Below are positions 1 to 64,000 of a stretch of DNA of 64,000 bases, piece after piece. The translations under genes were made by a program, and so were the position numbers. The stretch's first letter is position 1; each line of letters starts with the position of its first letter. This stretch comes from Pseudomonas brassicacearum (GTDB lineage: Bacteria; Pseudomonadota; Gammaproteobacteria; Pseudomonadales; Pseudomonadaceae), in contig NZ_CP045701.2 of the NCBI RefSeq assembly GCF_009601685.2, forward strand, positions 3,100,001 to 3,164,000, given 5' to 3'. Below the pieces are notes generated by a model, which was given only the letters and a program-made list of their open reading frames with translations, did not search any database and was not told the DNA's origin.

Positions 1-56
1 ACGGACGACTTCTGTGGAGCGTCCGAAATCAATAACATCGCACCTGGAGCAAATGA

Positions 57-839
57 ATGAACGTTAAACGCATCGCCTTGAAGCTGGGTCTCGTCTCGCT
101 GCTGGCTTTGGGTACGAGCCTGCAGGCCGCCGAGTCATCGTTGCGCATCGGTATCGAGGCGGCTTATCCGCCCTTTGCCTCGAAAACCCCGGACAACGCC
201 ATCGTCGGCTTCGACTACGACATCGGCCAGGCACTTTGCGCCGAGATGAAGGTCCGTTGTGTCTGGAAGGAACAGGAGTTCGACGGCTTGATTCCAGCGC
301 TCAAGGTAAAGAAGGTCGACGCGGTGATTTCCTCCATGTCCATCACCCCCGAGCGATTGAAGTCGGTGGACTTCACCGATCGCTACTACCGAATCCCGGC
401 GCGCCTGGTGTTTCGCAAAGGCAGTGGTATCAGCGATATTCCGGCACAGCTCAAAGGCAAGCGGATCGGGGTGCAGCGGGCGACCAACTTCGATCGCTAT
501 GTCACCGATCACTTTGCCCCGGCGGGCGCCGAAGTAGTGCGCTATGGTTCGCAGAATGAAATATTCCTCGACCTGCTGGGCGGGCGCCTGGACGCGACCA
601 TGGCCAGTTCGGTGGTGATCGACGAGAGCCTGCTCAAGCGTCCCGAGGGCAAGGATTTCGAATTCGTCGGGCCCAATTTCACCGACGAACAATATTTCGG
701 CACGGGTATCGGCATTGCGGTACGCAAGAACGATGCGTTGGTCAGCCGCTTCAATCAGGCGCTGGCAACCATTCGCGCCAACGGCACTTACGACCGGATT
801 CGCCAGAAGTACTTTGATTTCGACATCTACGGCGAATGA
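57..839 (+). CDS. ABC transporter substrate-binding protein, polar amino acid type
   Basis: Periplasmic binding protein of the lysine/arginine/ornithine/histidine class (SBP family 3), 260 aa. Residues 1-24 form a Sec signal peptide ending in LQAAES. The mature part carries family hallmarks: LRIGIEAAYPPF near the N-terminus, GFDYDIGQALC, and a central SSMSITPERLKSVDFTDRYY segment that lines the ligand cleft. It should capture a cationic amino acid for a cognate permease and ATPase, but neither gene is in the window; they may lie upstream of base 1. The start at 57 is preceded by CTGGAG. An in-register ATG at 53 is out of frame. Exact ligand cannot be told from sequence. Confidence 0.88.
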   Translation: MNVKRIALKLGLVSLLALGTSLQAAESSLRIGIEAAYPPFASKTPDNAIVGFDYDIGQALCAEMKVRCVWKEQEFDGLIPALKVKKVDAVISSMSITPERLKSVDFTDRYYRIPARLVFRKGSGISDIPAQLKGKRIGVQRATNFDRYVTDHFAPAGAEVVRYGSQNEIFLDLLGGRLDATMASSVVIDESLLKRPEGKDFEFVGPNFTDEQYFGTGIGIAVRKNDALVSRFNQALATIRANGTYDRIRQKYFDFDIYGE

Positions 840-896
840 TCCTCGGCCCGTGGGTTTTGTCTCGCGGGCTTGCTGTTGCACAACACGGAGTGATTC

Positions 897-1322
897 ATGA
901 AGACCAAAGCAGTACTCACTGAGCAGGATGTTGCGCAATTGCTGGTGGCGGCCAAGGAACTGGCTCACCAGCGCCAATGGGCGGTGTCGGTCTGCGTGGT
1001 GGACGACGGTGGTCATCCCCTGGGGCTGCTGCGCCTGGACGATGCCTCGCCGTTGTCGGCCTATATCGCCACCGAAAAAGCCCGCACGGCCGCCATGGGG
1101 CGGCGTGATAGCAAGGTTTTCGAAGACATGATCAACGGTGGTCGCTACGCGTTTCTCAGCGCTCCGCACCTGCAGGGCATGCTTGAAGGTGGGGTGACCA
1201 TTCGTCATGACGGCCAATGCATTGGTGCCATCGGGGTGTCTGGGGTCAAGGCTGAGCAGGATGCTGAACTGGCTCGTTTGGCGGTGGAGACGGTGTTGCC
1301 GGTGATCACTCCGGACGCCTGA
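897..1322 (+). CDS. GlcG/HbpS-family (DUF336) protein
   Basis: 141 aa, full length for the GlcG/HbpS/PduO C-terminal family, whose members bind haem or corrinoid or accompany diol and glycolate metabolism. Visible family features are the VCVVDDGGHPLGLLRLDDA strand-turn, the STA-type helix YIATEKARTAAMGRRDS and the C-terminal GAIGVSGVKAEQDAELA motif. No signal peptide. Ribosome site CACGGAG lies eight bases before the ATG. It follows the binding protein by 57 bases and could share its transcript. The biochemical role of single-domain members is poorly defined, so I give only the family. Confidence 0.85.
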   Translation: MKTKAVLTEQDVAQLLVAAKELAHQRQWAVSVCVVDDGGHPLGLLRLDDASPLSAYIATEKARTAAMGRRDSKVFEDMINGGRYAFLSAPHLQGMLEGGVTIRHDGQCIGAIGVSGVKAEQDAELARLAVETVLPVITPDA

Positions 1323-1341
1323 GACGGCTATAAACCCGTGT

Positions 1342-1355
1342 GCGAGCCTGCTCGC
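1342..1355. repeat. REP-type palindrome
   Basis: GCGAGC-CT-GCTCGC is a perfect 6-bp palindrome followed by GAAAGCGG, the usual form of dispersed REP elements in fluorescent pseudomonads. It sits 20 bases after the GlcG-like stop. It may also act as a weak transcript end. No gene is seen in the rest of 1323-1517. Confidence 0.6.
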
Positions 1356-1517
1356 GAAAGCGGGCTGCGGGGCGGCCTCTGCATGAGGCCCGTACGGGTT
1401 TGAGATACAGCAAACACGGGGGGTTCATTTATTTGGTGGCGCAGGGTGACGAGCGATAAAGGGAATGAATCACAACGGCAAGAGTCAACCCATCAGCATC
1501 CCTGAAGGATCCTTGCC

Positions 1518-2018
1518 ATGACTGCTGCCCAAACCCTGGTTGATTATCTGCGCGAGCATGACCTGCGCCTGACCACGGCGGAATCCTGCACCGCCGGGCG
1601 GATTGTCACGCTGCTGGCCGAGGTGCCGGGCAGCGGTTCACTGATCGAAAGCGGTTATGTGGTGTATTCCCCTGAAGCCAAGCAGCGCCTGCTCGGTGTC
1701 AGCCCACGCACCATCGATACTTTCAATCTCACCAGTCGCGAAGTCGCTGAGGAGATGGCCCTTGGCGCCTTGCACGACGCCAATGCCAATGTCGCAGTGG
1801 CGACCACCGGCCTGCTCGGGCCAGACGACAGGGACGGTATACCCGCCGGAACCGTGTGTTTTGCCTGGGCGTTCGATCTGAACGGCCAGCGGGCGCTGTT
1901 CAGTCGCTGCGAGCGTTTTTTTGGCAGTCGCGGCCAGGTGCAAATCTGGGCGGCGCAATACGCGTTGCAGCAATTGCCGGCCTTTCACCGACGTGCTGTG
2001 GCCGGTGAGCGTCGATAG
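1518..2018 (+). CDS. CinA-family nicotinamide-nucleotide amidohydrolase
   Basis: 166 aa, the size of a stand-alone CinA C-terminal (PncC) domain. PncC deamidates NMN to NaMN in pyridine nucleotide salvage. Signature segments are TTAESCTAGRI near the start, then GSGSLIESGYVVYS, and a central VAVATTGLLGPD. The last differs from the more common TGIAGPGG, so activity may be divergent, or this may be the second, shorter CinA paralogue many pseudomonads carry. AAGGATCC lies ahead of the ATG. The next gene follows within 10 bases, suggesting one operon. Cytoplasmic; no targeting signal seen. Confidence 0.82.
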   Translation: MTAAQTLVDYLREHDLRLTTAESCTAGRIVTLLAEVPGSGSLIESGYVVYSPEAKQRLLGVSPRTIDTFNLTSREVAEEMALGALHDANANVAVATTGLLGPDDRDGIPAGTVCFAWAFDLNGQRALFSRCERFFGSRGQVQIWAAQYALQQLPAFHRRAVAGERR

Positions 2019-2027
2019 AGATAGATC

Positions 2028-2549
2028 ATGACCGATCAATACGAGCAGGAGGACGACCACCGCAGCCGCCAGTTCCCGGTGCGTGAAGACATGGCCTTCC
2101 AGCACAAGGTCTGGCGTTTTGAACGGGTGGGCTGGTATGTGTTGGTGCTGCTGGTAATCCTGACCCTGCTGGGGCTGTTTTCCCGTGGGCCTTTGAGTAG
2201 CCGGGAGCTGCAAAGCAACGACGGCAGCCTTGGCGTCAAATATGAGGCCTTCCACCGCAATGGCTCCACCAACACCATGGTCATCCGGCTCAAGGGTCAA
2301 CCCAACGCGGTGCTGGAAGTCGAGTTGGGCGGCGACTGGCTGGAAGGTTTCGAGGTGCAAGCGTTACAACCGGCGCCGATACGTTCGGCAGGCGCGGGGC
2401 GGGGCATGACCCTCTGGGTCCAGGCCGATGAACGGGGGCAGGCCAGCCTGCATCTGTCATTGCTCGGCGAAGGGCTCGGAAGCTATCACAGCCGCATCGC
2501 AACCTCCGGCGGTGCCGCGGTCAGTTTCAATCAGTTCATTTTCCCTTAG
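2028..2549 (+). CDS. Predicted membrane protein, function unknown
   Basis: 173 aa. A charged N-terminus (about residues 1-33) precedes one transmembrane helix (about 36-53, WYVLVLLVILTLLGLF). The remaining 120 residues are predicted extracytoplasmic and rich in beta-type segments ending in VSFNQFIFP. I recognise no catalytic motif. It lies between the CinA-like gene and the DUF421 gene with gaps of 9 and 7 bases, so the three are almost certainly co-transcribed. Membrane proteins next to DUF421/YetF genes are common in pseudomonads, and an envelope role with the next gene is an inference. Confidence 0.75.
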   Translation: MTDQYEQEDDHRSRQFPVREDMAFQHKVWRFERVGWYVLVLLVILTLLGLFSRGPLSSRELQSNDGSLGVKYEAFHRNGSTNTMVIRLKGQPNAVLEVELGGDWLEGFEVQALQPAPIRSAGAGRGMTLWVQADERGQASLHLSLLGEGLGSYHSRIATSGGAAVSFNQFIFP

Positions 2550-2556
2550 GTGATCT

Positions 2557-3006
2557 ATGGATTCGGTACTGCGGGCCACTGCGATTTACCTGGCATTGCT
2601 GGTGTTGTTCAAGATCGCCGGACGGCGCTCGCTGGCCGAGATCACCACCTTCGACTTCGTGTTGTTGATGATCATCGGCGAGGCGACGCAGCAGGCGTTG
2701 CTGGGGGATGATTTTTCGCTCACCAACGCGTTGATGGTGATCGTGACGCTGATCGCCATCGATGTGGGTTTGTCGTTGCTCAAGCAACGTTCCCAATGGG
2801 TGTCACAACTGATCGACGGAGGCCCGACCATCATCGTCGAGGACGGGCGAATCCTCCAGGGCCGGCTGCGTCATGCCCGGTTGATAGAGGCAGACATCAT
2901 GGAAGCGGCGCGCTCGAGCCAGGGTATCGAGACCCTGGAGCAGATCAAGTTTGCGATCATCGAGCGCAATGGGAAGATTTCGGTGATTGCCAAGGAGCGG
3001 TCCTGA
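2557..3006 (+). CDS. DUF421/YetF-family membrane protein
   Basis: 149 aa. The N-terminal half holds two or three membrane segments (about residues 5-18, 32-50, 58-75). The cytoplasmic half has the YetF hallmarks GRRSLAEITTFDFVLLMIIGE and IIVEDGRILQGRLRHARL. Members are inner-membrane proteins of unknown activity, often found with stress or sporulation envelope functions. It is shorter than the 200-plus residue Bacillus forms, as is usual for the Pseudomonas type. It is the last gene of the three-gene cluster starting at 1518. Confidence 0.82.
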   Translation: MDSVLRATAIYLALLVLFKIAGRRSLAEITTFDFVLLMIIGEATQQALLGDDFSLTNALMVIVTLIAIDVGLSLLKQRSQWVSQLIDGGPTIIVEDGRILQGRLRHARLIEADIMEAARSSQGIETLEQIKFAIIERNGKISVIAKERS

Positions 3007-3036
3007 GTGCTGTTCGGCGGGCACTTTTTTCGGCCA

Positions 3037-3189
3037 GGGAGCTTGCTCCCGTTGGGTGTGTAGGAGCTGGCGAAGCCTGCGATCTTTTGATCTTTTGATC
3101 TTTTGATCTTTCGCTTGAGACTCAAGTGTCTTTGTAAAGATCGCAGCCTCGTTGCACTCGACAGCTCCTACGCAGCTCCTACGCAGCTT
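3037..3189. repeat. Composite intergenic repeat (REP/BIME-like), copy 1
   Basis: Begins with the palindrome GGGAGC-TT-GCTCCC. Then comes a unit opening GTAGGAGCTGGCGAAG, four tandem GATCTTTT steps, an AAGATCGCAGCCTCG segment, and inverted CAGCTCCTACGCAG repeats. The outer GTAGGAGCT and AGCTCCTAC arms are inverted, so the unit can fold into a long stem. A close copy lies in the opposite orientation at 4672-4800. No coding content. Confidence 0.7.
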
Positions 3190-4047
3190 CTACAGTATCG
3201 GCTTACCTCCGGTGATCCCATAGCGAGTCCCGGAGATGTAGCTGGCTTCGTCCGAGGCCAGCAGCACATAGATCGGCGCCACTTCGACTGGTTGGCCGGG
3301 GCGGCCAAGCGGGGTCTGGGAGCCGAAATTCCGTACCTCTTCCTCGGGCATGGTGGCCACGATCAGCGGCGTCCAGATCGGTCCTGGTGCCACGCTGTTC
3401 ACCCGGATGCCCTTGGGGCCGAGCATCTGCGCCAGGCCGCCGGTGAAGTTGGCGATGGCGCCCTTGGTGGTGGCATACGCCAGCAGCGTCGGCTTTGGCA
3501 TGTCGGAGTTGACCGAGCTGGTGTTGATGATCGAGCCTCCCGGCTTCATGTGCGGCACGGCGGCCTGGCAGATCCTGAACATCGCCGTGATGTTGATATC
3601 GAACGTTCGCACCCATTCCTCGTCAGGTATTTGCTCAAGACTTTCATGGGTCATCTGGAACGCGGCATTGTTGACCAGAACGTCGATATGCCCGAAGCGG
3701 GCGACGGTTTCATCGACGATTTTGCGGCACTGGTCCTTGTTTGCCAGGTCCCCGGGCAGCAACAGGCATTGCCGTCCGGCCTGTTCGACCCAGCGGGCGG
3801 TTTCCTTGGCGTCTTCATGCTCGTCCAGATAGGCAATCGCCACGTCCGCGCCTTCACGGGCAAAGGCAATGGCAACGGCGCGACCGATACCGCTGTCGGC
3901 GCCGGTGATCAGGGCGATTTTGTTCGCCAGTCGTCCGGAGCCGGTGTAGCTCTGTTCGCCGCAGTCCGGGTAGGGATCCATTTTCCGTTGGCTGCCGGGC
4001 ACCGGCTGGCTTTGCTTCGGGAAGGGTGGGAAAGGGTATTCGACCAT
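3190..4047 (-). CDS. SDR-family NAD(P)-dependent oxidoreductase, YghA/YhdF type
   Basis: 285 aa short-chain dehydrogenase. The N-terminal extension with MVEYPFPPFPKQ and MDPYPDCGE is typical of the general-stress SDR subfamily (YghA, YhdF, GsiB-linked). The cofactor loop TGADSGIG is at about residues 48-55, the structural NNA motif is VLVNNAAF, and the catalytic pair is in YATTK. I start at 4047, where CTGGAG precedes the ATG by seven bases. A longer frame to 4185 runs back over the opposite-strand neighbour and has no support. It is divergent from the VOC gene at 4240. Substrate not predictable; aldehyde detoxification or stress is likely. Confidence 0.9.
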   Translation of the reverse strand: MVEYPFPPFPKQSQPVPGSQRKMDPYPDCGEQSYTGSGRLANKIALITGADSGIGRAVAIAFAREGADVAIAYLDEHEDAKETARWVEQAGRQCLLLPGDLANKDQCRKIVDETVARFGHIDVLVNNAAFQMTHESLEQIPDEEWVRTFDINITAMFRICQAAVPHMKPGGSIINTSSVNSDMPKPTLLAYATTKGAIANFTGGLAQMLGPKGIRVNSVAPGPIWTPLIVATMPEEEVRNFGSQTPLGRPGQPVEVAPIYVLLASDEASYISGTRYGITGGKPIL

Positions 4048-4239
4048 TGTCGTTCTCCAGGCTTGATGTGGTTGCGATGGAGGGTGGACTGTGGGGTTTC
4101 GGGCAGAGTTCGGTCGGATTTTCTTGCCAGTCGATGAGCGTGATGACGGGCGTTTCGTCGGTGAATAGAGCGCTGCGACGAGCATTGGATGAAGCTGTGT
4201 TTTTCAATGAAAATACGGGTTTCGATAAGGAGCAGGACA

Positions 4240-4644
4240 ATGTTCAGCCACATACAGATCGGTGCGCGCGACCTGCCGAAAATGGTCGCTTTTTATGACG
4301 CAGTTCTCGGCTGCCTGGGGCTGGAACGTATCGAGGGTGAACACGACTCGGGGCCGCCGGGGGAGGGTTGGCAGCGCCCCGGCAAGCATTGGCCACAGGT
4401 TTTCGTCCAGTTGCCTTTCAACGGCCTGCCCGCCACCTGGGGCAATGGCATGCAAGTAAGCTTCGCCGCTGACTCCCCGCAAACCGTGCGTGCTGCCTGG
4501 GAGCAGGCGATTGCCATGGGCGGCTTCGACGAAGGCCCACCCGGCCCGAGGCCGCAGTATTGCGAAGGTTATTTCGGGGCGTATTGCCGCGATCCGGAGG
4601 GTAACAAGCTGTGCTTTGTCCATGCGCCGGATATGCATGAATAA
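4240..4644 (+). CDS. VOC-family (glyoxalase/bleomycin resistance) protein
   Basis: 134 aa, one vicinal-oxygen-chelate module pair. Residues 1-20 give the first beta-alpha element (FSHIQIGARDLPKMVAFYDAVL). The C-terminal half holds YFGAYCRDPEGNKLCFVHA, with the usual metal-ligand region and final strand. Stand-alone proteins of this kind act as lyases, dioxygenases or isomerases, or have no known activity. The ATG at 4240 has AAGGAG ten bases upstream and starts at the conserved first strand, which rules out the longer frame from 4189. Enclosed with the SDR gene between inverted repeat copies. Confidence 0.87.
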   Translation: MFSHIQIGARDLPKMVAFYDAVLGCLGLERIEGEHDSGPPGEGWQRPGKHWPQVFVQLPFNGLPATWGNGMQVSFAADSPQTVRAAWEQAIAMGGFDEGPPGPRPQYCEGYFGAYCRDPEGNKLCFVHAPDMHE

Positions 4645-4671
4645 AGCCCGAACCCACTCGATTCTGCAGGA

Positions 4672-4800
4672 GCCGTGTAGGAGCCGTGTAGGAGCTGACG
4701 AGTGCAACGAGGCTGCGATCTTTACACTGTCCATTGAGTCCAGAGCGAAAGATCAAGATCAAGATCAAAAGATCGCAGGCTTCGCCAGCTCCTACAGGCG
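4672..4800. repeat. Composite intergenic repeat (REP/BIME-like), copy 2, inverted
   Basis: Reads GTAGGAGC twice, then GACGAGTGCAACGAGGCTGC, GATCTTTACAC, a run of AAGATC steps and CGCAGGCTTCGCCAGCTCCTAC. Its reverse complement matches copy 1 at 3058-3190 over nearly the whole length, with three GATCTT-type steps instead of four. Lies between the VOC stop and the MalY stop and may double as a bidirectional transcript end. Confidence 0.7.
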
Positions 4801-4819
4801 CCGCGGGAGCAGGGGTGAA

Positions 4820-5968
4820 TTAGACCCTGGCCTTGAGGCTGCGCTCCATTCGCGCAATCCCTTCCTCCAGCAGCGCCCGCGGGCAGCCGAAGTTCAAGCG
4901 CACGAACTGACCGGCATCGTCGCCAAAATCCAGGCCGGCACTCAGCCCCACCTTGGCTTCTTTCAGAAAGAAGCCCTGTGGGTCATCCAGCCCCAACCCG
5001 GAGCAATCCAGCCAGGCCAGGTAAGTGCCCTGGGGCACGGTCATGGTGATGCCTGGCAGGCGGGTGTTCACCGCTTCGGCCAGGTAATCGCGGTTGGCTT
5101 GCAGGTACGCCTTCAAGGCCTCTAGCCACGGACCGGCTTCGCTATAGGCCGCACGGGTCGCTTCAAGGCCCAGGGCATTGACGCTGTCGACCATGCCGGC
5201 CCGGGCGCTGTTGACCCGTTCGCGCACCTTGGCGTTCTGGATAATGGCGAACGAGGTTTTCAAACCGGCGATGTTGAAGGCCTTGCTGGCGGACATCAGG
5301 GTGATGGTGCGCTCGGCAATTTCCGGGCTGAGGGAGGCGGTCGGAATGTGCACTCGGCCGTCGAAGCACAGCTCGGCATGGATTTCGTCGGAGATGATCC
5401 AGGCGTCCTGCTCCAGGCAAATGTCTGCCACGGCCTTGAGTTCCTGACGGTCAAACACCTTGCCCAACGGGTTGTGAGGATTGCTCAGCAACAGCGCGCC
5501 ACCGCCCTGCAATGCTTCGCGCAATGCAGCCAACGGTGTATGGAATTCGCCGTTGACCGAGTTGAATGGCAATTCCACTTTGTTCAACTGCCAGTGACCC
5601 GGGGCGTTGCGCAGCGGCGGGTAGTTGGGCACCTGCACCACGACATTCTGCTGGGGTTCTACCAAGGCATGCAGCGCCATGTTGAAGCCCGGTTCGACAC
5701 CCGGCAGGAACACAATCTGCTGGGGCTCGACGCGCCAGGCGTACTTGCTCCACAGGTCGGCCACGACGGCCGCACGCAGGTTGTCCTGGGCCACGCTGTA
5801 GCCCAGCATCGGATGCTCAAGGCGCTTGTGCAGCGCGTTCAAGATCACGGGGGGGGCGGGGAAGTCCATATCGGCGACCCACATCGGCAACACATCGGCC
5901 GGGTAGCGGCTCCATTTGGTACTGCCGGTGCCGTGGCGTTCCAATACCGTATCGAAATCGAAAGTCAT
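4820..5968 (-). CDS. MalY/PatB-family cystathionine beta-lyase / C-S lyase
   Basis: 382 aa fold-type I PLP enzyme. The N-terminus MTFDFDTVLERHGTGSTKW and MWVADMDFPAPP are diagnostic of the MalY/PatB branch. The PLP lysine is in SASKAFNIAGLK. SNPHNPLGK carries the substrate and phosphate contacts, and ISDEIHAEL holds the aspartate to the pyridine nitrogen. These enzymes release thiol, pyruvate and ammonia from cystathionine or cysteine conjugates. I start at 5968 because MTFDF is the family start; an in-frame ATG four codons upstream (5980) is possible. Single gene, transcribed away from nos. Confidence 0.9.
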   Translation of the reverse strand: MTFDFDTVLERHGTGSTKWSRYPADVLPMWVADMDFPAPPVILNALHKRLEHPMLGYSVAQDNLRAAVVADLWSKYAWRVEPQQIVFLPGVEPGFNMALHALVEPQQNVVVQVPNYPPLRNAPGHWQLNKVELPFNSVNGEFHTPLAALREALQGGGALLLSNPHNPLGKVFDRQELKAVADICLEQDAWIISDEIHAELCFDGRVHIPTASLSPEIAERTITLMSASKAFNIAGLKTSFAIIQNAKVRERVNSARAGMVDSVNALGLEATRAAYSEAGPWLEALKAYLQANRDYLAEAVNTRLPGITMTVPQGTYLAWLDCSGLGLDDPQGFFLKEAKVGLSAGLDFGDDAGQFVRLNFGCPRALLEEGIARMERSLKARV

Positions 5969-6502
5969 GGGGGTTCCCATCAGTCAGCGAGTTGAGATGG
6001 CGAACATCATAAAGCAAAGGACGGGGATAAAAAGGTGGCGCGTAGAAGATGAGATAAAGTCCGAGCCGCACACCCGTGTTGATATGGCTACGAAATACCT
6101 CTTGGGCTGTCTGATTTTCAGCTTTGATCGGTTGATAAATTGGGTGCGCAATGGCGTGTCAACGACACGTTTTAAATAACGTCATTTAATTCAGCTGCAC
6201 AAGATAGCGAGAGTCGTCAGCTTGAAAATATTGATTCGCTCGGTGTTTTCATACCAATCCGGCCAATAGCGTGCCCTGCGACGTTACGCCCTAAAACCTA
6301 ATGGGTACAGCTATTTAATTTAGTTAATTGATATCAAGCGACGGCTATCACGCAAGCACGAAGTTTGCCCATGCAGCAATAGAATACGTTTGCTATACCC
6401 GTGTTTAAGGCGCACTGTTTAGAGCATATATTCAATAAGTAGGCACTCGAGCATAATTGTTCTCACTGTTCATTCAGTCGAGGTCAAAAGCTCAATAAAT
6501 CG
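5969..6502. other. Intergenic region between malY-like gene and nosR
   Basis: 534 bases, AT-rich, no credible gene. It should hold the nosR promoter. I searched for the ANR/DNR consensus TTGAT-N4-ATCAA and did not find it. What is present is the compressed palindrome TTGATATCAA at 6328-6337 with no spacer. A hairpin CGTGTC-AAC-GACACG at 6155-6169 is followed by TTTTAAAT. Both are unassigned. Confidence 0.5.
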
Positions 6503-8692
6503 ATGATCATTATTAAATCCACGACGCCCAGTAAGCTGTGCCCCTTCAAATATGGGCTGCTACTCATGCTGGTGATGGTGTTCTGTGGAGGCAGTGGGGT
6601 ACATGCGAAGGAATACGGCGGGCTTGAACAGCAGCGTATAGAAACAGTTTTTCCTGAAAGCGATAACCTTTCCAAGTCCACCGGTGAGTTCAAGGTCCGT
6701 ACCATCAGTCACGGAAAAACCCTGCTCGGTTATGTGTTCCAGAGTCAGGACGTGGTGGACATCCCGGCGTATTCGGGCAAACCGATCAACATGCAGGTCA
6801 TCCTCGACACCCACGGCGTCATCCAGGATGCATACGTGCTGGAACACCATGAGCCAATTTTGCTGGTTGGCATTCCCATCGAAAAACTTCATGCCTTCGA
6901 TGCCAAGTACAAGGGCGTCAAGGCCGACCGCAGGGTGGTCGTGGGTCACTCCAGTGATCCCGAGGCGGTGACGGTCGATGGGATTGCCGGGGCGACGGTT
7001 ACCGTGATGGTGGTCAACGAGATCATCATGCGCGCGGCACGCAAAGTGGCCGTATCGCTCAAGTTGATCGAGGATAACAGTGGTGTTACGCAGAAGCCTG
7101 CCACTGTGCGCGAAGACTTTTTCGAGCCCGCCACCTGGGAGCAGATGACCGGCAATGGCGCCATTCGCCGTCTCAACCTGACCCGTGGCCAAGTCGACGC
7201 GGCCTTCAAGGGAAGCGAGGCTGAGGGGTTCGACAATGCCACTGCCGAGCAGGTTGATGAGACCTTTATCGAACTGTATACAGCCGATTTGAATCCGCCG
7301 GCCATTGGTCGCAACCTGCTGGGCGACAATCAATATCGTTTCCTGATGCAAGACCTCAAGCCAGGTGAGCAAGCCATCGCTGTATTAGGTCGCGGCCTGT
7401 ATTCCTACAAAGGTTCAGGTTATGTGCGCGGGGGGATTTTTGATCGGGTGCAATTGCGTCAGTTTGGCAACGTCATCAGCTTTCGCGATATGGACCACCA
7501 GCGTCTTTCCGATGTATTTGCCAAGGGCATGCCTGAGTTCAATGAAATGTCTATTTTCATTGTGCGCGAACCCGCTCGGTTCGATCCGGGAGCGCCTTGG
7601 TCCCTGGAATTGTTGGTACGACGCCAGACCGGCGCGGTCAGCGGCACATTCAGCAGTTTCGATTTGTCCTACCAACTGCCTGAGCAGTACCTCTTGCGCC
7701 CGCCGCCCACCGCTCAAGAGTTGGCTGCCATCAAGGTTGCCAACAGGCCGACGTGGGTCAATATCTGGTACCAGAAAGCTTTTCAGATCGGCATTCTGTG
7801 TACAGCCCTGACTGTGCTGATGGTGATTCTGTTCCTGCAGGACACTTTCACCCGATACCCACGCTTTCTCCATTGGCTGCGTCGGGGTTACCTGGTGTTC
7901 ACCGTTGTGTTCATCGGCTGGTATGCCCTCGGGCAGATTTCGGTGGTCAATGTCCTGACCTTCGCCCATGCCTTGTTCGAGAACTTCCGTTGGGAACTGT
8001 TTCTCACCGACCCGATCGTGTTCATTCTCTGGACCTTTACCGCCGCCAGCATCCTGTTGTGGGGGCGAGGGGTGTTCTGCGGTTGGTTGTGTCCCTTCGG
8101 TGCGTTGCAGGAGTTGATCAACGAAGCCGCGCGCAAGCTCAAGATTCCACAATATGAGCTGCCCTTTGCGCTGCACGAGCGCTTGTGGGCGGTGAAGTAC
8201 ATCATCCTGTTGGCGCTATTCGGCATCTCTCTCGAGTCGATGACCACCGCCGAGCAATTTGCCGAAGTGGAACCCTTCAAGACCGCCATTACGCTGAAAT
8301 TCGATCGCCAGTGGTGGTTCGTGGTCTACGCCGTAGCGTTGCTGGTCATCAACATTTTTACCCGCAAGGTCTATTGCCGCTACGTCTGCCCATTGGGCGC
8401 CGCACTGGCCATCCCCAGCAAGCTGCGCCTGTTCGATTGGCTCAAGCGCCGTAAGGAATGTGGCGCGCCCTGTCAGCTGTGCGCCAAGGAATGCGAAATC
8501 CAGGCAATCCACCCGGATGGCCATATCAACGGCAACGAGTGTCACTACTGCCTCGATTGCCAGATGACTTACCACAACGAAAACAAATGTCCGCCGCTGG
8601 TGCTCAAGAACAAGCGCAAGACGCGGGATAAACCGGCGCCCGTGCCAGAGCACGCCGAGTTGATTCCGGTGGTGCAAGTGTTCAAGCCCTGA
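6503..8692 (+). CDS. nosR: NosR, membrane flavo-iron-sulfur protein required for N2O reductase expression/activity
   Basis: 729 aa, usual NosR length. Order: signal-like helix (about 15-32), periplasmic FMN-binding domain (about 60-190) with the flavinylation motif GIAGATVT, five to six membrane helices from about residue 430, and a cytoplasmic polyferredoxin end. Cys motifs are [23 protein letters not shown] and a ferredoxin stretch [12 protein letters not shown]...CHYCLDCQ. NosR is needed for nosZ transcription and sustains electron flow to NosZ. It begins the nos cluster; nosZ starts 76 bases after its stop. The start has only a distant GAGG, so translation may be weak, but no better start exists. 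Confidence 0.96.
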
Positions 8693-8768
8693 CCCGTCCT
8701 TGCCAAGCAAGGGCACAAGAACCTATTGCCTGACCTTATTGATATCTGCCTCCAATGGAGCAAGCCCC

Positions 8769-10688
8769 GTGAGCGATAAAAAGCCGAAAAAAGATCAAGA
8801 ATCGGTCAATGACGCAGGTCTTAACCGACGCGGTTTCCTCGGTGCCTCAGCCCTGACCGGCGTTGCGCTGGCAGGCAGCACTGCCCTTGGCAGCGTGCTC
8901 TTCACCCGCGAATCCTGGGCGGCAGCGGCCAAGGATGCGCAGTCGAAAATTCACGTGGCACCGGGCGAGCTGGACCAGTACTACGGCTTCTGGAGTGGGG
9001 GGCATCAGGGCGAAGTGCGGATCATGGGCGTTCCGTCGATGCGTGAGTTGTTACGCATACCGGTGTTCAACGTCGACTCCGCCACCGGTTGGGGGCTGAC
9101 CAACGAAAGCAAGCGGATACTGGGTGATAGTGCAAGGTTTCAGAATGGCGACTGCCACCATCCGCACTTGTCCATGACTGATGGCAAGTACGACGGCAAG
9201 TACCTGTTCATCAATGACAAGGCCAACTCCCGGGTCGCGCGCATTCGCCTGGACATCATGAAGTGCGACAAGATGCTCACGGTGCCCAACGTGCAAGCCA
9301 TCCATGGCCTGCGCCTGCAAAAGGTGCCGCATACCCAGTACGTGTTCGCCAACGCCGAGTTCATCATTCCACACCCCAATGACGGCAGCACTTTCGACCT
9401 GCAGGATAAGAACAGCTACACCATGTTCAACGCCATCGACGCCGAGAAGATGGAAATGGCCTTCCAGGTGATCGTCGACGGCAACCTGGACAATACCGAC
9501 GCCGACTACACCGGCAAATACGCTGCCAGCACCTGCTACAACTCCGAGAAGGCCTATGACCTGGGCGGCATGATGCGCAACGAGCGCGACTGGGTGGTGG
9601 TGTTCAACATCCCGCGCATCGAAGCGGCGATCAAGGCCGGTAAATTCATCACCTTGGGCGATGCCAAGTCGCCAGTTGTCGACGGTCGCAAAAGCGACGG
9701 CAAGGACAGCGAATTCACCCGCTATATCCCGGTTCCGAAGAATCCTCACGGCATCAACATGTCGCCCGATGGGAAGTATTTCATTGCCGCCGGCAAACTC
9801 TCGCCCACCTGCACCATCATCGCCACCGCCAAGCTTGACGATCTGTTCAACGACAAACTCAAAGACCCTCGGGATGTGGTAGTCGGTGAGCCTGAACTGG
9901 GCCTGGGGCCGTTGCACACCACCTACGATGGCCGGGGTAATGCTTACACCACGTTGTTCATCGACAGCCAAGTGGTGAAGTGGAATGTGGAAGAGGCGAT
10001 CCGCGCCTACAAGGGTGAGAAGGTCAACTACATCAAGCAGAAACTCGATGTGCAGTACCAACCCGGGCACAACCATGCATCGCTGACCGAAACCAGCGAG
10101 GCCGACGGCCAGTGGCTGGTGGTGCTCAGCAAGTTTTCCAAGGATCGCTTCCTGTCGACCGGTCCGCTGCACCCGGAAAACGACCAGTTGATCGATATTT
10201 CCGGCGACGAGATGAAGCTGGTGCACGACGGCCCGGCGTTCGCCGAACCGCACGACTGCGTCATGGCCCGTCGAGACCAGATCAGGACCAAGAAAATCTG
10301 GGACCGTAACGATCCGTTTTTTGCCGAAACCGTGGCGATCGCCGCCAAGGACGGGATCAAGCTTGAGAGCGACAACAAAGTCATCCATGACGGCAAGAAA
10401 GTGCGGGTGTACATGACCTCGATGGCGCCGGTCTACGGGGTCACTGAATTCACCGTCAAGCAAGGGGATGAGGTGACGGTGACCATCACCAACATCGATA
10501 AGGTGGAGGACGTTAGCCACGGGTTCGTCATGACCAATCACGGTGTGAGCATGGAGATCAGCCCCCAGCAGACCTCGTCCATCACTTTCATCGCCGACAA
10601 GCCTGGCTTGCACTGGTACTACTGCAGCTGGTTCTGCCATGCGCTGCACATGGAAATGGTCGGCCGGATGTTGGTCGAGCCGGTTTGA
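8769..10688 (+). CDS. nosZ: NosZ, nitrous-oxide reductase, clade I (Tat-exported)
   Basis: 639 aa. Reduces N2O to N2 in the periplasm with the CuZ and CuA centres. A twin-arginine signal RRGFLGAS lies at residues 20-27, marking clade I. CuZ ligand regions are visible: [45 protein letters not shown] and [12 protein letters not shown]. The CuA cupredoxin motif [12 protein letters not shown] is at 619-630. I start at the GTG at 8769: ATGGAG lies nine bases upstream and MSDKKPKK matches the family. A longer frame to 8700 has no ribosome site. One oddity is TET where the P. stutzeri enzyme, as I recall it, has CET after HAS. Confidence 0.97.
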
Positions 10689-10722
10689 ACAGTGCCTCAG
10701 GGCCGCGAAGAAGGTAAACGCC

Positions 10723-12021
10723 ATGCCCAGGGCTTCGCTCAGTGATCCACGCCACAGCATGGCACTTTTGCTGTTGGTGCTGGTGTCGACACTCGCCCAG
10801 GCGTCGCCGCGCCCCATCACCGAACTACCCCTGCAAACCAGCGGTGATCAGCGCTGGATTCTGCCGGCGGGCGACTACTCGGGGCAGTTCAGCGTCGATC
10901 AATCGATGCAGATCGAATGCGCGGAAGGTGCGGTGATCAACGCCCAGGGGCAGGGCAACGCGCTGTTCATCAGCGCACCGGATGTGCGGATCGAGGGGTG
11001 CACATTGCTCGACTGGGGACGTGACATGACGGCAATGAACTCAGCGGTGTTCATCGGTCCCAAGGCCCGGGGTGCGGTGATACGTCATAACCGCATGAAG
11101 GGCCCCGGTTTCGGCATCTGGGTGGATAGCACTCATGATGTCAGCCTGATTGACAATGACATCGAAGGCGACCCGGGCATTCGCTCCCAGGATCGCGGCA
11201 ATGGGATTCATCTGTATGCCGTGCAGGGTGCGCGGGTCATTGGTAATCACGTGCGACTGACCCGCGACGGTATTTACATCGACACCTCGAACGGCAACTT
11301 GCTGCAAGACAATACCCTGGAAGACCTGCGCTATGGCGTGCACTACATGTATGCCAACGACAACCAGTTGCTGGGCAACACTACCCGCCGCACGCGCACC
11401 GGTTATGCCTTGATGCAGAGCCGCAAGCTGACGGTGATTGGCAATCGCTCCGAGCAGGACGAAGGCTATGGCATCCTCATGAACTACATCACCTATTCCG
11501 AACTGCGCGACAACGTCATCAGCGACGTGCGCAGCGGCTCCGCCGACGGCGGTATGGTCAGCGGTGCCGAGGGCAAGGCGCTGTTCATCTACAACTCGCT
11601 GTTCAATGTCATCGAACACAACCATTTCGAGCGCAGCGCCGTGGGTATTCACCTCACTGCTGGCTCCGAAGACAACCGTATCGCCGACAACGCCTTCGTC
11701 GACAACCAGCAGCAGGTCAAATACGTTGCCAGCCGCACGCAGGAGTGGTCGGCCGACAGTCACGGCAATTACTGGAGTGATTACCTGGGTTGGGATCGCA
11801 ATGACGATGGGATTGGCGACGTGATCTACGAGCCCAACGACAATGTTGACCGCCTGCTCTGGCTGTACCCGCAGGTCCGTCTGTTGATGAATAGCCCGAG
11901 CATCCAATTACTGCGCTGGGTGCAGCAAAGTTTCCCGGTGACGAAGTCGCCAGGGGTCAAGGACAGCTATCCGTTGATGAATCTTCCGACCATGCCCCAG
12001 ACACAGCAGCCGAGCTTATGA
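10723..12021 (+). CDS. nosD: NosD, periplasmic copper-site maturation protein
   Basis: 432 aa. A signal peptide (about residues 7-27, ending AQASP) is followed by a right-handed beta-helix of CASH/NosD repeats; many N-D and G-N-x-I turns are visible ([32 protein letters not shown]). NosD works with NosF and NosY to assemble the CuZ centre of NosZ. The start at 10723 has GAAGAAGG nine bases upstream. The longer frame overlaps the nosZ end and adds a Cys/Trp-rich stretch not seen in NosD. Its stop overlaps the nosF ATG in ATGA, implying translational coupling. Confidence 0.95.
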
Positions 12022-12941
12022 ACGCAGTGGACATTGAAGGGGTCAGCCAGCGCTACGGCAGCATGACCGTGTTGCGGGACTTGACCCTGAGCCTGGGTGA
12101 GGGGGAGGTGCTGGGTTTGTTCGGCCACAATGGAGCGGGCAAGACTACGGTGATGAAGCTGATCCTGGGACTGCTCAAGGCCAGTGCCGGTCAGGTGCAT
12201 GTACTCGGTTGCCGACCCGCACAAGCCGAGGTGCGTCGCCAACTGGGGTACCTGCCGGAAAACGTGACGTTCTACCCGCAACTCAGTGGTCGCGAGACCC
12301 TGCGCTATTTCGCCCGCCTCAAGGGCGCCGCGTTGAGACAAGTGGACGAGCTACTGGAGCAGGTCGGTCTCGCCGACGCCGCAGACCGTCGGGTGAAAAC
12401 CTACTCCAAAGGCATGCGCCAGCGTCTGGGGTTGGCCCAGGCGGTTCTCGGTGAACCTCGCCTGTTGCTGTTGGACGAACCCACGGTGGGTCTTGACCCT
12501 ATCGCCACCCAAGAACTTTACCTGTTGATCGACCGTCTGCGTCAGCGGGGCGCCAGCATCATCCTCTGTTCCCATGTGTTGGCGGGGGTCGAAGCGCATA
12601 TCAATCGTGCGGCCATCCTGGCCAATGGCTGCTTGCGGGCGATCGGCAGTCTGGCCAGCCTGCGTGAGGAGGCTGACTTGCCGGCGCGTATTCGCGTCAG
12701 TGGGTTAGCCCAACGCGAGCAGTGGCTGCAGCGGTGGAAGGCCGCTGGACACATCGCTAGCGCGATGGAGGACAACGGAGTCGAGGTGATGGCGGTCAAC
12801 GGTCACAAAGTCGATCTGCTGCGCCAGTTGTTTCACGAGGACCCACCGCAGGATATCGACATCCAACAACCGTCCCTTGAGGACCTTTACGGCTATTACA
12901 TGAGTCATGCAAGCGTCGCCACAGAAGGCACTCATTCATGA
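12018..12941 (+). CDS. nosF: NosF, ABC transporter ATPase for NosZ maturation
   Basis: 307 aa. Walker A is GHNGAGKTT (about 36-44), the signature is [13 protein letters not shown], Walker B is [13 protein letters not shown], and the switch His is in [10 protein letters not shown]. The last 80 residues form the NosF-type C-terminal extension. It energises the NosY membrane partner in sulfur/copper site assembly. ATGA overlaps exist with nosD upstream and nosY downstream, so the three are tightly coupled. Confidence 0.95.
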
Positions 12942-13768
12942 CGCAGATTTGGAGTATCGCCGCCAAGGAGTTCAGCGACGGCCTGCGTAACCGCTGGCTG
13001 CTGGCAATCAGTCTGTTGTTCGCCGTTCTGGCAGTGGGGATCGCCTGGCTTGGGGCGGCGGCATCCGGGCAAGTGGGTTTCACCTCGATTCCGGCAACCA
13101 TTGCCAGCCTCGCCAGCCTGGCGACATTCCTGATGCCACTGATTGCGCTACTGCTGGCCTACGATGCCATTGTCGGGGAGGAGGAGGGCGGCACGCTGAT
13201 GTTACTGCTGACCTACCCGCTGGGTCGTGGCCAAATCCTGTTGGGCAAGTTTGTCGGTCATGGCCTGATTCTGGCCTTGGCCACGTTGATTGGATTTGGT
13301 TGCGCCGCCGTGGCCATCGCCTTGCTGGTCGACGACGTTGAATTGGGGCTGCTGCTCTGGGCGTTCGGTCGCTTCATGGTGTCTTCCACGCTGCTGGGTT
13401 GGGTCTTCCTGGCGCTGGCTTATGTCTTGAGCAGCAAGGCCAGCGAGAAATCCAGCGCCGCCGGGATGGCGTTGGGCGTGTGGTTTCTCTTCGTATTGGT
13501 ATTCGACCTGGCGCTGTTGGCGTTGCTGGTGCTCAGCAAGGGCCGGTTCAACCCGGACCTCTTACCGTGGCTACTGCTGCTCAACCCCACCGATATCTAT
13601 CGCCTGATCAATCTCTCTGGTTTCGAGGGCAGCGGTAATGCCATCGGCCTCATGGCATTGAGCAGTGATTTACCGGTGTCGGCTTCGCTGCTCTGGCTCT
13701 GCCTGCTGCTCTGGGTCGGCGCTTTGCTGTTGTTGGCTTATTGGATGTTTCGCCGTCGGCTGACTTGA
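12938..13768 (+). CDS. nosY: NosY, ABC transporter membrane subunit
   Basis: 276 aa with six hydrophobic helices (about 19-37, 53-74, 108-133, 141-166, 176-205 and 245-268), the ABC-2 permease topology. The soluble loop [21 protein letters not shown] and [12 protein letters not shown] are conserved NosY landmarks. With NosF it forms the transporter that feeds NosD and NosZ. Starts inside the nosF stop (ATGA). Confidence 0.95.
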
Positions 13769-13792
13769 TTCATTACGCTCGAGGCTATTGCG

Positions 13793-14302
13793 ATGAACGC
13801 TCTGTACCTGATCGGAGCCCGTGCTCTGGTCGTCTTTATCTGTTTGGGGTTGGCGGCTTGTAATGATCGCGCAGAAGAAAAGCAAACCCTTGCGCCGGTG
13901 GCTTTCCATCAGAGCGACGAGTGTCATGTCTGCGGCATGGTGATCGCCGATTTCCCGGGCCCCAAGGGCGAGGTCGTGGCAAAAGGCACGGTCAAGAGGT
14001 TCTGCTCCACCGCAGAAATGCTCGGGTGGTGGCTTCAGCCAGAGAATCACGTCACTGAGGCCAAACTGTATGTGCACGACATGGGTAAAAGTGCTTGGGA
14101 GAAACCCGACGACCATTATTTGATCGATGCTACCAAGGCCTATTATGTCATCGGGACCCGACTCAAAGGTTCCATGGGCGTGGTCCTGGCATCATTTTCC
14201 GAGGAGGCCGCCGCGCGCAAGCTGGCCAGCGAGCAGGGCGGCAGAGTTCTGCGGTTTGAGGACATCGATCTGACGCTTTTGCAACAATCGTCCACGATGT
14301 GA
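13793..14302 (+). CDS. nosL: NosL, outer-membrane copper chaperone lipoprotein
   Basis: 169 aa. The lipobox LAAC sets the lipidated Cys at about residue 23. The NosL metal motif CHVCGM is at about 45-50, followed by GPKGEVVAKG and the NosL/TorD-like fold. NosL binds Cu(I) and delivers it to apo-NosZ. It closes the nosRZDFYL order and starts 24 bases after nosY. No nosX or apbE-like gene follows, so flavin transfer to NosR must come from elsewhere. Confidence 0.95.
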   Translation: MNALYLIGARALVVFICLGLAACNDRAEEKQTLAPVAFHQSDECHVCGMVIADFPGPKGEVVAKGTVKRFCSTAEMLGWWLQPENHVTEAKLYVHDMGKSAWEKPDDHYLIDATKAYYVIGTRLKGSMGVVLASFSEEAAARKLASEQGGRVLRFEDIDLTLLQQSSTM

Positions 14303-14408
14303 CCGAATGAAAGCCACTTCGCAGAAGAGAGCTGGCTCACTTGCGATGTACAGTCTTTCTTGAGAACTTACCTCGACAACTTCACTGACGCGTTTCTCTC
14401 GGACGAAC

Positions 14409-14723
14409 TTACTTCAACGCCAGGATCCAGTCAGCCAAGGTCTTCGCCTCTTCATCGGTCACCTGGTTGGCTGGCATTGCAATGGGACCCCATTTACCCG
14501 TGCTGCCTTCCTTGATGCTTTTAACCAAGGTCGCCGACGCGTCAGCTTGCCCGGCATATTTAGCGGCTACTTCCTTGTAACTTGGACCGACCATTCGGGC
14601 ATCGACCATGTGGCAGCCCACGCACGGCTTACTCTTGAAGAGCGCTTCGCCATCAACGGCTTGAGCCGTCTGCAAGGTCAGGGCAGCACCCAAGGCCAGC
14701 AGGGGAATAAAAATACTTTTCAT
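14409..14723 (-). CDS. Cytochrome c551-type electron carrier
   Basis: 104 aa exported monohaem cytochrome. Signal peptide residues 1-22 end TAQAVDG. The haem site is CVGCH near residue 36, and the axial Met is in [10 protein letters not shown] near the C-terminus. Pattern and size match the NirM/c551-c8 family that donates electrons to nitrite and N2O reductases, and the position next to nosL fits this. Start at 14723 with GAGGAAA nine bases upstream; the longer frame to 14780 lacks a ribosome site. Convergent with nosL. Confidence 0.9.
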
Positions 14724-15292
14724 CGGTGTTTCCTCAGACAAGGAAGCGGACTCGAAACGGCCTGCTTTCGGTTTATTCAACAGGCTTGGTGTTGAATAGC
14801 ATGAATAGACAATGGATGGCCCAGGTAGCTCGCTCGGTATAGGCTGAGGTGTATTGGCTGCCGTCCATTTATGTGAAAGACAATGGTGTTACTTTCATTG
14901 GAGGCTTGGCTGTTCATAAGCGTTCAATTATTCAATGACTCTACGCTAAAGATAGAAACTTAACCCTGTTTGTTATTGGCTGACTGGGTCGCATTCAGCA
15001 ATTATTTATTCTATGCAGCCTAGCCGGTTGAATTGTATGGATTTAAATCAGCCGCCAACTATTTCGCCTCGACAATCTTAGTTAATTAGTTTCAGTCCCC
15101 CTCGATTTTCCCTGCAGCCGAGTCCTTCTCGGGCGAATGTATCCCTGTGTATCTCGATCCTCTGCCGATACGAACTGTTTCTTTCCAGGCCGTCGGTGAC
15201 ACATCCGGGATACCTGGCCGGCGTCAAATGGGTCCACCGAGACGGCACACGCCGTCTCACGGGCTCAGCGCCGTTCACAAAGGAGATTCACC
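14724..15292. other. Intergenic region between cytochrome c and alpha/beta hydrolase
   Basis: 569 bases, AT-rich in its middle, with no credible gene. It carries the promoters of the two divergent genes. A perfect 8-bp inverted repeat ATTCAACA-N7-TGTTGAAT at 14775-14797 lies about 50 bases ahead of the cytochrome start. The orientation of its half-sites is the reverse of an FNR/ANR box. Confidence 0.5.
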
Positions 15293-16369
15293 ATGGCCAC
15301 GACTCTGTTGAACCACACATCCGCACCGCGGCATCGGCGCTTGCTCGCGCCATCCATCCTGGCATTCGCTTTGATCCAACTGGGTGCCCTGGGTTTTGCC
15401 GCGTCCCAGGCAAATGCTGCTGATGTACCTGCCAGCACCATCGGCGCCATTACGCCGGGTAGTCACACCTCGTTCGGCCCGCTCAAGCACGTCAAGGCCG
15501 GCCTGCTGGACGTTTCCTATGCCGAGGTCGGTCCCGCCGATGGGCCGGTGGTCATCCTGCTGCACGGTTGGCCCTATGACATTCACAGTTACGCAGATGT
15601 GGCGCCAGCGTTGGCAGAGAAGGGCTATCGCGTGCTGATTCCGTATGCCCGCGGTTATGGCGATACGCGCTTCCTGTCGGCCAAGACCCTGCGCAACGGC
15701 CAACCTTCTGCACTGGCAAGCGATCTGATTGATTTCATGGACGCGCTGAAGATCAAGCAGGCCGTGCTGGGCGGTTATGACTGGGGCGCACGCACCGCCG
15801 ACATTGTCGCGGCCCTTTGGCCGGAGCGGGTGAAGGCGCTGGTGGCGGTGAGTGGCTACCTGATCGGCAGCCAGGAGGCCGGCAAGACGCCGCTGCCTCC
15901 GGCCGCCGAACTGCAGTGGTGGTATCAGTTCTACTTTGCGACAGAGCGTGGTCGCCTCGGTTACGAGAAAAACACCCACGACTTCGCCAAGCTGATCTGG
16001 AAGCTGGCGTCACCCAAGTGGAACTTCGATGATGCGACGTATGACCGAAGCGCCGCCGCTTTGCAGAACCCCGATCATGTCGCCGTTTCAATCTTCAACT
16101 ATCGCTGGCGCCTGGGCCTGGTCAAGGGCGAGGCCAAATACGACGCGCTGGAAAAGAAACTGGCAACGTTCCCGTCGATCAGCGTGCCGACTATCACATT
16201 GGAGGGTGATGCCAATGGTGCTCCTCATCCGCCCGCCGAAGCCTATGCCAAGCGTTTCACCGGTAAATACGAGTATCGCCTGATCGATGGCGGTGTCGGC
16301 CACAACTTGCCGCAAGAAGCGCCGCAGGCGTTCGCCCAAGCCGTGATCGATGCCGATCATCTGCGCTAA
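15293..16369 (+). CDS. Exported alpha/beta hydrolase, epoxide hydrolase/dehalogenase-like
   Basis: 358 aa. An N-terminal signal (about residues 15-43, ending QANAAD) suggests periplasmic location. The fold shows LLHGWP (oxyanion HGxP), the nucleophile elbow GGYDWGA with Asp, and the catalytic His in GVGHNLP. An Asp nucleophile with HGxP is typical of epoxide hydrolases and haloalkane dehalogenases rather than esterases. Ribosome site AAAGGAG is seven bases upstream. It heads a three-gene cluster with another hydrolase and an SDR. Substrate unknown. Confidence 0.86.
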   Translation: MATTLLNHTSAPRHRRLLAPSILAFALIQLGALGFAASQANAADVPASTIGAITPGSHTSFGPLKHVKAGLLDVSYAEVGPADGPVVILLHGWPYDIHSYADVAPALAEKGYRVLIPYARGYGDTRFLSAKTLRNGQPSALASDLIDFMDALKIKQAVLGGYDWGARTADIVAALWPERVKALVAVSGYLIGSQEAGKTPLPPAAELQWWYQFYFATERGRLGYEKNTHDFAKLIWKLASPKWNFDDATYDRSAAALQNPDHVAVSIFNYRWRLGLVKGEAKYDALEKKLATFPSISVPTITLEGDANGAPHPPAEAYAKRFTGKYEYRLIDGGVGHNLPQEAPQAFAQAVIDADHLR

Positions 16370-16392
16370 CACCCAAACCCAAGGAGTTTTCA

Positions 16393-17169
16393 ATGAAAAA
16401 AGTCATTGCCGTACTGGCGTGCAGCGCCGGCCTGTTCATCGGTGCCAACGCGTTTGCGCAAACTGAAAAACCCACCGTGGTCCTGGTGCATGGCGCCTTT
16501 GCCGATGCATCAAGCTGGAATGGCGTCGCCAGGATTCTCGAGAAAGACGGCTACACGGTGGTGGCGGCGGCCAACCCTCTGCGCAGCGTGAAAAGCGATG
16601 GCGCGGCGGTGTCAGCCTTGTTGACCAGCATCAAGTCTCCCGTTGTGCTGGTTGGTCACTCCTACGGGGGCAACGTGATCAGCGAAGCGGCCAATGACCA
16701 CGCCAACGTCAAGGCACTGGTCTACGTCAGCGCGTTCGCACCCGAGGCGGGGGAAACCGTCGCTGGGCTTGCCGGCAAATTCCCGGGCAGCACCCTGGGC
16801 CCAACCCTAGCCGCGCCTGTCCCGTTGGCTGATGGCGGCAAGGATCTGTACATCCAGCAAGACAAGTTCCACGACCAGTTCGCTGCGGATGTTCCCGCCG
16901 GAGAAGCGGCCCTGATGGCCGCGACTCAACGACCGGTCACGCAAGCGGCTTTGAACGAGCAGGCCGGGCCGCCCGCCTGGAAGCACATTGCGTCCTGGTT
17001 CATCTATGGCGACAAGGACAAGAACATTCCGCCGCAGGCCATGGCGTTCATGGCCCAGCGTGCCGAGGCCAAGGCGGTGAAAGTGGTCAAGGGCGCGTCC
17101 CATGTGGTGATGGTTTCAAATCCCGAGCCGGTCGCTCGCTTGATTGAAACAGCTGCCGCGGCGAAGTGA
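16393..17169 (+). CDS. Exported alpha/beta hydrolase, serine esterase type
   Basis: 258 aa with signal peptide (1-23, ending NAFAQ). Motifs are VLVHGAFADASSW, the nucleophile elbow VGHSYGGN with Ser, and the catalytic His in ASHVVMVSNPE. The protein matches the salicylate-esterase/hydroxynitrile-lyase-like group of alpha/beta hydrolases that is common in pseudomonads. Starts 23 bases after the previous hydrolase with AAGGAG, so the two are one transcript. Differs from its neighbour in having Ser rather than Asp as nucleophile. Confidence 0.87.
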   Translation: MKKVIAVLACSAGLFIGANAFAQTEKPTVVLVHGAFADASSWNGVARILEKDGYTVVAAANPLRSVKSDGAAVSALLTSIKSPVVLVGHSYGGNVISEAANDHANVKALVYVSAFAPEAGETVAGLAGKFPGSTLGPTLAAPVPLADGGKDLYIQQDKFHDQFAADVPAGEAALMAATQRPVTQAALNEQAGPPAWKHIASWFIYGDKDKNIPPQAMAFMAQRAEAKAVKVVKGASHVVMVSNPEPVARLIETAAAAK

Positions 17170-17287
17170 TGCCCTGGCCTGTGGACATAGACACCCAATG
17201 ATCGGCGGATCGATCAAGGCAAGCCGCTGTGCCTGTCTTGATCGATTTTTCCTGCCGGTCGTGAATCATCAATTGAAGGGTTGGAAA

Positions 17288-18040
17288 ATGATTATTACCT
17301 CGCAACGTTTTACCGCCAGGATCGCCCTGGTCACGGGTGGCTCCCGCGGCATTGGCGCCGCAGTGGTCCGTCGCCTGGCCAAGGAGGGCGCGGCGGTTGC
17401 CTTCACCTATTCGGCATCCCGGGCCAGCGCCGAGGCACTTGTCTCCAGCATCGAGGGCGAAGGTGGCAAGGCATTGGCAATCAAGGCGGACAGTAGAATT
17501 GCCGAAGACATCGAGCGCGCCGTGACGACCACGGTGGCGCATTTTGGGGCGCTGAACATCCTGGTAAACAACGCCGGCATCCTGGGGCTCGGCTCGGTCG
17601 ACGACTTCAGCATTGAGGCCTTTGATCAGATGTATGCGGTCAATGTGCGGGCGGCCTACATTGCGGCCAAAGCGTGTTCCAAGGTCATGAACCGTGGGGA
17701 CCGAATCATCACGGTCGGCAGCGTGGCGGGGGAGCGTACCGGCTTTCCCGGTTCCAGCGCCTATTCCATGAGCAAGTCCGCGCTCATCGGTATGGTCCGC
17801 GGCCTGGCCCTGGACTTTGCCCCGCGCGGCATCACCGTCAACAACATTCAGCCGGGGCCGACCGCGACCGATATGAACCCGGCCGACGCGCCCTATCTTG
17901 AACACGTGGTGGGCCTGGTTCCCTTGGGGCGCTTGGGGACGGCAGATGAAATCGCTGGCATGGCTGCCTACCTGGCCAGCGATGACGCTTCATTTGTCAC
18001 CGGTGCGAGCCTGACCGTCGATGGCGGTTACCTGGCCTGA
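17288..18040 (+). CDS. SDR-family oxidoreductase
   Basis: 250 aa classical SDR. Cofactor loop TGGSRGIG is at about 17-24, NNAG in ILVNNAGI, active-site Ser in TVGSVAGE, and the pair in YSMSK. C-terminal DGGYLA is typical of FabG-like reductases. I start at 17288 with GAAGGG ahead of the ATG; the frame from 17144 would overlap the previous gene. Lies 118 bases after the hydrolases, and a terminator-like hairpin follows at 18069. Substrate unknown. Confidence 0.9.
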   Translation: MIITSQRFTARIALVTGGSRGIGAAVVRRLAKEGAAVAFTYSASRASAEALVSSIEGEGGKALAIKADSRIAEDIERAVTTTVAHFGALNILVNNAGILGLGSVDDFSIEAFDQMYAVNVRAAYIAAKACSKVMNRGDRIITVGSVAGERTGFPGSSAYSMSKSALIGMVRGLALDFAPRGITVNNIQPGPTATDMNPADAPYLEHVVGLVPLGRLGTADEIAGMAAYLASDDASFVTGASLTVDGGYLA

Positions 18041-18068
18041 TGGATCGACTTTCGACTGAGCTGCAATG

Positions 18069-18098
18069 ACGCAGGAGTGGCGAGCTCCTGCGTTTGGT
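18069..18098 (+). terminator. Terminator-like hairpin after SDR gene
   Basis: ACGCAGGAG and CTCCTGCGT form a perfect 9-bp stem with a 7-base loop, followed by TTGG. The T-run is short, so termination may be partial. It is placed 29 bases after the SDR stop. Confidence 0.5.
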
Positions 18099-18281
18099 AT
18101 TGGCGTCAGCCCCAAGACGGTCAACGCTGTACAGGCAGCTATCGCCATAACGTTCGGTCATACCGGTTCCCTCTGGAGTCAAGGTTCAACTGTTCATGGG
18201 CGATGCCTACAGGTGCGCCATGCGAGCAGTTGGGAGACTCAAGAGTGATGCCTTGAACCGTCTAGCACCAGTTATGCGCCG

Positions 18282-19052
18282 TTAGCGTTTGTTAGTTGAG
18301 GCGCTGGCGGGCGCCGGTTCCCGGGTGAAGGCATCCAGCTCCCGCACCAGGCTCTGTGCCGCCAGCATGACCAATTCGGCGCCTTTTTCCGGTGTCGCCT
18401 GGGCCGGATCCGAACCCATGCGCCCGTCGGGAAAGCGCAGGCGGAAATCATGGGCCTCGCGTATAGGGCCCGAGTTGGCAATTTGGGGGGTGTAATCAGC
18501 CGTTTTGATCGAGTCCGGGTAGGCCCACTGGGTCACAGCGATCTCCGACGGTGTGGCATGGACGCCGTGGCCTGTCGGGAATTGACGGTTGGCCAGTGCA
18601 CCGACACCTTCCAAGTCCCACCAGTTGCACAACTTCAAGGCAAACCCGGCCGGGCGTCGTGCGAAACTCGCCTCGGCGTACAGCTCCGAAAACGCAGCCT
18701 CGATCGAAGCGATATTGCCGCCATGACCATTGAGGAAGAAGATTTTCTCGAAGCCATGGGCGGCCAAGGAACGCACCCAGTCACCAATGGCTGCAATAAA
18801 GGTCGAAGGCCTTAGCGTGATGGTCCCGGCAAAACCAATGTGATGTTGGGCCATGCCGATGTTGAAGGTGGGCGCCACCAGAATATCGGCAGCTTTTTGC
18901 GCTTCGTTGGCGATGATCTCCGGGCACATCCAGTCGGTACCTAATAGCCCGGTGGGGCCATGCTGCTCGTTCGATCCGATGGGAATGACAATGGTGCGAC
19001 TGCGATTGAGGAACTCCTCGATTTCAGGCCAGGTCGACTTGTATAAAAGCAT
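18282..19052 (-). CDS. Creatininase-family amidohydrolase
   Basis: 256 aa. Hallmarks of the creatininase/MftE/formamide hydrolase family are IPIGSNEQHGP (metal-binding Glu and His), GTDWMCPEI (Asp ligand), FLNGHGGN (His and Asn) and the C-terminal HATPSE Glu. The metal set looks complete, so an active cyclic amide or amide hydrolase is expected. GAGG lies nine bases ahead of the ATG. It lies 182 bases downstream of the molybdenum hydroxylase pair on the same strand and could be part of the same N-heterocycle pathway. Confidence 0.86.
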   Translation of the reverse strand: MLLYKSTWPEIEEFLNRSRTIVIPIGSNEQHGPTGLLGTDWMCPEIIANEAQKAADILVAPTFNIGMAQHHIGFAGTITLRPSTFIAAIGDWVRSLAAHGFEKIFFLNGHGGNIASIEAAFSELYAEASFARRPAGFALKLCNWWDLEGVGALANRQFPTGHGVHATPSEIAVTQWAYPDSIKTADYTPQIANSGPIREAHDFRLRFPDGRMGSDPAQATPEKGAELVMLAAQSLVRELDAFTREPAPASASTNKR

Positions 19053-19234
19053 TTTTTTACCTCGCTATTACAAACTCCTTTCGGAGCAGGTCAGGGCGTT
19101 GTTTGCGCTATGCGGATGGTAAACCACGAGGGCGATCGCGCTCGTGGCCAACCAAGTCAATCACAGCATGACGCAGGCGAGGCAGAACATTACACGTACG
19201 TATCGATCGCAAACATGCCAATGTTCGCGTCCCG

Positions 19235-21472
19235 TCACGCCAACTTGAACGGCAACTCACGCAACGGTTTGCCCGTCAGGCTCGCCACCGCGTTGGCAAA
19301 AGCGGGGGCCAGCGCCGGCAGGCCGGGTTCACCCATCCCCGTAGGAGGCTCGGCGCTGGGCACGATGTGGACGGCAAATGTCGGCATGTCGGTGATGCGC
19401 GGCACGCTGAAGTCAGCGAAATTGCTTTGCTGCACCACGCCATCTTTCAGGGTGATGGCGCCACCGGGCAGGCACATCGACAAGCCCATCAGCGCCGCGC
19501 CTTGGACCTGGGCCTCGACACTGCGTGGGTTGACCACCAGGTTGCAGTGCACGCCGGCCGTCACGTTGTGCAGCACCGGTCGACCGTCTTGCACTGAAGC
19601 TTCGACGACGTAGGCCACCACCGAGCTGAACGACTCGTGGACCGCCACGCCCCAGGCACGGCCCGCCGGCAACTGGCGCTTGCCATACTCGCTCTTGTCC
19701 ACGGCCAATTGCAGCGCCTCGCGGTGGCGCGGGTTCTGGTCACCAAACAGCTTCATCCGGTAGGCGACTGGATCCTGCTGGGTCGTGCGGGCGATCTCGT
19801 CGATCAGCGTTTCCATCACAAACGCCGTATGGGTAGAGCCCACGCTGCGCCACCACAGCACGGGAACGTTGAGTTTGGGGTGATGAACCGTTAGCCGCAT
19901 GGGCAGCGGATACGGATTGCGCAGGCCTTCCGTGGCAGTGGGGTCGATGCCATTTTTCACCCGCCCACCAAATACGGTGCCGGAGAGGATCGATTGGCCA
20001 ACCAGGGCGTGGTCCCACGCGAGAACCTTGCCATCGTCGTCAAAACCGATCCGCGCGCGGTGCAGGTGCATGGGGCGGTAGTAACCGCCCTTGATGTCGT
20101 CCTCCCGGCTCCACAGGGTGCGGATAGGGGCGTTGACCCCGGCGGTGCGCGCGGCCTTGGCCACCTCGCAAGCCAGTACGACGAAATCGTTGGTGGGCAC
20201 GCCGCGCCGGCCAAACCCACCGCCGGCGGTCTGCACGTTCACCTGGATCTGCTCTGGCTTGAGGTCCAGCACCTTGGCGGCCGCGGCACCATCCCCGCCG
20301 GGGAACTGCGTACCGACCCACAGTTGAGCGCTATCCTGGGCAAGTTGCACAGTGCAATTGAGGGGTTCCATCGGGGCATGGGCGAGATAGGGAAACACGA
20401 ACTCGGCGTCCAGTTGATGCGGCGCGGTGGCAAGCGGCGTCATGTCAGCATCAAAGTGCAGCGGGCCGGGCTGGCTGGCCAGTTCCCGGTATTGAGCCAA
20501 TTGTTTCTCGCTGTCCACTTTTTCTACAGCGTTCGCATTCCACTCCACCTTCAGCGCATCGCGTGCCACCTTTGCCTGCCAGTAACTGTCGGCGACCACC
20601 GCAACACCTTCGGCACCGCCGTCCAGTGGTACGCGCAACACGGCTTTTACACCTTTCGTGGAGCGTGCCGCGCTGTCATCCAGGGACGCGATCCTGGCGC
20701 CGAACACCGGAGGTCGGGCGACGACAGCGGTGAGTTGCCCCGGTAGATGCATGTCGATGCCAAAATCCTGCTGGCCGCTGCTCTTGGCATTGGCGTCGAT
20801 GCGTGTCGTGGCCTGGCCGATGATGCGGAAATCCTTGGGATCCTTGAGCGTGATCTGCTCGGGCACCGGCATCGCCATCGCGGCTTCGGCCAACTCGCCG
20901 TAGCTCGCTTTGCGGCCTCCCGGGCCGAGGACCATGCCAGCCTGGGTGCTCAGGCTCGCCACGTCCACGTTCCAGCGCGCGGCGGCGGCACTCAGCAACA
21001 TGGCGCGGGCACGGGCGCCGAGTTCGCGGTACTGGGTATAGCTGTTCTTGATCGAGTTGGAGCCACCCGTGAGGTGGATGCCGAAGGCCGGATCCAGATA
21101 GGCGGCGTCACTGTTGCCGTTGCGACTGCGTACCAGGCTCCAGTCGGCATCGAGCTCTTCGGCCAAAATCATCGGCAGGCTGGTCTGTACACCCTGGCCG
21201 AACTCCAGGCGGTTGATGGTTACCGTGACCTCGCCGCTGGGCGCGATCTGCACGAATGCCGAGGGTTGCTGGGTCGGTTTGAGCGGCGCGGCAGCACCAT
21301 TGGCCTCTTGCGCCAGGGCCAGGTGTGGAAACGCCCCCAAGGCCAGCCCGCCGATGCCGACGATCTTGAGAAAGCTGCGGCGCGCCAGCGTAGCGGGGCC
21401 GTCAGCCTCGTCGCGTTCAAGCAGGTGCTGCAAGGCGCGAGGGTGCTCGTTCGGGAAAATCTCGTTCAACAT
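19235..21472 (-). CDS. Molybdopterin-binding large subunit, isoquinoline 1-oxidoreductase type
   Basis: 745 aa, Tat signal ARRSFLKIVGIGG near residues 30-42, then the xanthine-dehydrogenase Mo-domain in the short IorB-like form with no FAD domain. Cofactor motifs are GGGFGRRG and, near the C-terminus, GMGEPGLP with the catalytic Glu. These two-subunit periplasmic enzymes hydroxylate N-heterocycles or aldehydes and pass electrons to cytochromes. Starts 12 bases after the stop of the 2Fe-2S subunit with CGGAGC as ribosome site. Substrate is not deducible; aldehyde dehydrogenase use is also possible. Confidence 0.9.
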   Translation of the reverse strand: MLNEIFPNEHPRALQHLLERDEADGPATLARRSFLKIVGIGGLALGAFPHLALAQEANGAAAPLKPTQQPSAFVQIAPSGEVTVTINRLEFGQGVQTSLPMILAEELDADWSLVRSRNGNSDAAYLDPAFGIHLTGGSNSIKNSYTQYRELGARARAMLLSAAAARWNVDVASLSTQAGMVLGPGGRKASYGELAEAAMAMPVPEQITLKDPKDFRIIGQATTRIDANAKSSGQQDFGIDMHLPGQLTAVVARPPVFGARIASLDDSAARSTKGVKAVLRVPLDGGAEGVAVVADSYWQAKVARDALKVEWNANAVEKVDSEKQLAQYRELASQPGPLHFDADMTPLATAPHQLDAEFVFPYLAHAPMEPLNCTVQLAQDSAQLWVGTQFPGGDGAAAAKVLDLKPEQIQVNVQTAGGGFGRRGVPTNDFVVLACEVAKAARTAGVNAPIRTLWSREDDIKGGYYRPMHLHRARIGFDDDGKVLAWDHALVGQSILSGTVFGGRVKNGIDPTATEGLRNPYPLPMRLTVHHPKLNVPVLWWRSVGSTHTAFVMETLIDEIARTTQQDPVAYRMKLFGDQNPRHREALQLAVDKSEYGKRQLPAGRAWGVAVHESFSSVVAYVVEASVQDGRPVLHNVTAGVHCNLVVNPRSVEAQVQGAALMGLSMCLPGGAITLKDGVVQQSNFADFSVPRITDMPTFAVHIVPSAEPPTGMGEPGLPALAPAFANAVASLTGKPLRELPFKLA

Positions 21473-21484
21473 GGTCTGCTCCGA

Positions 21485-21958
21485 TCAGGCAAGGGCTTTG
21501 GCGGCATCTGCCACCGCAGCGCGGATACGGGCGTAGGTGCCACAGCGGCAGATATTGCCGGCCATGGCCGAGTCGATCTCGGCAGCTGTGGGCTGCTTGC
21601 CCTTGGGCTGGGCCTTGAGAAACGCAGTCGCGCTCATGATCTGGCCGCTCTGGCAGTAGCCACATTGCGCCACGTCGTGCTTGACCCACGCCTCGTGCAC
21701 GGCGGCGCCGACCGGGTCGCTGCCGTTGGTTGCCGCTTCGATGGTGGTGATCTTCTTGCCTTCGGCGGCGGCAATGGGCGTCACGCAGGAACGAATGGCC
21801 TGGCCATCCAGGTGCACGGTGCAGGCGCCGCACAACGCCACGCCGCAGCCGAACTTGGTGCCGGTCATGCCCAGCGTGTCGCGCAGGGTCCAAAGAATCG
21901 GGGTGCTTGGGTCTACGTCCACCGTGTATTCACGGCCATTGATATTGAGGGCGCTCAT
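21485..21958 (-). CDS. 2Fe-2S small subunit of molybdenum hydroxylase
   Basis: 157 aa. The plant-type cluster is CGVALCGAC plus an earlier FGC, and the alpha-helical cluster is CGYCQSGQ and CRCGTY, the full eight-Cys set of IorA/XdhC-like subunits. Transfers electrons from the Mo site of the large subunit. I start at 21958 (MSALNINGREY); the frame to 21994 adds an unlikely leader. No signal peptide, so export would be by hitchhiking on the Tat signal of its partner. Confidence 0.92.
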   Translation of the reverse strand: MSALNINGREYTVDVDPSTPILWTLRDTLGMTGTKFGCGVALCGACTVHLDGQAIRSCVTPIAAAEGKKITTIEAATNGSDPVGAAVHEAWVKHDVAQCGYCQSGQIMSATAFLKAQPKGKQPTAAEIDSAMAGNICRCGTYARIRAAVADAAKALA

Positions 21959-22104
21959 AGGGGTACCAGCTCCGGATGGTTTGGCTCTGGTCAACTATAG
22001 GAAGCAATGCCAGGAGGCGATTGCACGATCCGGGCGGATAATTGCCTGATCGTGCGAATCGAATAGGTGCTGAGTGTGGCCAAAGCACAGGGGATATCCC
22101 AACA

Positions 22105-22152
22105 GACAACAAAGAGCCAGGAGAGTGTCACGTGTAGGTTCGACTCCCTGGC
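22105..22152 (-). terminator. Terminator of the OprD-like porin gene
   Basis: On the minus strand GCCAGG-GAGT and ACTC-TCCTGGC pair over about 10 bp with one mismatch, a 16-base loop, and then TCTTTGTTG. It begins 20 bases after the porin stop. Part of the loop, GGTTCGACTCC read on the plus strand, resembles a tRNA T-arm by chance. Confidence 0.45.
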
Positions 22153-22171
22153 CCCGAACAATACTGACCGC

Positions 22172-23491
22172 TTACATCAACGGAATGCTATAGCTCACGA
22201 TCAGGCGATTCTGATCCTGGTCGCGGGCAATATCGCTTCGCGACATGGCGTTGCGCCAGCCGAAACCGACGTTCTTCAACGCGCCGCTCTGGACCACATA
22301 GTCCAGGGAAATATCACGCTCCCATTCACTGGCATCCTGGCCGCTGGCGGTCTGGATGTTGTCGCCCTTGAGGTACATCACCGACGCCTTCAAGCCCGGA
22401 ACGCCAAGCCCTGCGAAGTCATAGGCATACTGGGCGAATGCCGTGCGCTCGCCGGCCTGGATGAATGTCTGGATGGTGCGGTCGGTGTAGAGATAAAGAC
22501 TCGCGCCGCCTTCGCCTTTGCCCACCAGGCCGCCCTGGTTGAGTTGTGTAAAGTTGCTGTCTTCGGACACGCTTTGATAACCGGCGGTAATGGCATGGCC
22601 GCCCAACGAATAAATGAACGCTGCACTCCAGGTATCGTTGTCGATTTCACCGCTGCCGTCCTTGGTATAGCCGCCGAGTTTGTAACCGCTGGCGCGACCG
22701 GCTGCGCTGCTGTTCTTGCCATCGGACGTGGTCTTGAAGTAACGCAGGTCGGTTTTCAGCGAGCCGTATTCACCCAGTGGCAAAACATGCAGCAAACCGG
22801 CGAAGTGCTGCTGGTAGTAATCTTCCAGATTGGCGTAGTAATACTGGGCCGTCAGGTCCTTGGTCAGTTTGTAATCGCCACCGGCAAAGGTGAATTTATT
22901 GCTCTCCTGGCTGCCGCCCGCCACGGCCAGGCCGGCGCTGTCGCTCGAAGCTCGGCCGGTGGCGTGCTCCAGTTGTCCGGCAGTGAAGGTCAGGTTATCG
23001 ATTTCATTGCTGGTGACTTGGCCACCCTCGAAGGTTTGTGGCAGCAGGCGGCCATCGTTGGAAACCAGAATCGGCAGTTTCGGCTGCAAGGTGCCGTACC
23101 GCAGCTCGGTCTTGGAAACACGCATCTTCGCTGTTGCACCGAGACGCGCCCATTGGTCCGCCGCCTTGTCGCCATCGTTGGGAAACATCGAGCCGCCAAC
23201 GTGACGACCCGCGCCGCTGTCGAGCTTCAGGCCCAGCAACCCGATCGCATCCAGGCCAAACCCCACGGTGCCGTCGGTAAACCCGGATTGATAATTGAGC
23301 ATGAAGGCCTGGCCCCATTCTTCGGTCTTCGAAGGTGCAGCGGCGCCGTCACGGTTATCGTTGTTGAAGTAGAAGTTGCGCAAGTTCAAGTTGGCTTTGC
23401 TGTCGCTGATAAAATCAGCAGACGCCAATGGACTCAGGACCAGACTCACACCGCCAGTTAAAACACTCAGTACTTGAATTAATGCTTTCAT
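22172..23491 (-). CDS. OprD-family outer-membrane porin
   Basis: 439 aa. Signal peptide (about 1-26, ending ASAD) then SKANLNLRNFYFNNDNRD, the classic OprD mature start. Alternating beta-barrel strands continue to a C-terminal end SYSIPLM. The family takes up basic amino acids, aromatic or carboxylate compounds. The start at MKALIQ carries the signal peptide; an upstream TTG start is unlikely. It stands about 200 bases from the Mo-hydroxylase genes on the same strand, which may reflect a shared aromatic or heterocyclic substrate, but this is inference. Confidence 0.92.
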   Translation of the reverse strand: MKALIQVLSVLTGGVSLVLSPLASADFISDSKANLNLRNFYFNNDNRDGAAAPSKTEEWGQAFMLNYQSGFTDGTVGFGLDAIGLLGLKLDSGAGRHVGGSMFPNDGDKAADQWARLGATAKMRVSKTELRYGTLQPKLPILVSNDGRLLPQTFEGGQVTSNEIDNLTFTAGQLEHATGRASSDSAGLAVAGGSQESNKFTFAGGDYKLTKDLTAQYYYANLEDYYQQHFAGLLHVLPLGEYGSLKTDLRYFKTTSDGKNSSAAGRASGYKLGGYTKDGSGEIDNDTWSAAFIYSLGGHAITAGYQSVSEDSNFTQLNQGGLVGKGEGGASLYLYTDRTIQTFIQAGERTAFAQYAYDFAGLGVPGLKASVMYLKGDNIQTASGQDASEWERDISLDYVVQSGALKNVGFGWRNAMSRSDIARDQDQNRLIVSYSIPLM

Positions 23492-23668
23492 CAGGACGAA
23501 CTCCACCGCGGAATCACTGTTCCGGGCATGTTGGAAACGCAGCAGGAGGCGCTCGGCCAATCACCTGATTGGCCGACGCGTTGAATAACTCGTTAGAAAA
23601 TCTTCAATGCATAGAGTGGGGTAGGGATAAGTCTCCAAAGAATGCCATCAGTGAAAGTCCCTGGGTTA

Positions 23669-24499
23669 TCAGTCGATCAATCCATGAGCGTCATAAAAGG
23701 GGTACGGTCCGGGATACTCGCCAAACACGCCGTTATGGGTCACCAACCCCTGTCCATGCCAGTGGTGCAGCAGGTAGCCGGGTGGTTCCAGGTTGAAATG
23801 CGCGGGCGCGGTTGGCTGTAGATCCAGGACAATTTGATGGGAGGTGCCGGGACACACGCAGCTCAGGCTGCCGCCAAAACGTCGCTGCATCGGCCGATGC
23901 AAATGCCCGCACAGCAAGCGCTCCACCTGCGGATGACGGGCGATGACCTGCTCCAGCGCCGAGGCGTTGATGAACGGCTCGCGGTCCATGTGGCCGATGC
24001 CGCTGATAAACGGCGGGTGGTGCAGGATCAACAGCGTTGGTGCATCGGGGCGAGCCGCCAGCTGTTCATCGAGCCAGCTCAACTGGCTGTCCAGCAACCG
24101 GCCGCCATGGCCGCCGGCAATGGTGCTGTCCAGGCCGATCAGGCGCAGCGGATAGTCGTCAACCACCCAATCCAACGGGGCTCCGGGCAAGCTTGGCAAA
24201 TAGTCATGATCGGCAAATGCTGAGCGCAAATGTTCGCGGTTGTCATGGTTACCCGGCACCAGGTAGCAAGGCATGTGCAGGCGCGCCAGTTCGGGGTGCA
24301 GCACGGCATATTCATCAGGGCGACCGAAGTCCACCAGGTCGCCACTGATCACCACGATGTCGGGACGCGGTACCCGGGTATTCAAATGATCAACGGCTTG
24401 ACGCAACGCGGCGAGGGTGTCGACGACGCCATAGGTCAGTTTTTCCCCGGCCTTGAGATGCAGGTCACTGATCTGCGCAATGAGAAACGGATGATTCAA
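23669..24499 (-). CDS. CpdA/class III metallophosphodiesterase
   Basis: 276 aa calcineurin-like phosphoesterase. Metal motifs in order: DLHL (about 12-15), SGDLVDFG, GNHD, LHHPP and GHLHRP, the full GD-GNHD-GHxH set of CpdA-type enzymes. Family members cleave cyclic nucleotides or glycerophosphodiesters. It is the last gene of the LacI-ABC operon, 25 bases after the ATPase, so a role in processing an imported phosphodiester is more likely than cAMP turnover. The start codon is TTG, with AGAGGG eight bases upstream. Confidence 0.87.
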   Translation of the reverse strand: MNHPFLIAQISDLHLKAGEKLTYGVVDTLAALRQAVDHLNTRVPRPDIVVISGDLVDFGRPDEYAVLHPELARLHMPCYLVPGNHDNREHLRSAFADHDYLPSLPGAPLDWVVDDYPLRLIGLDSTIAGGHGGRLLDSQLSWLDEQLAARPDAPTLLILHHPPFISGIGHMDREPFINASALEQVIARHPQVERLLCGHLHRPMQRRFGGSLSCVCPGTSHQIVLDLQPTAPAHFNLEPPGYLLHHWHGQGLVTHNGVFGEYPGPYPFYDAHGLID

Positions 24500-24524
24500 A
24501 ATAAGCCCTCTGAAAACACGAATG

Positions 24525-25556
24525 TCACGATGACAGGGTGAACAGCACCTGCGGCTCGACGGCCAAGGCGATCAGCGCACCGGGGGTGTGTATGACGCTG
24601 TCGGTGCTGTCCACCAGCAAGGGTTGGGCGGCGCCGACGTCCACCAACAGGCGGCTTTGAGCGCCCTGGAAAAACTGGCCCACCAGGCGCCCGCGCAGAT
24701 GCCCCTCGTTGTCCATCACCCGCAAATGCTCGGGCCGGCAATAGACGGTGGCGGGCAGCCCGGCACCGCGCCATGGCAACTCTCCGCCGTGGACTTTCAA
24801 GCTCATTGAGGTGTGCTCGAGCACCGCGAAAGCGTTGAGGTTGCCGACAAAACTGGCGACGAAAGCGTTGGCCGGTTGCTGATAGATTTCCCGTGGGCCG
24901 GCCAATTGCGCGACGCGGCCGCGCTCCATGACCAGGATCCGATCGCCCAGGGCCATGGCTTCACCCTGATCGTGGGTGACGAACACAGCGGTAATGCCCA
25001 ACTGGCGTAGCAACTGGTCCAACTCGCTGCGCAAGCGTTCACGCAACTGCGCGTCCAATGCCGCCAAGGGTTCATCGAGCAGCAATACCCGGGGGTTGGG
25101 CGCCAGGGCGCGGGCGAGGGCGACCCGTTGGCGCTGGCCGCCGGACAACTCGTGGATGCTGCGCTTGCCATGATCCTGAAGGCCCACCAGTTCCAGCAGC
25201 TCCGAGCAGCGCTTGTTCCGTTCGGCAGGCGCCATGCCGCGAATCTTCAAGCCATAGACGATGTTGCCGGCCACATCCAGGTTGGGAAACAACGCATAGT
25301 TCTGAAACACCATGCCCACGTCGCGCCGTTCGATGGGCAGCCGGGTGACGTCAGTGTCGCCGAAAAATACTTGCCCCACATCCGGGCGCTCGAGCCCGGC
25401 GATCAGCCGCAAGGTGGTGGTTTTACCGCAACCGGACGGGCCGAGGATCGCCAGGGTTTCGCCGGCCTCTATGGTCAAATCCAGGTCATGCACGGCAACG
25501 GTGCCGTCCGAGAACGCCTTGCGGCAACCCGCCAGGCGAATGGTGGTTCCGGTCAT
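24525..25556 (-). CDS. ABC transporter ATPase (PotA/FbpC-like)
   Basis: 343 aa. Walker A is GPSGCGKTT, Q-loop in VFQNYALFP, signature LSGGQRQRVALAR, Walker B VLLLDEPLAALD, switch His in VTHDQGEA, then a TOBE domain (about 270-340). This is the importer class for iron, polyamine, phosphonate or thiamine. The ATG overlaps the permease stop (ATGA), which fixes the start at 25556. A longer frame to 26204 is an antisense-like extension inside the permease gene. Confidence 0.92.
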   Translation of the reverse strand: MTGTTIRLAGCRKAFSDGTVAVHDLDLTIEAGETLAILGPSGCGKTTTLRLIAGLERPDVGQVFFGDTDVTRLPIERRDVGMVFQNYALFPNLDVAGNIVYGLKIRGMAPAERNKRCSELLELVGLQDHGKRSIHELSGGQRQRVALARALAPNPRVLLLDEPLAALDAQLRERLRSELDQLLRQLGITAVFVTHDQGEAMALGDRILVMERGRVAQLAGPREIYQQPANAFVASFVGNLNAFAVLEHTSMSLKVHGGELPWRGAGLPATVYCRPEHLRVMDNEGHLRGRLVGQFFQGAQSRLLVDVGAAQPLLVDSTDSVIHTPGALIALAVEPQVLFTLSS

Positions 25557-26347
25557 CGTTTTTCTCCACGGGAAAGGCGCGCGCTGATGGCCTGCAACGC
25601 AATCAGCAGCGGCACGATCATCAGCAGGAATATGAGGGTGTAGGCGCTGGCGACTTCCAGCCTGGCCGAGGCATAGCTGTCCGCCAGGCCTACCGGCAAT
25701 GTCTTGGTCATCGGCGTGTGGAGCATCCAGGTCAGGTTGAACTCGCCCAGCGACAGCGTGACAACCATGAGCACCCCGGCGAGAATCCCCGCCCGGCAGT
25801 TGGGTACCACCACACTGAAGAATCGTCGCAGCGGCCCGGCACCAAGGCTGGCCGCGGCTTCTTCCAGGACGGGCAAGTGCTGGCGTTGCATCACGGCCAT
25901 CACCGGCCGCACCAGGAACGGCAGGGTAAACAGCACATGACCGACGAGGATGAACAGCCAACTGCTGCGAAATCCGCCGAACTGCCCATAGGTGAGCAGC
26001 AACGCCAGGGCGCTGGCCAGGCCGGGCATCGCCACCGGCAGCACCATCAACTCCTCGAACGCGCGGCTGAAGCGGTTGTTCATCCGTACCAGCGCGTAAG
26101 CCGCCGGAACACCCACCACGCAGACGCACAGTGCGCAGGCCACGGCCAGTTGCAGGGAGAGCCAGACCGTCGGCGAATAGGCCTGCCAGACTTGCACCAG
26201 CCAATCGAACGTCAGTCCGCTGGACACACCCTGGAAATAATTGCGTGTCAGCCCGGCCAGCAGCGACATCAACACCGGCACCAACATGAACGCGCAGACC
26301 AGCAGGGTGAACAGCAGTTGCCCGATGAACAGCGTTGAACGCTTCAC
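25553..26347 (-). CDS. ABC transporter permease 2
   Basis: 264 aa with six membrane helices and the binding-protein-dependent EAA loop EEAAASLGAGPLRRFF, where the ATPase docks. Start is GTG at 26347, overlapping the first permease stop in GTGA, and MKRSTLFIGQLLF is a normal permease N-terminus. Paired with permease 1 as a heterodimer of the phosphonate/iron/polyamine class. Confidence 0.9.
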   Translation of the reverse strand: MKRSTLFIGQLLFTLLVCAFMLVPVLMSLLAGLTRNYFQGVSSGLTFDWLVQVWQAYSPTVWLSLQLAVACALCVCVVGVPAAYALVRMNNRFSRAFEELMVLPVAMPGLASALALLLTYGQFGGFRSSWLFILVGHVLFTLPFLVRPVMAVMQRQHLPVLEEAAASLGAGPLRRFFSVVVPNCRAGILAGVLMVVTLSLGEFNLTWMLHTPMTKTLPVGLADSYASARLEVASAYTLIFLLMIVPLLIALQAISARLSRGEKR

Positions 26348-27213
26348 AAGACTGTCCTCGAGTTTTTCGCCAGGCGCCTGGCCAATAGCAACACCGCCCA
26401 GGTCAGCACCCCCAGCACCACCGACAGCGCAGCGGCTACGGTGAAATTGGCGTAGTTGGTGAACACGTTGTAGATCGCCACCGGGGTCACGTTCAGGCGG
26501 GTGCCCAGGGTGAAGGCCGTACCGAACGCGCCCATGGAGGTGGCAAAGCAGATCGCTCCGCAGGAGACCAGCGCCGGCGCCAGGCCGGGGACGATGACAT
26601 CGCAGATCACTCGCCAGTGGCCGGCGCCCAGTGAGTGCGCGGCTTCTTCCAGGCTGCGATCCAGGCTTTCGCAGGCGGCCATCACCGTGAGGATCACCCG
26701 CGGGATGGAGAAGTACAGATAACCGACGCACAACCCCATCAACGAATAGGCGAAGATCCAGCGCTCACCTGCCAGTTCGAGGCCAAGGTTGGCGAACAAA
26801 CCTTGGCGCCCAGCCAGCAGAATCACCAGGAACCCGACGACCACACCGGGGAACGCCAACGGGAAGGTCAACAAGGCGACCAACAGCGAACGGCCGAAGA
26901 AGCGCTGGCGACTGAGGAAAACCCCACTGATGCCACCCACCAACAGCGCCGCGAGGGTGGTCGCCAGGGCCAGCAGGCAAGTCTGTACCAGGCTGCCCAG
27001 GTATTGCGCACTGCCCAGTACCTGCCAATAACCGCTTTCGCCGCCGTCACGACTTTCCCCGCCCAGCACGACCAGGTGCGCCAGCGGCAACAGCCAGAAT
27101 GCGAACAGCACCGCTGCCGCAGGTGCCAGGGCCCAGGCCGCGGTCAGCCGCAAGCGCGGTACCGTGGCCTGGCCCGACGAGACTCCCCGGGCGTTTATTA
27201 CCGAGGCGGTCAC
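26344..27213 (-). CDS. ABC transporter permease 1
   Basis: 289 aa, six to seven membrane helices beginning at about residue 30. The EAA loop reads EEAAHSLGAGHWRVI. Starts with GTG directly after the binding-protein stop TAA, with GAGGTC just upstream inside that gene, so translation is coupled. No fusion or truncation seen. Confidence 0.9.
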   Translation of the reverse strand: MTASVINARGVSSGQATVPRLRLTAAWALAPAAAVLFAFWLLPLAHLVVLGGESRDGGESGYWQVLGSAQYLGSLVQTCLLALATTLAALLVGGISGVFLSRQRFFGRSLLVALLTFPLAFPGVVVGFLVILLAGRQGLFANLGLELAGERWIFAYSLMGLCVGYLYFSIPRVILTVMAACESLDRSLEEAAHSLGAGHWRVICDVIVPGLAPALVSCGAICFATSMGAFGTAFTLGTRLNVTPVAIYNVFTNYANFTVAAALSVVLGVLTWAVLLLARRLAKNSRTVL

Positions 27214-28218
27214 TTACTTGACCTCTTTGAGATAACGCGCGGAAAAGGCTTCCTGCGCCGCTGCCATCTGCTCGTAGTTGACCACGCCGGCCCGGGCGTA
27301 ATCGCTGTCCGGCAGGAACTGCGCGGCGATGTCGGCAGGCATCTTCATCGCCCGCACCGGCCGCAGGTACGCCTTGGCCCAGAGCGCCTGGCCCTGATCG
27401 GACAGGACGAAATCCAGGACCTTCTCGGCGTTGGCTCGATGGGGCGCGTTGTCGACGATGCTCATCACGTAAGGCACGCTGATGCTGCCTTCCTTGGGAA
27501 TCACGAAAGCCACGTTGGCCTTGTCTTTGTAGCGTGCCCGGTAGGCGTTGAAATCGTAATCCACCAGGATCGGCAACTCCCCGGACAACACCCGTGCATA
27601 AGCGGTCTGCTTGGGCACGATGGGCGAGTTTTTCGCCAGTTTCTGGAAGTAATCGATTGCGGGCGTGAAGTCATCGAGGCTGCCGCCCATGGCCTGGTTG
27701 ATCGCTACCGCAGAAACGTAGCCGACGAACGCGCTGGACGGATCGAGGTAGCCGACCATGCCTTTGTACTCAGGCTTGAGCAGATCGCCCCAGCTTTGCG
27801 GCACGGGCAGGCCACCCAGCGCATCGACGTTGACCATGATGCCCAAGGTGCCGGAGTGAATGGCAAACCAGTGTCCTTGCGGGTCCTTCAAACCGGCCGG
27901 GATCTGCTCCCAGCCCTTGGGTTTATAGGTGCCGACCACCCCGGCTTTTTGCGCCTGCAAACCGAAGGTCACGCCGTAATACACCACATCCGCCACTGGC
28001 GCGGCCTGCTCGGCCACCAGTTGTGCCAAGGCCTGCCCGGAGTTCTTGTTGTCCAGCGGGACCTGCACACCCGTGGTATCGGCAATGGCCTTGAGCTGCG
28101 TGCCCCAGTCGGCCCATTCCGGTGGGCAGTTGTAGCAGATCGCCGTTTCGGCAGCCTGGGCCAGGCTGGCCACGCCGCACAGCAGCAACGTCGCCAGGGT
28201 TTTACTGAAGCGGATCAT
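27214..28218 (-). CDS. Periplasmic substrate-binding protein of the ABC system
   Basis: 334 aa. Signal peptide residues 1-22 (ending AQAAE). Mature protein begins AICYNCPPEWADW and has the two-lobe Fe/thiamine/phosphonate binding fold (SBP type 2), with GTLGIMVNVD and GYLDPSSAFVGY in the hinge area. The ligand cannot be named. Start at the ATG 28218 with AGGAG seven bases ahead; a TTG one codon earlier is also in frame. Overlaps the end of the LacI gene by 17 bases, so it is in the same transcript. Confidence 0.88.
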   Translation of the reverse strand: MIRFSKTLATLLLCGVASLAQAAETAICYNCPPEWADWGTQLKAIADTTGVQVPLDNKNSGQALAQLVAEQAAPVADVVYYGVTFGLQAQKAGVVGTYKPKGWEQIPAGLKDPQGHWFAIHSGTLGIMVNVDALGGLPVPQSWGDLLKPEYKGMVGYLDPSSAFVGYVSAVAINQAMGGSLDDFTPAIDYFQKLAKNSPIVPKQTAYARVLSGELPILVDYDFNAYRARYKDKANVAFVIPKEGSISVPYVMSIVDNAPHRANAEKVLDFVLSDQGQALWAKAYLRPVRAMKMPADIAAQFLPDSDYARAGVVNYEQMAAAQEAFSARYLKEVK

Positions 28219-29221
28219 CAAGTGTCTCCTCGTAGGGTTGAGTACTTTCGCCCGGTCGGATATGGCAGGGCAGGCAATGGGAAACCGGTGGGGCGCCGGC
28301 GATCTGCGCCAGCAGTTGGTCGATCACGGTGCAGGCCAGGGCCTCGATGGGCTGAACGACGCTGCACAGCGTCGGGTGCATCTGGGTGCCGAGGGCGATG
28401 CCGTCAAAGCCAATGACCGAAAGTTGCTGGGGGACGTGCCAGCCGTTGCGACGTAGTTGTGCAATCAGGCTGATTGCCAACAGGTCGTTGGAACAAACCA
28501 GCGCACTGAGGGCTTGCGGGCCTTGCAGCAATGGCGCGATGGCGGTGAAGTCGGCTTGGGTGTGGGCCGGCATTTCAATCACCGGCAGGCAGTCGAGACC
28601 GGCCTCACGCATGGCGTCGCAATAACCGGCGTAACGCAGGCGAGCACGGTCCGATTGCAGGGCAGGGCCGGCAACCATGCCAATGCGCCGATGCCCGGCC
28701 TCCAGCAGATAACGCGTGGCAAGGGCCATGCCGGCGCGGTTGTCCACCGACACGGCGCTGTAGTGCGGATTACCCGGCTGGTGATAGGCCAGCACGAAAG
28801 GTGTGTCCTCGTTGTCCAGGCTTTGCAGCACACGGTTGCTTTCGGCGTCGGTCACGGTGAGCACCAGGCCATCGACGCGCTGGCGCAACAACTCCTCCAC
28901 CACCACGCTTTCGCGCTCGCTGCTGTAGTCGGTCGTGGCCAGGAGCAGGTTATAGCCGCGCAAACGCGCCGCGTGTTCCATGGCCTGGAATTGTTCGGCG
29001 AACACTGGATTGAGCAGGTTAGGGACCACCACGCCGATCAGCTTGGTTACCTGCAGGCGCAGTTGGCGGCCAAGACGATTGGGCCGAAAACCCAGCTGGC
29101 GCGCCGCGGCGAACACCTGCTCGCGGGTGGCCGGACGCACCACTTCAGGGGAGGCAAAGGTGCGGGCCGCGGTGGCCCGCGAAACCCCTGCCAAACGTGC
29201 CACTTCTTTCAAATCAGTCAT
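28202..29221 (-). CDS. LacI-family transcriptional regulator
   Basis: 339 aa. Helix-turn-helix at residues 3-23 (LKEVARLAGVSRATAARTF), hinge helix about 45-58, then a periplasmic-binding-protein-like effector domain (IGVVVPNLLNPVF through IGFDGIALG). It is the first gene of the transporter operon, and should bind the palindrome at 29233-29246 just upstream and so regulate both itself and the transporter. ATG at 29221 preferred; a GTG two codons earlier is in frame. Confidence 0.92.
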   Translation of the reverse strand: MTDLKEVARLAGVSRATAARTFASPEVVRPATREQVFAAARQLGFRPNRLGRQLRLQVTKLIGVVVPNLLNPVFAEQFQAMEHAARLRGYNLLLATTDYSSERESVVVEELLRQRVDGLVLTVTDAESNRVLQSLDNEDTPFVLAYHQPGNPHYSAVSVDNRAGMALATRYLLEAGHRRIGMVAGPALQSDRARLRYAGYCDAMREAGLDCLPVIEMPAHTQADFTAIAPLLQGPQALSALVCSNDLLAISLIAQLRRNGWHVPQQLSVIGFDGIALGTQMHPTLCSVVQPIEALACTVIDQLLAQIAGAPPVSHCLPCHIRPGESTQPYEETLDDPLQ

Positions 29222-29232
29222 TGTCACTCGCT

Positions 29233-29246
29233 TGAGATCGATCTCA
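29233..29246. promoter_or_regulatory. Putative LacI-family operator
   Basis: TGAGATCGATCTCA is a perfect 14-bp palindrome with the central CG typical of LacI/GalR operators. It lies 12 bases before the LacI start, where bound protein would block its own transcription and the whole operon. I saw no other copy next to the transporter genes, consistent with one promoter. Confidence 0.6.
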
Positions 29247-29357
29247 TTGGCGAGGACATTACTCAGGGCTTATGGCGTTTTGGCGACGCAGTGATGACGA
29301 TTTGATGTCAGTTGCTGATGTCTATCGTTGAGGGGTATCCAGGGTGCATACGCATAC

Positions 29358-30566
29358 TCAGCGCATGCCCGCGGTAAAACCGTACTGCCTGGCGGACCAC
29401 ACCACCGCCAACGTCAGCAGCAACAGAGCGACCAGCACAGGCGCGAACGCAACGACACCCAGGTGATCGAGCAGGACGCCCCCCACGATCCCGCCGCCGG
29501 CGATGGCGACGTTCCAGGCCGTGACCAACATCGACTGGGCGAGATCCGCTGCCTCTGCGGCCGTCTTGGCGATTGCCGTCTGGAACAACGTCCCGGCTCC
29601 TCCAAAAGCGATTCCCCAGGCCGCCACCGCGATGTAGGTCGCGGCGGGACTGTCGCTCATGGCACCTAGCGTCAGTGCCGAGATTGCGAACAGCGCCGTG
29701 CTGGCAAGGGTCAATGCCCGTAGATGGCGATCGATCAGCACGCCGACAACCCAGATGCCCAGCAGCGATGCGACCCCGAAGACCAGCAGAACCAGGTCGG
29801 TCCGCTCGCCCAGGCCCGCCGCCATCAGGAACGGCGCGATATAGGTAAAAAGGATGTTGTGCGCCAGGACAAAGGCCAACACCACGAACAACACCGAGCG
29901 AACGCCCGGCAGGGTGAAGACCTGGCCCAAGGCAAGGCGTTTGCCGGTGGTTTGCCCAGGAAAGTCAGGCACCTTGAGTCGTACCCAGACCATCAGGGCG
30001 ACGGCGAACAAGCTCATGATGGCGAAGCTCATCCGCCAACCGATCAAGTTACCGAGCAAGGTGCCGGCCGGTACGCCCAGGGATAGCGCCAAGGGTGCGC
30101 CAACCATGGCAATCGCAATCGCCCGACCTTTCTGGCTCTCGGGCACCATGCGGGCGGCATAACCGGCCAACAACGCCCAGAGCAGCCCGGCCGATACGCC
30201 CCCCAGCAAGCGTGCAACGATCGTCAAGCCGTAATGGGACGAAAGCGTCGTGACCGTATTGGCAACGGCAAAACCGGCAATGGCCAGCAGCAAGAGCGAC
30301 CGGCGCCGCATGCCTTGGGTCGCGGCCGTCAAGGGAATGGCCGCCAGCAAGGAACCTATCGCGTAGACCGTGACCAACTGGCCGGCGAGGGCTTCGGAGA
30401 TCGCCAGCCCTTCGCTGATCTGTGAGAGAAGGCCGGCGGGCAAGGCTTCGGTGAGAATGGTCACGAACGCCGCCAGTGCGAGGGCAAACAGTGATCCGAT
30501 GGGCAGCGGTGCAGTGTCTTGAACGACCTCGGCATCGGCGTTGATATGGGTATTGGCAATCGTCAT
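29358..30566 (-). CDS. MFS transporter, DHA1/AraJ-YdhP type
   Basis: 402 aa, about 12 membrane helices, with the motif-A-like loop GMRRRSLLLLAIA between helices 2 and 3 and the motif-C-like GAPLALSLGVPAG of drug:proton antiporters. Probably exports sugars or drugs. AGGTGAC precedes the ATG. It is divergent from the LysR gene, 152 bases away, which is the usual arrangement for a regulator and its target. Confidence 0.9.
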   Translation of the reverse strand: MTIANTHINADAEVVQDTAPLPIGSLFALALAAFVTILTEALPAGLLSQISEGLAISEALAGQLVTVYAIGSLLAAIPLTAATQGMRRRSLLLLAIAGFAVANTVTTLSSHYGLTIVARLLGGVSAGLLWALLAGYAARMVPESQKGRAIAIAMVGAPLALSLGVPAGTLLGNLIGWRMSFAIMSLFAVALMVWVRLKVPDFPGQTTGKRLALGQVFTLPGVRSVLFVVLAFVLAHNILFTYIAPFLMAAGLGERTDLVLLVFGVASLLGIWVVGVLIDRHLRALTLASTALFAISALTLGAMSDSPAATYIAVAAWGIAFGGAGTLFQTAIAKTAAEAADLAQSMLVTAWNVAIAGGGIVGGVLLDHLGVVAFAPVLVALLLLTLAVVWSARQYGFTAGMR

Positions 30567-30624
30567 GTGTCACCTGCTTGGAACGCTTCTGGCCCGCCGG
30601 ATAGCGGTGTCAGTCGCAGATTGA

Positions 30625-30649
30625 TAAGTGCCGACTACGGTAAGTGCCG
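30625..30649. promoter_or_regulatory. Direct repeat in the MFS-LysR divergent promoter region
   Basis: TAAGTGCCG occurs twice with starts 16 bases apart, between the divergent MFS and LysR genes. It could be a regulator contact, but is not a T-N11-A LysR box in an obvious form. Confidence 0.3.
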
Positions 30650-30718
30650 CTCCAAGACGAGACAAGAATGCTAGAGTGCGCAACACATCGGAAAAAATGT
30701 CCGCAATAGGAGCCTTGC

Positions 30719-31600
30719 GTGGAGTCACTGAGCGGGATTGATTTTTTTGTTCGCGCGGCCGAAACCCGCAGCTTTTCAGAGGCGGGCAGGGCGCTTGGCA
30801 TTTCGTCTTCGGCGGTGGGCAAAAGTGTGGCCCGGCTCGAGGAACGGCTGGGGGTGCGGTTGTTTCACCGCAGCACGCGCAGTATCACGTTGACGGCCGA
30901 AGGGACGCTTTTCCTCGAGCGTTGCCGGCGCATTCTCTGCGAAGTCGAAGCGGCCGAACTGGAACTGTCGGAAACCCGCAAAGCGCCGCGGGGCAAACTG
31001 CGCGTGAGTTTGCCCCTGGTTGCAGATCTGGTCATGCCGACGCTGATCGCCTTCATGCGCCGCTACCCCAGTATCGAACTGGACCTGGATTTCTCCGACA
31101 GATTGGTGGACATCATCGAGGAAGGTTTTGATGCGGTCATTCGCACTGGAGAACCGAACGACTCCCGGCTGATGTCCCGTCCATTGGGCACGTTCAAGCT
31201 CGTCGTGGTCGGTTCGCCCCGGTACTTCGCCGAACACGGCACGCCGCAGGTGCCGGCGGACCTGCTGCGCCATGCCTGCCTGCTATACAAGTTTCCCAGC
31301 ACTGGCAGGATGCAAGTCTGGCCGGTAAACGGCGATGGGGAGCCGGATCTCAACCTGCCGGCGACCCTGGTCTGCAACACCACCGAGGCGTTGCTGCACG
31401 TGGTGCATGACGCGCTGGGGATTGCCTGTGTGCCGGATTTCACCGTGCGCACTGCCATCGCCGCTGGCGAGCTGGTCACCGTCCTCGACGCGTTCAATCG
31501 GCATCAGAGCACTTTCCGCATGCTCTGGCCTTCAAGCAAGCACCTTGCGCCGAAGCTGCGGGTGTTCATTGATTTCATGAGCAGTGAATTGTTCAAGTGA
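30719..31600 (+). CDS. LysR-family transcriptional regulator
   Basis: 293 aa. Winged helix at residues 1-60 (FFVRAAETRSFSEAGRALGISSSAVGKSVARLEERLGVRLFHR), linker helix, then an effector-binding domain. The sequence fits the DsdC/AaeR-like clade that commonly controls adjacent MFS exporters or reductases. Starts with GTG, preceded by ATAGGAG. The likely target is the divergent MFS gene; the convergent SDR is a second possibility. Confidence 0.92.
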   Translation: MESLSGIDFFVRAAETRSFSEAGRALGISSSAVGKSVARLEERLGVRLFHRSTRSITLTAEGTLFLERCRRILCEVEAAELELSETRKAPRGKLRVSLPLVADLVMPTLIAFMRRYPSIELDLDFSDRLVDIIEEGFDAVIRTGEPNDSRLMSRPLGTFKLVVVGSPRYFAEHGTPQVPADLLRHACLLYKFPSTGRMQVWPVNGDGEPDLNLPATLVCNTTEALLHVVHDALGIACVPDFTVRTAIAAGELVTVLDAFNRHQSTFRMLWPSSKHLAPKLRVFIDFMSSELFK

Positions 31601-31643
31601 CTCATCGGCGATACGTTCCAACCCCTGAGGGAGCCTGTTCAGA

Positions 31644-32423
31644 TCAAGGGGCCTTGTTCTCGACCAGGCAGTTCCCACCATCCACCACAATGACTTCGCC
31701 CGTGAGGTAGCTCGCCTCTGAAGAGGCAAGGAAAGCCACCAGTGCAGCGACCTCTTCGGGACGTCCGGCGCGGCCCATCGGCGTGTAACCTGCTGCCTTG
31801 GCTTCCTCGGTAGTGGTCGATCCAGTGGTGATCCAGCCGGGAGCGACGCTGTTTACCGTGATCCCTTGCTGGGCGACTTCCAGCGCCAGGCTCATGCTCA
31901 TTCCGACCATCGCGGCCTTCGCGGCGCTGTAAGCCGCTTCACCGGGGTTACTGCAGCGGGTGCCGGTAGTGGAACTGATGTTGACGATGCGCCCGTAACG
32001 ACGCGCCCGCATGCCGGGCAGAACAGCCCGTGTAAGCAGAAAGGCCGTGGTCAGGTTTCGCGCCAGTGTCAGGTTCCAGGTGTGCAGATCCATGCTTGCC
32101 AAGTCGGAAAAAAACTCCGGGCTGCCTTGCATGGCCATGCCCGCATTGTTGACCAGGATATCGATCTGGCCCCAGAGGGACTCTGCCCACGCCATGAACT
32201 CACGAACCTGGCTTTCATCGGTAAGATCGAGGGCCCGGCCTTCGACTTCGAACCCTTCGGCGCGCAGTTCTGCGACGCGCTCGAGGATGCGCGCACTGCT
32301 GGCGGTGACGATCAGTCTGGCACCTGCAGTACCCAGTCTGCGCGCGATCGCCATGCCGATTCCGATCTCACTTCCGACCCCACTGACAAGGGCCACGGGG
32401 TTCTGTCCGGTTGGGTTTGGCAT
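31644..32423 (-). CDS. SDR-family oxidoreductase
   Basis: 259 aa. N-terminal VALVSGVGSEIGIG is a slightly altered glycine loop (about 10-23), followed by VNNAGMAM, ISSTTGTR and the catalytic YSAAK. C-terminal VVDGGNCL. Start at 32423 with GGAGG eight bases ahead, ruling out the longer frame. Convergent with LysR. Close to FabG-like reductases; substrate unknown. Confidence 0.9.
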   Translation of the reverse strand: MPNPTGQNPVALVSGVGSEIGIGMAIARRLGTAGARLIVTASSARILERVAELRAEGFEVEGRALDLTDESQVREFMAWAESLWGQIDILVNNAGMAMQGSPEFFSDLASMDLHTWNLTLARNLTTAFLLTRAVLPGMRARRYGRIVNISSTTGTRCSNPGEAAYSAAKAAMVGMSMSLALEVAQQGITVNSVAPGWITTGSTTTEEAKAAGYTPMGRAGRPEEVAALVAFLASSEASYLTGEVIVVDGGNCLVENKAP

Positions 32424-32580
32424 GGTGCCTCCAGAGGTTGTAAGTGACTGCCAGGTGTCCAATCTCTATACATACACCCTGATCAATCCCTGAATGCCGC
32501 CGTCATTTCCAACAAGGAGAGCAGCCAGGACAATGTATCTGAACGAACCCAAAAGGCAGGCACCCAGCGCACGTCGAGGC

Positions 32581-35500
32581 TCACGGCGCCGTTTGCTCCT
32601 GATAACCCTTGCGTAGTTTTTCCGCGATCAGCTTTTCAGCTTCCCGCAGTGCACGTTCGGGGCTCTCCAGAGACTTGATCAGGGTCTGGCCCTTGGTCCC
32701 CATGCGGCCAAAGTTGACCACCACATCCGTCGCCGTGACGCCGATGCGCCAGAACTTGTTGGAGTTGCCTTCACCAAAGGTGAACTCACGCATTGGGGTT
32801 GCCGGTTCAGCGACAGGCTCCGCTGGCGGTTCGGTGTCGACGCTTTCCACTTCCGGCTCCGGCTCCAACAACACAGGCGCCTCTTCACCACGAAGCAGGG
32901 CTTCGATCCGGTTCAGCACCTCTTCACGATCCCGCAGCCAGTCATGGCTGAGTACGTCGATGATCTTCCAGCCAAAACTGCGCAGCACGGTCGGCCGGAA
33001 CACATAACGTTCGCGCACGTTCGCCGTCGCCGACGTGTCGCTATCGAGCAGGATACCGAGGCTGAAGTGTTCGCCGCTGGCATCGCTGATCGCCAGGTCG
33101 CAGCGGAATTGCGAACGCCCGACAGACTCCTGTACCTCGTGCCCGCGTTTGCGCAGGGCGCTGGCCAGGGCGGCGCGCAGGCTGTCCTTGGGCAGGGTGA
33201 CGGTAAAGGACTGCTTGGCCCCCGGATTGAGGTTGGCCAGGATGCCCTGGGAGCGCGGCGCGTCACCGTTGGCGCTGGCCTGGGCAAATTGCAGGAAGGC
33301 ACGAAGGGCCGCGGCACCGTCATTGTGGGTGTTGGTGATGGCATCGGCCTCGATGCTGGAAATGATCGCCATGCGTTTGCGCGCGCGGCTGAAAATCACG
33401 TTGAGGCGTTTTTCCCCGCCGCGCTGATTGATCGGGCCGAAATTCATCAGCATTTTGCCGTTCGGCCCTGGCGCATAGCAGATGCTCAGGATGATCACGT
33501 CACGTTCGTCACCCTGGACGTTTTCCAGGTTCTTGACGAACAGGCCGTTGAATTGCCCGGCGTCTTCACGCACGTATTCGCGCTCAAGGCGCGTGGCGAA
33601 GGCCGGGTCACTGGCCGCAAGGTTCTCCAGCGCCTGTTCTATTTCCCCTTGCTGCGCTTCGGAAAACGCCACGATGCCCAGGCTCAGGCCTGTCTCGCGT
33701 TGCAGCAATTCACGCACCAAGTTGGCGATGTAACGCGCCTCGGCCACGTTGCTGCGGCTGAGGTACACGCCATCGCGCATTTTCAGGAAGCTGATAGGGT
33801 TGTCGAGCAAGGTATCGGCGCCCTGGATGACCGCCTGTTCATCGGTGGAGTCCAGCGGTCCGTTGGCCGGGGCCGGGCGCTCGATCCGGCGGTCGGGGAT
33901 CGTGATCAGTCGCCCTTCATAGAAGGCCGCGTTGGAAAAACTGATCAACGCTTCGTGCCGACTGCGGTAGTGCCAGGCCAGCAGGGTGGCCGGTAGATTG
34001 CGTGCGGCCTGGCTCAGCAGGCTGTCGGCGTCGAGGTTGATCTCGATCTGTTCGCCGTCCTCCATGGCAATCAACTCATTGTCGTCCTGGTCGCCGCCAC
34101 TGGAGAAGAAGTTGGTCGGTGGCAATTGCATCTCATCGCCCACCACAATTACCTGCTGCGCGCGGCTCAGGGCGGGCACGGCTTCCTCGCTGGGGATTTG
34201 GCTGGCTTCGTCGAAGATCACCACGTCGAACAGGTCCGGGGCCAGGGGCAGGGTGTCGGACACCGACAACGGGCTCATCAGCCAGATGGGCTTGAGGTCA
34301 TTGATCACCCGGCCACTGTCGCCGCTAGCCAGTTCGCGGATGGAGCGATAACGCATGCTCTTGCCCAACTCGTGCTCCAGCTCGCGGCGGCCTTTGGCAT
34401 AGGCTTTCTTGAACTCACGGGCCGCGGCATCCAGTTGGGTCACCGACATGGCCGACTGCTTCACATGGTCGAGGAAACGCTGCTGCAACGTGGCGCTGAG
34501 GACATGGGCATTGTGTTTGAGCAGGCTGTTTTCGGCCTGGCTGACCTGGTGGGTCGCCAGGCTCAAGGCCGCGCCGTCGAAGCGGGCCAGTTGCGGGTTG
34601 GCGCGATACAGGCGGGTCAGGTTCTCCTGGGCAACCAAGGCATCAAGCGATCGCTGCACCAGGGCGTGCTGTTGCAAGGCCTGCAGACAGACCGGATCGG
34701 CCTGATGCAGTTCATTGAGCAACGGCAGGCTATCGGGCAGTTCGTCGAGTTCTTCGCGCAGGTCGCGCAGATACTCGGCCAGCGTCCCCAGGCTCGCTGC
34801 CGGCTCGAACACGCAGTACTGACCGACGAGTTGTGCCAGGCGCGCCACCGGCTGACGCAGGTTGGCCTCCTGGCGTACAGCGGGCAAGGCTTCAGGGCTG
34901 CGGCGCATGCGTTCGATCCATTGACGCAACAGGGGCGAAGTGTTCAGTTGTTGCAGCAAGGCGTGCAGATTTTGCACAAAGACGTCGACGTCTTGCACGC
35001 CATAGAAACCTTGCAGGCGCTGTTGCTCGACCTGTAGCTGGGCATTGACCACGTGTTCGCCAGCAAGGTTGTCGAGCACGCTGCGATAACTTGGGCGTAT
35101 GGCGTGTTGACTGAAGTCATAGCGCCGTTGCAGTTCGCTACGCAGTCGCCACCAGGCCGGTTGCAGCCAACGCAGCAGCGACCCTTCCAGGCGTTGCACC
35201 AGCGCTCGGGCCGCTTGGGTATCTTGCACGTCGAGCTTGTCGCGCCAGTGGCGGTTCGTCTCGCGGATGCTGTGTTGCTGCTCGGTCAGCGCCTGCAAGG
35301 CGGCGTGTTCAGCCTGCAGTGCCAGGGAGCCCGGTGAACCGGGTTCCAGCAGGTCGAGGTGGGAGGCGAGGTTGGAGCCGGTCATTTGCTCGGCCGCCAG
35401 GGTCAGGACCTGTGCATCAACCAGGCCCGTGTCACTGGACAACAGGCTCGACGACGACTCCAGCAGTGGCTCGACGCTGTCCATCAGTCCGCTGGCTTCA

Positions 35501-38016
35501 TCCAGGAATGCCTTGAGCTGGCCATAGGCATGTTCGTGGGTGATGACGCTTGAGGCCAGGCGACTGAAAGGGTGGCGCGCAAAACTGTCGAGGCCGAAGC
35601 GCTCGGTCATGGCTTGGTACAGCCGCCCGGTCAGTTCGCTTTGTGACTGCCAACGACGCCATTCAGGCAGGCGCTCCAGGGCTTCGGGGGGCAGTTTTGC
35701 AGCAGCGCCGGGCAGTTCGATCAAGTGCCGCACCAGCTCGCGCACTGAACACGCCAGGGTTTGCGGAACCGCGGCCATGGCCTGCTCGAAGCGCTCGATC
35801 AGGTCCAACTGTTGAGTCATGGTAGCGAGGGCGGCGCTGCGTCTTGCTTGCAGTTGTGATGACTGGGCATCGCCAGCGATCCAGCGCTCATAACATTCGC
35901 GCAGGTTGCCAACGAAGGCTTTCTTGTCGCTCTGGGAGTCGTGGATCAGGCAGCACAGTTCACCCAGTTCACTCTGTTGCAAGCGATGGAACACCACGTC
36001 CAGCGCCGCACGTTTTTCGCAAACAAACAGCACCCGCAGGCCGCGGCCGGCGTAATCGGCGATCAGGTTGGTGATGGTCTGGGACTTGCCGGTGCCCGGC
36101 GGCCCTTGAATGATAAAGTTGCGCCCGGTTCGCGCCAGACTGACGGCGGCGTTCTGCGTGGCATCGCCGGCGACGACGTTCCATTGCTCCGGCAGCGGGA
36201 TCGGGTCTGGCGCCTGGACTTCGATCTCCCGGGGTTCGATCGAGAACATCCGGTCGAACGCTTCGTTCTGGGCCGGTTCCTCGATCAATTGCGCGTAGTC
36301 GCGTACCAGCGACATTTTGCGGTAGTTGAAATTCGCCAGGGTGACCTGGGTCAGGTCGATATCCCAGGCGTAACGATGCCCTTGGTCCTGGGGCAGGGCG
36401 AAGGTGCTGCTTTCGGTGCTGCTCGCCACTATTTGCGGGTGCTGGGTGCGCACCGCAGGCTTGGCGCCGACGGCACTGCGCAGGGGCAAATCGCTGGGCA
36501 GGACCTTTTCCCGGAACAACTGCAGGCCTAGCGGGCGATAGTCCTCGCGGTCGTAGCTGAAGTCTGGTTTCACCGGCGGCATGGCTGAGCGCTGGCGGGC
36601 GCGGCGGCGCTGGAAGTGGTGCAGGTGCTGGACCGCTTTCTGATGGATCAGCTCGATTTGCGGTTTGCTTTGCAGACGCAGTTCGACGCCCGGCTCAGTC
36701 AGTTTGATCTGCCGGGCGATGTCGGCGTGAATGGTTTCCAGGGACGTCGTCTGCAGGTCCACGGTTTCCGGTAGCTGGATGTCGTAGAGCTGGCGCAGTT
36801 GGTGACGCAGCACAGGATTGAACTCGGCCTCGGTCTCATCGCACTTGAGCACAAACTGGTCGCGCACGCCCTTTTTCCGGCTCAGCTCCACCGATAGCCA
36901 CAGCAGCGGCGTGACGATGCGTTCATCCGGCGTGTCCTTGAGGTTATGCCAGCGCATAAACGCCACCACCAGGCGCAGGTTGCTGAAACCAAACTCGGCA
37001 CGGTCGCGACGGGTTTCCTGAATGATGCGTTCCAGGGACGTCTGCAACCATGCCTGATCTTCAAAGCGCAGCCATTGCTGCAAGCCTACGGGGTTGCCGC
37101 TCAGCACCTGCTCGGAAAAGCCGCCAAAGCTCGCTTGCCAGGTGCACAACGCTTCCGGGCGGATACTTTCGATGCGCATCACCAGCGGCACGCTCGCCAC
37201 GGTGAGGTTGATGTTGGCCTGGGTGGGACGGAAGTACAGCAGGCGATTGCGCCGGGACAGGTCGAACAGCCGATTGCGCAGGTGCTCCAGCACCACGGTA
37301 CGTCGAGAGGCCGGGCCTTCGGCCTCAGCCAGCACCCGCTCAACGTCGAGGCTGGCCGGTTGTTCGCGCCAAGTTTCCAGGCGCCGCGCCAGTGAGCCGA
37401 CGTCGGTGGCACGCTCGTGGCGATTGAGCTCGGTCATCTCATTGATGAGGTTCGCCAGCACTGGGTTGAGCCGGCCGTTGAGCTGGAACAGGTTGCGTCG
37501 ATGCCGGGCAAAGGATTTGAGGTCGTCGAGGTCGGCGAAATCCAGGCCGCAGGCCAGGCACGCGAGCAACTGACCCAACTGGAAGATGTCGGTGATTTCG
37601 TCGTGATGACCCAGGCTGTGTTCCCAGCTGTGCAGCTCGGTGAGAAACACGGGATGGTCGATGGTCTGGTGCGGATCTTCCTGGACCTGCAAATCGGCAA
37701 TCGCCACGCCGTCTTTCGAATCGCGGGTCAACCGCACATTGCCGATGATGTTCAGCGCCGATTCCGGGTTGGGCTGCACCTGCTTGATGGCTTCCAGCGC
37801 CAGGCGCGGCGACAGGCCTTCAGGGTTGCGCAGTTGCAAGGTGCGCTCGGACCCCTGGATGACGTCGAGGTAACCCAAATGGGCCACACGGCCGAGTTCA
37901 TGCAGTTGGGCCACTTGCCGCAGCAGCGGCAGCATCAGGAACAGCACATCATCGATCGGCACCGCAGCGCCGTCGTGGCTCAGGAGTAATTGCTTGAACG
38001 TTACTGGCTGATTCAT
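32581..38016 (-). CDS. DUF4011-SF1 helicase-nuclease-WGR protein (Hhe-like defence candidate)
   Basis: 1811 aa. Order: a kinase-like N-terminal region (about 1-200), DUF4011 (about 230-500), SF1 helicase with Walker A GPPGTGKSQT (about 636-645) and Walker B VIFDEASQIP (about 1263), a C-terminal helicase lobe ending in FSRARKRMA, a Vsr/MTES_1575-like nuclease fold (about 1605-1695, FRCDLAISD, GWKIIDVLSHDW), and a WGR domain (about 1735-1805, KFWRIGV...FGRMGTKGQT). DUF4011-helicase-Vsr-DUF3320 proteins are known phage-defence factors, which supports that reading here. In the nuclease fold the usual GIECDG appears as GILLDSD, so the catalytic Glu seems lost. ATG at 38016 overlaps the upstream stop (ATGA). 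Confidence 0.9.
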   Translation of the reverse strand: MNQPVTFKQLLLSHDGAAVPIDDVLFLMLPLLRQVAQLHELGRVAHLGYLDVIQGSERTLQLRNPEGLSPRLALEAIKQVQPNPESALNIIGNVRLTRDSKDGVAIADLQVQEDPHQTIDHPVFLTELHSWEHSLGHHDEITDIFQLGQLLACLACGLDFADLDDLKSFARHRRNLFQLNGRLNPVLANLINEMTELNRHERATDVGSLARRLETWREQPASLDVERVLAEAEGPASRRTVVLEHLRNRLFDLSRRNRLLYFRPTQANINLTVASVPLVMRIESIRPEALCTWQASFGGFSEQVLSGNPVGLQQWLRFEDQAWLQTSLERIIQETRRDRAEFGFSNLRLVVAFMRWHNLKDTPDERIVTPLLWLSVELSRKKGVRDQFVLKCDETEAEFNPVLRHQLRQLYDIQLPETVDLQTTSLETIHADIARQIKLTEPGVELRLQSKPQIELIHQKAVQHLHHFQRRRARQRSAMPPVKPDFSYDREDYRPLGLQLFREKVLPSDLPLRSAVGAKPAVRTQHPQIVASSTESSTFALPQDQGHRYAWDIDLTQVTLANFNYRKMSLVRDYAQLIEEPAQNEAFDRMFSIEPREIEVQAPDPIPLPEQWNVVAGDATQNAAVSLARTGRNFIIQGPPGTGKSQTITNLIADYAGRGLRVLFVCEKRAALDVVFHRLQQSELGELCCLIHDSQSDKKAFVGNLRECYERWIAGDAQSSQLQARRSAALATMTQQLDLIERFEQAMAAVPQTLACSVRELVRHLIELPGAAAKLPPEALERLPEWRRWQSQSELTGRLYQAMTERFGLDSFARHPFSRLASSVITHEHAYGQLKAFLDEASGLMDSVEPLLESSSSLLSSDTGLVDAQVLTLAAEQMTGSNLASHLDLLEPGSPGSLALQAEHAALQALTEQQHSIRETNRHWRDKLDVQDTQAARALVQRLEGSLLRWLQPAWWRLRSELQRRYDFSQHAIRPSYRSVLDNLAGEHVVNAQLQVEQQRLQGFYGVQDVDVFVQNLHALLQQLNTSPLLRQWIERMRRSPEALPAVRQEANLRQPVARLAQLVGQYCVFEPAASLGTLAEYLRDLREELDELPDSLPLLNELHQADPVCLQALQQHALVQRSLDALVAQENLTRLYRANPQLARFDGAALSLATHQVSQAENSLLKHNAHVLSATLQQRFLDHVKQSAMSVTQLDAAAREFKKAYAKGRRELEHELGKSMRYRSIRELASGDSGRVINDLKPIWLMSPLSVSDTLPLAPDLFDVVIFDEASQIPSEEAVPALSRAQQVIVVGDEMQLPPTNFFSSGGDQDDNELIAMEDGEQIEINLDADSLLSQAARNLPATLLAWHYRSRHEALISFSNAAFYEGRLITIPDRRIERPAPANGPLDSTDEQAVIQGADTLLDNPISFLKMRDGVYLSRSNVAEARYIANLVRELLQRETGLSLGIVAFSEAQQGEIEQALENLAASDPAFATRLEREYVREDAGQFNGLFVKNLENVQGDERDVIILSICYAPGPNGKMLMNFGPINQRGGEKRLNVIFSRARKRMAIISSIEADAITNTHNDGAAALRAFLQFAQASANGDAPRSQGILANLNPGAKQSFTVTLPKDSLRAALASALRKRGHEVQESVGRSQFRCDLAISDASGEHFSLGILLDSDTSATANVRERYVFRPTVLRSFGWKIIDVLSHDWLRDREEVLNRIEALLRGEEAPVLLEPEPEVESVDTEPPAEPVAEPATPMREFTFGEGNSNKFWRIGVTATDVVVNFGRMGTKGQTLIKSLESPERALREAEKLIAEKLRKGYQEQTAP

Positions 38017-39215
38017 TGGGTCCATGTGTCGACCTCCGCCTTGAGCGCGCGAATGAGCGGGTCGAGCTCGCGTTTGGGAAGTTTGATATCGCGCTTGAGC
38101 ACGTTGATAAAGTCGTCGGCGCTGCCCAGTTTCTTCGCGGTGCGTGCGGCATGCAGCAAGGCATCATCCCGCAGATCGCGGTCCACCAGACACAGGTCGA
38201 GCATGATGAAATGCAGGTACTCGTGGATGCTCGCGTCAATGCGTTCGACGTCCAGGGTACTGAGGTCCAGTGGTGTTTCGGTGTCTTTCCAATCGGGAAA
38301 GAAACCGCATACCTGGTTGCCGACAGCCTCTGACTGCAAGGCCGGCGCTTTGATGAAACTGGCGATAAAACGGCGGGTGAGGGCGGTGAGTTCGACCTGG
38401 TCAGTCACATCCAGGCGGTTGAGCGACAACGGCCCACGCAGGCGGCGGTGCAGCCAGGCGTCAATGTCCGGGATCTGCTGCCACCAACTGTCCAGTGCCT
38501 GTGAGCGCAGGAAGGTCTCCGGGTGCGAGACGCCCCGGGACAGTTGCGCGTCGTTACCGTCCAGTTCCTTGGCCTGTTGCAAGTAACTGGCGGCATTGAC
38601 CGTGACAATACCGGTGTGCACCTTGACCAGCGTGGTGATTGCCGCCTCGGGCCCACTGGCCACCAGTGCCGCACCTCGGTCCGCGTAGATTTCGGTGTGC
38701 AGGCTATACAAGCGGGCGGTTTGCTCCAGGCTCGCCGGCGTATAAACATCGGCCAGGGTGTGGTTAAGGATGCGCTCGGCAGTCAGGTAGTCGCCGTCAT
38801 GCTCGGACCACAGCCGGTAATGCGCCAGTTCATGCCCCAAGAGCGCGAGCAACTCCTGGGCGTCGAGACGCTCGAGGATCGGGCCGTAGAACACCACATG
38901 CACTTCACCGGCGAGGTAATAGAGACTGGCATTCATACCGCCATCGCCGGCCTGGTACAGCGTGGCCGGCGCCTGGATGTGCAAGCGCTGGAGCGCGGTT
39001 TCGCAAGCTTGATAAGCGTCGGGATGCGTGTCCGGATGGAGTCGGTACGTATCGCGCAGCAGTTGCGCGCGAACCTCTTGCGCGTGTTCCTGCTGAACCC
39101 CCAGCGAGGAGGCCCAACTCCAGACAGCCGGCTCGCTGGTCTTCAGGTAATTCACCACCTGCTGGTGGTACGGCAATGGCGTCAAGCTGCTGATATCCAG
39201 CGCGGGGTTACTCAT
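38013..39215 (-). CDS. M48-like zinc metallopeptidase coupled to the DUF4011 helicase
   Basis: 400 aa, soluble, no signal peptide. The zinc motif HELAH is at residues 128-132, with the third ligand probably Glu175 in TEIYADRG, as in M48 peptidases; the N-terminal YYLAGEVHVVFYGP strand also fits. The C-terminal 200 residues contain helical segments and no known domain. AAGGATG lies ahead of the ATG. Its stop overlaps the helicase ATG in ATGA, so the two proteins are probably made in fixed ratio and act together. Cytoplasmic peptidase plus helicase suggests infection-triggered proteolysis, but that is inference. Confidence 0.82.
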   Translation of the reverse strand: MSNPALDISSLTPLPYHQQVVNYLKTSEPAVWSWASSLGVQQEHAQEVRAQLLRDTYRLHPDTHPDAYQACETALQRLHIQAPATLYQAGDGGMNASLYYLAGEVHVVFYGPILERLDAQELLALLGHELAHYRLWSEHDGDYLTAERILNHTLADVYTPASLEQTARLYSLHTEIYADRGAALVASGPEAAITTLVKVHTGIVTVNAASYLQQAKELDGNDAQLSRGVSHPETFLRSQALDSWWQQIPDIDAWLHRRLRGPLSLNRLDVTDQVELTALTRRFIASFIKAPALQSEAVGNQVCGFFPDWKDTETPLDLSTLDVERIDASIHEYLHFIMLDLCLVDRDLRDDALLHAARTAKKLGSADDFINVLKRDIKLPKRELDPLIRALKAEVDTWTQ

Positions 39216-39506
39216 CGTTCAACATCCTTGAGGATACGGCTCCATACGCTGTGCCTGGGCAGCAAGGGCTTGGGCTGGCATCCCGTTTTTCGGTCATCGG
39301 CTTTGAGGGCGAGCATACCTAGGACGTGGGAAAGATACGAACGTTGTTTATAGAAGGGATTGGTCTGCGTGAGTTTCATCAAATGGTCAGTTTTCAGTCG
39401 GGCAGTGAACCGGCTCGAGCCAAATGTCGGCGGTGTTCAACTTCGTCCCTAAACTGGGGGTGTTTTGTTTTCTGAACTGCAGCGGACTGCCCGATATGTC
39501 GCCTGC
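39216..39506. other. Intergenic gap between peptidase and TIGR02270 genes
   Basis: 291 bases. It must hold the promoter of the peptidase-helicase operon and the 3' end of the type VI island transcript. I see no convincing terminator hairpin and no gene; short frames here are shadows. Confidence 0.5.
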
Positions 39507-40751
39507 TCATCGCCCGAACAACAAGCGCTTTTGCCGCCAGGCCGGTGCGCTCGTGGGGAAAAGCACTTCGGTTGGTCGATAGCGGGCGATGCCGCAGGCG
39601 GCGGCGATGCGCTGGCGTTGCTGGCCTCGGGCAAGGGCTTGCTGAAAACTGCTTTCACTCTGGGGCTGTCCCAGCACATAACCGACGCCCGCCTGGAAAT
39701 CGCCGCCGTGGGCCTGCCACCAGTGGGTGATTGACTGCGGGTCGGGCCAGGGCAGGTTTTCATCGGGGTCCATGGCGACATTGGGATCTTCAGGGTTGTC
39801 GTTCGGGCCCGCATCGAAATCCGGTAGGTCCTGCAGTTCCAGGTCGAGTAGCGCCAGATCAGCACCGGTGATCAGGCTGAAGGCTTCACCGGCGACCCGG
39901 GCATAAGGCAGGTCGCTCATCTGCTGGATCAACCACGGTACGCAGACCGGATCGCCCAGCAGCCCAAGGGCTTGGATGCCGATGCGCCGATCCCTGGGAT
40001 CCTGTACCCACTGGCGTATCCAGGCGATGCTGGGCTCGCGTTCCTGCCAGGCCAGCAACACACAGAGCGCGCGGTACTGGAACTCGCCCGGTTGCTCGGC
40101 GAACCGGCGCAGTGGCTCCAGGGCTAGCTCATCACCCATCTGGGCGGTGGCCCAATTGGCCCAGAAACGCGTGGCGGCGTTCTCATGCAGGCGATGGGGA
40201 CGAATCGTCGGTAGCAGGTCACGCCGACGCAGTTCACCTGCCGTACGGGCGGCACGTGCCAGCACGCTGGGGTCGGTATCGGAAAGTCCGATGAGCAGGG
40301 CAGGGCCAGGGTCGTGGCGATGCATGCCGCAGGCCGCCAGGCCGAGGCGGCGAAACAGGGGCTCAGGGGCAGCGAACATGCGCTCGATCCAGGGCGATAT
40401 CCGCTCCCATTCGAGCCACCCGAGGGCCATCAAATATCCACGCTCCGTTTCCAAGGCACTGCGTAAATGAGTGCTGAGCCGCGACAGCACTTTCGCATCG
40501 GCCGTCTCGAAGGCCAGCACCACGCTGGCGAACATCTCGCCGACGGCGTGCGGGCCGAGCTGGGCCAGCAGGGTCTCCAGGCCGGTGGTGCCGGCAATTC
40601 GAAGGCCGTCGAGGTGGGCGTCGAGGCGGTTGTCGAGGGTGCCAATCTGGTCCAGATCGTAGTGGGGTGCCCGTACGGCATAATCCCGCAGGGCCGCGAG
40701 GAAACTGACCTCTTCGGTGTGTTGGTCGAGAATCGGTGACAGACTTTCCAT
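39507..40751 (-). CDS. TIGR02270-family HEAT-like repeat protein of the T6SS island
   Basis: 414 aa. Begins MESLSPILDQHTEEVSFLAALR, the N-terminal block of TIGR02270 proteins. The middle consists of alpha-helical HEAT/armadillo-like repeats (GLAACGMHRHDPGPALLIGLSD, DRRIGIQALGLLGDPVCVPWLI). Members are typically found near type VI effector genes. It is the last gene of the vgrG transcript and follows the propeller gene by 19 bases. A structural, adaptor or immunity role is possible. The start at 40751 is chosen because upstream residues of the longer frame lie antisense to the neighbour. Confidence 0.8.
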   Translation of the reverse strand: MESLSPILDQHTEEVSFLAALRDYAVRAPHYDLDQIGTLDNRLDAHLDGLRIAGTTGLETLLAQLGPHAVGEMFASVVLAFETADAKVLSRLSTHLRSALETERGYLMALGWLEWERISPWIERMFAAPEPLFRRLGLAACGMHRHDPGPALLIGLSDTDPSVLARAARTAGELRRRDLLPTIRPHRLHENAATRFWANWATAQMGDELALEPLRRFAEQPGEFQYRALCVLLAWQEREPSIAWIRQWVQDPRDRRIGIQALGLLGDPVCVPWLIQQMSDLPYARVAGEAFSLITGADLALLDLELQDLPDFDAGPNDNPEDPNVAMDPDENLPWPDPQSITHWWQAHGGDFQAGVGYVLGQPQSESSFQQALARGQQRQRIAAACGIARYRPTEVLFPTSAPAWRQKRLLFGR

Positions 40752-40770
40752 GGGCTTCCCTACACGCGTC

Positions 40771-41649
40771 TTAAGGACTGGGTATGCGTGTCCAATTCGC
40801 TCCGTCAAAAGCGGCAAGGTGTCGTTCGCCGGATGACCATAGGCACTGCTCATTCGCGTCCAAATATCTGAAGGTCTGATCGCCGGGAAGTCCCGTCTCG
40901 ACCTTCTCCAGCGTGTCGCCTTGTAGCGTGTAGAGTGCTTTGGTGGTTGAAAGCCAGAGTTGATCATTGAACCAGGCCATGTCCCAGAATGTATCCTCGG
41001 TGAGCTCATGCTCAATGAGCTCCCAGCGGTCGAGACGACCTCGCATGACGATGCCCAGTTGGCCTGAGATGTAAACCACGCCATCGGGTGCGCAGAGGAC
41101 GTTTTCCAGAATGATGTTGGTCGGACTTTCGCTTCGCTGCCAGGCACCCTGCTGGCGGTACCAGATCTCGCCCTGGTTGCCGGCGGCATAGATTTCATCT
41201 TCACCAAAGCCATCGATGGATTCGAAGCCACTGAGGCTATCGGCGGTCGGATCTTCGACCACCCCTTGATCGCAGCGCTGCCAGATTCTGTCCTTTCGAA
41301 CATAGACTTGGCGGCCGAAGCCTGTGGCATAGACATTTGCACCGATAGGACGGATGTCGCGCAGCAAGCCGTGCTTACTGGGCTTCTCCTCGACGATATC
41401 CTCGTAGGCTTGCCCGTCAGGCGCAGCGCGATGAACGCTACCATTGGCGCATAGCGTCAGAATTTCAGGAGGCGCGCCGCGAACAGCGCAGATGCCGGCG
41501 CAGATAGCCTGAACATAATAGTTGTCCCATGCTCCGGTCCATCGAAAGACTCGAGTACCGGGCTCGCGTTTGGAGTAGGCGAGTACATAAACGCGGTTTT
41601 TATCAAAGACTGCTATTCGGCTCAGTGTCCAATCCAATGTTTGAGTCAT
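40771..41649 (-). CDS. Propeller-like protein, candidate immunity or accessory protein
   Basis: 292 aa, no signal peptide and no membrane helix. The sequence has repeating short strands with Trp near the end of each (RVFRWTGAWD, IWYRQQGAW, LDRWELIEHE, FDGANWTRI) and DxVY/GxxG turns, the look of a five- to seven-blade beta-propeller. No enzymatic motif is recognised. It follows the PAAR-like nuclease gene by 21 bases. Cognate immunity genes sit directly after the effector in type VI islands, so immunity is the leading inference. Confidence 0.7.
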   Translation of the reverse strand: MTQTLDWTLSRIAVFDKNRVYVLAYSKREPGTRVFRWTGAWDNYYVQAICAGICAVRGAPPEILTLCANGSVHRAAPDGQAYEDIVEEKPSKHGLLRDIRPIGANVYATGFGRQVYVRKDRIWQRCDQGVVEDPTADSLSGFESIDGFGEDEIYAAGNQGEIWYRQQGAWQRSESPTNIILENVLCAPDGVVYISGQLGIVMRGRLDRWELIEHELTEDTFWDMAWFNDQLWLSTTKALYTLQGDTLEKVETGLPGDQTFRYLDANEQCLWSSGERHLAAFDGANWTRIPSP

Positions 41650-41670
41650 GTCGTCCTTGCTCCAATTGCG

Positions 41671-42756
41671 CTACCAAGCACTGATAGTGACCTCTGGGAT
41701 CATGTCGTGGGCCAGCGCTTTCTGATTGTCTTGAAGGTTGGGTGTGTGGGTCCTCACCGGGGTCTTGTCCCTGACACCTACCGTATTCTTATGGTAAGCG
41801 TCTAACTGTGCTTCCAGACATTTCTTTGAGCATTTCGATTTCGGAAAGGTTTGCTGAAGCGCTCGCACGCCCGCTGAACGAGATTGGCCATAATTCCAGG
41901 CGTAGTCCTTTTGACCGGGCGGTGCGCCCTCGATGGCTGCCTGTTCCAGCTTGCCTTGGGCTGCATGCATGAAGCCATGGTCACCTTCATAGCGACCACT
42001 TCCGTCTTGCGGGCATTGCACGCAAATGCACGGTGCATCTTTTTCGTCGTAATTGGGGAATTGAGGAAGAGGCGTTTGGCGACCTGAACCTGTCGCTGTA
42101 AAACTATGGGCTTCAACGAGGTGGTGGCCGGTTTCGCCAGGACAACAGGCCACTTGACTGTTCTGCGCCTTGGAATCGGCCTGCTTCTTGGACACCAGCA
42201 AACACTTTTTTGCGGCCGTACAGGCCTTGTCGTCACACCGTTGCGCTTTGGTCGGCAGTCCCCCGCAAGCCTTGTTTTTCCTGGCCACTTCTTTCTTGCA
42301 ACGCTCGATGGGCGTCGTCGCTGCTGCGTCGGCATAAGCCCAAGGAGGCGTATTTCCGGGCTTGGATGCGTGGTTATGAGTCATCAGGTCCAAGTGCCTG
42401 ACTACATTTTCTCCTTCAAACTTCACGTCCATCGACCAAGCAATGAAGTACACCTTCCCCTTGATCTTGCTGGTCACCACGCCTTTCTTCGGCGCGTTCC
42501 CGGCCTCATCTCCCGTACTGGTCTTGAAACAGCTCTTGTCCTTGAGCATCACCTCCTTGCCGGTGATTTTGACCGTTCGTGTACCCCGGGTCGTGTCCTT
42601 GGCCATGCCAGTATTGGGGTAGGGGATCGGCACCCCCAGCGGGGTGGGCGGAGCCTGCGGTGGGGTGAAACAGACATCTGGAAAGCAGGCGATCGACTTG
42701 CCCGCCGCCGACTTGCAGGAAACCTCCATATTGTTGGCGTAGACCTCATTCGCCAT
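41671..42756 (-). CDS. T6SS effector: PAAR-like (DUF4150) head with GHH-type nuclease tail
   Basis: 361 aa. Residues 1-125 are the DUF4150 PAAR-like spike tip (MANEVYANNMEVSC, SIACFPDVCFTPPQAPPTP, VPIPYPNTGMAKDTTRGT), which caps VgrG. A Cys-rich linker (about 150-205) leads to a Tox-GHH2/HNH-like toxin domain with GHHLVEAHSF at 210-219, APCICVQ at 241-247 and a second His pair GDHGFMH at 258-264. This should be a DNase delivered into rivals. The start overlaps the ketosynthase-like stop (TAATG). Toxicity is inferred. Confidence 0.86.
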   Translation of the reverse strand: MANEVYANNMEVSCKSAAGKSIACFPDVCFTPPQAPPTPLGVPIPYPNTGMAKDTTRGTRTVKITGKEVMLKDKSCFKTSTGDEAGNAPKKGVVTSKIKGKVYFIAWSMDVKFEGENVVRHLDLMTHNHASKPGNTPPWAYADAAATTPIERCKKEVARKNKACGGLPTKAQRCDDKACTAAKKCLLVSKKQADSKAQNSQVACCPGETGHHLVEAHSFTATGSGRQTPLPQFPNYDEKDAPCICVQCPQDGSGRYEGDHGFMHAAQGKLEQAAIEGAPPGQKDYAWNYGQSRSAGVRALQQTFPKSKCSKKCLEAQLDAYHKNTVGVRDKTPVRTHTPNLQDNQKALAHDMIPEVTISAW

Positions 42757-43793
42757 TACGCAGCCCTCACAGTCTGGTAACTGAGCAGTGCAACGGCGCG
42801 TTCGCCTGCGTCGTTGCCCAGGTGGCAGAAGATATTCGGACCTTCGCCGTAGCCTTTACGACTGGCGGCCAACGCCACGGCGAGCATGACCGGGCCGATG
42901 GCGGCGCCGACTTCGCCGATGCAGTCGGCCGGGTGCCAGAGATGGAAGAATTCCTTGCGCACGCGCAGGGTCCGGCTGAGGACCAAGGAGGCTTCCTTGA
43001 AGTAGTACTGCTCGCCGGAGATGTCGGTGAGCCGATAATCCATTTGCTCCAATCCACAGCCGGCTTCGCTCAGCGCAGTGCGTACGGCTTGAGTCAGGCC
43101 TTCGGCGCGCAGGGGAATGTCTTCGGCCTCCACCGTGGCCTTCTCCACACCGAACCCCAGGCCGATGCAGGCCAGTTGCGGTGTTGCGCTGGCAACTGGA
43201 GCGGCCAGTACCACGGCCGCAGCACCTTCTCCGGGAATAAAACCGTTCGAGTTCTCGCTGGTCAGCAGGCGCTCGCGCTCTTCGAAGGCGGCCAGGGTCG
43301 GTCCGCAAAGGAGGGAGTCCACGCCAGCGACCAGCACATGGCGATGGCCGCCCCGGTAGATCAGCGTGCGCGCGTCAAGCAGGGCTACTGCAGCGCTGAC
43401 TCGGCCGCGGGCGATGATGTCGGAGTCAGGATGAAAGCGCAGGCCCAGTTCAGCTTCGATGTCCTGCAACAGTCTTTTATCGAGGCCATCAAGGCGGCCG
43501 GGGCGCGCGGCTTCGGCCACGCCCAGCAGCAGCGGGGTCTTTTCCGGGTCGACCCCAGGGGTGCTCTGTAATGCCTCGGCGATCGCGCGGGCGGCCATCT
43601 TGATCAGCTTGGTGCGGCCGCGCCAGGACTGTTCCAGAGGTACGCTGGCGGCAATCAGCCATTCGCCACCTTGGTCGATGAAGCGGGTTTCCTGAAAGTT
43701 GTCGATGGCGCAGCGGATCGCCGCGCAGCTTGCAGGTGCACTGAGGCCGACAGCGCTGACCATGCCGGAGCCGATGATGCAAAGCGCGCTCAT
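42756..43793 (-). CDS. Ketosynthase-like protein of T6SS effector cluster
   Basis: 345 aa. The thiolase/KAS fold is recognisable (CIIGSGMVSAVGLSA start, GRVSAAVALLDA, SNGFIPGEGAAAVVLA), but the usual Cys-His-His triad is not evident: the segment where CASS is expected reads VAGVDSLLC. Such degenerate ketosynthases accompany DUF2169 and DUF4150 genes in VgrG islands, where they are thought to help effector loading rather than make fatty acids. Overlaps DUF2169 by one base (TGATG). Confidence 0.82.
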   Translation of the reverse strand: MSALCIIGSGMVSAVGLSAPASCAAIRCAIDNFQETRFIDQGGEWLIAASVPLEQSWRGRTKLIKMAARAIAEALQSTPGVDPEKTPLLLGVAEAARPGRLDGLDKRLLQDIEAELGLRFHPDSDIIARGRVSAAVALLDARTLIYRGGHRHVLVAGVDSLLCGPTLAAFEERERLLTSENSNGFIPGEGAAAVVLAAPVASATPQLACIGLGFGVEKATVEAEDIPLRAEGLTQAVRTALSEAGCGLEQMDYRLTDISGEQYYFKEASLVLSRTLRVRKEFFHLWHPADCIGEVGAAIGPVMLAVALAASRKGYGEGPNIFCHLGNDAGERAVALLSYQTVRAA

Positions 43794-44905
43794 CAGTCCG
43801 ACTCCTCCGGCGCCTGCTTGGCTCTTACCAGGGAGGAGAGCGAAGGGTAGTAATCCTTGCCCAATTCACGGGCACGCCACCAACCCGTGGACATGGTGCC
43901 AACCAGCACCTGGGCGATCTCGAACAGGTTGCGCCGTAGGGGACGGGAGATACGCCAAGTCAGTTGCACCTGGCGCGCGTCTGTGTCGATCAGCAGGGTG
44001 TCGATCACCGCCTGCACCGTCTCATGGCCGCCTTTATTCAGAAAGAACGTCACCGGCACGTCCATTTCGGGGATGCGAAAGCCCGCGCGCTCCTGGGGCG
44101 TGAGGTTGAGCAGCAACACATCCTCGCCGCCACGCAGGTAAGCAATCTGCTGATCGTCAGGGGCCGCCTGGAAGTAGCGACGGTCGAAATCCTGTGGCAG
44201 AAACGGAAAGCAGTCGGCCAACCAGGCATCGTCGTAAGTACCGGCGAAGCGAGCGCGCTGCGGCCAGCTGCGGCCGATGGGGCCGAGGGCCATCGGGCGG
44301 AAGTCGCCAGTGGGACTGTCGATCGGCTTGCCCAGTTCCTCCGTATTCGGCATTGGCTTGTAAGCGACTTCAGCACTGTCGATGCTGCCTGGGAACCAAC
44401 CGCAACCGCTGGGATTGTCCGGGTAGCAATGACGCATATCCGGATTCTTGGCCATGGGATGGGAACCTCCGTAGGCCTGGGCATAGGAGATGTCCTGCTC
44501 GGTAAAGGGTTGCGGTAAACCGGGAGAAACGCCCAATAGCCCCGGTTGCCATTGCCTGGGGCCGAGGACGGAAAAGGCCTTGCTCATCTGACCGATGCGA
44601 ATGCCCGCTGCCAACTGCGTCACGGGCCGCCCGCCTGGGGCATAGGCCTTGCCGCGTACCAGTACATCGCAGAACGGCTTGATCGGGGCGAAGTCCATTT
44701 CCTGCAGCGGAGCGCTGAGGCCAGGCTCGCCGAAGAATGTATCGGCCATCAGCAGTGGCTGCTGAGTGTCGGCGAGGGTTGCCGCACGGCCGTCCAGCGG
44801 CAAATTGAACGTGCCTTTGGCCACGATCACCAGGGATTCGCGGCCATCGGGCGCCAGACCCTGGGTGTAGGCAGCAAGCAGTTTGCTGGCGTTGAGCAGC
44901 TCCAT
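43793..44905 (-). CDS. DUF2169 T6SS adaptor/chaperone protein
   Basis: 370 aa. Family landmarks: ASKLLAAYTQGLAPDGRESLVIVAKGTF start, FCDVLVRGKAYAPGG, FAGTYDDAWLADCFPFLPQDFDRRYFQAAPDDQQI and a final beta-rich part. DUF2169 proteins load PAAR-like effectors onto VgrG. Starts 15 bases after the DUF6484 stop and is coupled to the next gene. Confidence 0.9.
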   Translation of the reverse strand: MELLNASKLLAAYTQGLAPDGRESLVIVAKGTFNLPLDGRAATLADTQQPLLMADTFFGEPGLSAPLQEMDFAPIKPFCDVLVRGKAYAPGGRPVTQLAAGIRIGQMSKAFSVLGPRQWQPGLLGVSPGLPQPFTEQDISYAQAYGGSHPMAKNPDMRHCYPDNPSGCGWFPGSIDSAEVAYKPMPNTEELGKPIDSPTGDFRPMALGPIGRSWPQRARFAGTYDDAWLADCFPFLPQDFDRRYFQAAPDDQQIAYLRGGEDVLLLNLTPQERAGFRIPEMDVPVTFFLNKGGHETVQAVIDTLLIDTDARQVQLTWRISRPLRRNLFEIAQVLVGTMSTGWWRARELGKDYYPSLSSLVRAKQAPEESD

Positions 44906-44920
44906 AAATCGACTACCTGT

Positions 44921-45379
44921 CTAGTTGATCTGCACCGAACCGCCCTTGATACGGTTCACGCCGGATGATCGGCTCGAAAGATAGGTCCCTCGAATCAGTA
45001 TCTTGCCCTCGCGGGTGAGGGTGATGCTGGCTTTGCCGCAGCGTAGGACGATTTCCCGCTCCGCGGTGAACTCCAGGCGCTCGCCGTCCAGGTGGGCGAC
45101 GGCTGGCGTTGTGGTTTGCAGCAGGCGTTGGATGCGACCGATCACCAGCGGTCGTGTCAGGTCGCCGGCCTCGAACATCAGTGCGACCTGGGCGCCGATG
45201 TCCTCGCGGCTGAGCGGTGTGGTGGTGCGTGCGGCGAGGCCGCCGTCAGCAGGGCAGCCGGGAAACGCCACGACCGGGGCGTCGGCCTTGGGCACATCCA
45301 GCAGCAGGCCGATCACGACGCCATCCACGCGCGTCGGCGCGGCAGTGGAGGCGGCGGGCAGGTAGTATTCGACGGTCAT
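44921..45379 (-). CDS. DUF6484 protein linked to VgrG
   Basis: 152 aa. Starts MTVEYYLPAAST and includes VDGVVIGLLLDVPKADAPVVAFPGCP and the GAQVALMFEAGDLTRPLVIGRI strand pattern seen in DUF6484 proteins next to vgrG. The 65-residue C-terminal part is short strands ending in KILIRGTYLSSRSSGVNRIKGG and resembles a Gp5-type needle tip. The start is 16 bases after vgrG. Probably a structural extension or adaptor at the spike. A longer frame to 45469 has no support. Confidence 0.82.
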   Translation of the reverse strand: MTVEYYLPAASTAAPTRVDGVVIGLLLDVPKADAPVVAFPGCPADGGLAARTTTPLSREDIGAQVALMFEAGDLTRPLVIGRIQRLLQTTTPAVAHLDGERLEFTAEREIVLRCGKASITLTREGKILIRGTYLSSRSSGVNRIKGGSVQIN

Positions 45380-45395
45380 CGCGCACGCTCCTTGG

Positions 45396-47621
45396 CTAGT
45401 TCTGCAGAATCTTCTGGCCTTTGACGACCACGTTCTTGTTGGCCTTGATCTTGATGGCGCCGGAGCCATCGATGGTGATGTTCTTGCCGCTGATCATGAT
45501 CGTGCCGTCCTTCTTCATCGTGATGCTGGCGTCGCCCGTGGTCAGGCTGATGGAGTCGCCGGCGGTAAGGGAGAAGTGCTTGCCAACGTCCAGGCTGTCG
45601 TTCTGCTTGATGTTGGTGGTGCGGTTCTGGGCGACATCGCGGGATTCGTTCTGGCCGATCTGGGTGCTCTGGTTGCCGTTGATCTCGATGCCTTCGTTGC
45701 CCTGGACCGTTTCGTTACGGTTACCCTTGATGCCGATCGTCTCGTTGCCGCCCACGTCCTCGGTGCGGTTACTCACGATGGTGATGGTCTCATTGGCACC
45801 GACCTTTTCCGTTCGGTCCGCGCCGATGGTAATAGTCTCATTGCTGCCGACGTCCTCGGTGCGATTGGCGCCGATGGTGATTTTCTCGTTACTGCCGACA
45901 TCTTCGGTGCGGTTCACACCGATGGAGATGGTTTCGTTATTGCCGACATTTTCCTTGCGATCCACACCGATGGTGATGGTTTCGTTGTTATCGACGGTTT
46001 CAGTACGGTCGTGTTTGACGTGCACGGTTTCGTCGTTGTCGATGGTCTTGCGGCGATCATGGCCGACCCAGTGGGTCTCGTCGTTCTCGACTTCGATGTC
46101 CTGGTTCTTCTCGGCGTGAATAAACAGTTGCTCCGCGCCTTTCTTGTCCTCCATGCGGATTTCATTGAAGTTGGCCGGTGAGCCGCCCTTGCTAGATCGA
46201 CTTTTCACCCCACTCTGGGTGGCATTGGCCGGCAATCCGTAGGGCACGGTCTGTTCGGCGTTGTAGACGCGGCCGGTGATGATCGGTCGATCCGGATCGC
46301 CCTCCAGGAAACTGACGATCACTTCCTGGCCGATCCGCGGAAGCTGCACCGAGCCCCAGTTCTTGCCGGCCCAGGCCTGGGACACACGAATCCAGCAGGA
46401 GCTGTTTTCGTTGGACTGGTCGTGCCGATCCCAGTGGAAATGCACTTTGACCCGGCCATACTGGTCGGTCCAGATCTCCTCGCCACTGGGGCCGACCACC
46501 ACGGCGGTCTGCGGGCCGCGAACAATGGGCATGGGGGTGAGGGGGAGAGGGCGGAAGGCCTGGTTGGCATCCACGCAGTCCAGCTCGCTGACGAACTGTT
46601 CGGCGGTGTCCGACTGGCCGCTTTCATAGGCTTCCTGACGGATCTGATAACGGGCGACCACCACCAGGTACTCGCGGTTCTGGTCCGCACGGTCGTAACC
46701 CGTCAGCGTGAACACATGACCGCAACCGATTCCGCGAGCGCGACCGCGCAACTGCACACGCTCGAACTGGCTGTGAATGGCTTCTATGCGGGTACGCGCG
46801 TAGTGATCGCCATCGTTGCTCTGGACGTATTCACCCGGATAGTCGTAGAGCGGGTAGTCGGCGTTGGTGTGGGTGCGCGGCACACTGGAGCGCACCTCGA
46901 GGCTGGCCCGTGGGCGCAGGAAGTCATAGTCGTTCAGGGCCAGCGAACCGGGCTGTACTTCCCGTGCCAGTTGCCAGTCGTAGAAATGATCGCGCTCGCG
47001 CATTTGCCGATCAGGTGGATAGAAGGGCACCGAGGCGTAGTCTGGTGCCGTGGTGTGGGCGCCATAGGCGTCGGCCAACACCAACACATGACGCGCCTCT
47101 TCATGGCGAAAGTAGTAATAGATGCCTTCCTGCTCCATCAACCGGCTGACGAAGTCGAAGCTGGTTTCGCGGTACTGCACGCAATATTCCCATTCACGGT
47201 AGCTGCCGCTCAGGCTGTCCTCGAAATCGGAAAAGCCGAGGTCGCGGAACACCTGCTTGATGATGTCCGGCACTGTCTTGTTCTGGAAAATCCGGCAGTC
47301 GGAGGTGCGCGTGAGCAGCCAGAACCAGGGGCGCAGACTGACGCGGTAACCGGCGAACTGACCGTGGCCGGTCAATTGCCGGCAACTGCAGACAATGCCG
47401 TGGAAGTAGCGCTTGCCGCCGTCATACAGTTCCAGGGCCAGGCCCATCGGCTTGCCCAGCAACTGGTCGAACGTGATCGCCCGGTTTTCGGAAGTCAGGT
47501 CCAATTCGTAATGGAACAACCGCCCCAACTCTTCGCTGCCGTCCATGCTTTGCAGCAACAGGACATCGTCGCCGAGAGGGCTGTCGACCTGTACCAAGCG
47601 ATTGTTTTGCGTGATTGCCAT
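45396..47621 (-). CDS. vgrG: VgrG (TssI), T6SS spike protein with 16-residue repeats
   Basis: 741 aa. Gp27-like base (1 to about 370), Gp5 OB fold (about 375-460, GEEIWTDQYGRVKVHFHWDRH, SCWIRVSQAWAGKNWG, RIGQEVIVSFLEGDPDRPIITGRVYN), then a beta-needle. The needle holds at least eight 16-residue repeats (about 545-672) of the form NETITIGxNRTEDVG. It starts the effector operon. No hcp or tss core genes are nearby, so it is an orphan spike that relies on a T6SS elsewhere. AAGGAAG lies ahead of the ATG. Confidence 0.95.
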   Translation of the reverse strand: MAITQNNRLVQVDSPLGDDVLLLQSMDGSEELGRLFHYELDLTSENRAITFDQLLGKPMGLALELYDGGKRYFHGIVCSCRQLTGHGQFAGYRVSLRPWFWLLTRTSDCRIFQNKTVPDIIKQVFRDLGFSDFEDSLSGSYREWEYCVQYRETSFDFVSRLMEQEGIYYYFRHEEARHVLVLADAYGAHTTAPDYASVPFYPPDRQMRERDHFYDWQLAREVQPGSLALNDYDFLRPRASLEVRSSVPRTHTNADYPLYDYPGEYVQSNDGDHYARTRIEAIHSQFERVQLRGRARGIGCGHVFTLTGYDRADQNREYLVVVARYQIRQEAYESGQSDTAEQFVSELDCVDANQAFRPLPLTPMPIVRGPQTAVVVGPSGEEIWTDQYGRVKVHFHWDRHDQSNENSSCWIRVSQAWAGKNWGSVQLPRIGQEVIVSFLEGDPDRPIITGRVYNAEQTVPYGLPANATQSGVKSRSSKGGSPANFNEIRMEDKKGAEQLFIHAEKNQDIEVENDETHWVGHDRRKTIDNDETVHVKHDRTETVDNNETITIGVDRKENVGNNETISIGVNRTEDVGSNEKITIGANRTEDVGSNETITIGADRTEKVGANETITIVSNRTEDVGGNETIGIKGNRNETVQGNEGIEINGNQSTQIGQNESRDVAQNRTTNIKQNDSLDVGKHFSLTAGDSISLTTGDASITMKKDGTIMISGKNITIDGSGAIKIKANKNVVVKGQKILQN
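45606..45989 (-). repeat. 48-bp tandem repeats in vgrG
   Basis: Eight consecutive 48-bp units encode residues about 545-672 of VgrG. They are conserved at the protein level (N-E-T-I-x-I-G, R-T-E-D-V-G) and partly at DNA level. They extend the triple-stranded needle and could change in number by recombination. Confidence 0.8.
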
Positions 47622-47650
47622 GAACGGCTTCCTTGGCTCGGGCTCGGGCG

Positions 47651-47755
47651 TCAGTTGGCCGTCATCAGTAAGGTGGCGTCGTACGCAGGGGCGTCGGCAT
47701 AGGGGATGCCTGGGGGAATCGGAATCGAGTCCAACAATTGCTGTACATCCACCAC
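47651..47755 (-). pseudogene. Short open frame or C-terminal gene remnant upstream of vgrG
   Basis: A GTG with AAGGAG ahead opens a 34-residue frame (VDVQQLLDSIPIPPGIPYADAP and so on to MTAN). The same frame stays open about 24 codons further upstream without a good start (GYGSARTFTLIEDRKTDKE). This looks like the C-terminal end of a larger gene lost upstream of vgrG, or a small leader. I cannot assign a family. Confidence 0.3.
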
Positions 47756-47998
47756 AGAGGTGATCTCCTTATCGGTCTTGCGGTCTTCAATCAACGTGAA
47801 GGTACGAGCAGATCCGTATCCTGCGGATTAACGTATGTCTGGCCCGTTAGATAACGTTCCAGCATCGCCTCAAACGGGACGGATACCTGACGTCAAGATA
47901 GGTGACGGAAGGTCGTTTACGTAGTTTCGTTAGCTATAACCGTAATTCAAAAATCGAATAACTCAGTGAGAATGACGAACTCGGTCCTTAAGGACTTT

Positions 47999-48014
47999 CT
48001 GACAAGAATGTCAG
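47999..48014. promoter_or_regulatory. CusR/CopR-type inverted repeat
   Basis: CTGACA-AGAA-TGTCAG is a perfect 6-bp inverted repeat with a 4-base spacer, close to the TGACAAnnTTGTCA box of copper-sensing regulators. It lies about 160 bases before the response regulator and is a probable autoregulatory site. A second, 6-base-spaced TGACA/TGTCA pair occurs at 50294-50309 ahead of the DUF2790 gene. Confidence 0.5.
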
Positions 48015-48174
48015 GAGGCGGTCAGCCTGGGGACACCTTCGCGGCCTAGACTGGGGAAAATGTACATCCAGGCGATCTTGCAGGGGGGCTTGAAGCATCA
48101 GCACCAAGCCAAACATCAGGATCGACTGTTTGGGCTCCTAATGTGTGGCACCGTTTTAAGAGAGGCGTTACCCG

Positions 48175-48879
48175 ATGCGTTTGCTCATTGTCGAGGACGA
48201 AGAAAAAACCTCCTCCTACGTCCACCGTGGCTTGACTGAGCTCGGCTACATTGTCGACGTTGCAACTAATGGCATCGATGGCCTGCACTATGCGTTGGAA
48301 TGGGAATACGACGTGGTGATCCTGGATGTGATGCTGCCGGGCAAGGACGGCTACGACGTGCTGCAAGGCCTGCGCCTGCAAAAGAAAACCCCGGTCATCA
48401 TGCTGTCGGCCAGGGGCACGGTGGATGACCGCATTCGAGGGCTGCGCGAGGGTGCCGATGATTATCTGGGCAAGCCTTTTTCGTTTGCCGAACTTGTCGC
48501 ACGTGTGCAGGCCTTGATCCGTCGTCGCGCCGGAGACACGGCTGACCTGACGCATTTGCGCATCGATGACCTGGAGGTCGATCTACAAGCGCGCAAGGTG
48601 ACCCGGGGCGGGCTGCGGCTGGACCTGACGGCCAAGGAGTTCTCCCTGTTGAGCCTGTTGGCGCGACATCAGGGCGAAATTCTGTCCAAGTTGATGATTG
48701 CCGAGCAGGTCTGGGACATGAACTTCGACAGTGATGCCAACGTGGTCGAGGTGGCGATCAAGCGCGTGCGCGCCAAGATAGATGCCCCGTATCCGCGCAA
48801 GCTGCTGCACACCGTCCGCGGCATGGGGTATGTGCTGGAAAGCCGTGAGGTCGATAGCAGGCAAAGTGGAACGCCTTGA
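48175..48879 (+). CDS. Heavy-metal response regulator (OmpR family)
   Basis: 234 aa. Receiver domain has phosphoacceptor Asp51 (ILDVMLPG), acidic pocket EDE at 7-9 and Lys in GKPFSF. The winged-helix effector half includes LTAKEFSLLSLLA and RVRAKIDAPYPRKLLHTVRGMGYVLE. The sequence is of the CzcR/CusR/CopR type, though the metal cannot be settled here. The stop overlaps the kinase start (ATGA). Confidence 0.92.
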   Translation: MRLLIVEDEEKTSSYVHRGLTELGYIVDVATNGIDGLHYALEWEYDVVILDVMLPGKDGYDVLQGLRLQKKTPVIMLSARGTVDDRIRGLREGADDYLGKPFSFAELVARVQALIRRRAGDTADLTHLRIDDLEVDLQARKVTRGGLRLDLTAKEFSLLSLLARHQGEILSKLMIAEQVWDMNFDSDANVVEVAIKRVRAKIDAPYPRKLLHTVRGMGYVLESREVDSRQSGTP

Positions 48880-50252
48880 TGAAAAGATCGATCGCCAAGC
48901 GGCTCGCCCTGATGTTCGCCCTCGCTGTCCTGCTGATCATGTCGATCAGCGCGACGCTGTTGCGCTGTTCCTTGAAGCAATCGCTCGATGAGCAGATGCA
49001 GAACGAATTGGTCCTGCGCCATTCCGTGCTTGACCCGGTACTGGCGAAATATGATTCGCCGACGTTTTGGGTTGGTTTGCGGCAGAAGCTCGACGGCCTG
49101 ACGCCAACGGATGAACGGGTGCGCTATTGGATCCTGGTAGACAACCCGGCCTTCAGTTACGGCGGGGCGATGCCGGACGGGCAGGATTGGTCGAAGCGCT
49201 CCGATGGGCTTTTTACCGTCGACCTGCCTGAGCGAGAGCGTCCCATGATGGTGCTGCTCAAGACCATTCCAGCCATGGGCAACCGTCCGGAACTGCGGTT
49301 TATCGTGGGGCTGGATTCAACGCCGTTCAGGAAGACCCTGGACCACTTCACCAAGATACTGATCCTGACCTCGGCGTTGGGCATCGGGCTGGTCGCGCTG
49401 CTCGGTTACTGGATCGCGCGTTTCGGCCTGGCGCCGGTGAGACGACTGAGCCGTCAAGCCAATAGCCTGCCGCCGGGTGATTCGAAGCAGCGGCTGGACA
49501 CCGAGGCGCTGCCAGGCGAGTTGCAGGAGCTGGCGGTGTCGTTCAACGGCGCCCTGGCTCGCCAGGAAGCGGCCTGGTGTCAGCTCGAAGGGTTCAACGC
49601 CAATGTGGCTCATGAGCTGCGAACGCCATTGACCAACCTGATCGGACAGACCCAGGTGGCATTGGCCCACGGGCGCGAGGTGAGCGAGCTTCAGGACCTG
49701 CTGCAGTCGAACCTCGAAGAGCTGGAACGGATGGGCACCATCGTCAATGACATGCTGTTCTTGGCCGGAGCCGAGAGCGGGCAAAGGGCAACCGAGCTCA
49801 GTGATGTCTCGCTTTATGAAGAGGCGTCGAAGACGTTGGAGTATCTGGAACCGGTGTTGCACGACAAACAGCTGAGCGTAGTGATTCAAGGCGACATGCG
49901 CGTGTGCATCGACCGACGCCTTTTTCACCGCTCCCTGGCCAATCTGATACAGAACGCGGCACGCTACGCGGTGCCGACCAGCACCATCACGGTAAGCGTG
50001 GTCAGCCACGGCATGCAGGTCGAGGTGAGCGTGTCCAATGCCGGCGAGCCCATCGACAATGTTCACCTGGAGCGTTTGTTCGAGCGCTTCTATCGCGCCG
50101 ACGCCGCCCGGGCACGAAGCGATGCGCACCATGGCCTGGGCCTTTCCATCGTGCGGGCTGTGGCGTCCATGCACGGTGGGCGGGTGTTTGCCCACAGCAA
50201 GGATGGGCTCAATACGTTCGGATTTTCCTTGATGAACCAGGCGGCGCGCTAG
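48876..50252 (+). CDS. Heavy-metal sensor histidine kinase (CusS/CzcS type)
   Basis: 458 aa. Two membrane helices (about 10-30 and 158-180) flank a periplasmic sensor domain, with HAMP after the second. The H-box is VAHELRTPLTN and the ATP-binding G-region ends HHGLGLSIVRAVASMHGG. Partner of the preceding regulator. It matches the TIGR01386 copper/silver/zinc kinase group in order and length. Confidence 0.92.
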   Translation: MMKRSIAKRLALMFALAVLLIMSISATLLRCSLKQSLDEQMQNELVLRHSVLDPVLAKYDSPTFWVGLRQKLDGLTPTDERVRYWILVDNPAFSYGGAMPDGQDWSKRSDGLFTVDLPERERPMMVLLKTIPAMGNRPELRFIVGLDSTPFRKTLDHFTKILILTSALGIGLVALLGYWIARFGLAPVRRLSRQANSLPPGDSKQRLDTEALPGELQELAVSFNGALARQEAAWCQLEGFNANVAHELRTPLTNLIGQTQVALAHGREVSELQDLLQSNLEELERMGTIVNDMLFLAGAESGQRATELSDVSLYEEASKTLEYLEPVLHDKQLSVVIQGDMRVCIDRRLFHRSLANLIQNAARYAVPTSTITVSVVSHGMQVEVSVSNAGEPIDNVHLERLFERFYRADAARARSDAHHGLGLSIVRAVASMHGGRVFAHSKDGLNTFGFSLMNQAAR

Positions 50253-50293
50253 CCGTCGCTCCATTGCGCGTGGTTCGCCGGCGTTCTCGCTTT

Positions 50294-50309
50294 TGACATG
50301 TTCCTGTCA
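50294..50309. promoter_or_regulatory. TGACA-N6-TGTCA inverted repeat upstream of DUF2790 gene
   Basis: TGACA and TGTCA flank six bases about 80 bases before the DUF2790 start. The half-sites are the same as in the 47999 element, but spacing differs by two, so binding by the same regulator is uncertain. Confidence 0.3.
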
Positions 50310-50388
50310 GTCAGCAGTCACCTTGGCGTCAGTCGCCCCCTCCTAGAGTGCTACGACCATCCCGGTAAAGGCAGTCGTGGAGTCCACC

Positions 50389-50649
50389 ATGAATATCCAG
50401 AACTTGTCGATCGCCAGCCTGCTGGCGGTCATCTCCCTGAGCGGTTCACCTCTGTTGGCCAAAGAGCAAACACAACCACCGGCCTATGAATACGGCATGC
50501 CGCTGGATGTCGCCCACGCCATTCGTATCGAGGCCCCGCAACCGCCAGTGTGCGAGGTCGTGCGAGCAACGATGTCCTATGTAGATACGCAGGGTGAAGT
50601 CCGCGACGTCAGTTTTCTGCAACTGGCTGAGGCGTGTGCGATCCAGTGA
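50389..50649 (+). CDS. DUF2790 small periplasmic protein
   Basis: 86 aa. Signal peptide 1-25 then YEYGMPLDVAHAIRIEAPQPPVCEVVRATMSYVDTQGEVR, the DUF2790 core. Pseudomonas members are often copper-responsive, consistent with its place next to the metal two-component system. ATG at 50389 preferred because GTGGAG lies nine bases ahead; a GTG at 50377 is in frame. Confidence 0.85.
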   Translation: MNIQNLSIASLLAVISLSGSPLLAKEQTQPPAYEYGMPLDVAHAIRIEAPQPPVCEVVRATMSYVDTQGEVRDVSFLQLAEACAIQ

Positions 50650-50694
50650 GCGCCGGTCGTGCCGGTTCCTCCTTCAAATAGAGAGAACTCAACC

Positions 50695-51750
50695 ATGTGG
50701 AATACAACAAGCGCCTGCGCAACTGGTCTTTTGAACCGCACAAGTCCGCTGATGAGATTGGCCTGCATACTTGCCTTCGGCGTCGCGCTGCTCAGCGCCG
50801 TGAACATCGAGGCATCGGCTCGTGTGGCACCCCAACCAGACTGGTCGACCAGCGACATGCCGTCCCAGAAAGGCCGAATTGTCCTGATCACCGGTGGCAC
50901 CAGTGGCATGGGCTACGAGGATGCGCTGGCCCTGGCGCGTGCCGGTGCCGAGGTCATCATCGCCGCGCGCAACCCGGAGCGTGGCGCGCAGGCCATCGCA
51001 CGTATCCGGGACTCCGTGCCCGACGCCAAGGTGCAGTTCGAGGCCGTGGACCTGGCCGATCTTTCATCGGTGCGCGGCTTGGCCCAGCGTCTCAATCAGC
51101 GGCTGCCGCGCCTCGACGTGCTGATCAACAATGCTGCCGTCATGGCACCGCCCAAGCGGGGCACGTCCGCCGATGGTTTTGAACTTCAGTTGGCTACCAA
51201 CTATCTGGGGCACTTCGCGCTGACCGGCCTGTTGGTACCGCTCTTGCGTCAAAGCCAGGATGCGCGTGTGGTGAGCCTGTCGAGCATTGCCGCTGCACGC
51301 GGCGCGATGAACCTTGATGATCTTCAGAGCGAGCAGGCGTACGACCCGTACGCGGCCTACGCGCAATCGAAATTGGCCATCCTGCACTGGGCATTTGCCT
51401 TGCAGCGGCGCAGTGATGCTGAAAACTGGGGCATTCGCAGCATGGCGGCGCATCCTGGCGTTGCGATCACCGAGTTGGTCGCACGAGGGCCAGGCCTGGA
51501 CAGCGAGTTCGGTCGGCGCTGGGCAAAGGACCGTGACGGGTATCACTCAGCGGCACAAGGGGCGCTGCCCACCTTGTATGCCGCCACTGCTGCGCAAGCC
51601 GTGGGCGGAGCTTATTACGGCCCGACCGGTGACGATGAACGGCGCGGTCCGTTGGGGTTCGCCAAGACGCCACCCGCCGCGAGCACGGAGGCCGATGCCG
51701 AGCGGCTCTGGGCCGTCTCCGAGCGATTGACCGGCGTGACCTATCGCTGA
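50695..51750 (+). CDS. SDR-family oxidoreductase with exported N-terminus
   Basis: 351 aa. A hydrophobic segment (about residues 20-38, LACILAFGVALLSAVNIEASA) precedes the SDR domain, suggesting export or membrane anchoring, unusual for an SDR. Cofactor loop TGGTSGMG, NNAA in VLINNAAV, catalytic YAAYAQSK. Related to retinol-dehydrogenase/protochlorophyllide-type SDRs. Start at 50695 with GAGAGAA. Follows DUF2790 by 45 bases and may be in the same metal regulon. An SDR binding NAD(P) outside the cytoplasm would be odd, so the N-terminus may simply be an anchor. Confidence 0.85.
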   Translation: MWNTTSACATGLLNRTSPLMRLACILAFGVALLSAVNIEASARVAPQPDWSTSDMPSQKGRIVLITGGTSGMGYEDALALARAGAEVIIAARNPERGAQAIARIRDSVPDAKVQFEAVDLADLSSVRGLAQRLNQRLPRLDVLINNAAVMAPPKRGTSADGFELQLATNYLGHFALTGLLVPLLRQSQDARVVSLSSIAAARGAMNLDDLQSEQAYDPYAAYAQSKLAILHWAFALQRRSDAENWGIRSMAAHPGVAITELVARGPGLDSEFGRRWAKDRDGYHSAAQGALPTLYAATAAQAVGGAYYGPTGDDERRGPLGFAKTPPAASTEADAERLWAVSERLTGVTYR

Positions 51751-51816
51751 TCCAACCTCAGCGCGGGCTTCCGTCCCTCGCTGCCCCTGCCTTGTTGCCG
51801 TCTCTTCGGAGTCTCT

Positions 51817-53139
51817 ATGAGTACGTCTTCCTATTTGCATCGGCTGAGCCTCGCCCTTAATGCCCGCGACGGCGAGTTACGTCCAGCGCTGTGCGGGTTC
51901 CTGCTGTTCCTTTGCCTCTTCACCGGTTACTTCATGCTGCGTCCGATCCGTGAGTCGATGGGTATCGCGGCGGGGGTGGAGAATCTGCAATGGCTGTTTA
52001 CGGCGACCTTCCTGGTCATGCTGGCAGCCGTTCCACTGTTCGCCTGGCTCAGTTCGCGGGTGCCGCGCCTGCGCCTGATCGACTGGGTGTACGGCTTCTT
52101 CGGTTTCAACCTGCTGATGTTCGTCGAGTTGTTCCAGTTCCAACCGGACAGTGTCTGGCTGGCCCGGGCGTTTTATGTCTGGATATCGGTCTATAACCTG
52201 TTCGTCGTCTCCGTGGCCTGGAGCCTGATGGCGGATGTATTCGACAGCGAGCAGGCCAAGCGCCTGTTCGCCTTCATCGCCGCGGGCGCCAGCGTCGGCG
52301 GCCTGCTGGGGCCGACCCTGAGCGCACTGCTCATTGGTCCCCTCGGCGCCTCGGGGTTGATGCTGCTGGCGGCCTTGTTGCTCGGTGCCACGCTGGTGTT
52401 GAAACGGGCGTTGATGGGATGGCGCGAAACAGGCGGGGCCGGCCGTCCGGGCGCTGCGCCGACGCAAAGCCCACGGCAGCCATTGCACGGCAATCCGTTC
52501 AGCGGTTTGACGGCGGTGCTCAGGTCTCCTTACTTGCTGGGGATCGCCGGCTTCGTGGTGTTGTTGGCGACGGTCAGCACCTTTCTCTATTTCGAGCAGG
52601 CGCGTCTGGTGGCCGAGCACTACCCGGATCGCGAGGCGCAAGTGCGCATCTTCGGCACCATCGACATCATCGTGCAGGCCGGTGCGTTGCTGTCCCAACT
52701 GTTCATCACCGGGCGCATCGCGCCGAGGCTGGGGGTGCGTACTTTGTTGGCCGTCGTGCCGCTGCTCATGTGCATCGGCTTCCTCGGCCTGGCGTTGGCG
52801 CCGGGGTTTGCTCTGCTGGCGGCATTGATGATCGTGCGGCGGATCGGCGAATACGCGTTCGTCCGACCGGGTAGGGAAATGCTATTCGCGCCGCTGGATG
52901 CCGAGAGTAAATACAAGGCCAAGAACTTCATCGACACCGTGGTTTATCGCGCAGGTGACGCCATGAGCGGCTGGGCCAAGAGCCTGCTCGATCTCCTGGG
53001 ACAAGGCGCCGGCCCGGCCGCGATAATCGGCGCCTGCTGCGCACTGCTGTGGGGTTACTTGGGCTGGCAACTGGGGAGGAGGGCGGATAACGCCACTTTG
53101 CGGGAGCTACGCTTGGCGGCCGTCGCGGCCAGGGCATGA
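51817..53139 (+). CDS. NTT/MFS-like membrane transporter
   Basis: 440 aa, about 12 membrane helices. The sequence begins RPALCGFLLFLCLFTGYFMLRPIRESMG, the start of a bacterial family that resembles ADP/ATP (TlcA/NTT) translocases yet is often annotated as MFS. FVRPGREMLFAPLDAESKYKAKNFIDTVVYR is its C-terminal landmark. Substrate unknown; nucleotide exchange is improbable in a free-living Pseudomonas. Starts 66 bases after the SDR. Confidence 0.85.
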   Translation: MSTSSYLHRLSLALNARDGELRPALCGFLLFLCLFTGYFMLRPIRESMGIAAGVENLQWLFTATFLVMLAAVPLFAWLSSRVPRLRLIDWVYGFFGFNLLMFVELFQFQPDSVWLARAFYVWISVYNLFVVSVAWSLMADVFDSEQAKRLFAFIAAGASVGGLLGPTLSALLIGPLGASGLMLLAALLLGATLVLKRALMGWRETGGAGRPGAAPTQSPRQPLHGNPFSGLTAVLRSPYLLGIAGFVVLLATVSTFLYFEQARLVAEHYPDREAQVRIFGTIDIIVQAGALLSQLFITGRIAPRLGVRTLLAVVPLLMCIGFLGLALAPGFALLAALMIVRRIGEYAFVRPGREMLFAPLDAESKYKAKNFIDTVVYRAGDAMSGWAKSLLDLLGQGAGPAAIIGACCALLWGYLGWQLGRRADNATLRELRLAAVAARA

Positions 53140-53210
53140 AGACTGTGCCGACCAGAATGAAACCCACTCTATTGTCTGCCGCGTCGTTGCGGCGAGGAAA
53201 GGTGACGCGG

Positions 53211-53711
53211 ATGAGTCTGAAAAACAAGGTACTGGCGGTCGTAGCGGTGATTGCCTTCTCGGTGTGCTCCAGTGTGTTTGCGGGCAAAGAAAATTCCGTG
53301 GTCGGAACATGGCGCATGATCAGTGCAACCGTTGAGAGCCACGGCATTAAATCGAATGCTTATGGCCCCGACCCTCATGGTTGGCTCGTCTTCACGCCAG
53401 AGCTGACGTTTGTCGAAGTACTCACGGATCCACGCGTGCCGGCATTTCGATCCAACGTTCGTGGCGAAGGCACCGATGAGGAAAACCGAGCAGCGATGGC
53501 GGGGGGCATCGGCTTTTTCGGGCGATATACGGTCGACCAGAACGGTGAGTTCACGGGCAACACCGTCGAAGGGGCTACGTTCCCGAACTGGGTGGGCGCT
53601 GTGCGCACCCGGGACGACCTGCAGTTGAAGGTCGACGGCAACCGGATGGTAGAAGATTTTCGCCGCCCGGATGGGGCGAAGGTTCATATCGTCTGGGAGC
53701 ATGTAAGGTAA
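53211..53711 (+). CDS. Lipocalin-like domain exported protein
   Basis: 166 aa. Signal peptide 1-24 (ending VFAGK), then VVGTWRMISATVE and HGWLVFTPELTFVEV, the lipocalin_5-type beta-barrel. The predicted periplasmic barrel would bind a small hydrophobic ligand. I prefer the ATG at 53211 because AGGAAAGG precedes it and the signal peptide follows; a longer frame from 53136 overlaps the transporter end. Confidence 0.8.
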   Translation: MSLKNKVLAVVAVIAFSVCSSVFAGKENSVVGTWRMISATVESHGIKSNAYGPDPHGWLVFTPELTFVEVLTDPRVPAFRSNVRGEGTDEENRAAMAGGIGFFGRYTVDQNGEFTGNTVEGATFPNWVGAVRTRDDLQLKVDGNRMVEDFRRPDGAKVHIVWEHVR

Positions 53712-53826
53712 TTGCGAAGCGGCGTGTGTGCAATAAGATGATGGCCTTTTGCTTTTAGGCGGATCCCGCTAGAATTCGTGCCCCTCTCTGTGAGCGGCAT
53801 CAGTCAAATTACGCAAGGAAGTCGAT

Positions 53827-54462
53827 ATGCAATTTGCAAAAGCCATAGGCCTCGCCCTGGCCTTGAGCCTGAGTGGATGCGCCAGTTTCACCAAAGATGA
53901 AGTAGCCCCCGTGAGTCTGCCTTCAATGGCCAGCTACTCGAACAAGCCGAACGTCTATGTCGATTTCGATTTCTATCAGGGCGATCCCGACAATGCCAAG
54001 GCCACCGAGGTACCGCAGGCTCGCGACATGCTCAAGCCCGATCTGAAGCGAACCTTTGATGAATCAGGGCTTTTTGGGCGCGTGGTCTTTGACGAATTCC
54101 AGAAACAACCGGGCGATTACAGTCTTCGATTGAAGGTCTATAACCATGCGCCAGGTGGTGGGCAAATGGTCCTGGCGTTCCTCAGTGGCTTCACATTCAC
54201 GATCATTCCTGCGTTGGCGACCGACCAGTACACCATGAGCCTGGAAACCCTGGACGAGCAGGGTCAGTCGTTGGGCAAGACCAGCAATCATGATGCAGTC
54301 AACACCTGGATGGGCATCTGGTTCCTGCCCCTGGCAAGTAATACGCCCAAGGCTGCCATCACCGACACCTTCAACCGCCAGGTCAATGCGCTGTTGAAGA
54401 ACTGGGTCGACAACAACCGCATAAAATACTCCGCTGTCGACACCCATATTCCACGGGGCTGA
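53827..54462 (+). CDS. Lipoprotein, function unknown
   Basis: 211 aa. Lipobox LSGC puts the lipidated Cys at residue 17. The mature part has YVDFDFYQGDPD and a hydrophobic stretch (about 113-130, MVLAFLSGFTFTIIPALAT) that may be buried. No known catalytic motif. AAGGAAG lies ahead of the ATG. Convergent with a second lipoprotein across a shared terminator; the two may work together in the outer membrane, but this is only context. Confidence 0.78.
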   Translation: MQFAKAIGLALALSLSGCASFTKDEVAPVSLPSMASYSNKPNVYVDFDFYQGDPDNAKATEVPQARDMLKPDLKRTFDESGLFGRVVFDEFQKQPGDYSLRLKVYNHAPGGGQMVLAFLSGFTFTIIPALATDQYTMSLETLDEQGQSLGKTSNHDAVNTWMGIWFLPLASNTPKAAITDTFNRQVNALLKNWVDNNRIKYSAVDTHIPRG

Positions 54463-54471
54463 CACCGAAAG

Positions 54472-54501
54472 AAAAAGAGCCGCAATCGCGGCTCTTTTTT
54501 T
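54472..54501. terminator. Bidirectional Rho-independent terminator
   Basis: AGAGCCGC-AATC-GCGGCTCT is a perfect 8-bp stem flanked by a run of A on the left and T on the right, so it works for both convergent lipoprotein genes. Confidence 0.9.
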
Positions 54502-54503
54502 GA

Positions 54504-55049
54504 TCACTTCAACGCTTGAGTGAACTGTGGGTCGCTGTACAAGCTCTTGAGCAAGTCTTGCAGCATAGGGTTGTAGTTGTTCGCGGCCGCCGGAATGGCG
54601 ATCGGACCAAAGAAACTGCTGTCCCAATCACGCTGCACGTCTTTAGTGGTTTCGTATAGAACCTGATCACCTTTACGCAGCGTGAAGCGCGCAGCCACCT
54701 CGCCATGGCCGCTGCCTATGCCTGCGGTGAGCTGGCTCTTGACCAACTGAACCTGCAGCTGCCGGTCAGCACGAGGGTCCAAAAGACCCGCCTGGCGGAG
54801 CTCATCGTTGATCGCGGCCTGAATGTGCAGTGGAACACTGCCCTCGGGCGACGAAATCGGGTTCAGGCGCACCATCAGCGACCCTTGACCTGAATCCGCA
54901 TTCACCTGCGTCTCGCGCAGAGGCTGCATGGGTGCATTTTGCTTGAGCTGCTGAACGTTCTGAAAGTTGGGTTCATAGCGGGTCATGGTCACACCACAGC
55001 CTTGTAGCAGCAGGGCGCAGAACGGTAGAGCCAAGTAGAGCTTCTTCAC
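54504..55049 (-). CDS. Lipoprotein, function unknown
   Basis: 181 aa. Lipobox LQGC with Cys at residue 18. The mature part begins GVTMTRYEPNFQNVQQLKQ and resembles small conserved Pseudomonas outer-membrane lipoproteins; GEVAARFTLRKGDQVLYETTKDVQRDW is the most conserved-looking part. Ends just beyond the shared terminator. Confidence 0.78.
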   Translation of the reverse strand: MKKLYLALPFCALLLQGCGVTMTRYEPNFQNVQQLKQNAPMQPLRETQVNADSGQGSLMVRLNPISSPEGSVPLHIQAAINDELRQAGLLDPRADRQLQVQLVKSQLTAGIGSGHGEVAARFTLRKGDQVLYETTKDVQRDWDSSFFGPIAIPAAANNYNPMLQDLLKSLYSDPQFTQALK

Positions 55050-55406
55050 AGCAAATCCTTATGTGCTTTTTAGAAGGCGTGATTATTGACTGATGGCCTT
55101 AAGCTATCAAGGATGAGTTGAGGTTTACGGTGCGCCCAAACATCTCAGCTGTATTGGCTGGCAACTTCGGCAGCGGTTTTAGGCTTCCTGGAACAGGTCA
55201 ACTGGTAAGCAATTGCCAATCTGCATATCGGCATTCCGACTTCTGATGCGGCCTACCAGATTGAAATAACTTGCAACTTTTGTGTGATTGAGAAACCGCA
55301 CGCGTCTCTCTAGATTTGATGTCGCAATGCCGGGCCCCTCTGACAGCCACCCGCTGCCATGTCGGAGTTGCAGTTTGTATAACTTCGACACTTGGAGGAG
55401 GGGCTC
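55050..55406. other. Intergenic region upstream of TerC/Alx gene
   Basis: 357 bases. Since some TerC/Alx genes carry a Mn2+-sensing yybP-ykoY leader, I looked for its conserved loops and did not find them. No gene or clear promoter hexamers assigned. Confidence 0.4.
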
Positions 55407-56399
55407 ATGACTGCCCTAGAACCGTTCTTCCTGGCCGAGTTCCTCGGCACCGCCACTTGGTTGTGGCTAGTCTTTATAAGCATCGTGATAGGCCTGTTGG
55501 TCTTCGACCTCGGGGTGCTACACCGTGAGCAGCGAGAAATCGGCGTTACTGAAAGTCTACTGCTGTCTGCTGGCTATATCACGGCTGGCTTGCTGTTCGG
55601 CCTCTGGGTCTGGCAGGTCAAGGGGGTTGACGCCGGGATGGATTTCTACACCGGCTTTCTGATCGAGAAATCGTTGTCGATGGACAACGTGTTCCTGATG
55701 GCGATGATCTTCAGCTTCCTCTCTATCCCGCGTAGGTATCAGCACGAGGTGCTGTTCTGGGGCATTCTCGGTGTCATCGTGCTGCGCGCGATCATGATTG
55801 GCCTGGGGGCGGCGCTGATCGCCGAGTTCAGCTGGATTCTGTATGTGTTTGGCATCTTCCTGCTGTTAACTGGAGTGAAGATGCTGTTCAGCAAGGTCGA
55901 TGCCCATCCGAACCTTAGCAAAAACCTGCTGGTGAAGCTCCTGCGCAAACACATGCGGGTGACCGAGCAATTTCATGAAGGGCGCTTCTTTGTCCGTCAG
56001 ACGGATGCCAGCGGCAAGTCCGTGGTCTGGGCGACGCCGTTGTTCTTAGCGTTGGTGCTGATCGAGTGTGCCGACCTGGTGTTCGCCGTGGATAGCGTGC
56101 CAGCGATCTTCGCCATCACCCAAGACCCCTTCATCGTCTACACCTCGAACATCTTCGCCATCCTTGGCCTGCGTGCGTTGTATTTCGCCCTGGCGGCGAT
56201 GATTCACCGCTTCGCCTATCTCAAGTACGCGCTGGCAATGGTGCTGGTGTTTATCGGGGGCAAGATATTCCTGGTCGGCATCATCGGTAAGATTCCGGCG
56301 GTCATTTCCCTGAGCGTGACACTGGGGCTGCTGTTGGTGGGGGTGCTGCTGTCGCTGTGGAAAACCCGCGACCAAGCCTCTGCGGGCTCGCAGCTGTAA
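55407..56399 (+). CDS. TerC/Alx-family membrane protein (metal homeostasis)
   Basis: 330 aa, about nine membrane helices. Family motifs: EKSLSMDNVFLMAMIFSFL and LALVLIECADLVFAVDSVPAIFAITQDPFIVYTSN, which contain the conserved acidic residues of the ion path. TerC/Alx proteins export Mn2+ or give tellurite resistance. ATG at 55407 with GGAGGAGG eight bases upstream; TTG at 55392 is in frame but less likely. Confidence 0.92.
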   Translation: MTALEPFFLAEFLGTATWLWLVFISIVIGLLVFDLGVLHREQREIGVTESLLLSAGYITAGLLFGLWVWQVKGVDAGMDFYTGFLIEKSLSMDNVFLMAMIFSFLSIPRRYQHEVLFWGILGVIVLRAIMIGLGAALIAEFSWILYVFGIFLLLTGVKMLFSKVDAHPNLSKNLLVKLLRKHMRVTEQFHEGRFFVRQTDASGKSVVWATPLFLALVLIECADLVFAVDSVPAIFAITQDPFIVYTSNIFAILGLRALYFALAAMIHRFAYLKYALAMVLVFIGGKIFLVGIIGKIPAVISLSVTLGLLLVGVLLSLWKTRDQASAGSQL

Positions 56400-56906
56400 A
56401 TCCAAAACAGAAAATATCCTCAAGTTTAGGAGCAGTTTCCCAGGCATAGCAAACTCAACCCAAATACACATCGGTTTCCAGTTAACTTTCGCCGGATTCC
56501 GGTAAAGAGGGTAGCGGTCACAGTTTAGGTACAGGTGACAAATTGGAAAGAAGCGTCATAAACACACCGTTTAACAAGTGGGCGATGTCATATGTTCATA
56601 AGTCGATCAAGGGCCCGAGATTGCTGACTCAATGGTCTCTAAATCAGCGCGACTGTTCATCGATTAGTGTTCATAGACCTAGCTTTCCCCCGGTCATTAG
56701 TCTCGTCGCCCCGACCTTTATCCGTCCATCCAATGATGGTGGAGGTATGTTCGACGGCGGTACGGGGTGCGCTTGCGTGGTGTTTCGTGACCGAATATGT
56801 CATATAGCCGCTATTGGATTTTGTTGCAGCGCCACCGCTGCATATTATTAGCGGTCATTCGCCTGCTCGGCGGGACACGGAAGGCCATTGCATGAGATCT
56901 GGGTAG
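56400..56906. other. Junction region between TerC gene and the YobI-type island
   Basis: 507 bases. A 102-codon frame at 56543-56851 has no ribosome site and atypical composition, and I do not accept it as a gene. No tRNA, integrase or direct att repeat is evident, but base and codon use change here, so it may be the left edge of an acquired island. Confidence 0.4.
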
Positions 56907-59900
56907 ATGCTGGGAGCTATCAAAAATCGTCTAGGCCTGGCGTGGGAAGCGCTTGTGGTTGGAGGGAGAGCTGCGTGGAGGGTGCTGTCCACACGGCATC
57001 AGAGAGGCAACGTTGATCCTTTCTTTGAGCCGTTGACCCCCGTCATTGTCACGGACGGCCGATCGGCCCGGTATGAGCGCGAGTTGCTACATGCCCTGGA
57101 AAACTCCGATGTTCTGAACATCGCGCTCACAGGTAGCTATGGCGCGGGTAAGAGCAGCGTGCTGAAGACATTCTTCAGCAACCATCCACAGTTCAACCAC
57201 ACCTATGTGTCCCTCGCGACCTTCAGCAAACCCACCTTGGGTTTGACTCCTCAGCCTAGTGGCCAACCTCCCGACCCTGACTCCGCACCTGAGGGCCCGG
57301 CTGTTACCGGGGGCGAGCACTCACCTGGGGATGTCGATCTGGTCAATCGCATTGAAGAGACCATCGTCCAGCAACTGCTCTACGCGGTGCCCGCAGCGAA
57401 AGTGCCCAAGACTCGACTGAAACGGATAGCCCAGGCCTCAAACTTCAGTATTAGCATGCGCACCCTGGGGTTCACTTTGCTTGCCGTCTGCGCCTTGAGG
57501 CTCTATGTACCCAAGCTTGCGATGATAAAAACCGTGTCGCTTGAATGGCTGATCAAGGGCTTAATGGTTCTTCCCGAGTCTGCAGCGCTGGCTGGAGTGG
57601 CGATTGGTGCAATCTATCTGTTGTACGCCGGGTTGAGGTTCATGTCCCTGTTTACCATCGATGGGCTGACCCTCAAGGGAGGCAAGCTTGAAGCGACTCA
57701 CCATGGCTCGGTGCTTCATAAGAACGTCGATGAAATCATCTACTGCTTCGAGCGCAGTGATATCAACGTGGTGGTCATTGAAGACCTGGATCGCTTCGAC
57801 ATCCAGGACATCTTCTTCAGGCTGCGAGAGATCAACTTCATCATCCAGCGATCACCCCAGGTCAAGCGTCCTGTCCATTTCGTCTACGCCATCCGTGATG
57901 AGCTGTTCACGGTCACGGACAAGACAAAATTCTTCGACCTCATTATCCCCATCATCCCAGTGATCAACTCCGAGAACTCCAGGGAAAAGCTGGTCGAGCT
58001 CATGAAGGCCCGCCAGGTGGCCGGCAAACCGCTCGATGATGGCTTGAATCTCAAACTCATCGAGACGGTGTGCTACTACATCGACGAAATGAGGCTGATC
58101 AAGAACATCGTCAACGAGTATGACGTCTACGCGAACGTACTGGCTAAGGACGGTCTGGAGCTGGATCCCAACAAGCTGTTTGCGATGGTTGCGATCCGAA
58201 ATCTGCACCCCAATGCCTATGCGGACTTGGTCAAGCGGCGGGGCACGATCTATGGCGTCATTGATGGCTACGCGAAGTGGGTAAAAGCCGAAACCGACTT
58301 ACTCGAAACGGCAGCTCAAGCGCTAGAGGATCAGCGTGCGGCACGTGAAGACGAGGTGGCCGATAGCGTGGAGCATCTACGTTTGTCCGTCTGGTTTGAG
58401 ATTTTGAAACTTGGGAACAAACCCACTGCAAACCACGTGCGGCTGGATGGCGGGTCTACGGTCACGCTACTGGACTTTGTATCGGATCCTGTATTCGCCC
58501 AGGTAGTAGCATGTCGAAGCGTGCAACCAATTGTGATTTCACACTGGCAAGATAACGGCCAAGCTGTCCAGCCTAAAAAGGCTTTGCAAGAGGCACGTTA
58601 CGATGAGCGCCTGCAACGCTTTCAGACCTCGCTCGATGAGTTGGATGAGCAACTTGAAACGAATCGAAGCAAAGTGCTACGCCTCAAAACGGCAGGTTTT
58701 CGGCAGATCGTTTTCCTGGGGTACGGCGCAGAGCTTGCCAAACGCCTAAAAGGGCTAGAGCTCATAACGTTCCTCGTTCACCGCGGTTTCCTCGACACGG
58801 ATTACGTCGATTACCTCGGATATTTCTACGAGGGATCACTCACCCAATCGGATAAAAACCTCATCATGGGGCTTGTCAGGGGGGAGGAGTACGACGTGAC
58901 CACTCCAATACATAATCCGGAGCTTGTGATCAGGAAGCTGGATCTGGATTCGGTAGATGGCGGGCGCGGTATTATGGTCGATCTTATTCATGAGCTTTTG
59001 CAGTCGCGCAAGGATGAGATGGTTGCCAGAAGGGACAAACTTCGCTTGATCCTCCGAAGCGGTCATGATTACAAGGAGCGTTTCGCTGAGGCGGTAGCAC
59101 CGATTGTTCCTGGGACGTACGGTTCTGCGCTTATGAGAGCAATGTATGGCGCAGATCGCGATCTCATTCCGTTACTGCTCAGCCATGATCGATTCAAAAC
59201 ATCCACCTTGCGGCAGCAGTTCCTCATTGCTCTTCTGGATGCGCTGACGCCCAAGGAGATGCAGACCCTCGACGATAAGTCTGGCCGGTTGAGGAAGACT
59301 ATCAATGAGCTGCGTGATGCTTCGGTTCTTGCAGCGAAGCTTGCGAGTAGTCAAAACGGATGGAGGTGGGTCAGGGAGCTGCCAGCGCAATTCTCCAACC
59401 TCGATTCGAGTGCCTCGTCTGGAGATTTGCGGCAAATGGTGGAGTGGGGTTGTTTGGCCCTTAACCTCAAAATGCTGCAATTGCTCTGCCAGACACTGGA
59501 TCCGGGAAATCAGAGCGTTAGGGTAACGTACCATCGGCTTAGCAAGCTGGAAGTCACTGGCATGGACACCCTGATCGAGGAAAACCCGGACGGTTTCGTG
59601 GCTCAGCTCGTGAGCCAGGATGGATCGCTCGAAGAGACACCGGAATCGCTCGTGGCCTTGTTCGGTCTTTGCCAGAGTGAAGCCTACACACTACAGGTAT
59701 TGCTCGAACAGACGACCTGCAGTGTGACTGACCTTGACGCGGTACCGACCTTGTTATGGGCGAAAATGATGATGGCGGGACGTGTTCGGCCTGTGGGTAA
59801 TGCAGCTTGGACGTACTTCAATCGGGCTCTGATAGCTGACAAAGAATCCGCAGATTTCGTCGATTTGGGCGAGTCGGCGTTGGATAATTTCGCGGAGTTT

Positions 59901-60683
59901 CTCAAGCACAACGCTCAAGAGTTGGCTGAAGAGTTGTGGCAGGACGCCAGTCGCAACGCTGGCTTGCAGACTTTCCTCGTTCGCACGCCGCAAGTCGAGA
60001 ATGCAACCCTACGAACGCTTTTCTCGAAGGTGGTGTTGAGCCCAAGCGTTGTCATGGACACCGCGGCGCCTCGCAATCGGTGGGCGATGTTCGCCAATGG
60101 TGACATGGTCGAGTACAGGGAGGAAATTCGGGCCTTCATTGCCGATCACGCTTTCTCTTATCTAGGGGCTTACCTCATCCGCCGGTGGGGCGTCGCCCGT
60201 GAACAGATGGACATGTCGGCGTTGCCGGTGTCGTTGGCCCTTGAACTGACCAACGCACAGGTGTGCTCGACTGCTGAGAGCATCAAGATATGGTCGGGCA
60301 TTCCTTACGACGCCTATGACACGTGCGACGGTGCCGTTGAAGCATTGGCTAGAGCGTGTGATCACGCGGCCCGAGATGGATTGCGGTTCCCGGAGGCCTA
60401 CCTCCCGACGCTGCTGAAGTTGCTCCCGGACGGGGCGCTCTCTAGAGAGCAAAGGATCAACATGCTGATCCATGCTCTCTCGATGGGCTGCAGTTGGCCA
60501 GAAACGGCTGGAGTATTGCCGCTCGTGGGCGAGGAGTATCAGGCGTTACTCAACAAACGGCGCGTGAACTTGCCGGCTCATGATATAGATCGCCGGCTGA
60601 TTGATGCCCTCGCTGCAAGAAGTTTCGTGGGTGCTGTGAAATCTGAGGCCAAGCGCATCGTGGTCTGGAGCAAGCGTAATTGA
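56907..60683 (+). CDS. YobI-like membrane-anchored P-loop NTPase, candidate defence gene
   Basis: 1258 aa. Walker A GSYGAGKSS is at residues 76-84 and Walker B VVVIEDLDRFD at 288-298, as in the KAP/YobI class. Two membrane segments (about 186-204 and 226-242) lie between them in the KAP manner. The remaining 900 residues are mostly helical with no known catalytic motif. KAP-like NTPases occur in phage defence and in membrane complexes. Rare codons (CTA, ATA, AGA) are more common than in flanking genes, suggesting transfer. The start has a poor ribosome site. A partner gene follows after 278 bases. Confidence 0.85.
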   Translation: MLGAIKNRLGLAWEALVVGGRAAWRVLSTRHQRGNVDPFFEPLTPVIVTDGRSARYERELLHALENSDVLNIALTGSYGAGKSSVLKTFFSNHPQFNHTYVSLATFSKPTLGLTPQPSGQPPDPDSAPEGPAVTGGEHSPGDVDLVNRIEETIVQQLLYAVPAAKVPKTRLKRIAQASNFSISMRTLGFTLLAVCALRLYVPKLAMIKTVSLEWLIKGLMVLPESAALAGVAIGAIYLLYAGLRFMSLFTIDGLTLKGGKLEATHHGSVLHKNVDEIIYCFERSDINVVVIEDLDRFDIQDIFFRLREINFIIQRSPQVKRPVHFVYAIRDELFTVTDKTKFFDLIIPIIPVINSENSREKLVELMKARQVAGKPLDDGLNLKLIETVCYYIDEMRLIKNIVNEYDVYANVLAKDGLELDPNKLFAMVAIRNLHPNAYADLVKRRGTIYGVIDGYAKWVKAETDLLETAAQALEDQRAAREDEVADSVEHLRLSVWFEILKLGNKPTANHVRLDGGSTVTLLDFVSDPVFAQVVACRSVQPIVISHWQDNGQAVQPKKALQEARYDERLQRFQTSLDELDEQLETNRSKVLRLKTAGFRQIVFLGYGAELAKRLKGLELITFLVHRGFLDTDYVDYLGYFYEGSLTQSDKNLIMGLVRGEEYDVTTPIHNPELVIRKLDLDSVDGGRGIMVDLIHELLQSRKDEMVARRDKLRLILRSGHDYKERFAEAVAPIVPGTYGSALMRAMYGADRDLIPLLLSHDRFKTSTLRQQFLIALLDALTPKEMQTLDDKSGRLRKTINELRDASVLAAKLASSQNGWRWVRELPAQFSNLDSSASSGDLRQMVEWGCLALNLKMLQLLCQTLDPGNQSVRVTYHRLSKLEVTGMDTLIEENPDGFVAQLVSQDGSLEETPESLVALFGLCQSEAYTLQVLLEQTTCSVTDLDAVPTLLWAKMMMAGRVRPVGNAAWTYFNRALIADKESADFVDLGESALDNFAEFLKHNAQELAEELWQDASRNAGLQTFLVRTPQVENATLRTLFSKVVLSPSVVMDTAAPRNRWAMFANGDMVEYREEIRAFIADHAFSYLGAYLIRRWGVAREQMDMSALPVSLALELTNAQVCSTAESIKIWSGIPYDAYDTCDGAVEALARACDHAARDGLRFPEAYLPTLLKLLPDGALSREQRINMLIHALSMGCSWPETAGVLPLVGEEYQALLNKRRVNLPAHDIDRRLIDALAARSFVGAVKSEAKRIVVWSKRN

Positions 60684-60961
60684 GTAGCCATTGGGTGGCT
60701 ATTCCGTCCACCTTCACATAAGTCCGGAACTCGGCCGGTCTATGAGGCTTGGAGTGTCTACGAAACTAGGGGCGGTTCAAACAAGCTTGGAGCTGCTAGG
60801 GGTCGCCTCGTCGACTGCAGATCCACTTGCCCATGTTCTCCAGCCGTGGAGGTGAGGCGTCGATAAGTGGTAATGGCATTGGCCGGTGGAGTAGAGTGGC
60901 CTTTTGCCGCAGGACCGTGGGCGATTCGGCCACCTGCTACAGCACTGAAAGGAGACTGGCG

Positions 60962-63900
60962 TTGAAATGGATTACCGCTCTTCAGTTGGAGCAATGGGCT
61001 GACACACTTCAATCTCGCGTCCAGATACCTGGTCTAGTAGCAGACTTGATCTGGGCGACCTCGCCAAAAATTAGAAGAATCAGATTTCCTCAAGGAGACA
61101 AGGGCCAGGTGCGTGGATACGACGGATACCTGGACGCGGACTCTACCTCACCTTTTGTTCCTGACGGACGTTCGATCTGGGAGTTTGGCACCAGTGGGGT
61201 CGGGAAGAGCAAGGCGAACACCGACTATGACAAGCGTACCGCTGAGGTGAGTGCTGATGAAAGGGCAGACACTACCTTGGTTTTGGTTACGCCACGGACA
61301 TGGAACGATACGAGCGAAAAAGTTGAGGATTGGCTAGCAGGAAAAAATGCGAGCGGAGACTGGAAGGGCATCGTCTATTTGGAGAGTACCCTGCTGGAAG
61401 ATTGGCTCTCGAAATGCCCAGCCGTTGCTTCCCGCTGGGCCAAGTTTGAGCTTGAAATCGCTCCTCCGGCCGGAATACTCAGCACAGAGGAGTTTTGGCA
61501 GTCTTTCTCGACCCGTTTTGAGCCAGCGCTTGTTGAAGACGTCTTATTGGCTGGTCGTGAAAAGCAGGCGGAAGAGCTTCTGCAGAAGCTAAGACAAGAG
61601 GGTGGGCGGCTGGCATATTCTGCCGATACCACCGATGAGGTGATCGCTTTCACAGTGGCTGCCATACGCAGTGCGCCGGAACCAGTGCGGCAGTACCTAG
61701 AGTCTCGCACGCTGATTGTTGATACGGCAGATGCCGCAAATGCTCTCTTGAGCAAATCAGGTCTCATTTACTTACCTAGAAACACTGCCTGTGAGTGTGT
61801 GGGGCAAATGCTGTTGCGAGGGCCAACCGTGGTGAGCGCCGGCGCCGATGACAAGACCCATGGGCACATCGAGCTGCGCCGTCCGTCCAGCAGAGAACTC
61901 GGAATCGCAATCGCGAAGATGGGGATGACCGAGGATCAAGGGTACGAAGCGGCACGGACATGTGGACGGAGTCTGGCAGTGTTAGCTAGGCAGTACCCCA
62001 GTGGCACTGCAGTGAAGCCTAAATGGCTCGATGACACGAAACCACTCATCCCTGTCATGCTTGCCGGCGCGTGGGCATCTGATGCAGAGGAAGATCAGTC
62101 CATTATTTCGTCGCTCAGTCAGCAAAACTATGAGGATGCGGAAGATGAGCTTCGCAAATACCTAGTCATGCCAGATTCACCTATCGAAAACGTTGGCAAT
62201 TTATGGGCGACTAGAGCTCCGGTGGATGCATTCCTCTACCTCGCTCCGTATGTCGGCCGCAGGCACCTTCAGCTTTTCAAGGATGCGATTACCACCGTTT
62301 TTGCCGCCGCTGTGCGATCGCATAAACCGCCAAGTCCAGATGAGCCGTTCGTCCGTCATGCTCAGCGTGATACGGCCCACAGCGAGCACCTGCGAAATGG
62401 TCTGATGACTACGTTGCTGCACATGGCGGTGCTGCACGCTCCGGCTAAATTCACAGTCCTCGGCGGAAGTCCCAAGACCTTCGTTGATGACCTCGTCCGT
62501 TCATTGCCGGAGCTGTCATCTGACCATCGGCTTATGGCGAGTTTGGGTCAGGATTTAGCGTTGCTTGCGGAAGCATCCCCTAATTTTTTTCTCGAGGCCC
62601 TTGAGCGTCAGCTTGAGGGCGCATCGCCTTCCATCCGCCCGATCTTCGATGAATATCCAGGGATGTTAACCCCTGTTACCTACCACTGCGGCCTACTCTG
62701 GGCTCTGGAGGTGTTGGCTTGGATTCCTGAAACATTTGATCGAGCCGTGCGTTGCCTAGCGGAGCTTGCTGCCATTGATCCTGGCGGGAAGATGAGCAAC
62801 CGGCCGATTAACAGCCTGCGAGCCATTTTTCTCTCATGGATACCCAGCGCTGGAGTCAACACAACGCGGCGGCTAGCTGCTTTGCAGGCAGTCGTGAAAG
62901 ACGTACCCACGATCGCCTGGCCCTTGCTCGAGACACTTCTTCCACGATCTGGCGACAACAGTTCCGCCACTGAAAAGCCAAAATTTCGGGAGTATGAGGA
63001 CGGCGGCGGCGAAACCCTGACTTACGGTTTGGTATGGGAAAGCGAAGGCAAGATTGTCGAGCTCGCGATCATAGAAGCGGGCCATCGTGATGAACGGTGG
63101 AAATCTATTATCGACTCGCTTGAGATGCTTCAAGATTCCGCTTTTGAAGCAGTCGTGAACGGTCTTGATAGCGCTCTGAACTCCGCACCAAAGGAGCCCC
63201 ATACACAGATCTGGAAAACTCTGAATCGGGAGGTGAAGCGTCACCAGAAATTCTCTAGATTCGACTGGGCTATCCCTGAGGAGCGACTGGGGCAACTTGC
63301 AAGCTTGGTGGACAGGTATGAGCCCACAACGTTGTTTGAACACTACAGCTGGCTTTTCGATGATTGGATGCCACCCGTGGAGGGGCAGGCCGATGAGGAT
63401 GTCGACTCAATCAAACTAGTTGAGGATGCTCGCCTGAATGCTTTGCGAGCTATTCGAGAGGCGCACGGCGTGCAAGGGCTCCTTGACCTGATGGCGCGCG
63501 TCAAAATTCCGCGACTTGTTGGCTATGCCTGCCGAGGGCTAGAGTTACCTTACGACGACCTCGTGGAGCTATTCGAAAAGATCGTCACAAGCTCTGTAGC
63601 AGAGCTTGAGCTTATTGCCGGAGCAGTGTTGGCTGATGGCTTTAGCCGTCTGGGCCAGCCTTGGGAAGCAGCTGGCCGATCCTCTGCTCAAAGCTCTGCC
63701 TTGAGCTCGTCTCGTTTAGCGTTGGTACTCGAGTCGCTGCCAGAAAGCGCACGAGCCTGGTCGTATGTTGCATCGTTCGGAGAAGAGGTTGAGAACTCCT
63801 ACTGGGCGCAGAAAACCGCTCATCAGGTAGAAGGTAACGTTCGGGATCTATCGTTTGCTATAGAAAAATATAGATGTGCACGCAGGCCGGCCGCAGCTCT

Positions 63901-64000
63901 GAGTGCGGCCTCGCGGCGTCTTTCTGACGTCCCTACTGCTGATCTTGTTTCGCTGCTAAAGAACAGCATCACTGAGCAGAATTCTAAGGGGCCTGCCCAG
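60962..64000 (+). CDS. Large protein of unknown function, partner of the YobI-type NTPase (partial)
   Basis: Open for 1013 codons to the window end, with no stop, so 3'-truncated here. Starts at TTG 60962 with AAAGGAG seven bases ahead; a nearby ATG is out of frame. Residues 1-160 have a conserved-looking order: IRFPQGD (40-46), GYDGYLD (52-58), FVPDGRSIWEFGT (65-77), KANTDYDKRT (84-93), TLVLVTPRTW (105-114). A D/E plus K arrangement in strands suggests a PD-(D/E)xK-like fold, but I cannot prove that. GTSGVGKS at 76-83 looks like Walker A, within the same strand-turn. The C-terminal 700 residues are helical, STAND-like. Probably works with the preceding NTPase. Confidence 0.8.
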   Translation, partial: MKWITALQLEQWADTLQSRVQIPGLVADLIWATSPKIRRIRFPQGDKGQVRGYDGYLDADSTSPFVPDGRSIWEFGTSGVGKSKANTDYDKRTAEVSADERADTTLVLVTPRTWNDTSEKVEDWLAGKNASGDWKGIVYLESTLLEDWLSKCPAVASRWAKFELEIAPPAGILSTEEFWQSFSTRFEPALVEDVLLAGREKQAEELLQKLRQEGGRLAYSADTTDEVIAFTVAAIRSAPEPVRQYLESRTLIVDTADAANALLSKSGLIYLPRNTACECVGQMLLRGPTVVSAGADDKTHGHIELRRPSSRELGIAIAKMGMTEDQGYEAARTCGRSLAVLARQYPSGTAVKPKWLDDTKPLIPVMLAGAWASDAEEDQSIISSLSQQNYEDAEDELRKYLVMPDSPIENVGNLWATRAPVDAFLYLAPYVGRRHLQLFKDAITTVFAAAVRSHKPPSPDEPFVRHAQRDTAHSEHLRNGLMTTLLHMAVLHAPAKFTVLGGSPKTFVDDLVRSLPELSSDHRLMASLGQDLALLAEASPNFFLEALERQLEGASPSIRPIFDEYPGMLTPVTYHCGLLWALEVLAWIPETFDRAVRCLAELAAIDPGGKMSNRPINSLRAIFLSWIPSAGVNTTRRLAALQAVVKDVPTIAWPLLETLLPRSGDNSSATEKPKFREYEDGGGETLTYGLVWESEGKIVELAIIEAGHRDERWKSIIDSLEMLQDSAFEAVVNGLDSALNSAPKEPHTQIWKTLNREVKRHQKFSRFDWAIPEERLGQLASLVDRYEPTTLFEHYSWLFDDWMPPVEGQADEDVDSIKLVEDARLNALRAIREAHGVQGLLDLMARVKIPRLVGYACRGLELPYDDLVELFEKIVTSSVAELELIAGAVLADGFSRLGQPWEAAGRSSAQSSALSSSRLALVLESLPESARAWSYVASFGEEVENSYWAQKTAHQVEGNVRDLSFAIEKYRCARRPAAALSAASRRLSDVPTADLVSLLKNSITEQNSKGPAQ

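Follow-up and report, generated by a model that had tools for sequence, protein, structure and literature searches.

The question raised by this locus of Pseudomonas brassicacearum is whether two large genes, which lie one behind the other on the same strand with a gap of 278 bp, constitute one antiphage system or are neighbours of separate origin. Both are found at the end of the window, by which the whole analysed stretch of 64,000 nucleotides is meant (G000:C1:3100001-3164000 of a source genome consisting of one contig of 6.58 Mb). A sequence-only reading had proposed a two-gene system, in which a membrane NTPase triggers or reports for a large nuclease-like partner. The comparative analysis described below points to another answer: the genes are probably two independent single-gene defence-type cassettes, and gene 2 would encode a stand-alone immune-receptor-like protein composed of a nuclease, a STAND-like module and HEAT-like repeats. 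The two genes are as follows.

56907 to 60683, forward strand: gene 1, coding for a YobI-type, Tmn-like P-loop NTPase of 1258 amino acids (PF20693, PADLOC Tmn, motifs, hydropathy).
60962 to 64000 and on to 64720, forward strand: gene 2, coding for a nuclease with a STAND-like module lacking a P-loop and with helical repeats (genome frame, homologues).

Gene 1 starts with ATG, and its product matches PF20693 (YobI-ATPase) with an E-value of 3.2e-107 and the PADLOC Tmn model with an E-value of 1e-79. Two hydrophobic segments detected by hydropathy (residues 189-207 and 215-249) are both located between the Walker A (GSYGAGKS, residue 76) and Walker B (VVVIEDLD, residue 288) motifs. In agreement with the sequence-only reading, this is a 1258-residue P-loop NTPase of the YobI/KAP type with two membrane segments. 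The same features are attributed to Tmn, a known defence system, in PMC11846954, where the mechanism of Tmn is stated as unexplored; however, the PADLOC match spans only residues 34-946 of the 1258. Judged by these similarities, gene 1 is Tmn-like and would work alone as a Tmn-type system. Gene 2 starts with TTG at 60962 after the sequence AAAGGAG, another in-frame TTG being present at 60827. Its 1013 codons inside the window are continued in the genome by a frame which stops at window position 64720 and so gives a full-length protein of 1252 aa. The same-strand frame of at least 1013 codons with a ribosome site, described previously, was therefore confirmed, and the suspicion that it might end just after the window as an unrelated fragment was dispelled, since it runs on to 64720 and has many homologues.

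The region around both genes is a defence island, just as the antiphage setting assumed for it earlier would have it. A TerC-family gene is situated upstream of the two genes, the Gabija genes GajA/GajB (PADLOC E-values of 0 and 1.6e-266) are located downstream of gene 2, and a KAP NTPase gene and an ApeA-like HEPN gene are further members of the island on the 3' side. Transposase genes judged by eye to resemble IS66 lie between two small frames and Gabija, and a cluster resembling, again by eye, the arginine deiminase genes follows the ApeA-like HEPN gene.

The case for a pair is made by the arrangement itself: the same orientation, the short gap and the lack of any terminator-like or promoter-like site found in 60600-61000. 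In addition, tblastn revealed a divergently oriented YobI gene with 42% identity to gene 1 next to gene 2 in L008 (Pseudomonas fluorescens PfAR1). This was, however, the only one of 43 other gene-2 loci with such a neighbour, in a set from which records close to the source genome may be missing and whose titles we take to represent Pseudomonadota, Bacteroidota, Bacillota, Acidobacteriota, Planctomycetota, Actinomycetota and other phyla. The search of whole genomes behind these loci (41 genomes, L030 and L037 being left out) gave PF20693 over the cut-off in one genome, again that of L008. Among 348 genomes of the genus Pseudomonas, drawn from a larger group and with at most two candidates scored per genome, gene 2 was detected in 16 (several copies being partial or split) and PF20693 over the cut-off in 26. 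Both families were present in two of the 348, namely the source genome and G164, where the copies are 2.5 Mb apart; the two are adjacent in the source genome only, and with that genome set aside one co-occurrence was observed against 1.08 expected.

The boundaries of the two units were delineated by comparison with relatives carrying one gene only.

56570 to 60779, no strand assigned: gene-1 cassette, identified by blastn as sharing 97.0% DNA identity with L136 (genome G279), the similarity stopping on both sides.
60861 to 60961, forward strand: leader of gene 2, with the Shine-Dalgarno sequence AAAGGAG (alignment with relatives).

The former stretch is regarded as a cassette because its match to G279 stops on both sides. 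G279 is not among the 16 Pseudomonas genomes with a gene-2 match; gene 1 occurs without gene 2 there and in G009 (95.5% and 84.6% protein identity), and its cassette recurs without gene 2 at 97% and 85% DNA identity. The leader, in turn, is 50-63% identical in six relatives devoid of gene 1 and 36% identical in L008, the identity of the stretch 60684-60750 in the same seven relatives being 28-51%, and the blastn similarity of gene 2 to L010 and L137, both without gene 1, starts at 60925. Since the cassette ends at 60779 and the leader similarity begins at 60861, the join is placed at approximately 60780-60860.

Taken against the shared strand and the single divergent YobI neighbour, the one locus out of 43, the chance-level meeting in 348 genomes, the nearly identical gene-1 cassette elsewhere and the leader conserved in relatives without gene 1 make it very improbable indeed that the membrane NTPase senses or reports while gene 2 cuts, and the two-gene system was rejected. 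The sequence-only reading had itself held that a lack of co-occurrence elsewhere would speak against the pair, and the neighbourhood comparison found none except in L008. The triggering role of the NTPase depended on this pairing, and the co-occurrence data lend it no support. Most likely, as far as can be judged from sequence, gene 1 and gene 2 are two separate single-gene cassettes.

Another partner for gene 2 was not found among the downstream frames and the clusters listed either. A three-gene operon including a 130-aa frame which overlaps the gene-2 stop (L002:8321-8713) was considered and dismissed for want of support from homologues or families: tblastn at E 1e-3 detected this frame in none of the 43 loci, no PADLOC model matched it at E 0.1, and its best Pfam hit, DUF4885 (E 0.31), is below the cut-off of that family. 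The 201-aa frame that follows it matched nothing in the 43 loci (tblastn), PADLOC or Pfam. No conserved partner was present among the 25 clusters listed for the 43 loci, for which ORFs of at least 90 aa were used, a floor below which a shorter partner would be missed. By eye, these clusters, each present in 3 or more loci, comprise gene 2 together with its shadow frames, a sensor-kinase-like group from 5 loci, and a resolvase and an ABC-type group from 4 loci each. The other listed clusters are frames of three Caulobacter-group contigs, two of which, L026 and L038, appear to represent a single stretch.

Gene 2 is not a chance frame: at least 347 proteins were found at E <= 1e-3 (7999 candidates scored), and the best 120 of the 347 share 46-94% identity over 85-100% of the query. 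Its family is nevertheless poorly covered by the public collections. There was no Pfam match over the cut-off (DUF6808 matches remained below it), precomputed Pfam fields were empty in the 120 homologues listed, and the 1012 gene-2 residues of the window had no match in NCBIfam or, by phmmer, in the PDB. A PDB profile search with residues 1-640 yielded nothing convincing (best E 0.063) and that with the tail yielded designed helical proteins (best E 0.00023), while JetC matches of the family in PADLOC were weak (best E 0.0055). No description of the family was found in the literature searched, which misses most subscription journals and bioRxiv. Its distribution is sporadic (16 of the 348 Pseudomonas genomes); 23 plasmid records, of which 11 are predicted to be conjugative, also encode relatives, and phages gave one partial match covering 36% of the query. 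Structure models and conservation allowed the following parts of the protein to be distinguished.

60962 to 61456, forward strand: nuclease domain of the PD-(D/E)xK fold, residues 1-165 (D54, E74 and K84 invariant; D88 and R92 in 32 of 33 rows).
61469 to 62005, forward strand: AAA+/STAND-like module without Walker A, residues 170-348 (models, profile alignment).
61619 to 61639, forward strand: three-residue turn and invariant E226, residues 220-226, where PD-lambda-4_A has GLSGVGKT.
62009 to 64000 and on to 64720, forward strand: helical (HEAT/ARM-like) repeat tail from residue 350 onward (models).

Conservation was followed in alignment A2, whose 33 rows (31 distinct, as two rows repeat loci already included) represent 29 of the 43 loci together with the protein itself and further listed proteins (four listed proteins in all beyond the 29); loci whose copy was split or partial, or closely resembled another, were left out. 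The model of the head predicts the order alpha-beta-beta-beta-alpha-beta (helices 17-33 and 82-95, strands 36-41, 56-60, 69-75 and 104-109), and its fold matches MspJI and FokI. D54, E74, G76 and K84 are invariant throughout the rows, which include several phyla, and the D...WE.G...K pattern is retained in 118 of 120 gene-2-type and 118 of 121 HTH-type homologues (see below for the latter). The usual lysine position of PD-(D/E)xK nucleases corresponds to G76, and K84, located in the helix that follows, may stand in for the catalytic lysine. The string GTSGVGKS (residues 76-83), which resembles Walker A, was discarded as such, as it lies in the nuclease domain and its K82 is unconserved, the invariant K84 following it; look-alikes of this sort within the nuclease motif are seen in 25 of 120 gene-2-type and 3 of 121 HTH-type proteins. 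The tail is modelled as about 900 residues of HEAT-like repeats. Both the nuclease-like N-terminal domain and the long helical region foreseen for the partner thus stand, the one by the predicted fold and the invariant D54, E74 and K84, the other by the models.

The middle module keeps a STAND-like fold in the models, and at the P-loop site a turn of just three residues connects strand 216-220 with helix 224-236. None of the 33 rows has a Walker A motif at this site, whereas E226 and F230 are invariant in all of them, an indication that the site is under constraint. The altered pattern recurs in 98 of 120 gene-2-type and 113 of 121 HTH-type homologues, and the Walker B stretch of one PD-lambda-4_A protein (VVVDNC) aligns with LIYLPR in gene 2. 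Walker-A-like strings elsewhere in the protein (12 of 120 gene-2-type, 100 of 121 HTH-type), which in the six HTH-type examples shown are located near residue 876 in the repeat tail, were not accepted as a P-loop and are taken as chance or clade residue.

Among the closest known systems is PD-lambda-4_A, which was found in 7 of 299 genomes of the phylum. PMC10952713 files PD-lambda-4 under P-loop NTPase, and lambda-4 has 0 occurrences in the main text of PMC9519451. Plain BLASTP between gene 2 and PD-lambda-4_A was not significant (best E 0.21). With hhalign and a first profile of three sequences the probability was 97.2 (E 4.7e-11) over 690 columns and residues 21-795, and the score of 105.4 compares with at most 30.1 in 20 column shuffles, 20.2 for the reversed profile and 21.0 for a YobI/KAP alignment; when a fourth sequence was added, the L028 protein (2496 bits with the PADLOC PD-lambda-4_A model), the probability rose to 98.0 (E 1.7e-13). 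PADLOC itself recognised PD-lambda-4_A in 8 of the 33 gene-2 members (best E 8.8e-11), within residues 528-711 in four of the seven detailed, and gave no such match for gene 2 of the source genome. By profile comparison, gene 2 is homologous to PD-lambda-4_A, the distant relationship being collinear through the nuclease, the STAND-like module and the first part of the helical tail. A further connection is that the PD-lambda-4_A gene of L028, accompanied by a B match covering 141 of 303 model positions, adjoins a gene-2 relative. However, Walker A is present in four of four PD-lambda-4_A sequences and in none of the 33 rows at the site, the DGGID..(F)QxK motif of three of the four is lacking in gene 2, and PADLOC at E 0.1 recognises neither of the two genes on its 3' side, so that no B component was found next to it. 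Because both the NTPase motif and a B component were looked for and not found, gene 2 is not filed in PD-lambda-4.

The best Foldseek match of the gene-2 model was Avs4 (AVAST type 4; E 8.7e-5, probability 0.99), whose structure was determined in complex with a phage portal protein. Avs4 consists of a nuclease, a STAND part and repeats, and it has a working NTPase. The same order of nuclease, STAND-like module and repeats is predicted for gene 2 by the models, yet the NTPase motif is absent from it (no Walker A, a three-residue turn). The global superposition was poor (rmsd 17.4, TM 0.23), and the likeness is one of fold only: the 33 members match four PADLOC families at E 0.01, with no Avs among them. 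PMC12931631 describes the Avs layout as effector, STAND switch and sensor repeats, and reports the Walker A residues of Avs5 to be essential. No Dsr family was found among the PADLOC matches of gene 2. DSR1 and DSR2 are single-gene proteins with an effector head, SIR2, and a long helical sensor. Gene 2 resembles them in having an effector-like head and a long helical tail in a single gene, and a Dsr1-like gene is its neighbour in L019, but the head is of the nuclease fold and the STAND-like module is kept. On the evidence of the models, gene 2 is a member of a large family, as yet without a name, that shares the layout of bacterial immune receptors.

Members of this family reside among defence genes. 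In the 31 of 43 loci with at least 5 kb on both sides, 113 ORFs of 150-1499 aa with midpoints within 3 kb of gene 2 match 73 PADLOC families at E <= 1e-12, versus 5 for 104 control ORFs; since PADLOC families overlap, these figures are not a count of systems. The controls were taken from 26 full 10-kb windows (out of 29 obtained for 40 sought) at a fixed place in genomes carrying gene 2; the neighbour and control genomes overlap without one-to-one matching, one 2281-aa ORF was left out, and some ORFs of both sets are spurious because length was the sole basis of choice. Named neighbours include, besides those of L019 and L028, Shango SngC (L021) and PDC-S25 (L044), and the Tmn match among them is the YobI gene of L008. 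Among ten neighbours picked by hand, five lacked a PADLOC match at 1e-12.

An HTH domain of the HigA type is present at the N terminus of some relatives (L031 and L045; by eye also L054, L055 and L057). With the L057 protein as query, and 8000 candidates scored, at least 3188 proteins were matched at E <= 1e-3, not every one of which need carry the HTH; PF01381 was counted by hand in 109 of the 120 matches listed, and the named HTH carriers among those 120 are mostly called HigA family antitoxin or antidote. These relatives share the N-terminal HTH_3 domain with HigA, but in L057 it occupies about 90 of 1374 residues and the remainder has the architecture of gene 2.

Three other explanations of gene 2 have to be weighed against that of an immune receptor without a nucleotide switch. 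The fold kept by the module and its invariant E226 and F230 would be consistent with non-canonical nucleotide binding, that is, with an ordinary STAND switch; with a loop of three residues in the model, no Walker A in 33 rows and LIYLPR in place of VVVDNC, this seems decidedly unlikely. A restriction-type enzyme, in which the solenoid recognises DNA itself (modified or damaged DNA, for instance) and the STAND-like part is a mere scaffold, could be suspected from the match of the nuclease fold to MspJI, which is modification-dependent, and FokI, and HEAT-type solenoids are able to bind DNA. The MspJI match is confined to residues 1-165, however, and the best match of the model is Avs4 bound to a phage protein; we consider this explanation unlikely. 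Finally, the plasmid-borne HTH-fused members labelled helix-turn-helix regulator or HigA antitoxin could suggest a protein for stabilisation of plasmids or other elements, or a regulator, rather than an antiphage one. This is quite improbable, given that the nuclease pattern is kept in members of both groups, that the 25 clusters listed (ORFs of at least 90 aa) contain no conserved partner gene and that the neighbourhood is rich in defence genes.

By analogy with Avs proteins, gene 2 most likely acts alone as an anti-phage nuclease whose switch needs no nucleotide, and it should combine a sensor and a DNA-cutting effector in a single protein. Its tail would bind a phage component, and this binding may release or multimerise the protein without ATP, as the usual way of binding a nucleotide is not open to the module; the nuclease heads would then come together and cut DNA, and the cutting would either stop the phage or kill the infected cell. 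A ligand-driven, nucleotide-free rearrangement appears to be the most economical reading of the switch, because Avs5 needs its Walker A while gene 2 has none.

The prevailing view of STAND/NLR receptors, whether from bacteria, plants or animals, is that they act as nucleotide switches. Tentatively, a whole lineage of bacterial STAND-type immune nucleases may have given up nucleotide binding and depend for its switching on ligand-driven rearrangement of solenoid and scaffold alone; one clade would have added a HigA-type HTH with which it may repress its own gene, many of its members being filed as antitoxins. For the defence island of this Pseudomonas, a tempting but probably false pairing is corrected. 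Beyond it, a likely role is offered for the many proteins that currently bear the label hypothetical or HigA antitoxin, and a conserved P-loop-less family with the STAND layout would show that this layout can work without nucleotide.

A YobI-type NTPase gene adjoins gene 2 in only one of the 43 other loci holding gene-2 relatives, namely that of Pseudomonas fluorescens PfAR1 (L008), where the two genes are divergently oriented:

L008:5398-9195 (-), YobI gene
L008:10001-13759 (+), gene 2

Another neighbour is seen in Intestinirhabdus alba (L028). A relative of gene 2, broken into two frames, here has as its divergent neighbour a PD-lambda-4_A gene accompanied by a partial B match, and the locus represents two distant relatives as neighbours:

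L028:1444-5808 (-), PD-lambda-4_A gene
L028:6175-9920, split gene-2 relative

Fusion to a HigA-type HTH is common among the relatives of gene 2. One protein search yielded 3188 matches at E <= 1e-3, with PF01381 present, by manual count, in 109 of the 120 listed, and many of the fused proteins carry the database name HigA family antitoxin or HTH regulator:

L057:1480-5601 (-), HTH-fused relative
Loci L031, L045, L054 and L055, further HTH-fused relatives
Plasmid-record matches H2-H7, H10, H12, H13 and H16, HTH-fused relatives

An N-terminal HTH_3 also occurs in a PD-lambda-4_A homologue (L095).

The GTSGVGKS string at 61187-61210, located in the nuclease domain of gene 2 just ahead of the invariant K84, is a Walker A look-alike by chance; such a look-alike at the nuclease motif was present in 25 of 120 gene-2-type homologues. 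A short version of gene 2 (L041:10001-10774), in which matches to residues 1-204 and 1194-1252 are joined, comprises the nuclease and the extreme C-terminus; the deletion could be natural or could stem from faulty assembly.

Downstream of gene 2, in the same genome, the following were mapped:

L002:8321-8713, 130-aa frame overlapping the gene-2 stop (ATGA)
L002:8872-9477, 201-aa frame after it, with one hydrophobic segment
L002:14986-19166 (-) and L003:3-5034 (+), Gabija (GajA, GajB), KAP NTPase and ApeA-like HEPN gene

Neither the 130-aa nor the 201-aa frame had a match in the 43 loci. Gabija, the KAP NTPase and the ApeA-like HEPN gene, all beyond the window, round out the defence island of genes 1 and 2.
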